Position numbers and translations under genes: made by a program. The notes under the pieces were generated by a model, which saw nothing but the letters and a program-made list of their open reading frames with translations, searched no databases and was not told where the DNA came from. From IMG/VR virus record IMGVR_UViG_3300037119_000600, positions 1-25,403 of that record: a stretch of DNA of 25,403 nt, one strand, 5' to 3'. Below, piece after piece: positions 1 through 25,403 of this stretch. Position 1 is the stretch's first letter. The number at the start of each line of letters is the position of its first letter. The stretch is from a virus.

Positions 1-13
1 CCAAGTGGATCAT
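1..13 (-). CDS. Start of a leftward gene, cut by the window edge
   Basis: On the minus strand an ATG at position 13 is preceded by AGGAG at 19-23 with 5 bases between them, which is a good Shine-Dalgarno arrangement. Only the first four codons (M-I-H-L) lie in the window, so nothing can be said about the product. The promoter at 71-99 points straight at it. A 17-codon ORF (63 to 10, minus strand) overlaps its start as ATGA, so the two could be translationally coupled. This would be the first gene of a second leftward transcription unit, separate from the operon that ends at 490. Confidence 0.45.
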
Positions 14-70
14 TCGTTCTCCTCTGCTGCTGGTGAAATGGAAAGGCCAAAACCGATTTCCATTGTGTAT

Positions 71-99
71 ATTGTACTACAAAACACTTACTAAGTCAA
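71..99 (-). promoter_or_regulatory. Leftward sigma70-type promoter
   Basis: Read on the minus strand, a -35 box TTGACT (99-94) and a -10 box TACAAT (76-71) are separated by exactly 17 bases. Each box matches the consensus at 5 of 6 positions. The predicted start of transcription is near 64, and the gene starting at 13 lies just downstream. It lies beyond the terminator at 441-476, so it begins a new leftward unit, probably early and read by host RNA polymerase. Confidence 0.65.
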
Positions 100-154
100 G
101 TACATCTAAATCTCCAAATGATCATTGCATGAGTTAGATTTGCTACAGTTGGAA

Positions 155-303
155 TTGAGGCGTGCTTCTGGTGAGGCGTGGATGTGTTGGATGTTAGAGG
201 TTAGACGTGTGTCTGTGACGGGGAGGTGGTTTTGTGTAGTCTGCTAGAAGATTGAGGACTTTACAACTTGAGACGTGATTCTGTGACGCGGGAGCGGATT
301 TGT
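155..303. repeat. Three degenerate direct repeats of about 33 bp
   Basis: Copies begin near 155, 200 and 267. The two best copies share AGACGTG, then two variable bases, then TCTGTGACG, then a GGGAG-like stretch ending in TTTGT (203-235 and 271-303). The first copy is more diverged (AGGCGTGCTTCTG and onward). The spacing is irregular and the spacers are unlike each other, so this is not a CRISPR array. Protein-binding iterons or an eroded duplication are both possible. Confidence 0.5.
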
Positions 304-339
304 ACTTAGATCGATTAGCTGGTGCCAGGTGCCAGGCAT

Positions 340-357
340 CCTTTATAAATATAAAGG
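340..357. repeat. AT-centred palindrome, site A
   Basis: CCTTTATA and TATAAAGG face each other around a central AA. It has no T-run after it on either strand, so it is not a classic terminator. The same core occurs at 2232-2257 and 2543-2558, both with the opposite central orientation. It may be a protein site or an RNA hairpin. Confidence 0.5.
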
Positions 358-440
358 GTTGACTATTTAGTTGGGGGTTTGCATGTGGTTTAGGTGAATA
401 GATGCGGTGAATATACAGCGCGCAATGCGCGTAATTCGAA

Positions 441-476
441 AATAAAAAAACCCGGTAGCCAATTGGCTACCGGGTT
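441..476 (-). terminator. Rho-independent terminator of the leftward operon
   Basis: CCCGGTAGCC and GGCTACCGGG form a 10-bp stem around AATT, extended by two A-T pairs to 12. On the minus strand it is followed by seven Ts, an A, and two more Ts. It lies 14 bases past the stop of the 70-aa gene that ends at 490. On the plus strand the downstream sequence is only weakly T-rich, so the leftward direction is favoured. Confidence 0.9.
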
Positions 477-489
477 ATTCAATTAGTGA

Positions 490-702
490 TTAGCGATCGT
501 ATACCTGTTGCCATATGTGGCGATGGATACGCTCGAGTATCTCAGAGTATTGTCCACGAGTACTAACGCCGAATGTATCTGCGGCATTAATCAAATCGCG
601 GCGGCTGAGTTTAAGCAAGTCGATCATGCGCAGTGCGCGGGCGCGTTCCTTACGAGCGACGGGAATAGCGGCACGCAATTGAGCGAATGAGTGGAGCACC
701 AT
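490..702 (-). CDS. Small basic protein, possibly SAP-like
   Basis: A 70-aa basic protein, last gene of the leftward operon. The start is supported by GAGGTG 7 bases upstream of the ATG, and the gene follows the 92-aa gene after 2 bases. Residues about 28-64 (LLKLSRRDLINAADTFGV, then a glycine turn and a second helix) resemble the helix-turn-helix layout of SAP or HeH nucleic-acid-binding domains. That match is by eye only. A nucleic-acid-binding early protein is an inference, and the function is unknown. The terminator at 441-476 follows. Confidence 0.7.
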   Translation of the reverse strand: MVLHSFAQLRAAIPVARKERARALRMIDLLKLSRRDLINAADTFGVSTRGQYSEILERIHRHIWQQVYDR

Positions 703-704
703 GA

Positions 705-983
705 TTAGGCACCTCGCTTATTCTTGCGCGAGTTAGTGCGCCACGATACTCGCCGCTTATACTCGCGATCAAGACGAATGCGCTCTGCGTCCATGATAAT
801 CATCGCAGGGTCGCGGCGTCTGTCGTAGTGAATATCCCAAGGCTTAAAGGGGTATTCATTCTCTGTCGGCGTCTCACATGGCGTTGCGAGTTGCCATGCT
901 TCGATAATGGGACGGTTAACCGGATCGGAATATCCAGTAACCGGGAATGTAGACCAGAACCATAGTGCAAGGTTGTGTGTCAT
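705..983 (-). CDS. Hypothetical early protein, 92 aa
   Basis: Unrecognised protein, middle gene of the leftward operon. I chose ATG at 983 because a TGAGAA sequence sits 7 bases upstream. A TTG at 1001 would add six residues but has no ribosome site. The N-terminal third is hydrophobic and aromatic (LALWFWSTFPV) but too short and too polar afterwards to be a clear membrane helix. The C-terminal third is strongly basic (RIRLDREYKRRVSWRTNSRK). It ends 2 bases before the next start, so the two are probably translated together. The pattern suggests a small nucleic-acid-associated or host-modifying protein, but no family is recognised. Confidence 0.65.
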   Translation of the reverse strand: MTHNLALWFWSTFPVTGYSDPVNRPIIEAWQLATPCETPTENEYPFKPWDIHYDRRRDPAMIIMDAERIRLDREYKRRVSWRTNSRKNKRGA

Positions 984-1030
984 TTGTATTCTCAGTTTCA
1001 AGTGTCAAGTTTAAGTGTTTGTCGCGAAGG

Positions 1031-1062
1031 TTATACGGCGCGGAGTAGTCCGCGCCGTATAG
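1031..1062. other. Strong intercistronic hairpin, distal
   Basis: ATACGGCGCGGA (1033-1044) pairs perfectly with TCCGCGCCGTAT (1049-1060) around a 4-base loop, with one more A-T pair outside. It is GC-rich and very stable. Neither strand has a T-run next to it, so it is unlikely to be a simple intrinsic terminator. It lies between the 365-aa gene and the 92-aa gene, where it could act as an RNA processing or stabilising element, or a protein site. Confidence 0.7.
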
Positions 1063-1071
1063 TAGTTTAGT

Positions 1072-1112
1072 GCTTAATCATCGGGGGTCGAATTATACTC
1101 CGATGATTAAGC
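1072..1112. other. Strong hairpin covering the stop codon of the 365-aa gene
   Basis: GCTTAATCATCGG (1072-1084) pairs with CCGATGATTAAGC (1100-1112), a perfect 13-bp stem with a 15-base loop. On the minus strand the stop codon of the 365-aa gene lies inside the first arm. Together with the hairpin at 1031-1062 it fills most of the gap before the next gene. It has no T-run. Confidence 0.7.
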
Positions 1113-2204
1113 GGCCTTCTCGTTAAGCGTCGCTTCATTCAACATTTTCTGCGCATCGCTTACCATCTTGATCTTAAGCAACGCTGCACAATCAACGGCG
1201 ATTTGTGCAATCGTTGACCGGAGAGTATTAGAGCGCAGATCTTGCGGCTTAATATCACCGATACAAGTCAAAGCAAATTCGGCCTGCTTATTCTTGTCTA
1301 CGGTAATATCCGCCGTCTTTCCGCTCGCCGTCACGGGCGGATTGAACTTATCGCTAGTAAACAGTTTGGTGAGCGATGCCATTACCGTTGTCGCCGTTTT
1401 TGCATCAACTGCTGGCGGCGTGATTTGAGTAACTGCATCATTACCATTAGTCGCGGCGGGCGGAGCTTGTGTACCGCGTACCGCCACCCATTTCTTTTCG
1501 ATCAGATACTTATTACCTTTCGATACGATATCGCTCGCCTTATTCAATCCGGTCGACTTATTCTTGCTGCCGTCTTTATTCGGAATGCAATCGATCTTGA
1601 TTGCATTATTAAGACCGAATTGAACCGACTGTGCATGTATATCGTATAAGTAAGCGAGTGCAGTGATAGTACGATGCAACATGCCGCGAGCCGCGAGAAT
1701 TTTAGTGGTTGGCTCGACCAGTCGGAAAGTATAGTCGCTCACGTCGTATGCATTCTTTTCTTTTTGAGCGTCGTTGAGTTTTGCAGTGAGCGTGAGGTAT
1801 TCCGCCAACGTCTTCTTATATGTGGCGGAGTTTAGTGCGAGGAAGTTATCTTGAATTGTCTTGCGACTTTGCTTGATAACTTTCTTACTTGTGTCGTCAT
1901 ATTCATCCGTGCTCGGCGCCTTAAAGTAGTCCTCGACCGGGTAATAAGGGCGGCCCGATTGTGGATGCTTTTTGTGCGCGAAGTATTTGGACGCGAAGAC
2001 GGCGACAATCTGTCCCGCGCCCGCTTTGCCGGATGTCGCTGCGCCTTTCATACTGTCTTCGATTGTTGAAGTCAGATTATAAGAGGCAGCTTTAACGAAC
2101 TTGGGTTCTTTTAAACCCTTGCCGCGATTAACGATTACGTCACCGACTTTCTTAGTCGTAATCGCCTTGACGGACTTCGCAGTAGACTTAGGAGACTTAG
2201 ACAT
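1107..2204 (-). CDS. Hypothetical early protein, 365 aa
   Basis: First gene of the leftward operon. I chose ATG at 2204 because GAGGAAG lies just upstream (plus 2210-2216). A start at 2261 would put the palindrome at 2232-2257 inside the protein. The N-terminus is lysine-rich and low in complexity (residues 1-40). The middle (about 90-200) looks alpha-helical. Residues 260-300 form a proline/alanine/threonine linker. No motif or catalytic pattern is recognised. The basic N-terminus and position beside the putative origin region would fit a DNA-associated role, but that is inference. Two strong hairpins follow the stop codon. Confidence 0.8.
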   Translation of the reverse strand: MSKSPKSTAKSVKAITTKKVGDVIVNRGKGLKEPKFVKAASYNLTSTIEDSMKGAATSGKAGAGQIVAVFASKYFAHKKHPQSGRPYYPVEDYFKAPSTDEYDDTSKKVIKQSRKTIQDNFLALNSATYKKTLAEYLTLTAKLNDAQKEKNAYDVSDYTFRLVEPTTKILAARGMLHRTITALAYLYDIHAQSVQFGLNNAIKIDCIPNKDGSKNKSTGLNKASDIVSKGNKYLIEKKWVAVRGTQAPPAATNGNDAVTQITPPAVDAKTATTVMASLTKLFTSDKFNPPVTASGKTADITVDKNKQAEFALTCIGDIKPQDLRSNTLRSTIAQIAVDCAALLKIKMVSDAQKMLNEATLNEKAA

Positions 2205-2231
2205 ATTCACTTCCTCATTTGAATAGCTGCG

Positions 2232-2257
2232 CCACCCCTTATATTTATAAGGGGTGG
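2232..2257 (-). promoter_or_regulatory. Perfect 12-bp palindrome in the leader of the leftward operon, site B
   Basis: CCACCCCTTATA and TATAAGGGGTGG are perfect complements around TT. It lies 28 bases upstream of the ATG at 2204, between the likely promoter and the ribosome site. In RNA it would form a stable hairpin at the 5' side of the Shine-Dalgarno sequence. The core is shared with 340-357 and 2543-2558, and the position resembles that of the hairpin before the adaptor gene at 18563. Confidence 0.6.
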
Positions 2258-2426
2258 ACAAACAGCGGGTTCAGTTTTCAGAGAACCGAGGTATTAGTGA
2301 TTAGGTTTAATCCGGCGACTATATGCGCTCTATTAGGCTCTGATTAATTCCCGGCCTATTATCCTAATCACGTTGCCGCGTCGTTTCTTGATTGTCCGGT
2401 AAGCCGGCGCTCGCGCGCACTGCGGA

Positions 2427-2449
2427 ACCATTTGGACAGTCCAAATGGT
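2427..2449. promoter_or_regulatory. 23-base perfect palindrome, operator candidate
   Basis: ACCATTTGGAC and GTCCAAATGGT flank a single central A, giving two 11-base arms. No T-run follows on either strand. The odd length with one central base is typical of dimeric repressor sites. It begins 5 bases downstream of the candidate leftward -10 box, so it would cover the transcription start. A 5'-end RNA hairpin is the alternative. Confidence 0.5.
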
Positions 2450-2454
2450 GAAAC

Positions 2455-2483
2455 ATTGTCGCATATTTTCGTTACTAAATCAA
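2455..2483 (-). promoter_or_regulatory. Candidate leftward promoter of the 365-aa gene operon
   Basis: On the minus strand TTGATT (2483-2478) and GACAAT (2460-2455) are separated by 17 bases. Each matches the sigma70 consensus at only 4 of 6 positions, so the call is tentative. It gains support from the palindrome immediately downstream and from the operon that must start between here and 2204. The leader would be about 245 bases long. Confidence 0.3.
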
Positions 2484-2542
2484 TACCATTGAATTCTACT
2501 AATAGACTTTGGGAGCAAATAGAAATGAAGTGATAGAGAGGG

Positions 2543-2558
2543 CTTTATATTTATAAAG
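2543..2558. repeat. AT-centred palindrome, site C
   Basis: CTTTATA and TATAAAG face each other around TT. It shares its core, in the same orientation, with the site at 2232-2257 and is the reverse complement of the inner 16 bases of site A at 340-357. Confidence 0.45.
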
Positions 2559-2920
2559 AGTATAAGCACACAATGAATACGATCTATATTGATTAGTGAA
2601 GTATAAGAGACCAAGTAAAACCTATAAGCTTGTTGGTTGTGAAATGACACACAACGCGAATAGTTGCATCGTAGTGGTAGTAAAGATAAAGGTATTACAC
2701 AAATGCCTGGGGACTAAGCTCGTGTTAATGCTGCGGCACAGGCACATCTTGCATCATATGTGTACTACACTAATGTTTAAGGTTGCAAATACTAATGGTT
2801 GTCCCCCGTTTCCAAAACAACCTCTAGTTCGGGAGGGCGAGCCGCTCAAGCGAGCCTCGATCATCCCCCTGAATAGCCCCCCTTCCAAAAGATGAAATGA
2901 CAACACACTAGTTCCATCTA

Positions 2921-2990
2921 AGTAGCTTATAGTAGCTCACTAATAGCTAATAGCGCACACTAAGCGTATAGCTAATAGCGTATAGCTTAC
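2921..2990. repeat. Iteron-like cluster of short repeats
   Basis: AGTAGCT occurs at 2921 and 2931. ATAGCTAATAGCG occurs at 2943-2955 and 2968-2980, 25 bases apart. AGCGTATAGCT occurs at 2963-2973 and 2977-2987, 14 bases apart. All share TAGC/AGCT cores. Overlapping short repeats beside an AT-rich block (3050-3097) are typical of initiator-binding sites at replication origins. Confidence 0.5.
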
Positions 2991-3049
2991 ACTACTAACT
3001 TCGCTTAACCTATAAGGAATCCATAGGTGGGCTGAGGAGTCCTCGATGG

Positions 3050-3097
3050 TATTATAAAGGATATATGTATATATATGTATATATATATATTATAAAA
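3050..3097. repeat. TA-rich tandem repeat, possible DNA-unwinding element
   Basis: ATATATGTAT is repeated exactly at 3061-3070 and 3071-3080, followed by a pure alternating TA run and TTATAAAA. Apart from two Gs, 3061-3096 is entirely A and T. Its place next to the short-repeat cluster suggests easy strand opening. A promoter function cannot be excluded. Confidence 0.5.
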
Positions 3098-3168
3098 TGA
3101 GTACTACTCTTCTTTCTTACCTCCGTCAACCCCGGCCGCCGCCCCTCTTATAAAGCAAAAAATGTCTC

Positions 3169-3196
3169 TTGTCAATAGGCGCATTTTGTGTATCAT
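3169..3196 (+). promoter_or_regulatory. Rightward sigma70-type promoter of the late region
   Basis: TTGTCA (3169-3174) and TATCAT (3191-3196) are 16 bases apart, each matching consensus at 5 of 6 positions. The predicted start near 3203 gives a leader of about 25 bases with AAGGAG at 3215-3220 ahead of the ATG at 3229. Leader bases 3216-3227 (AGGAGTGCTCCT) are self-complementary and could partly mask the ribosome site. Confidence 0.6.
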
Positions 3197-3228
3197 ACAC
3201 CCGCGCGCTACTATAAGGAGTGCTCCTC

Positions 3229-3594
3229 ATGCCTACTGCCGGTTGGTCTGGTCTGTGGAATCGAGTTGGTAACGAACAACACGCTCTTCTCATTCCTCGT
3301 GGTCATGTTACCGCTCGTCGTATCGCAAAGATCGCACGTAGTGGTATCGGTAATATCTTGTCGACTGAACGTGTATTTACAAATCTAAATGAAGATGTCA
3401 AACAAGTTACGCCTAACGCGCAACCTGGCAATCCTATCACTAACGGTGGGATGATTCCGATCGCTGTGAATAACCTGACCCCTGTTCCCAGTGCTCAATT
3501 CATCTCATACGTTGAGAAGTCTAACGTTCCCCTCTCTTATCCTCCCGATAGAAGTGGGAATGGTGGTGGTGGAAAGCTGGGTACACATATCTGA
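3229..3594 (+). CDS. Hypothetical protein, 121 aa, own promoter and terminator
   Basis: Unrecognised soluble protein. ATG at 3229 has AAGGAG 8 bases upstream. The in-frame GTG at 3220 overlaps that ribosome site and is rejected. The N-terminal half is basic (ARRIAKIARSGIGNILSTER). The C-terminal half is rich in Pro, Asn and Gly, with a glycine run and no predicted helix. There is no signal peptide or membrane helix. It is the first rightward gene and the only one in the window bracketed by a promoter (3169-3196) and a terminator (3608-3644). This suggests it is made early or in large amounts. A virion or regulatory role is open. Confidence 0.75.
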   Translation: MPTAGWSGLWNRVGNEQHALLIPRGHVTARRIAKIARSGIGNILSTERVFTNLNEDVKQVTPNAQPGNPITNGGMIPIAVNNLTPVPSAQFISYVEKSNVPLSYPPDRSGNGGGGKLGTHI

Positions 3595-3607
3595 TCCCTC
3601 CCGCATA

Positions 3608-3644
3608 CTGGCGTCACTAACCCCCATAGTGGCGCCAGACTTTT
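3608..3644 (+). terminator. Rho-independent terminator after the 121-aa gene
   Basis: CTGGCGTCACTA (3608-3619) pairs with TAGTGGCGCCAG (3627-3638), with one T-G wobble and a 7-base loop, and is followed by ACTTTT. The wobble makes the hairpin stronger in plus-strand RNA. The T-run is short, so partial read-through into the next genes is plausible. Confidence 0.75.
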
Positions 3645-3659
3645 AAGGGGATTAGCGAG

Positions 3660-5621
3660 ATGGGCGCATTTGACAAGTTTATAGCTGCATCCGCTCGCAA
3701 GCATGGTGTATCTGAGGAGTATTTAAGGAAACTTATACAGTATGAGAGTAGAGGTGATCCGAACGCGGTATCGCCGACAGGAGTTAGAGGAATAGCACAG
3801 ATTACAAGTGAGACGGGTAGGGGATTAGGATTAAATAGACGCAATTTTACCGATCCTGCTGCACAGATTGACGCGGCAGCACAATTAGCAAAGAAGAATC
3901 AAGGACAATTAACGAGAGCGTTAGGTAGACCGCCTACCGACGACGAATTGTATTTGGGACATTTGCAGGGTGCGGGCGGAGCGAGTGCGTCATTTAAAAA
4001 TCCGAATGCCCGCGCGATTGATATCCTCGATCCTGACGCGGTGAAGGCTAATCTCCCTAGGGAATATAGGTCGCGGCTTAATACTATTACGGCGAAGGAA
4101 TATCAGGATATCCATCGAGCCAACTTCAATAGGTCGCCCGGTACGATAGATATTACCGACCAACCCAGCCTTAAAACTCTTAATCCCCCCTCGCCAAAAG
4201 GGGATAGATTAGACAAGCAACCAACGATTCCCCTGAGCCAACTAGCTCCAACCGAGCAGAGTACACCAATGGCACGATATCCGAGCTATGATCAGGCGGT
4301 CGCCGAAGCAATCAATCAGGTTAATGGTGGTAGGGGTGGCGTGCAATATGCAGGATTAGTATTACCGGCTATTAGGGGACCGGGTGGGAGGATGAGAGCT
4401 AATCCTCTTAAAACTCCGAATGTGCAGAAAGGATTACCGAGTCCTGAACAAGTGCCCGGAGCGCGAACGCCGAGTGCGCAAGAGGAAGTTGAGAATGCAA
4501 GGAAGGCGTATGAGAGACAGATGGAGTTGAGGGCTAAAGCTGATCGAGTGAGAAGAGGTGAACCCGCTGAAGTACAAGGTCCGCAACAGAGTGCTCCGAT
4601 TGCTGGTGGAAGTTCACAATTAACTCCGCCGCCTCCTCCCGGATCAACTGCACCAATTCAACCACGAGGAGTACCGACGCAGAGGATTACGAGAGATCAA
4701 GCTACTGGTGCTGCGACAGTTGGTGGTGCTGCGGCTGTAGGTGCGGCAGCGGGTGATGCAGCGAGTAGAAGGAGCGATCCTGCTGTTGATGCAGTTCAAC
4801 AATCTATTCAAGGTGCGCCTGATCCTAACTTGGCTGTACAGAATGATCCGGCTAGACAAGCTGCAATAGCTGCAAGGATTGCGGGTAGACCATCAGGACA
4901 AATTCCTGCACAACGTGGTCCCGGTGCATCTGTACAGAGTGAGGCGTCATCTCCTGCTGCTAATAGTATAATGGCCCAAGCCGCACCTATGATTCAAAAA
5001 GTGATGAGTGATCCAGAAGGTAGACAGGCTGTTCAGACAATAGTGAGAAAGGTTGCAGAGACGCATGGTCAACAAGCGGATATGCAGAATGATCCGACTT
5101 ATTATCAGATGATGGCATCGAGAGGACAGATGCCTGGTGGGATGCAAGATGACCGTGCGATGGAACGTGCGGTAATGATGGATAATCAACGAAGGATGCA
5201 AGGTGGCGCACCTTCTGCGCGCGGTGTGCCAACAGCAAGAGGTAGACCACAAGTAGATGTCGGTGAAGCACAATATACTAAAGATCAGAGTCAAGTACCA
5301 CAGGAGAAAGGTGATACGAGAGGACTGCCACCTGAAGTAGCGCAACAGTTTCCAGTTCCTCCAACTCCTGCTAATATACCGACACCAGTTCCACAGGGAT
5401 ATCCACAAGTCCCACCGCTTCCGTCACGAGTACCTACACAACGTATTCAACCCGGTGGTCCGTTGCCTAATGGTAGACCCGGAGCAGCACAACCTTGGCC
5501 TTATCAAACTCCTCCGTCTCCTGAAGCTACTAATCCTAGTGGTCAGATGCAACAACCACAGATGGACCCTGCGATGATGCAATTGATGTCGTTCTTTACA
5601 GGTGGCGGTAATGTCGGATAA
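3660..5621 (+). CDS. Lytic transglycosylase with long disordered tail
   Basis: A 653-aa protein. Residues 1 to about 160 form a soluble-lytic-transglycosylase-type domain that cleaves peptidoglycan. The expected catalytic glutamate is E29 in YESRGDP, followed by the G-x-x-G-x-A-Q motif at 41-47 and a later helix YLGHLQGAGGASASF. From about 170 to the end the protein is low in complexity, rich in Pro, Gln, Ala, Gly and Met, with three VPT-Q/A-R repeats. The long tail and its place at the head of the virion genes suggest a virion-associated wall enzyme used at DNA entry, as in T7 gp16, rather than a simple endolysin. The C-terminal tag MMQLMSFFT is shared with the gene at 7322. Arginine is mostly AGA/AGG. 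The stop overlaps the next gene by 11 bases. Confidence 0.85.
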   Translation: MGAFDKFIAASARKHGVSEEYLRKLIQYESRGDPNAVSPTGVRGIAQITSETGRGLGLNRRNFTDPAAQIDAAAQLAKKNQGQLTRALGRPPTDDELYLGHLQGAGGASASFKNPNARAIDILDPDAVKANLPREYRSRLNTITAKEYQDIHRANFNRSPGTIDITDQPSLKTLNPPSPKGDRLDKQPTIPLSQLAPTEQSTPMARYPSYDQAVAEAINQVNGGRGGVQYAGLVLPAIRGPGGRMRANPLKTPNVQKGLPSPEQVPGARTPSAQEEVENARKAYERQMELRAKADRVRRGEPAEVQGPQQSAPIAGGSSQLTPPPPPGSTAPIQPRGVPTQRITRDQATGAATVGGAAAVGAAAGDAASRRSDPAVDAVQQSIQGAPDPNLAVQNDPARQAAIAARIAGRPSGQIPAQRGPGASVQSEASSPAANSIMAQAAPMIQKVMSDPEGRQAVQTIVRKVAETHGQQADMQNDPTYYQMMASRGQMPGGMQDDRAMERAVMMDNQRRMQGGAPSARGVPTARGRPQVDVGEAQYTKDQSQVPQEKGDTRGLPPEVAQQFPVPPTPANIPTPVPQGYPQVPPLPSRVPTQRIQPGGPLPNGRPGAAQPWPYQTPPSPEATNPSGQMQQPQMDPAMMQLMSFFTGGGNVG

Positions 5622-6249
5622 CGTATTAGTATTAGCTGATGGTACGAAGATTGATAAGAGTACCGGAGGAGTTATTGGTGAGGAGGTTGAGAAGCCTGAG
5701 TTACTGGATGCAGAGACGCCAGAGTTGGATAAGACGAGTGAGGAAGAGGTTGATAAGGAGGAGATTGTAGAGATTAAGAAACGTATTCCTGTTAATAGGT
5801 ATCTGAATGATTTACCGGGTGATATTAATAGTACGAGGGCGATTAGCGTGATTGCAGGATTGACGCTATTTGGGTTGAGTGATAGGGAGATGTCTTATAT
5901 TTGTAATACGGATGTTGATAAGATTGATGCAATTAAGAAGTCGCAGAGATATGAGGATTTCTCGAGTGGTATTATTGACAATGTGATGCGTGCTCAAGGC
6001 GACAATGTGAGGGCGATGTTTGTTAATAATGCGAAGAATGCCGCGGAGAATATTATTGCAGGACTTAAGAGTAAGATACCAGAGGTTAGACAAATGGCGA
6101 GTAGAGAAGTTTTAGATAGAGGTGGCTTTCGTCCTATTGATGTCGTCGAACATCGTGTTAGGCATGAGAACGAATTGAAGATCGTACATATTAGAGGAGA
6201 TGCGGAGAAGCACGTAGTGATTGATGCTGATTATGATGAGGCGATGTGA
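5611..6249 (+). CDS. Probable terminase small subunit
   Basis: A 212-aa protein. The start at 5611 is preferred over GTG at 5602 because GGTGG lies 5 bases upstream. Residues 1-55 are acidic. A helix-turn-helix-like segment follows (LTLFGLSDREMSYICNT and the next helix). The C-terminal half, with a helical array ending in ASREVLDRGGFRPIDVVEH, resembles small terminase subunits known from phages, which recognise DNA and stimulate the large subunit. The assignment is by pattern and not certain; another DNA-binding protein is possible. It lies about 5.5 kb from the large subunit, which is unusual. It overlaps both neighbours. Confidence 0.6.
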   Translation: MSDNVLVLADGTKIDKSTGGVIGEEVEKPELLDAETPELDKTSEEEVDKEEIVEIKKRIPVNRYLNDLPGDINSTRAISVIAGLTLFGLSDREMSYICNTDVDKIDAIKKSQRYEDFSSGIIDNVMRAQGDNVRAMFVNNAKNAAENIIAGLKSKIPEVRQMASREVLDRGGFRPIDVVEHRVRHENELKIVHIRGDAEKHVVIDADYDEAM

Positions 6250-6461
6250 TGAGTGTACTCGAAGATTTAAGAAACATACGTAAACTTTCCGGCGAGAAGT
6301 TAGGCGCGGATCAAGGACGAGAGATAAAAGTATATCCTAATCGTCGTGCGCCTCGCGAGATACGCGAATATGCAAACCCAATGGTAAATACACCAGACCT
6401 GATGCAGTACATGCGAGAGTTAGAGATGCATAAGGGTATGTTTTCAGATGAACGTGATTGA
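6249..6461 (+). CDS. Hypothetical protein, 70 aa
   Basis: A charged protein of 70 residues with no recognised family. The ATG overlaps the previous stop (TGATG), so it is translationally coupled to the probable small terminase gene; a GTG one codon earlier is less likely. It is rich in Arg, Glu and Met, with a predicted helix at the C-terminus (PDLMQYMRELEMHKGMF). No membrane segment is present. It is the first of a run of small hydrophilic proteins that separates the two terminase genes. Confidence 0.65.
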   Translation: MSVLEDLRNIRKLSGEKLGADQGREIKVYPNRRAPREIREYANPMVNTPDLMQYMRELEMHKGMFSDERD

Positions 6462-6470
6462 GGCGATGTG

Positions 6471-6869
6471 ATGGACGAGGATAGCATTTTATTTCAGGCT
6501 ATGAAGAATGAGATGAATCCTCAGATTGATCAGGCGTCGATGAAGCGATTCATTGGTGCTGAACAATATCCACTTGGAGTCGAGATGAGACAAGGTGGAC
6601 CGGGAGGGTTTGCTAATCCTCTACGAATGGCAAGACCACAGAGTGATTTCGCAGGAAAACCGGCACACGCGAATACTAATCCAGAGTATGTAGCGCCATC
6701 GTGGCGTCCGAAGCAACCACGCGGCCCAGATACAGGTGTTATAGATAGTTATCGGAATTACTGGAGAGCACAAAAATATGTGAATGAGCGCGAGCCATAT
6801 GCACCACAAGATCCAAATGCTGCTCGAAATATGTTACAGAGGCTCAGAGACCTCTTAAAAGGCGAGTAG
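6471..6869 (+). CDS. Small hydrophilic protein, paralogue 1
   Basis: A 132-aa protein of unknown function, paralogous to the next gene. ATG at 6471 has GAGG 7 bases upstream. The N-terminal half is shared: DEDSILFQAMK, a second helix, then LG-V-EMRQGGPGG, NPLR, and DFAG-PA-AN. The C-terminal halves diverge, ending here in a basic helix (NMLQRLRDLLKGE). It has no membrane helix or signal peptide and is rich in Gln, Pro and Met, like the tail of the transglycosylase. A minor virion component or assembly factor is plausible from its place among virion genes. Confidence 0.75.
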   Translation: MDEDSILFQAMKNEMNPQIDQASMKRFIGAEQYPLGVEMRQGGPGGFANPLRMARPQSDFAGKPAHANTNPEYVAPSWRPKQPRGPDTGVIDSYRNYWRAQKYVNEREPYAPQDPNAARNMLQRLRDLLKGE

Positions 6870-6872
6870 GCG

Positions 6873-7322
6873 ATGATGGATGACGAAGATAGCATCTTAT
6901 TTCAAGCGATGAAAGAGCAAATGAATCCGCAGGCTGAACTGGCTGCGATGAAGATGATTCCGCCCGGTAGTCCTTATCAGTTGGGATTGGAGATGAGACA
7001 AGGTGGTCCGGGTGGTGTGGTGACTAATCCTATGAGATCGGCACAGCAACCAACTGATTTCGCAGGTAGACCCGCAATGGCGAACGATAATCCTGCGAGA
7101 GTGAGGCCAGATGTTGCATCAAATTTTAATGATGTCCCAGTGCGTCCATCTGGGAATGTGGTAAATCAATATCAGTCGCAATGGCAGGATCAAAAGTATC
7201 GGAATATGATTAATCAGGCGGCGGCGCAGAATCGTGTTCAGAGTGATAAGACGATAATGGAGACGATTAAGGATTTCTTCAATAAGAATAGGCCGGGTCG
7301 TGGCGATAAGTGGTGGGACTGA
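6873..7322 (+). CDS. Small hydrophilic protein, paralogue 2
   Basis: A 149-aa protein, the second of the tandem pair; the first ends 3 bases upstream. The start is one of two adjacent ATGs (6873 or 6876), with only a weak AGTAGG-type ribosome site. Shared blocks with the first copy are DEDSILFQAMK, LG-EMRQGGPGG and DFAG-PA-AN. The remainder is Asn/Gln-rich and ends in a basic tail with WWD. The stop overlaps the next ATG (TGATG). Retention of the N-terminal half with a free C-terminal half suggests a common partner for the conserved part. Confidence 0.75.
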   Translation: MMDDEDSILFQAMKEQMNPQAELAAMKMIPPGSPYQLGLEMRQGGPGGVVTNPMRSAQQPTDFAGRPAMANDNPARVRPDVASNFNDVPVRPSGNVVNQYQSQWQDQKYRNMINQAAAQNRVQSDKTIMETIKDFFNKNRPGRGDKWWD

Positions 7323-7819
7323 TGCCTAGATTTGGTGCAGAGAATATACCGAATGCTTTGAAGGAGCAATTCCTCCGCGAGATATATAGGGAGGGCATGT
7401 TTAATAATGATCCGATGAATAGATATCCACAGGAATTCGAGCAAGATAATTATATTCGTGGACCGGAGATGCAGTATGGATCGATCAATGAACCTGTGAG
7501 AAATGAGAGAATACAGGGCGGTGTATATGATGATACGAAGAGTGATGCACAGGGGAGGAAAGATAGTCGTCGTAGAGCAGAAGGTTATGCATATTCGAAG
7601 ACACCAGAACTTGTGCCACTACATCGTAATCAATCACCTATACAAGATGAGCAGTCTGAGATTATTCCACCGATGACACGTAATTCGTTAAGAGATGCGT
7701 ATAACCAACTACCTCAAGGTAATCCTAATATACAGTATCCAGGAACGGTGATGCCTGATCCATTCTCATCGCCGCAGATGGACCAACTTATGCAATTCTA
7801 TACAAATGAGGATATCTAA
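7322..7819 (+). CDS. Hypothetical protein, 165 aa, with a shared C-terminal tag
   Basis: Unrecognised hydrophilic protein. ATG at 7322 overlaps the previous stop; a GTG at 7310 is less likely. The N-terminus is a charged helix (ALKEQFLREIYREGMF), the middle is polar and probably disordered, and the C-terminus is proline-rich. The last residues carry MDQLMQFYT (153-161), matching MMQLMSFFT near the end of the transglycosylase (639-647 of 653) at 6 of 9 positions. A shared terminal peptide on two otherwise unlike proteins suggests docking to the same partner. The next gene starts directly after the stop. Confidence 0.7.
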   Translation: MPRFGAENIPNALKEQFLREIYREGMFNNDPMNRYPQEFEQDNYIRGPEMQYGSINEPVRNERIQGGVYDDTKSDAQGRKDSRRRAEGYAYSKTPELVPLHRNQSPIQDEQSEIIPPMTRNSLRDAYNQLPQGNPNIQYPGTVMPDPFSSPQMDQLMQFYTNEDI

Positions 7820-8041
7820 ATGCCTAATACTCCAGCAGTGAGAGCGTCAACAGAGACAAGATCGAAGAAGAATGAAGTGTTTGATAAGACGACGAGTGAT
7901 AGTAATGACAGATTGAAACAGGCGATTGCCGCAGTGATGCAGTCGACTAGTGAAGGTAGAAGTATGTTGGATAATATTAGTACGAAGTTGCAAAAGCAGG
8001 AGAGAGATCAGCATACAAGGGATATGAAGAAGAAAAAATGA
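7820..8041 (+). CDS. Small charged helical protein, 73 aa
   Basis: A 73-aa hydrophilic protein with no recognised family. The ATG follows the previous stop directly, with GAGGAT about 6 bases upstream. Residues 25-65 are likely one long helix with coiled-coil character (LKQAIAAVMQSTSEGRSMLDNI), and the end is a lysine run (MKKKK). It overlaps the next gene by 4 bases (ATGA), which encodes a membrane protein. The pairing suggests they act together, perhaps in lysis or in the virion, but this is inference. Confidence 0.65.
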   Translation: MPNTPAVRASTETRSKKNEVFDKTTSDSNDRLKQAIAAVMQSTSEGRSMLDNISTKLQKQERDQHTRDMKKKK

Positions 8042-8271
8042 GTCCTGTACGCGAGAGCGCAGAAGTTGCTATGAGCTTCATGGATAGCATGAAGACTCAG
8101 CCGCTCGCACTTGCTCTGGTAGTAATGAATTTCGCTCTTGTTGGCTTCATATTTGTGCAGAGTTCACAATTCACAGATCAGAGAAGAGAGAATGTCGCAC
8201 TTTTTATAAAGGTGCAAACTGAGGTGCAGCAACTACTCGCTAAATGTGTAATCCCACCACCAACGAGGTAG
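8038..8271 (+). CDS. Single-span membrane protein, holin candidate
   Basis: A 77-aa protein with one clear membrane helix at about residues 23-41 (LALALVVMNFALVGFIFVQ). This is followed by a charged helix (DQRRENVALFIKVQTEVQQLL) and a short tail with a cysteine near the end. Small phage proteins of this layout are often annotated as holins or holin-like, but one span plus a coiled-coil-like tail also suits a spanin-type or structural membrane protein. The ATG overlaps the preceding stop by 4 bases. A second membrane candidate lies at 10393. Confidence 0.65.
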   Translation: MSPVRESAEVAMSFMDSMKTQPLALALVVMNFALVGFIFVQSSQFTDQRRENVALFIKVQTEVQQLLAKCVIPPPTR

Positions 8272-8275
8272 AGAG

Positions 8276-8656
8276 ATGGCTACTAATCTAAATCCACTTA
8301 CCGGAGCCGCACAAGATCTTAGTAACAATGTAATCCGGAAGCCTGTTACTATTGCGAACGGAGCGACTGTTAGCAGTATTGCGATGATGAATGGTAGTCC
8401 GCTCGTCGGCGTTGATACAGGTGCGCTGACTAGTGTAGCATTTACACTACAGAATAGTATTGATGGTGGATTTAGCTTTAGAAATGTAGAGGATGCGGTG
8501 ACGGGTAATCCATTTTCGATGGTGGTAGAGGCAAATAGGTATCATCACGTAAGTCCACCAATTAGAGGATTGGATTTGGTGAGAATCGTAGCGGGAACTG
8601 CTGAAGGTGCAGCACGTAGTGTAATATTAGTGAGTGATAGACGTAAAGGCGCATAG
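8276..8656 (+). CDS. Putative small structural protein, beta-rich, 126 aa
   Basis: A 126-aa protein rich in Val, Ala, Thr and Ser with alternating hydrophobic residues, suggesting a beta-sandwich (PVTIANGATVSSIAMMNG; DLVRIVAGTAEGAARSVIL). It has no signal peptide and no membrane helix. ATG at 8276 is preceded by GAGGTAGAGAG. It lies immediately before the first fibre gene, whose GTG start overlaps its stop by one base. A virion surface or fibre-associated component is likely from context, but I do not recognise a family. Confidence 0.65.
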   Translation: MATNLNPLTGAAQDLSNNVIRKPVTIANGATVSSIAMMNGSPLVGVDTGALTSVAFTLQNSIDGGFSFRNVEDAVTGNPFSMVVEANRYHHVSPPIRGLDLVRIVAGTAEGAARSVILVSDRRKGA

Positions 8657-10248
8657 TGTTTAAACATCACATAAATACACCGAGATATGCGAAGGACGCT
8701 GCGACGAAGCGGTACGTCGATGATCAGATTGCGAGGGTCGGTAGTGGTGGTGGTAGTGGGAGTGTAGCATGGGTCGATATTACTGGTAAACCTTCTACTT
8801 ATCCGCCTACTGTGCCGATAGCATGGACAGATGTAAGTGGTAAACCGTCCACATATCCACCTTCGACACATAATCATCCGATTAGTGAAGTTGTTAATCT
8901 ACAGACGACATTAGATGGTAAATCACCAGTAGGTCATACACATGCTTATTCATCGTTGACAGGTATTCCTGCGACATTCGCACCTAGCGCACATACGCAT
9001 CCACAGTCGGATGTTACTAATCTCGTATCGGACTTGGCGTTAAAGGCTCCGTTGGCGAGTCCTGCTTTTAGTGGTAATCCCACTGCGCCTACACCGACTG
9101 CTGGTGATAATGATACGAGTATTGCGACGACTGCTTTCGTGACGAATGCGGTAACGGCAGCGGGAGGAGCGAGTCCGAGTAATAGTAATCCGATAATGGA
9201 TAGTGTTGCTGCTCCGGGAACGAGTGCGCTGTACTCGAGAAGTGATCACGTTCACCCGAGCGATACGAGTAGAGAACCGACGATAGCAGCAGGAACGACG
9301 AGCCAGTATTGGAAAGGGAATAAGACGTGGGCTACACTTGATAAGGCGGCAGTGGGATTAGGGAACGTAGATAATACGAGTGATGCGAATAAGCCAGTTA
9401 GTACGGCTCAGGCGACGGCGGATAGTCTGAGAGTGCTGAAAGCTGGTGATGTGATGACGGGATCGTTGGCGTTGGGTTATAGTTCGCCAACTCTAGGGCT
9501 CAATAAGCCTGATGACACTAATAATTCGGTTGTGGGATATAAGAATAGTCTGGCGAGATGGCACCTCTTGTTGGGAAGTTCTCAGCCGGAAAGTGGGAGT
9601 AATGTCGGATCGGACTTTGCACTGGGAAGATGTAATGATGCGGGTACTATTATTGATTATCCGATAACGGTGACGAGATCGAATTCGGGAATTGCGTTAA
9701 ATGGTGATACGTATGTACAGAAGGCGAATGCAACTCTTAATATTAATGCGTCGACTGGGGCACCTTCACTGAAGTACATGATTGGTGGTGGTGAAGTATC
9801 GGCAGTCTATGATAATGCGGGTGGAATCGTTGTAGCTAGTAATGGGGCACATACGCAAGGGATGTATATTACGCGAGGTGCGAGTGCGTGGACTGCGATA
9901 TCTGATCAAAGATTGCCTGAGAAGGTTGGTGCGACTCCATTAAAGATGCTGGATAGAATCGATCAGATACAGGTATATGAGAATACGTATGATGGAAGGT
10001 TGACGCTGTTTGTGATTGCTCAAGAGATGCATAAGTGTCTGCCGCATTTGGTTAAAGTGGGATCGAGTGATGAGAGACATGTGCCGAAAGGTATAGATGA
10101 TCCCGATGCGTGGGGAGTCACGTATGATAGAGCGGGAGTTGCTGCATTACAGTTGGGTAAGGAAGTGTATGAAACATTGTTAGAGAAGATAGCTGATCTT
10201 ACGATGAGAGTCGAACAGTTGGAAAGGATAAAAGATGCCTCCGGTTAG
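8656..10248 (+). CDS. Tail fibre with S74-like chaperone domain
   Basis: A 530-aa fibre that probably binds the host surface. GTG at 8656 has AAAGG 6 bases upstream and gives the usual fibre N-terminus ([11 protein letters not shown]). Residues about 35-120 carry short repeats (GKPSTYPP twice, and His-rich HNHP/HTHP turns); a [20 protein letters not shown] stretch follows. The C-terminal 115 residues match the S74 intramolecular chaperone layout: SDQRL, then [16 protein letters not shown], then [20 protein letters not shown] and a coiled coil. In active S74 domains a lysine follows five residues after the serine; here S416 is followed by P421, with the next lysine at 423. Self-cleavage may therefore be lost. 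The second fibre (21528) keeps the canonical pair. Confidence 0.85.
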
Positions 10249-10393
10249 TCAAGCACAACGTAGAGCGATGTACGCAGCGGCTAGTGGTAAGAGTACAATT
10301 GGTATTCCTGCTAAAGTTGGTAAGGAATTCACTGCTGCCGATAAGCCTGGTAAGTTGCCGAAACGTAAGGGTAAGATAAAGAGGAGGAAGTGA
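10235..10393 (+). CDS. Small basic protein, 52 aa
   Basis: A 52-aa protein starting [18 protein letters not shown] and ending in a Lys/Arg-rich tail ([12 protein letters not shown]). The ATG lies inside the end of the fibre gene (overlap 14 bases) with GGAAAGG upstream, and the stop overlaps the next ATG (TGATG). Short proteins with this S-x-A-Q-R-x-A-M-Y-A-A-A start are common in phages by my recollection, with no known function. The basic tail suggests nucleic-acid contact. Confidence 0.75.
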
Positions 10394-10560
10394 TGCCTAT
10401 AGGACTTATATTCTGGGTTATAATGCTGTTGATCTTGGTGTTTGGTTTCTTGCGTACATCTCCAGCATTTGCTCCCTACTCATGGGGGTGGGATGTTCTC
10501 CTCTATATACTTCTATTTCTGTTGGGATGGCACTCATTTGGTTTTATGATCCGCGCGTGA
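10393..10560 (+). CDS. Two-span small membrane protein, holin candidate
   Basis: A 55-aa very hydrophobic protein with two membrane helices, about residues 5-19 (LIFWVIMLLILVFGF) and 36-52 (VLLYILLFLLGWHSFGF), joined by a Pro/Ser loop (RTSPAFAPYSWGW). The ATG overlaps the previous stop, with GAGGAGG just upstream. Two-span proteins of this size are typical of class II holins, and similar small membrane proteins occur in many phages. No endolysin is adjacent, so the lysis role is unproven. Confidence 0.75.
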   Translation: MPIGLIFWVIMLLILVFGFLRTSPAFAPYSWGWDVLLYILLFLLGWHSFGFMIRA

Positions 10561-10625
10561 AGAGCGTAACGTCACTATGCCTCTGTATCCTGAACGGCCA
10601 CCTGATATATGTAAAGGTTGCTAAA

Positions 10626-10901
10626 ATGAATGAAGCTGATAGGATTAGAAGAGAGCTACTATTAAAGGGAGCGATGATGGAGCAGTCCGATCCTAATCAG
10701 CCTGTACCAATGGCGGGTTACCCTAATCGTCCGGGTGCCTATTCACCATCGCAACTTTATCAAACTCTGCTGAAATCAGGTATTCCAAAAGAAGAAGCAC
10801 GACAGAAGACATTTAATATGATGCAAGAGAATAATGCTGCGATAAATGAGGAGTTGCCTGATCAGACAGAGAAACTGTTCCCGATGGAGGGAGAGTTCTG
10901 A
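10626..10901 (+). CDS. Small hydrophilic protein, paralogue A
   Basis: A 91-aa protein. ATG at 10626 has AAAGG 8 bases upstream; an in-frame start near 10482 would overlap the membrane gene and is rejected. The N-terminus MNEADRIRRELLLKGAMMEQ matches that of the next gene (MSEADRIKRGQQLTGAMREQ) at about 60 percent of positions; the rest is unrelated. The middle is a Pro/Gly linker, then a helix (QLYQTLLKSGIPKEEARQK), then an acidic C-terminus. The stop and the next ATG overlap (TGATG). Function unknown; the layout parallels the pair at 6471-7322. Confidence 0.75.
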   Translation: MNEADRIRRELLLKGAMMEQSDPNQPVPMAGYPNRPGAYSPSQLYQTLLKSGIPKEEARQKTFNMMQENNAAINEELPDQTEKLFPMEGEF

Positions 10902-11227
10902 TGAGCGAGGCTGATAGGATTAAGAGGGGACAGCAATTAACTGGAGCAATGCGCGAGCAGATGTTTCAGGAGGGTATTAAAGGGACAGATTGGTATAAAG
11001 AGTTTGTTGCGAAATATGGCGAAGGGCCTAATCTCCAAGACCCGAACTATGATTATCGGGAGGCATGGGATGCTGGTGTGAGACCTGATGTACGCGATCC
11101 CGGCGATATGATGCTCCACTGGAATAGTCAATTTAAAGGACCTAATCATCCTAATAGATTTGTTCAGGGGATAGATACACATACAGGACAGCCGGTACAG
11201 CTAGTGGAGCCTGAGAACGAAGAATGA
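10901..11227 (+). CDS. Small hydrophilic protein, paralogue B
   Basis: A 108-aa acidic protein sharing the first 20 residues of the preceding gene. The later part (YDYREAW, then DMMLHWNSQFKGPNHPNRF) resembles a small module I recall from other phage proteins, of the form W-x-S-x-F-K-x-P-N-H-P, with no known function. It therefore looks like a fusion of a local N-terminal tag to a more widespread module. There is no membrane helix. A 58-base gap with no clear hairpin separates it from the next gene. Confidence 0.75.
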   Translation: MSEADRIKRGQQLTGAMREQMFQEGIKGTDWYKEFVAKYGEGPNLQDPNYDYREAWDAGVRPDVRDPGDMMLHWNSQFKGPNHPNRFVQGIDTHTGQPVQLVEPENEE

Positions 11228-11285
11228 CCAACCTTCCTTGGACCGGGTTGTACGTAATAGGTCCACACATAATGGAGATTGAACT

Positions 11286-11717
11286 ATGTCTATTGTTAAA
11301 TTGAAGCCCGGAGAAGTTGTCATTGTGTCGGCGGGTGATCCAAATAAGCCGGATCAAGGATTGCCTAAACCCGAAGTGCCAGTCGATCCGGGTTATGGTA
11401 TCGATCTCGGTCTAGGTTGGTTGCATCCAGCGCATCCAATTGCACCGGGTGGTTCTCCCGGTAAACCTACACATCCAATTGTTAAGCCGGGTGAACCGAC
11501 GCATCCGATTGTACTCCCGCCTGAAGGTCCAGTTGATCCGGGTTGGGGAATTGATGAAGATATAGGTTACAATCGTCCCGATAATACGCTGCCACAACCT
11601 ATGCCTCCCGAATATGTACCGAATTGGGAAGTTAAGACAGCATGGACACCGACAACTGGATGGATCGTAGTTGCTGTTCCGACTGGTAACGTTCCGACAC
11701 CGAGCAAGAAACGATAA
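11286..11717 (+). CDS. Proline-rich repeat protein, 143 aa
   Basis: A 143-aa protein dominated by Pro, Gly, His and Ile. Imperfect repeats run through residues 45-85 (LHPAHPIAPGG, PTHPIVKPGE, PTHPIVLPPE), framed by two copies of PVDPG-GID (PVDPGYGID and PVDPGWGID). The C-terminal 40 residues are likely beta (WEVKTAWTPTTGWIVVAV). ATG at 11286 has TGGAG about 10 bases upstream. Such repeats form extended polyproline rods or linkers; similar phage proteins exist in my memory without assigned function. Its stop codon overlaps the AAGGAG that serves the terminase gene. Confidence 0.75.
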   Translation: MSIVKLKPGEVVIVSAGDPNKPDQGLPKPEVPVDPGYGIDLGLGWLHPAHPIAPGGSPGKPTHPIVKPGEPTHPIVLPPEGPVDPGWGIDEDIGYNRPDNTLPQPMPPEYVPNWEVKTAWTPTTGWIVVAVPTGNVPTPSKKR

Positions 11718-11758
11718 GGAGAAAAGTCGGTGGGCTTAAATGTTCACCGACATTTTAT
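11716..11758 (+). promoter_or_regulatory. Shine-Dalgarno, hairpin and start arrangement of the large terminase; possible terminator
   Basis: AAGGAG (11716-11721) is 37 bases from the ATG at 11759, too far for normal initiation. Between them GTCGGTGGGC (11726-11735) can pair with GTTCACCGAC (11742-11751), including two G-U pairs, around a 6-base loop. If folded, the remaining spacing is about 11 bases. The hairpin is followed by ATTTTAT, so it could also act as a weak terminator. The G-U pairs favour a role in plus-strand RNA. Confidence 0.6.
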
Positions 11759-13342
11759 ATGACTAATTATATTGTAAAAGAGGGCGGATTGAATGATCGA
11801 TTCTTCAAATCGAGAGCTAAGATTCGTATTCTTGGTGGTGGGTTTGCTAATGGCAAGACTGCTACAGCATGTATTACAGCTTTGGAGATGGCGAGAGACT
11901 ATCCGGGTAGCAATGGCCTTATGGCTCGCGCGACATACCCCAAACTTAACGACACCTTGCGAAAGGAGTTCATCAAGTGGTGTCCGAAGCAGTGGATCAA
12001 AAACTTTCCACTAGGACAGAATAGCAGCAATATGTGTACGTTGAAGAATGGTACAACTATCAACTTCAGATATATGCAGCAACAGTCGCGTGGAGATGAA
12101 GCAGCGACAAGTAACTTGTTGAGTGCGACTTACGATTGGATCGTTGTGGACCAAATAGAAGACCCGGAGATCGTACATAAGGACTTTCTTGATCTTATGG
12201 GACGACTTCGTGGCTCCACTCCATACACGGGCAACGATCCGACAATGCCTCACACGGGTCCGCGTATGATGATCTTAACTTGTAACCCAACGCGGAATTG
12301 GGTCTACAAGAAGTTGGTCCACCCGTACCATCTATATAAGCAGGCGGGTACGATTATGCCCGATCTGATAGTATTGAGGGACAAAGATGGAAAAGTTGTA
12401 TTCGAAGATGGTAAGCCTAATTTGTTACTGGATGTTATTGAGGGTAGTACGTACGAAAACGCACATGTCTTGGAGCCAGATGTTATTCAGGGACTTGAGA
12501 GCACGTATACTGGGCAGATGAAGGAGAGATTTCTATTAGGTAGATGGGCAGCTTATGAAGGATTGGTGTATCCACAGTATAGTGACATCGTACATACGGT
12601 AGAACATAATGAGATTATGCAATTGTGGGATCGGCTTACAGATCAGGGATATCTTATACCGTTGGTCGATGGCTATGATTTTGGTATTGCTGTTCCTAGT
12701 TGTTACCTTATTAGCTTTGTTGACGATGATGGTAACGTGATTTTAATGGATGGCTTCTATAAGAAGGAGATGGGTATCTTAGAGCAGGCTGATAAGATTA
12801 AGGTCATCAGAAATAAGTGGGGACTTCCTCAAGATCAACAGTGTTGGGCCGATCCTAATATATTTAGGAGATTTGGGAGTAGTGCAGGCAATGTTAATGA
12901 GACAGTCGCTAGTCAATTTGCCAACTTGGGCGTCCCGATGCGTCGAGGGAATAACGATGTACTCGGGGGGATTGTCAAAGTCGGCAGTTATCTCGCTCCT
13001 ACTCGCTTTCATCGTAATCCTTTCAGTGGGGCTTTTGGTGCTCCTCATATATTTATAAGTAGAGATCTAGATTGGTGGATCGATGAGATTGGTGGCTATT
13101 ATTGGGATAAGGATACAAAGGGTGAGAGAGACGATAAACCGAATGATAAAAACGACCATGCGATGGATACTACGAAGTATATGTTGACTAATCTCGATGC
13201 GATTGCGAAGCCCGACCCATTTAGGGATGTAGAGCCTAAATACTTGCAATGGATGGAAGGCGAGTATAGGGTGCATGAAGCGAAGAAATGGCGTCATAGG
13301 AATAGTAGGACACAAGAGATGAGCGAGATTGCAAATGGCTGA
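11759..13342 (+). CDS. terL: Terminase large subunit
   Basis: A 527-aa DNA-packaging motor, about the usual length. The N-terminal ATPase shows Walker A GGGFANGKT (26-34) and Walker B WIVVDQIE with D131 and E134. The C-terminal RNase H-type nuclease shows an acidic motif in DGYDFG (about 306) and a second acidic cluster KNDHAMDTTKY (about 465). The ATP-driven motor docks on the portal and cuts concatemers. The start at 11759 is the first ATG in an open frame but lacks a nearby ribosome site (see 11716-11758). The probable small subunit is 5.5 kb upstream. It overlaps the portal gene by 8 bases. Confidence 0.95.
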   Translation: MTNYIVKEGGLNDRFFKSRAKIRILGGGFANGKTATACITALEMARDYPGSNGLMARATYPKLNDTLRKEFIKWCPKQWIKNFPLGQNSSNMCTLKNGTTINFRYMQQQSRGDEAATSNLLSATYDWIVVDQIEDPEIVHKDFLDLMGRLRGSTPYTGNDPTMPHTGPRMMILTCNPTRNWVYKKLVHPYHLYKQAGTIMPDLIVLRDKDGKVVFEDGKPNLLLDVIEGSTYENAHVLEPDVIQGLESTYTGQMKERFLLGRWAAYEGLVYPQYSDIVHTVEHNEIMQLWDRLTDQGYLIPLVDGYDFGIAVPSCYLISFVDDDGNVILMDGFYKKEMGILEQADKIKVIRNKWGLPQDQQCWADPNIFRRFGSSAGNVNETVASQFANLGVPMRRGNNDVLGGIVKVGSYLAPTRFHRNPFSGAFGAPHIFISRDLDWWIDEIGGYYWDKDTKGERDDKPNDKNDHAMDTTKYMLTNLDAIAKPDPFRDVEPKYLQWMEGEYRVHEAKKWRHRNSRTQEMSEIANG

Positions 13343-15608
13343 TAATCAGGAAGAATTTAATGCCATTAGCGATAGTCTTAGTGAAGGAGGTATTGAGCCT
13401 ACGAAAGAGATTGAGAAATATAGTCCGTCTTATAAGATGATGGCGGATACGAAGATTCCTGTCAGTAAGCATCTGGGGAAGTTGTGGAAATCGAGGAGGG
13501 ATCAGGCAAAGAGTAAGTTGAAGAATGAAGGGATAGCGGATGCATGGGACGAATGTATTCGTTACTATAATAATGATCAAGTCACTCAGAGTAGTGTACA
13601 GGGTAGTCCAAACACGTCAAGAATGGCGCGTAAAGGCACGGGAGTCTCCGATGAACACATCGAAACGGAGAATGTTGTATTCGCCAATACTACCGCACTT
13701 GTACCCGCTACCTACGCTAAAAATCCCGATATCGAAGTCACAGCTAACGATAAGCAGGATGAAGCGACTACCTACTTCGCCACATGCGCGGAGAGGCTGG
13801 TCAACACATTATTTGCGAAGAAGACATCGCCCGGCGTCAATTTGAAGCCAAAGGTGCGTAAAGCTATTATAATGTGTACGTTGACTAATGTCGCGTATTT
13901 GGAGATGGGTTGGACGGAGAAAGAGGATAGTAGTGAGGCCATCCTTAATGAAATAAATTATGAGGCGGATAGGTTGGCTAAAGCGAAAGATATGCAGGAG
14001 ATTGAGGAGATTGAAGGATGTCTGGCGGCATTAGAGGATAAAGTTGATGTGTTATCGCCTGCTGGACCGTGGTTGAAGTTTAGACATCCTAAAGATGTGC
14101 TACGTGATCCAAGTACGACGATGAATGATTTGACTGATTGTAATTGGTTGATGATCGCTGACTTCGTTCCCACTAATCTGTTGAGGGCTATCTACTTCAA
14201 GAAGTCAGAGGATAAGAGCGACGAGTGGGAATCGATATATAAGCCGACACACGTGTTGAATGCGAAATCACAAGGAGGACATCTAGAAGACGAGATTAAT
14301 AGTTTTTCGCTTCTATCAGATAATAAGGATTATCAAGCATATGGGTATGATGATGAAGAGAGCTATTGCAAGGCGCAATATACGAAAGTTTGGCGAGTCT
14401 ATGACAAAGTTACGCGCAGGCTTCTACTATTCCACGATGCGAACTGGTCGTGGCCCATCTGGGTCTGGGATGATCCATACAGTCTCACAAACTTCTTCCC
14501 CGTCTTTTGTTTGGAGTTTTATACCGATCCCGAGGGCGACTATGCTCGATCTGAGGTCATGTACTACCTCGATCAACAAGATGCGATCAACGAGATTGCG
14601 AGTGAAAGGAGGAGAGCGATAGCATGGGCGAGGAAGAATTTATTCTACGATATAGATGCGATAAAAGATCCTGCCGTCATTTCAGCCTTTCTAAGCGGTG
14701 CGGAGAAGGGTGGTGCAATCGGAGTAAAAGTGCCAGATGGAAAGAAGATGCCAGACTTAATATTCAGCCTACCTCCCCCTTCTGGACAATTTATGCAGTT
14801 GTTCGATCCTCAACCGTACTTACAAGCCATCGACCGCGTATCAAGCGTTACAAATGTGATGAGAGGCGTCGAGTATAAGACTAATACTACAAATAAAGCC
14901 ATTGAGTCTTATGAGTCGCAGACACAGACGCGACTAGATGAGAAGATCGATCAGATTGAAGAATTCATTGGGAATATAGGAATGAGTCTGCTGGAATTGT
15001 GTGCGAGTAAGATGCCAGCGGAGATGGTGGCTGCGTTGATAGAGGATAAGTGTGGAGAGGTATGGAAGCAATTCACACCTATGTCACCCTCAGAGTTACA
15101 TGCTAAATTCTCGATGCAAATGGTTGGGGGGAGTGCGCTAAAACCAACAGCTAGAGCGAAGAAGGAGGCGGCACTACAGATGGGACAAGTTCTAGGCCAA
15201 TTTGGTAAAGCAGTTCCCGCTGCGGTGCTCGTAATGATGAGAGTATTCGAGAGAGCGTTCGATGAAGTTGTAATTACCGAAGAAGATTGGGCGATGATTA
15301 GAGCTTCAATTGAGAAACAACTTGCACCTGATCAACCTGAACAGCAACAACAGCAACCCGGTGGCGACCAGATTGCTGAAATGGAGCAGATGTTCAACCA
15401 ACTACCACCACAGGCGAAAAAGGCGGTAGGAGATGCTACAGCAAAAGGCGTACCCATCAGACAGGCGATGGAAGAGATAATGATGAGAGTGCAGCAATCT
15501 AAACAGAATAGAGTTACGGATATCCATAATCAGATGGCGACTCCGACACAACCTAGTATAGCTAGAGGACAACAAAATGGCGCCCCGACGGGAATCCCCC
15601 AACAGTGA
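13335..15608 (+). CDS. Portal protein
   Basis: A 757-aa portal, the dodecameric channel at one capsid vertex to which the terminase and adaptor bind. The length is typical of podovirus-type portals (P22-like). Supporting segments are FRHPKDVLRDPSTT, the wing/stem region PVFCLEFYTDPEGDYARS with DQQDAINEIASERRR, and LFDPQPYLQAIDRVSSVTNVMRG. The C-terminus is Gln/Pro-rich (EQQQQQPGG), then helical. ATG at 13335 has GAGCGAG 7 bases upstream. It lies between terminase and scaffold, as expected, and overlaps the scaffold gene by 32 bases. Confidence 0.9.
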   Translation: MADNQEEFNAISDSLSEGGIEPTKEIEKYSPSYKMMADTKIPVSKHLGKLWKSRRDQAKSKLKNEGIADAWDECIRYYNNDQVTQSSVQGSPNTSRMARKGTGVSDEHIETENVVFANTTALVPATYAKNPDIEVTANDKQDEATTYFATCAERLVNTLFAKKTSPGVNLKPKVRKAIIMCTLTNVAYLEMGWTEKEDSSEAILNEINYEADRLAKAKDMQEIEEIEGCLAALEDKVDVLSPAGPWLKFRHPKDVLRDPSTTMNDLTDCNWLMIADFVPTNLLRAIYFKKSEDKSDEWESIYKPTHVLNAKSQGGHLEDEINSFSLLSDNKDYQAYGYDDEESYCKAQYTKVWRVYDKVTRRLLLFHDANWSWPIWVWDDPYSLTNFFPVFCLEFYTDPEGDYARSEVMYYLDQQDAINEIASERRRAIAWARKNLFYDIDAIKDPAVISAFLSGAEKGGAIGVKVPDGKKMPDLIFSLPPPSGQFMQLFDPQPYLQAIDRVSSVTNVMRGVEYKTNTTNKAIESYESQTQTRLDEKIDQIEEFIGNIGMSLLELCASKMPAEMVAALIEDKCGEVWKQFTPMSPSELHAKFSMQMVGGSALKPTARAKKEAALQMGQVLGQFGKAVPAAVLVMMRVFERAFDEVVITEEDWAMIRASIEKQLAPDQPEQQQQQPGGDQIAEMEQMFNQLPPQAKKAVGDATAKGVPIRQAMEEIMMRVQQSKQNRVTDIHNQMATPTQPSIARGQQNGAPTGIPQQ

Positions 15609-16560
15609 TACTGAAGATGCAGTACTAGATAACGTACCTGGTCTCGCTGAAGAGACTGGAGCAGACGAGTTTGAAGGTGTAGAGGAAGCGAGCGACGAAG
15701 GCGCGCAGGATGATCCACGACAACAAGTTGATCCTAACCAACAGCGTCAACAAGATGATGGTCAGGTTCGATATGACCAAGCTGGTAATGTTATTGACGC
15801 TCGCGGTAATATTGTCGCTCCTGCTGGTAGAGGTAGGAGGCTAGACGAACAGAATAAACGCTATCGGGGCCTTCTTGAAGCTAAAGATAGAGAATTACAT
15901 CAGTTAAAAGTAGCACAGGCGGAAGCCAAATACCTCAATGGTGCGCCGCAATCTCTGGGGCTAAATGCCGATGAAACGGCTGCGGCTCTTGACATGATGG
16001 CACTCTTCAAGTCTAATCCGGGCCAACTCGTCCAAATCGTTCTAGCAGAGGCATCCGCTAAAGGTATCGATCTAAATAAGTTACTCGGTTCGAACATGGG
16101 TAGTGTTCAGACCGAAGCGATTAAAAAGATGCTCGATGAGCGTCTTGGTCCTCTCGACAAGATGAATAAGCAACGAGAGGAAGATACCCGTATCAATACG
16201 GCGGTGACACATAGATATAATACGTTCCTGACTAAATACCCTGACGCAGAGCCGCATCAGGATGCTATCGCAAACTTAATGCGGACTCAAGGTCTTCACG
16301 AGACTGAAGCATACTTTAGAGTTCGCGAGTTTGCGCTTCGGAATGGGTTGGATTTTGATCAACCTCTTGGTCCTCAATTAGCTGCTATTATGCAGCAGGG
16401 AGGTCAGCCGAGGCAACAGGCATCCCGTCGTCGTCCAATCGTTAATGGTAGAACACCATCTAATGGGATGACAGAGAGGAAATCAGAGGTTGCTTCACCA
16501 GAACGATCATATGCATCGATCATTGATGAAGCACTCATAGAAGCAGGGTATCAAGGATAA
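15577..16560 (+). CDS. Capsid scaffold protein
   Basis: A 327-aa protein in the standard position between portal and major capsid genes. Residues 1-60 are strongly acidic (EEASDEGAQDDPRQQ), about 85-115 form a coiled coil (DEQNKRYRGLLEAKDRELHQLKV, quoted here only as its span), and the C-terminal region has a basic patch (RQQASRRRP) typical of the capsid-binding end of scaffolds. ATG at 15577 has GAGGA 7 bases upstream, inside the portal gene. No protease motif is seen, so the scaffold may leave intact. Its stop overlaps the capsid start. Confidence 0.8.
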   Translation: MAPRRESPNSDTEDAVLDNVPGLAEETGADEFEGVEEASDEGAQDDPRQQVDPNQQRQQDDGQVRYDQAGNVIDARGNIVAPAGRGRRLDEQNKRYRGLLEAKDRELHQLKVAQAEAKYLNGAPQSLGLNADETAAALDMMALFKSNPGQLVQIVLAEASAKGIDLNKLLGSNMGSVQTEAIKKMLDERLGPLDKMNKQREEDTRINTAVTHRYNTFLTKYPDAEPHQDAIANLMRTQGLHETEAYFRVREFALRNGLDFDQPLGPQLAAIMQQGGQPRQQASRRRPIVNGRTPSNGMTERKSEVASPERSYASIIDEALIEAGYQG

Positions 16561-17516
16561 TGTCGGTCCTCGCAACAGTCCTCAATTCAACTCTCACTAA
16601 GTCACGTGGGAAATTGATTATGGCCGCCGTTAAGTCCAATGCGTTTGTGGCTTGGGCAATGGCGACTAATCGTGTGGAGTACGAAGATGGTGGTTGGGAA
16701 ATCACTAATCCCCTCACCGTTGGACGAAATCCGAATGTGGGAACGTATGAATACTATCAGACGCTCCCCATCAATCAGACCAATGAATTCACGACTGTCC
16801 GTTATGGATGGAGTAGATTCGCTGGTACGGTTATCATCTCCGAACAAGAGGAAGATGAGAATAAGGGTAGAGCACAAATCTTCAAGCTGATGAAAGCGAA
16901 GATGGAAGTGCTTGAGGAGAGTATTAAGGAACAGTTCTCCGCATACTTGTATGCTCCCGGTGGCGGAACTGATCCTCTCGGACTTGCTACTCTTATTCCT
17001 GATGATCCGACTACTGGCACGCTAGGTGGTCTTAGTCGTGCAACTGAACCACAATGGCGCACATCATCGTATGACTTCAACGTAGGTGGTATCGATTCCA
17101 CTAATATCGAGGAAGCTCTTGATGACGTGCTTATGGATCTCACTGTTAAAGGTGAGCGTCCAGACATCATGTTGACTGGACGTAACTTGTACCGCATCTA
17201 TAGAGCGGCCGTTAGAGATAAGGTGACTATTCAGTTGGGCGAATCCAACAATGGCAAGAAGATGATGGACCTTGGCTTCAAGGGTATCAGTCATCAAGCC
17301 GTTCCGATGCTCTACGATGAAGATTGCCCGGTGAATAAGATCTACTTCATCAACTCTAAATATCTTCGTCTTCACATCCTTAAACATGTGAACATGAAGG
17401 TTAAAGAACTTACCGCACCGTGGAACGTGGATGCGAGTGGTAGTCGTACCATCTGGCAGGGTCAATTCTGTCTGTGGAAGGCTTATCGTACTCACGCTGT
17501 CCTTATCAACGAGTGA
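16560..17516 (+). CDS. Major capsid protein
   Basis: A 318-aa HK97-fold type coat protein, by position and pattern. The N-terminal helix region (about 1-35) is followed by an extended E-loop-like stretch (TYEYYQTLPINQTNEFTTV), a long acidic helix (IFKLMKAKMEVLEESIKEQ), a glycine loop, and the P-domain-like ERPDIMLTGRNLYRIYRAAV. It ends with a beta strand (QGQFCLWKAYRTHAVLI). The start overlaps the scaffold stop (TAATG). Arginine and other codons shift to the CGT/CTC type seen in highly expressed genes, unlike the block at 3660-7819. Confidence 0.85.
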   Translation: MSVLATVLNSTLTKSRGKLIMAAVKSNAFVAWAMATNRVEYEDGGWEITNPLTVGRNPNVGTYEYYQTLPINQTNEFTTVRYGWSRFAGTVIISEQEEDENKGRAQIFKLMKAKMEVLEESIKEQFSAYLYAPGGGTDPLGLATLIPDDPTTGTLGGLSRATEPQWRTSSYDFNVGGIDSTNIEEALDDVLMDLTVKGERPDIMLTGRNLYRIYRAAVRDKVTIQLGESNNGKKMMDLGFKGISHQAVPMLYDEDCPVNKIYFINSKYLRLHILKHVNMKVKELTAPWNVDASGSRTIWQGQFCLWKAYRTHAVLINE

Positions 17517-17521
17517 GAGTG

Positions 17522-17827
17522 ATGGCACAATCAGTACAGCTTAAGCAGGATAAACCCGTCCCTAAATTCATTATCGAAGAGGGCGGGCCATATAAGCGTA
17601 GGGTCGCTACTTATAATAAGGAGAAGCGACTCTTTGACTATTCGGAAGTTGAGGAGCCTTCTTCGTATATCCTCAAGTTTCCGAAAGGCCACTCCATCCG
17701 TATAAGGACTCGTGCAGAAGTCGAGCGCCTCGTTGGTGATCCCGAACACATCGAACTCGTTGATCTCGAAACTAGTGATGTCGTAGGAGCTATTCACCGT
17801 CCGCTCGCGAAGAAAGGAGATAAATAA
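17522..17827 (+). CDS. Small head-region protein, 101 aa
   Basis: A 101-aa charged protein between the capsid gene and the next abundant protein. ATG at 17522 follows GAGTGAGAGTG; an earlier start at 17474 would overlap the capsid gene and has no ribosome site. It begins with a basic/polar arm, then alternating beta-like segments (FIIEEGGPYKRRVATYNK; SSYILKFPKGHSIRIR) and a helix (AEVERLVGDPEHIELVDL). No family is recognised. Position suggests a capsid accessory protein. It overlaps the next start by one base (TAATG). Confidence 0.7.
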   Translation: MAQSVQLKQDKPVPKFIIEEGGPYKRRVATYNKEKRLFDYSEVEEPSSYILKFPKGHSIRIRTRAEVERLVGDPEHIELVDLETSDVVGAIHRPLAKKGDK

Positions 17828-18507
17828 TGGCACAGAACGTCAATGCGCAGCACTTCGATACATGGAATAGCAATGTTAACATGTATGTACCCGCTGCGAA
17901 CTTCAGTGCGGATATTGATTATCTGACTGGAGAATATAGAGCGGATTACGGTGCAGTTGCCGCTATCAGTACTACTGGTGTTCTTGCCGGTGGTAACTGG
18001 GGTGTAGCTGGTAGCTCTAACGTATTCGCTCCTGATTACAAGTCGAAGATGACACCATTTGGTCGTCAGCTTTCATTTGCATCACTCGCTACTGCTGCAA
18101 ACGTTGTCACCATTCAGGGTCGCGATTACATGGGTCAACCGATCCGTGAGACACTTACCCTTAATGGTGTTACCCCTGTTCTCTCTGCGAAGATTTATAA
18201 GTCACTTGAGCTTCTCACTTGGACTGCGCCTAACGGTGCGGCTACTACCGTTAATATCGGTTATACCGATGTTCTCGGTGTTCCGTATCGTACTGTCGCT
18301 GCGCAGAATTGGTTTGAGAACGGTCTCTCTGCCACTGCTGGCACACTCGTAATGGGTTTGCCTCTCGCGACTACTCCGACTGCTACTTCGGCTGATCCTC
18401 GTGGTAGTATCGACTTTACTACTGCATCTAACGGCACTATGACTTACTCATTCATCGGTGTCGCCGACCTCACTAGTCTCTACGGTAATGCTCACTTCGC
18501 AGGTTAG
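17827..18507 (+). CDS. Abundant beta-rich virion protein, decoration candidate
   Basis: A 226-aa protein rich in Gly, Ala, Thr and Ser with alternating hydrophobics, implying mostly beta structure (NVVTIQGRDYMGQPIRETLT; AATTVNIGYTDVLGVPY). GGAG is 7 bases upstream of the ATG. Codons are strongly biased to CGT, GGT, CTC and ACT, the sharpest in the window, as expected for a protein needed in large copy number. A hairpin closes the gene at 18515-18544. A capsid decoration protein is the most likely role; a minor coat or tail component is possible. Confidence 0.7.
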   Translation: MAQNVNAQHFDTWNSNVNMYVPAANFSADIDYLTGEYRADYGAVAAISTTGVLAGGNWGVAGSSNVFAPDYKSKMTPFGRQLSFASLATAANVVTIQGRDYMGQPIRETLTLNGVTPVLSAKIYKSLELLTWTAPNGAATTVNIGYTDVLGVPYRTVAAQNWFENGLSATAGTLVMGLPLATTPTATSADPRGSIDFTTASNGTMTYSFIGVADLTSLYGNAHFAG

Positions 18508-18514
18508 TGTTAAT

Positions 18515-18552
18515 GGGGATTTCTTATATATATAAGGAGTCCCCACTCTTTT
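18515..18552 (+). terminator. Hairpin closing the capsid block, site D
   Basis: GGGGATTTCTTATAT and ATATAAGGAGTCCCC can pair along 15 positions, with two G-U pairs, and ACTCTTTT follows. The wobble pairs form only in plus-strand RNA, so an RNA function is favoured. It lies 18 bases before the ATG of the adaptor gene. A partial terminator that lowers tail gene expression relative to capsid is likely; transcript 3'-end protection is the alternative. Confidence 0.65.
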
Positions 18553-18562
18553 AGAGGTAGTG

Positions 18563-19198
18563 ATGACCACCTTTAGTGATCTCATTCAACGAACACTTAT
18601 AGAGTTAAGGCAGGAACCAGGCATTTCTGTTCAGCAGTATGCGGAAGATATAGTCGCTGCCATTCTTCAGAGACAATTTAACGTGTTCTTTGATCACTAT
18701 TGGTGGCCTACATATACAACTAATAGAGAAGTAATGACGCTCAATGGATTGGATGGGCAGGTTATTGAGGATTTAAGACAGAAGATTAAGCGTAGTGATG
18801 ATGTTCGATTTATTTGGTACGGGACGGAGACTGCTCCATTAACGGCAATGCCTCCGGGTATGAATATGGTCACGTTCCGAAGATATTATGAGAACGTACC
18901 TAACGATAAGATATTTCGTATTTTGCCTATTACTACTACGGGTACGATAACAGTCACATATCGTACTAAGCCCGCACCATTTATATATAATGACGAAGTT
19001 AAAATAGATGATGACTTATTGGTTTGTGCTACTGCTTATAACTATTTAGCTGATGATGAAGACGCTCCTAATTCGATTAAGAAGTTTGCAGAGGCTACAG
19101 CCAAACGTGAAGAACAGTTAAGGGAGGCGATGAATAGAGGACCAATACCTTATGGTGCTCCAGCGGCTAGTCCATTTGTTGATTGGATGACTGGGTAA
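18563..19198 (+). CDS. Head-to-tail adaptor, P22 gp4-like
   Basis: A 211-aa protein. ATG at 18563 has GAGG 5 bases upstream. The N-terminal helical part (FSDLIQRTLIELRQEPG; VAAILQRQFNVFFDHYWWP), a beta centre (FRILPITTTGTITVTYRTKP) and C-terminal helices (LLVCATAYNYLADDEDAP, then a charged helix) fit the head-completion adaptor family that forms a ring under the portal. Its place after capsid and before the gp10-like hub matches podoviruses. Its stop overlaps the next start (TAATG). Confidence 0.65.
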   Translation: MTTFSDLIQRTLIELRQEPGISVQQYAEDIVAAILQRQFNVFFDHYWWPTYTTNREVMTLNGLDGQVIEDLRQKIKRSDDVRFIWYGTETAPLTAMPPGMNMVTFRRYYENVPNDKIFRILPITTTGTITVTYRTKPAPFIYNDEVKIDDDLLVCATAYNYLADDEDAPNSIKKFAEATAKREEQLREAMNRGPIPYGAPAASPFVDWMTG

Positions 19199-21531
19199 TG
19201 GCACAATCGAAGTCAACCATCATTCGCGATTTCGGGGGCGGGTTGAATGTTGTCGATGACGATCTCAATCTTTCTTCATCGTATCAACCTGTTCTAGATA
19301 ACGTGCATAGAGGAGTAGATAACACTCTTAACGTGAGATGGGGTACGGAGTTATTTGCAGACTTACGTCTGGGCACTGTAACTTCTAATGTTGATCCATT
19401 TGTTGCTACGTGGACTATAGATAATCGTGAAGTCGTATGCCAATATGCTTCTCATGGATTGCTGAATGGTGATCATATTACGTTCACGGCTAACTGGACA
19501 AATATGGCTGGACTGAAGCCAGAGGAGATTATCAATATACCACTCAGTGTACGTGTAACGGATGGTAATAATTTCACATTTGTAGTGAAGACTAAAGCAT
19601 CCGCAAGTGGTACGGATACAGCAACGAAGTCGGTAACGAAAGACACACATTTCCTAACAGGAGATATAATTGAAATCACTTACTTCAGTGATCATGTAGT
19701 AGTGTTTGATACTCTTGGCGAGATTGTCAAGATTAATGCCGCGGGATTTATTACACGTATATGGGATAATAGTATAGCCTTCAGTACTCCGGGCACTGCT
19801 CAACCGGGACCGGGATGGACGAATCCCATAGACTACGTATCTACAGCAGTCTTTAAGGGTTCATTAATCGCCTGTAATGGTGTCGATAAACCACTTATTA
19901 TTGATTTCTCTAAGACGCCTAATGTCACTTATCTAGCCGATCCGGGCGACTCTTATAGTACTGCACATGTACCTGTGTGTAAGTATGTGTGTACTATAGA
20001 TAGATGGCTAATTATGGCGGGCGATCCACTATATCCATATAAGGTGCATATAAGTTCTAGTGACGCTGGTGGTGTGTGGGAGGGAGCCACAGATAGTGAT
20101 GGTACTAGTATTGATCTGAATAATACCAATAGTTCGAGCCTCTTCATCAGAGGTATTAATAAGTTTAGAAACTTCCTTGCTGTCGCTTTCGATGATACGG
20201 TGTCAATGATTGAGTTAGGTATCTTCGATAGTACTGAACATAAACCGGAAGTGACAGATAGTGTAGCGAGACATGGAGCGGTTGCGCATAAGAGCATGAT
20301 CTTCCTAGGTTTCGACCTCGTAATGGCTGATACGATAGGCGTCCCTAGTTTTAAGAAGTCTCAATTCGATAATTCTATCATTCCGAGTCGGCTGAGTGAA
20401 TTTATCGCCCCTATGTTACAGAAGAACATCAGTAGACTAACCGCGAGTACATTAGTGAAAGATGTATTTAGTGTATATAGTACACACGATAGCCGGTATA
20501 TCTTATTTGCCCCCAACCACGATAATGTACCAATACAGTTACCTAATGATCCAATTTATTATGTATATGAGTTAATGGGAACGAAGACTGCACTATTACA
20601 TGCACCAAATCACAGTATGGAAGAAGGAGATCAATTCCAACTATCGCAGTTAGACGTAGTTACGACAGACATACCTATTAAGTGTGTCGTATCATCAGTT
20701 GTGAGTGAAGATATCATTACTTTCACTACGGTTAATGTTATAGGTCAGGCTAAGCGATGGGGAGGGCCGACTGTAGCGTTCAATCGATTAAGAACGGAGA
20801 TGACTGCTTATGCATTAACGTATAATAGAGATCTGAAGATTAAAGCATGGTCACGTTATAAGGGATGGAATTTCGTCGCGGGCACTACCTCTTTATATGG
20901 ACGAGTATTCCTCGCTTCTAAAGATAAAGTGTGGCGAATGGGCAATCGTTTCGATCCCATCTATGGTGACTTTAAGGGCGAGTACGATGGTACGTGGGTC
21001 AATGGTGTAAGTTATACAGTGGGACAGAGAATCAAAGACACAGTAACTAAGGAGATATTCGAGTGCGTGATTGCTCACACGTCAGGATCAGATGGAACAT
21101 TTGACGAGAATAGGGACTTCTTTCCTTATAATTGGAAACCGTATAAAGGTAGACCCATAAACTTCGCTGTCGAGTTTCCGTGGGCCGACTTCGATAAGAG
21201 AGATATGACTAAGATAATGAAGACAATGAATATTGATGCTAAGGGGACAGATCGATTTACCGTGCAGATGTTTCTCGATTACTATTATAAGCATAAGATA
21301 ACAGGTGTACGTACTCCTGCGATGAGCATGGATATGGTTGGTGGTGATAAGGGCGCTTATGGTGCTTACGAACAAACATATGGCACAGGTAGAATGGCTG
21401 TTCGTCAACGTCCGTGGCCGTTCCAAGCACGCGGTAAGTTGTTCAAACTTCGTCTTCAAGGTGCGACAGTAGAGCCTCTAAGGTTCACTGCATTCATCTT
21501 CAGTTATAAGATAACAGGAAGAGACCGATGA
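19198..21531 (+). CDS. Tail hub / DNA stabilisation protein, gp10-like
   Basis: A 777-aa protein beginning MAQSKSTIIRDFGGGLN, an N-terminus typical of podoviral tail hub or stabilisation proteins (P22 gp10 and relatives). The body alternates beta strands consistent with a beta-propeller-like fold. Residues about 597-650 form a separate module (TWVNGVSYTVGQRI, FECVIAHTSGSDGTF, YNWKPY) that resembles small carbohydrate-binding modules and recurs in the next gene. The C-terminus is conserved-looking (WPFQARGKLFKLRLQGA). It sits under the adaptor and carries the fibres. The start at 19198 is coupled to the adaptor stop; it overlaps the fibre gene by 4 bases. Confidence 0.7.
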   Translation: MAQSKSTIIRDFGGGLNVVDDDLNLSSSYQPVLDNVHRGVDNTLNVRWGTELFADLRLGTVTSNVDPFVATWTIDNREVVCQYASHGLLNGDHITFTANWTNMAGLKPEEIINIPLSVRVTDGNNFTFVVKTKASASGTDTATKSVTKDTHFLTGDIIEITYFSDHVVVFDTLGEIVKINAAGFITRIWDNSIAFSTPGTAQPGPGWTNPIDYVSTAVFKGSLIACNGVDKPLIIDFSKTPNVTYLADPGDSYSTAHVPVCKYVCTIDRWLIMAGDPLYPYKVHISSSDAGGVWEGATDSDGTSIDLNNTNSSSLFIRGINKFRNFLAVAFDDTVSMIELGIFDSTEHKPEVTDSVARHGAVAHKSMIFLGFDLVMADTIGVPSFKKSQFDNSIIPSRLSEFIAPMLQKNISRLTASTLVKDVFSVYSTHDSRYILFAPNHDNVPIQLPNDPIYYVYELMGTKTALLHAPNHSMEEGDQFQLSQLDVVTTDIPIKCVVSSVVSEDIITFTTVNVIGQAKRWGGPTVAFNRLRTEMTAYALTYNRDLKIKAWSRYKGWNFVAGTTSLYGRVFLASKDKVWRMGNRFDPIYGDFKGEYDGTWVNGVSYTVGQRIKDTVTKEIFECVIAHTSGSDGTFDENRDFFPYNWKPYKGRPINFAVEFPWADFDKRDMTKIMKTMNIDAKGTDRFTVQMFLDYYYKHKITGVRTPAMSMDMVGGDKGAYGAYEQTYGTGRMAVRQRPWPFQARGKLFKLRLQGATVEPLRFTAFIFSYKITGRDR

Positions 21532-23525
21532 GTGGTGCAGTTAGAGAATACACGACGTATTTTGACTTCGAGATTCCTCAATTCGACTTTCCGGGTTGGC
21601 ATGCTTACTATGATCGTAATATCAAGACGATAGATAGCATACTCTATTTAATGACGGGAACGGAGGCACTCAAGGGTGCATGGAGAAATAGTCACCAATA
21701 TTATGTGGGCGATGTAGTTATCGATGTCGATAACGCACTTGCATTCGAGTGTATCACCGATCATGTCAGTGCATCAGTTCCGGTTACATTTCTGGAAGAT
21801 AGAACAACTAATCCACTATATTGGCAGGAGATCAATAGTCTGAGTGAGGGCTTGTGGAGTACTTCGACCAGTTCAGTGGATATTGGTACTGGAATGAAGA
21901 CTTTCACTACTCAGACTGGTAGAGTTTACAAACCTGGGGCGAAAATCATCGTCAATCAGACATCTAATCCTCAAATCAATTATATGTGGGGGTCAGTTAC
22001 ATCGTATAATCATGGCTTACTTATAATGGATGTTCAAACGAGTCATGGTTTGGGTACGCATAACGATTGGACAATATCTGTTAGTGGTGAACAGGGCGCA
22101 GTTGGTCCACAGGGTATTATTGCGGAGGCTCCATTAGACGGGGCAACGTATGGACGACAAATGAGCACTTGGGTAACCGTAGCAGTAACAAGTGCGTCAA
22201 CATTATCAATCACACCAGCAGGAGGAATTCAAGCACATAATGTGGAGGATGCTATCTACGAACTCGATAGTGAGAAAGTAGGTAAAGGCGGCGATGAGAT
22301 GACGGGAGCGCTTACTACGACAGCACTCGCCGTAGGTAAGTTTACTGCTACTGGTGATATCTATTATATAAGTAATACGGGTGTTCCTCGTTGGGCTACG
22401 AGAGGCGCAGACACCTCTACGTCAGACTATACGCTATTTCGATATAATGATTCTGGCGCAGTGCTGAGTGGGACTCCATTCCAAATAAAACGAGCGACAG
22501 GAGACGCATATTTCTCTTATAATGTGAATGTGATAGGGACACTTATTTGTTCAGGGTTGGCTACTTTCGCTAATGGTAGTTTTCAAGTAGGATATAATGC
22601 AACAATCGGTCTATATGGTGACGGGACTTATTTAGCACTTAGGGCTTATGGTAATAATCAAATCTTAATAGGAAATGCTGGCGGAACTGTACAATATGCA
22701 TCGTTCCTGAAGTCACACTCATATATATATAGTCCTCTAGATGTAACAGGTACGCTAACTGCATCAGGTGATCTCGTAGGTACTAACATCTATGCTACAG
22801 GGTCGATGCACGTAGCTAGTCAAATTGTCTGTAATACTCTTAATGTGACTGGCGCCGCTGCTATAGGTAGTTCACTCACAGCAACCGGCTACACTGTCAA
22901 TGTCGCCGAGGGATTTAAGACAGTCACTACAGGAGCCGTTAATGCGAATTCTCTCTATCAGAATGGTGTAGGTAAGTGGTCTGTAGGTACAAGTGGAACA
23001 ACAGGTGACTACTTCTTCTATAGCTACACTTATAATAAACTACTTCTATCAGTAACCAATAGTGGTCTTGAGGCAGCACCTGGCTATAGGTGTCGAGAAG
23101 GTACTGATGGGGCACTATATGCTAATCCATTTAACGTCAGTTGGAACAGAAACACTAATGGATTAGTAGAGTTATGGATCGACTCTAGCAACATGGGGCC
23201 GATTGTAAATAGCCCTTCAGATTATCGCATGAAGAAGGATGTCACTCCTCTAACTACGATGTGGGAGACTGTTAAAGCATTAAAGCCTATTAAGTATACA
23301 CAGGAAGCCTTCGGTAGTCTTATTACCGCTGATGATGTAGAGAGATGGGGCTTCATCGCACATGAGCTACAAGAGACGATGACACAGAGCGCGGCAACTG
23401 GCTATAAAGATGAACCTGATGCATTACAATCACCCAACGCACTCACCATTATTGCCGCATTAACTAAGGCATTACAAGAGGCGATGTCCAGAATAGAAGC
23501 ATTGGAGGCGGCTAGTGCAGCTTGA
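21528..23525 (+). CDS. Tail fibre or spike with active-type S74 chaperone domain
   Basis: A 665-aa fibre. Residues 1-50 form the likely tail-attachment part. Residues 51-102 hold the binding-like module also found in the tail hub (GAWRNSHQYYVGDVV, FECITDH). A short collagen-like GEQGAVGPQG stretch follows near 192. The middle is repetitive beta (TGTLTASGDLVGTNIYATGS and similar), suggesting a trimeric beta-helix. The C-terminal 100 residues are an S74 chaperone: PSDYRMKKD with S564 and K569 in the standard spacing, RWGFIAHELQETM, and a final coiled coil. Self-cleavage after trimerisation is expected. The ATG overlaps the hub stop (ATGA). Confidence 0.85.
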   Translation: MSGAVREYTTYFDFEIPQFDFPGWHAYYDRNIKTIDSILYLMTGTEALKGAWRNSHQYYVGDVVIDVDNALAFECITDHVSASVPVTFLEDRTTNPLYWQEINSLSEGLWSTSTSSVDIGTGMKTFTTQTGRVYKPGAKIIVNQTSNPQINYMWGSVTSYNHGLLIMDVQTSHGLGTHNDWTISVSGEQGAVGPQGIIAEAPLDGATYGRQMSTWVTVAVTSASTLSITPAGGIQAHNVEDAIYELDSEKVGKGGDEMTGALTTTALAVGKFTATGDIYYISNTGVPRWATRGADTSTSDYTLFRYNDSGAVLSGTPFQIKRATGDAYFSYNVNVIGTLICSGLATFANGSFQVGYNATIGLYGDGTYLALRAYGNNQILIGNAGGTVQYASFLKSHSYIYSPLDVTGTLTASGDLVGTNIYATGSMHVASQIVCNTLNVTGAAAIGSSLTATGYTVNVAEGFKTVTTGAVNANSLYQNGVGKWSVGTSGTTGDYFFYSYTYNKLLLSVTNSGLEAAPGYRCREGTDGALYANPFNVSWNRNTNGLVELWIDSSNMGPIVNSPSDYRMKKDVTPLTTMWETVKALKPIKYTQEAFGSLITADDVERWGFIAHELQETMTQSAATGYKDEPDALQSPNALTIIAALTKALQEAMSRIEALEAASAA

Positions 23526-24093
23526 ACATAATACAGTTTCACATAAACAACGACGGCTAGAACGCCTTAAACGGGCGGGTTCGTGGTACGATATAAGAGA
23601 GATGTTAACTAAAGATGACTTATACATATTAGAGCCTCTCTTTCGTAAGGCACATCAAGAGCTAGTACCTAATCAAGACTTCGATATGAACGCTGTACTT
23701 AGACATGCTAATTATAAATTGGCTGATCCCGAACGTCTAACCTATAATGGATGGGCAGCATACAGAGAAGGCATTCCTGTTGGCTTCTTCATCGGAGGAC
23801 TGACATCATACTTCATCTCTACTGATAAGTATGCGATGTCCAGCGTATGGTACGTCGATAAACCATATAGAGGTAGCCCTGTCGCCTTTCTCTTGTTGAA
23901 ACAATTCCTACAATGGGGTGCTGTACGAGGATGTACCCGCTTCATCGTAGACATCATTCAAGACAAGCACTCTGACAAGCAAGTTCGTCTATTCGCCAAG
24001 ATGTCTCAAAAGCTCGGCTTCAGAGAGGCTGGAGCGTATTTTGTAAAGGATGTCAACAATGCTGCCAGCATGGATGATCAACGACATTCGTAA
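23515..24093 (+). CDS. GNAT-family N-acetyltransferase
   Basis: A 192-aa protein. GTG at 23515 has GGAGG 6 bases upstream, within the end of the fibre gene. The C-terminal half shows a GNAT-type core: a strand ending SVWYVDKPYRGSPVAFLLLK, where YRGSPVA stands at the acetyl-CoA pyrophosphate loop, then a helix and FIVDIIQDKHSDKQ, and a final KLGFREAG strand. The donor is expected to be acetyl-CoA; the acceptor is unknown. Placed between fibre and ejection genes, it might modify a virion or host-surface component. The first 30 residues are basic and atypical of the family. Confidence 0.8.
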   Translation: MQLEHNTVSHKQRRLERLKRAGSWYDIREMLTKDDLYILEPLFRKAHQELVPNQDFDMNAVLRHANYKLADPERLTYNGWAAYREGIPVGFFIGGLTSYFISTDKYAMSSVWYVDKPYRGSPVAFLLLKQFLQWGAVRGCTRFIVDIIQDKHSDKQVRLFAKMSQKLGFREAGAYFVKDVNNAASMDDQRHS

Positions 24094-25162
24094 ATCGCGT
24101 GACGAAGACAATGAACTCGGACATGCAGCCATACCAGTATACGACTATCGTGATCATCATACTGATGGTGATAGCGATAGTGTTGATGGGGATAGCGATA
24201 GTCCTGTATTGAACGCAGGAAGTGGTGGTGGCCCTAGTCCTCCTCCCGCGCCCGATCCTATGGCCGAAGCTCAAGCTCAAATGAAACTTGAGGAAGCTAG
24301 AGCCGCCGCAGAAGAGAAAAACCGTATCGCCAAGGAAGAACGAGACGCTACTAAACTCGCAGCAGATAAGGAAGCCTATCAGGGACGGCTGAGTGGTGCA
24401 TATGGTCAAGCACAGAACTACGGCTCTTCAAAACTAGCCGCTCTCGGTATCAACGACGACTACGGGATTATGAGTGCTTATCAATCTGCACTCGATAAGG
24501 CGAAAACAGGTATCCCCGATCTCGATCCGAATCCCGGTAGCTACTTCACTAGCTCTCTATGGGATACTGCTCTCGGCGAACAGAGAACAGCAGCCCGTAA
24601 TAAGTTGACTAAACAGTATGAGACAGCAGTGCCATCAGATTATGCCACTACTTATATCCCTGATACTGCTGATGATGCATTGATCAATTCGATTATCGGC
24701 GGGCAGTATACAGATGCAAGTGCGGCTCTCGAACGAGCTAAGTCACGAGGGACACTTAACGACACTGGCTATGGTACAGCATCTAAGGCTCTCGCTAATC
24801 AGAAAGCAGGAGCGATTGCCAAAGCTAATGAACAAGGACTTGGTGTCCTTGAAACGGGTAGAACGAGTCTGAGAGATATCGATAAGGAAGCCCGTAATAC
24901 TCTGAGCAACTGGGACTTCGGTACTACATACGATCCCTCTGCGTATTCTAATAGACTTAAGACTGCCACTTCAGGATTCACTTCGGGACTCGAGGGTAAG
25001 TTGAGGAATGCTTTTGGAGATACCGACTTCTTCGATACGGAGGCTCTTATCGCTAAGGGAGGTAAGGGACAAGGTGCGGTGAACACAGGGGCAGCAGCAT
25101 TACAAGACGCAATTAGTGAAGAAGAGAAACGTCGAACTGCCGGTTCTGTTGGGGCGTTCTAA
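24059..25162 (+). CDS. Putative internal or ejection protein, 367 aa
   Basis: I chose ATG at 24059 because AAAGGA lies 8 bases upstream; an ATG at 24050 has no spacing. It overlaps the acetyltransferase gene by 35 bases. The N-terminus is polar with an Asp/Ser repeat (DGDSDSVDGDSDS), then a PSPPPAPDP linker, then a charged coiled coil at about 70-110 (EARAAAEEKNRIAKEER), then a long Ala/Gly/Asp-rich helical region. No catalytic motif or membrane segment is seen. Position after the fibre and acetyltransferase and before a glycine-rich protein suits a podoviral internal protein released with the DNA; this is inference. Confidence 0.6.
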   Translation: MLPAWMINDIRKSRDEDNELGHAAIPVYDYRDHHTDGDSDSVDGDSDSPVLNAGSGGGPSPPPAPDPMAEAQAQMKLEEARAAAEEKNRIAKEERDATKLAADKEAYQGRLSGAYGQAQNYGSSKLAALGINDDYGIMSAYQSALDKAKTGIPDLDPNPGSYFTSSLWDTALGEQRTAARNKLTKQYETAVPSDYATTYIPDTADDALINSIIGGQYTDASAALERAKSRGTLNDTGYGTASKALANQKAGAIAKANEQGLGVLETGRTSLRDIDKEARNTLSNWDFGTTYDPSAYSNRLKTATSGFTSGLEGKLRNAFGDTDFFDTEALIAKGGKGQGAVNTGAAALQDAISEEEKRRTAGSVGAF

Positions 25163-25180
25163 CTTAAGAGGAACGCAAGG

Positions 25181-25403
25181 ATGGAAATGATGGGTGGTAT
25201 GTTCGGAGCCGCCGGTAGTATTGCCGGTGCGTTCATTGCTGCCGATGCTCAAAAGTATTCAGCTAATACTAATTGGGCCATCGCTTTAATGAACTACTAC
25301 GCTCGGGAGCGAGAGCGCACACAAGCTAAGTATGAAGCTCAGAGAGTAGAACGCAAACAAGACCTCGGTATGACTGATATCGAGGGGACACAGACGAAGT
25401 TCG
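25181..25403 (+). CDS. Start of a possible ejection protein, cut by the window edge
   Basis: The first 74 codons of a gene that continues past the right edge. ATG at 25181 has GAGG 9 bases upstream; ATGs at 25187 and 25190 are also possible, the first with AAGG 6 bases upstream. The N-terminus is glycine/alanine-rich (GGMFGAAGSIAGAFIAADAQ) and could insert in a membrane. A charged helix follows (NYYARERERTQAKYEAQRVE) and then DLGMTDIEGTQTKF. This layout recalls internal proteins of podoviruses that help DNA cross the envelope, but the fragment is too short to be sure. Confidence 0.6.
   Translation, partial: MEMMGGMFGAAGSIAGAFIAADAQKYSANTNWAIALMNYYARERERTQAKYEAQRVERKQDLGMTDIEGTQTKF

Follow-up and report, generated by a model that had tools for sequence, protein, structure and literature searches.

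A short peptide recurs at the ends of two otherwise unlike proteins of an uncultured tailed phage, a transglycosylase (TG) and a small protein without family match (SM), and judging from the sequences it is very likely a docking motif common to unrelated proteins. We arrive at a common docking site because unrelated, flexible and fast-changing proteins keep one short helix. The window, by which we mean the whole stretch of DNA analysed, is a 25,403-base IMG/VR contig of a clade of uncultured soil-type phages, in which genes for the terminase large subunit (TerL), portal, major head protein and tail fibre were recognised. The portal gene occupies 13335-15608, the scaffold candidate 15577-16560 and the coat gene 16560-17516. 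The closest annotated proteins to its coat protein are only ~27% identical, and at the DNA level the gene island described below had no match among 50,697 phage records. Since a TerL search across bacterial genomes gave no relative, no host was assigned. The island runs in the order TG, small-terminase-like gene, 70-aa gene, two tandem copies of a third family, and SM, with the following features in window coordinates.

3660..5621, + strand: TG, transglycosylase, 653 aa, with an N-terminal SLT domain, ~480 residues mostly predicted to be disordered, and the C-terminal tag
5574..5600, + strand: tag on TG, MMQLMSFFT, first in conservation among gap-free 8-column windows of the TG family; predicted helix at residues 637-647
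5611..6249, + strand: small terminase subunit-like protein (TerS), without the tag, between the tagged genes; PHROG 2538 (terminase small subunit), E 1.1e-5; start inferred by comparison with relatives (MSDxxVLADGTKID)
6471..6869, + strand: third family, copy a, 132 aa (alignment A3)
6834-6857, + strand: degenerate motif in copy a, in the C-terminal helix NMLQRLRDLL (alignment A3)
6876..7322, + strand: third family, copy b, 148 aa (alignment A3, motif scans)
7257-7280, + strand: motif METIKDFF in copy b, 13 residues ahead of the protein end (alignment A3, motif scans)
7322..7819, + strand: SM, small tagged protein, 165 aa, without family match; low-confidence AlphaFold2 model
7778..7804, + strand: tag on SM, MDQLMQFYT, first in conservation among gap-free 8-column windows of the SM family

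The third-family genes (6471-6869 and 6876-7322) are a tandem duplication, with METIKDFF kept in one copy and LQRLRDLL degenerate in the other. Elsewhere in the window, adjoining small proteins upstream of TerL (10482-10901 and 10901-11227) have the N-terminus M[S/N]EADRI[K/R]R in common and differ in their remainders, and the same N-terminus is found on neighbouring proteins in L001 (9421-9738 and 9731-10000); as far as sequence can tell, this pair is a second shared terminal peptide in the same phages.

The tag match within the window

The tag occupies residues 639-647 of the 653-aa TG (nt 5574-5600), six residues from the end, and residues 153-161 of the 165-aa SM (nt 7778-7804), four residues from the end. 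MMQLMSFFT and MDQLMQFYT are identical at 6/9 positions, so that the placement and agreement reported in the earlier note were confirmed. The same note had called the two proteins otherwise unlike, and this held as well, since profile-profile comparison aligned 16 columns only, which are the tag (hhalign of the TG and SM alignments: single match, probability 93%, E 3.2e-7). Whole-gene paralogy of TG and SM was rejected, as the profile comparison showed nothing in common but the tag. Within the window alone, TG and SM formed the best C-terminal pair among 29 proteins, a match that was marginal at p ~0.04: when the 29 C-termini were shuffled 200 times, 4% of the shuffles did equally well or better. 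The marginal match is settled by the recurrence of the tag in relatives.

Conservation of the tag in relatives

Searching with TerL yielded 29 IMG/VR contigs, most of them at 81-99% identity and two, L024 and L025, at ~55%. The tag recurred on TG and SM in every relative in which both genes were complete, except L021, where TG is tagged and a different 194-aa protein in SM's place has only an internal DPMSVLQEFY. Throughout the near clade the tag was present wherever the TG end was present, as MMQLMQFF followed by a Gly-rich end; MMQLM[QS]FF was kept in all TG genes found in the clade, and M[MQD]QLM[QDK][FY]Y was kept by SM in all lineages but L021. By lineage, SM ended in MMQLMQFYQNNGGEI, MMQLMQFYTDNGGSI, MQQLMDFYTGGGGVEL, MQQLMDFYINGGSDV or MDQLMKYYTQGGGENI, and the whole SM of relatives was only ~25-35% identical to that of the window. 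TG and SM were the top C-terminal pair of the genome in the window and in 5/5 long near relatives, of which four are ~46 kb and the fifth, G005, is apparently complete because TerL runs across its ends; no comparable C-terminal tag pair was found in eight more distant genomes. When IMG/VR was scanned for the DNA pattern of MMQLMxF[FY], a sizeable coding frame was obtained only in the tag clade. SM as query found nothing in IMG/VR, alignment A2 found only a contig already known, and a search with alignment A1 added no new clade.

Mean pairwise identity was 0.97 over the eight tag columns of TG versus 0.50 elsewhere, and 0.79 versus 0.36 in SM, and the tag ranked first among gap-free 8-column windows in both families. 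The earlier note had set the TG tag behind a Pro-rich region and had made its presence in relatives decisive; the tag is indeed conserved, and the description needs correcting in that the variation of TG lies in its catalytic region and Pro-rich linker. Synonymous differences inside the tag amounted to 17% (TG) and 31% (SM) of identical residues, a count limited by the many Met residues, which have no synonyms. Because synonymous codon changes occur inside the tag, the constraint acts on the protein, and a DNA-level explanation was rejected on the same ground. These data also bear on whether the tag could be a functionless remnant of duplication or recombination between gene ends. The TG and SM genes lie 2 kb apart and the match is one short block, as such an origin would predict. 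However, the similarity ends at 16 columns, conservation in both families peaks at the tag, where synonymous changes occur, and each family keeps its own signature (FF in TG, Y at position 8 in SM), and we consider a remnant highly improbable.

Between phages, the C-terminal half of TG aligned at 36-50% and the catalytic part in only 1/5, as if differing catalytic modules sat on a constant tail. The SLT module of the window's TG (3660-4100) is rather unlike those of relatives despite the conserved tail, and its sequence makes swapping of the catalytic domain between the window and its relatives likely. In L013 (5497-5973), the SM N-terminus IIREVMNDPE resembles a conserved internal TG helix, KEVMKDPQ, and may be a second motif common to SM and TG.

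Further carriers of the motif

The tag had been described in two proteins and at the C-terminus; further carrier families came to light, and the motif proved to lie near the N-terminus in one of them and internally in the L021 protein. Scoring the TG/SM profile over all proteins brought up MDALMRFF or MDTLMRFF, at 17.5 bits, near the N-terminus of a 74-79 aa protein encoded just upstream of TerL in L003 (904-1143) and beside TerS in L004 (3528-3752). Third-family proteins ended in GMMQRILDFYRG, GIMQRIKDFYSNN and TIMETIKDFFNKN (alignment A3), plus the degenerate NMLQRLRDLL of one window copy; apart from that copy, the aligned C-termini fit a loosened motif, M-x-x-[L/I]-x-x-F-[F/Y], whose fullest form is MxQLMxF[F/Y]. 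The loosened motif also occurs in the L021 replacement protein. In all, five protein families carry the motif, and four of them lie in one island adjoining the small terminase gene.

A scan of 422 near-clade proteins (107,677 aa) gave 26 matches, all in carrier proteins, compared with a shuffle mean of 1.04. Counted per genome, there were 18 island matches in 8,396 aa and 0 in 81,955 aa of other proteins; the formal probability of this restriction should not be taken at face value, because the loosened pattern was written after some cases had been seen and the genomes are related. Motif and profile scans found the tag on none of the scaffold, portal, coat or ejection-cluster proteins. Scaffold candidates contained a faint look-alike, LDMMALFKSNP, in distant relatives GAQLMKSFNDNP, scoring ~9 bits or less.

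The tag as a predicted amphipathic helix

Positions 1, 3, 4, 5, 7 and 8 of the tag are invariant or almost invariant, and changes are seen at positions 2 and 6. When the tag is drawn as a helical wheel (100 degrees per residue), the two changing positions come to lie at 100 and 140 degrees and the conserved positions take up the arc from 200 through 0 to 40 degrees, a split that would correspond to one exposed face and one broad buried face. AlphaFold2 run on the alignments placed helices exactly at the tags (SM 151-161, TG 637-647). The SM model, with helices at 11-25, 75-90 and 151-161, was mostly disordered (mean pLDDT 52), and TG was likewise mostly predicted to be disordered (mean pLDDT 44), with low pLDDT beyond short helices. 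Confidence in the tag block was low, at ~63 in SM and 47-50 in TG, and for this reason we take the models only as compatible with a peptide that becomes helical when bound. By prediction and pattern, then, the tag appears to be an amphipathic helix.

A hydrophobic, uncharged core is also what a membrane-binding amphipathic helix would have. The tag spans just ~11 residues, however, and its invariant Gln and Met in TG and SM suggest a specific protein contact over general hydrophobicity, which makes membrane binding very improbable. A C-terminal degron was set aside, as 4-11 variable residues follow the tag.

Alternatively, the helices might bind each other, with TG, SM and the third-family proteins forming one complex without a separate receptor. 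The wide Met/Leu/Phe face could self-associate, and the genes of all motif carriers share one island with a constant gene order, where co-expression would be expected. Against this, the core residues are fixed despite differing partners, and L021 has a tagged TG without a tagged SM. The SM of L013 has K at position 6 and Y at position 7 while its TG is canonical. Furthermore, a homotypic helix should tolerate exchange among Leu, Ile and Met, and none is seen at positions 1, 4 and 5 of TG and SM. We therefore regard tag-to-tag assembly as unlikely.

Binding to the DNA sliding clamp was considered as well, since Q-L-M-x-F-[F/Y] is reminiscent of the motifs by which bacterial proteins bind the clamp, and M-x-x-[L/I]-x-x-F-[F/Y] of the PIP box; the spacing and the C-terminal placement behind a disordered linker are similar to these motifs. 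In place of the defining Gln, however, the third family has R or T, the 74-79 aa protein has A or T, and L021 has V; the PIP-box Q is replaced by M. With the leading Gln not invariant, both readings were rejected. No clamp was found among the G005 proteins scanned, the G005 polymerase is of family A, and it is hard to see why an enzyme acting on peptidoglycan should bind a clamp, all of which leaves this explanation barely credible. In L115 (3473-5959), an N-terminal uracil-DNA-glycosylase superfamily domain (PF03167, E 7.8e-13) is fused onto a DNA polymerase A.

The transglycosylase: virion enzyme or endolysin

TG belongs to the SLT transglycosylases, as residues 8-85 match PF01464 (E 4.6e-12; 46 bits against a cut-off of 21.3) and the catalytic Glu is conserved. 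E29, G44 and Q47 were invariant in relatives, E29 in eight homologues. The protein matched PHROG 342 (internal virion protein with endolysin domain) with E 7.7e-18; the SLT domain was nearest to PHROG 342 and T7-type gp16 (gp16 E 0.006).

That TG is an endolysin, and that the tag builds a lysis complex with a holin or spanin outside the virion, has to be weighed because no other peptidoglycan hydrolase was found: none was recognised among the G005 proteins scanned, and a search of five genomes for phage lysozyme was negative. Small membrane and lipoprotein-like genes occur within the TG-TerS-TerL stretch, and in T7 the holin and Rz genes adjoin the terminase genes. One such gene, for a small lipoprotein-like product (LLLSGC) just upstream of TerL in L005 (9564-9824), possibly encodes a spanin of the outer membrane, in which case a Gram-negative host would be indicated. 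On the other side, ~480 mostly disordered residues behind the catalytic domain with several conserved short motifs among them are unusual for an endolysin, internal virion proteins and tail proteins are among the best PHROG matches of TG, and a 77-aa gene with one membrane helix is missing from several tagged relatives. A lysis complex thus seems to us rather improbable.

A location in the head is favoured because TG is of an enzyme type that occurs in phage virions, because in G008, G009 and G020 the likely ejection cluster has an SLT protein encoded next upstream of a ~1380-aa protein, and by analogy with T4. In the tag clade, a 165-176-aa non-SLT protein is found at that place. The synteny argument rests on three similar genomes, as that position of the ejection cluster is without an SLT protein in other distant relatives. 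It also counts against a virion role that the canonical-looking ejection proteins of these phages are without the tag, and that L021 keeps the tag on TG with only an internal, looser motif on its small protein.

Discussion

A shared amphipathic docking peptide, as the earlier note had proposed, is strongly supported by its conservation, the helix-face pattern, the restriction to one island and the recurrence in further families. We infer a common partner for the tag; that this partner is in the virion is the less well supported step. As the best single mechanism, we tentatively propose, at slightly less than an even chance, that the tag loads TG and small internal proteins into the head. The tag would be a short linear motif forming an amphipathic helix, usually at the end of long flexible proteins, and this helix would bind one conserved groove on the common partner, a candidate being a procapsid component such as the scaffold, the portal or the coat interior. 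TG and a changeable set of small internal proteins would in this way enter the head before DNA packaging, and TG would exit together with the DNA and breach the peptidoglycan during infection. The small disordered cargo could possibly be host-takeover or anti-defence factors.

Literature searches on the loading of transglycosylases into virions and on the use of short linear motifs by phage virions gave no matching case, and known systems resemble the proposed one in part. The capsid targeting sequence (CTS) of T4 is N-terminal and is removed by the prohead protease. The present tag has an unrelated sequence and is usually C-terminal, as in TG, SM and the third family, lying near the N-terminus only in the L003/L004 protein; moreover, one carrier is a wall-cutting enzyme, and packaging of the carriers is putative. 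In the window block that holds portal, scaffold candidate and capsid, no protease family was matched among the part of the proteins scanned, a result that divergent proteases may escape. The likeness lies in one short sequence being present on several unrelated proteins of one phage, as the T4 CTS is a short conserved sequence on highly diverse small internal proteins and targets them to the scaffolding core (PMC3012670). In its logic, T4 is the nearest precedent, and in the C-terminal layout encapsulins are. Encapsulin cargo-loading peptides are short, C-terminal, carried on enzymes and bind an HK97-fold shell (PMC8346489). TG similarly has a C-terminal peptide behind a flexible linker on an enzyme, but the motif differs, and terminase, portal and major head protein mark a tailed phage here rather than an encapsulin shell. 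T7-type gp16 has the same SLT enzyme class as TG, although its domain is part of a ~1320-aa core protein, whereas TG is separate with a disordered tail and tag. The P22 ejection proteins gp7, gp16 and gp20 are a possible analogue for procapsid loading through scaffold, and we know of no shared terminal peptide reported for them. The P22 ejection proteins co-assemble with scaffold (PMC12005531).

Taken further, the tag may be a modular, cargo-independent helical signal, typically C-terminal, that loads a wall-cutting enzyme and fast-changing small disordered proteins into the head, a capsid-targeting system whose sequence and usual position are unrelated to those of T4; we regard this fuller reading as possible, if doubtful. 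How phages choose the non-structural proteins of their heads is known in detail for few systems. If the tag is a loading signal, internal proteins of uncultured phages would become identifiable by sequence alone, the tag would single out a group of small, quickly evolving proteins that probably reach the host cell, and it would provide a ready peptide for loading foreign cargo. Even with a partner outside the virion, a motif present in five families and absent from the remaining proteome represents a directly testable interaction.
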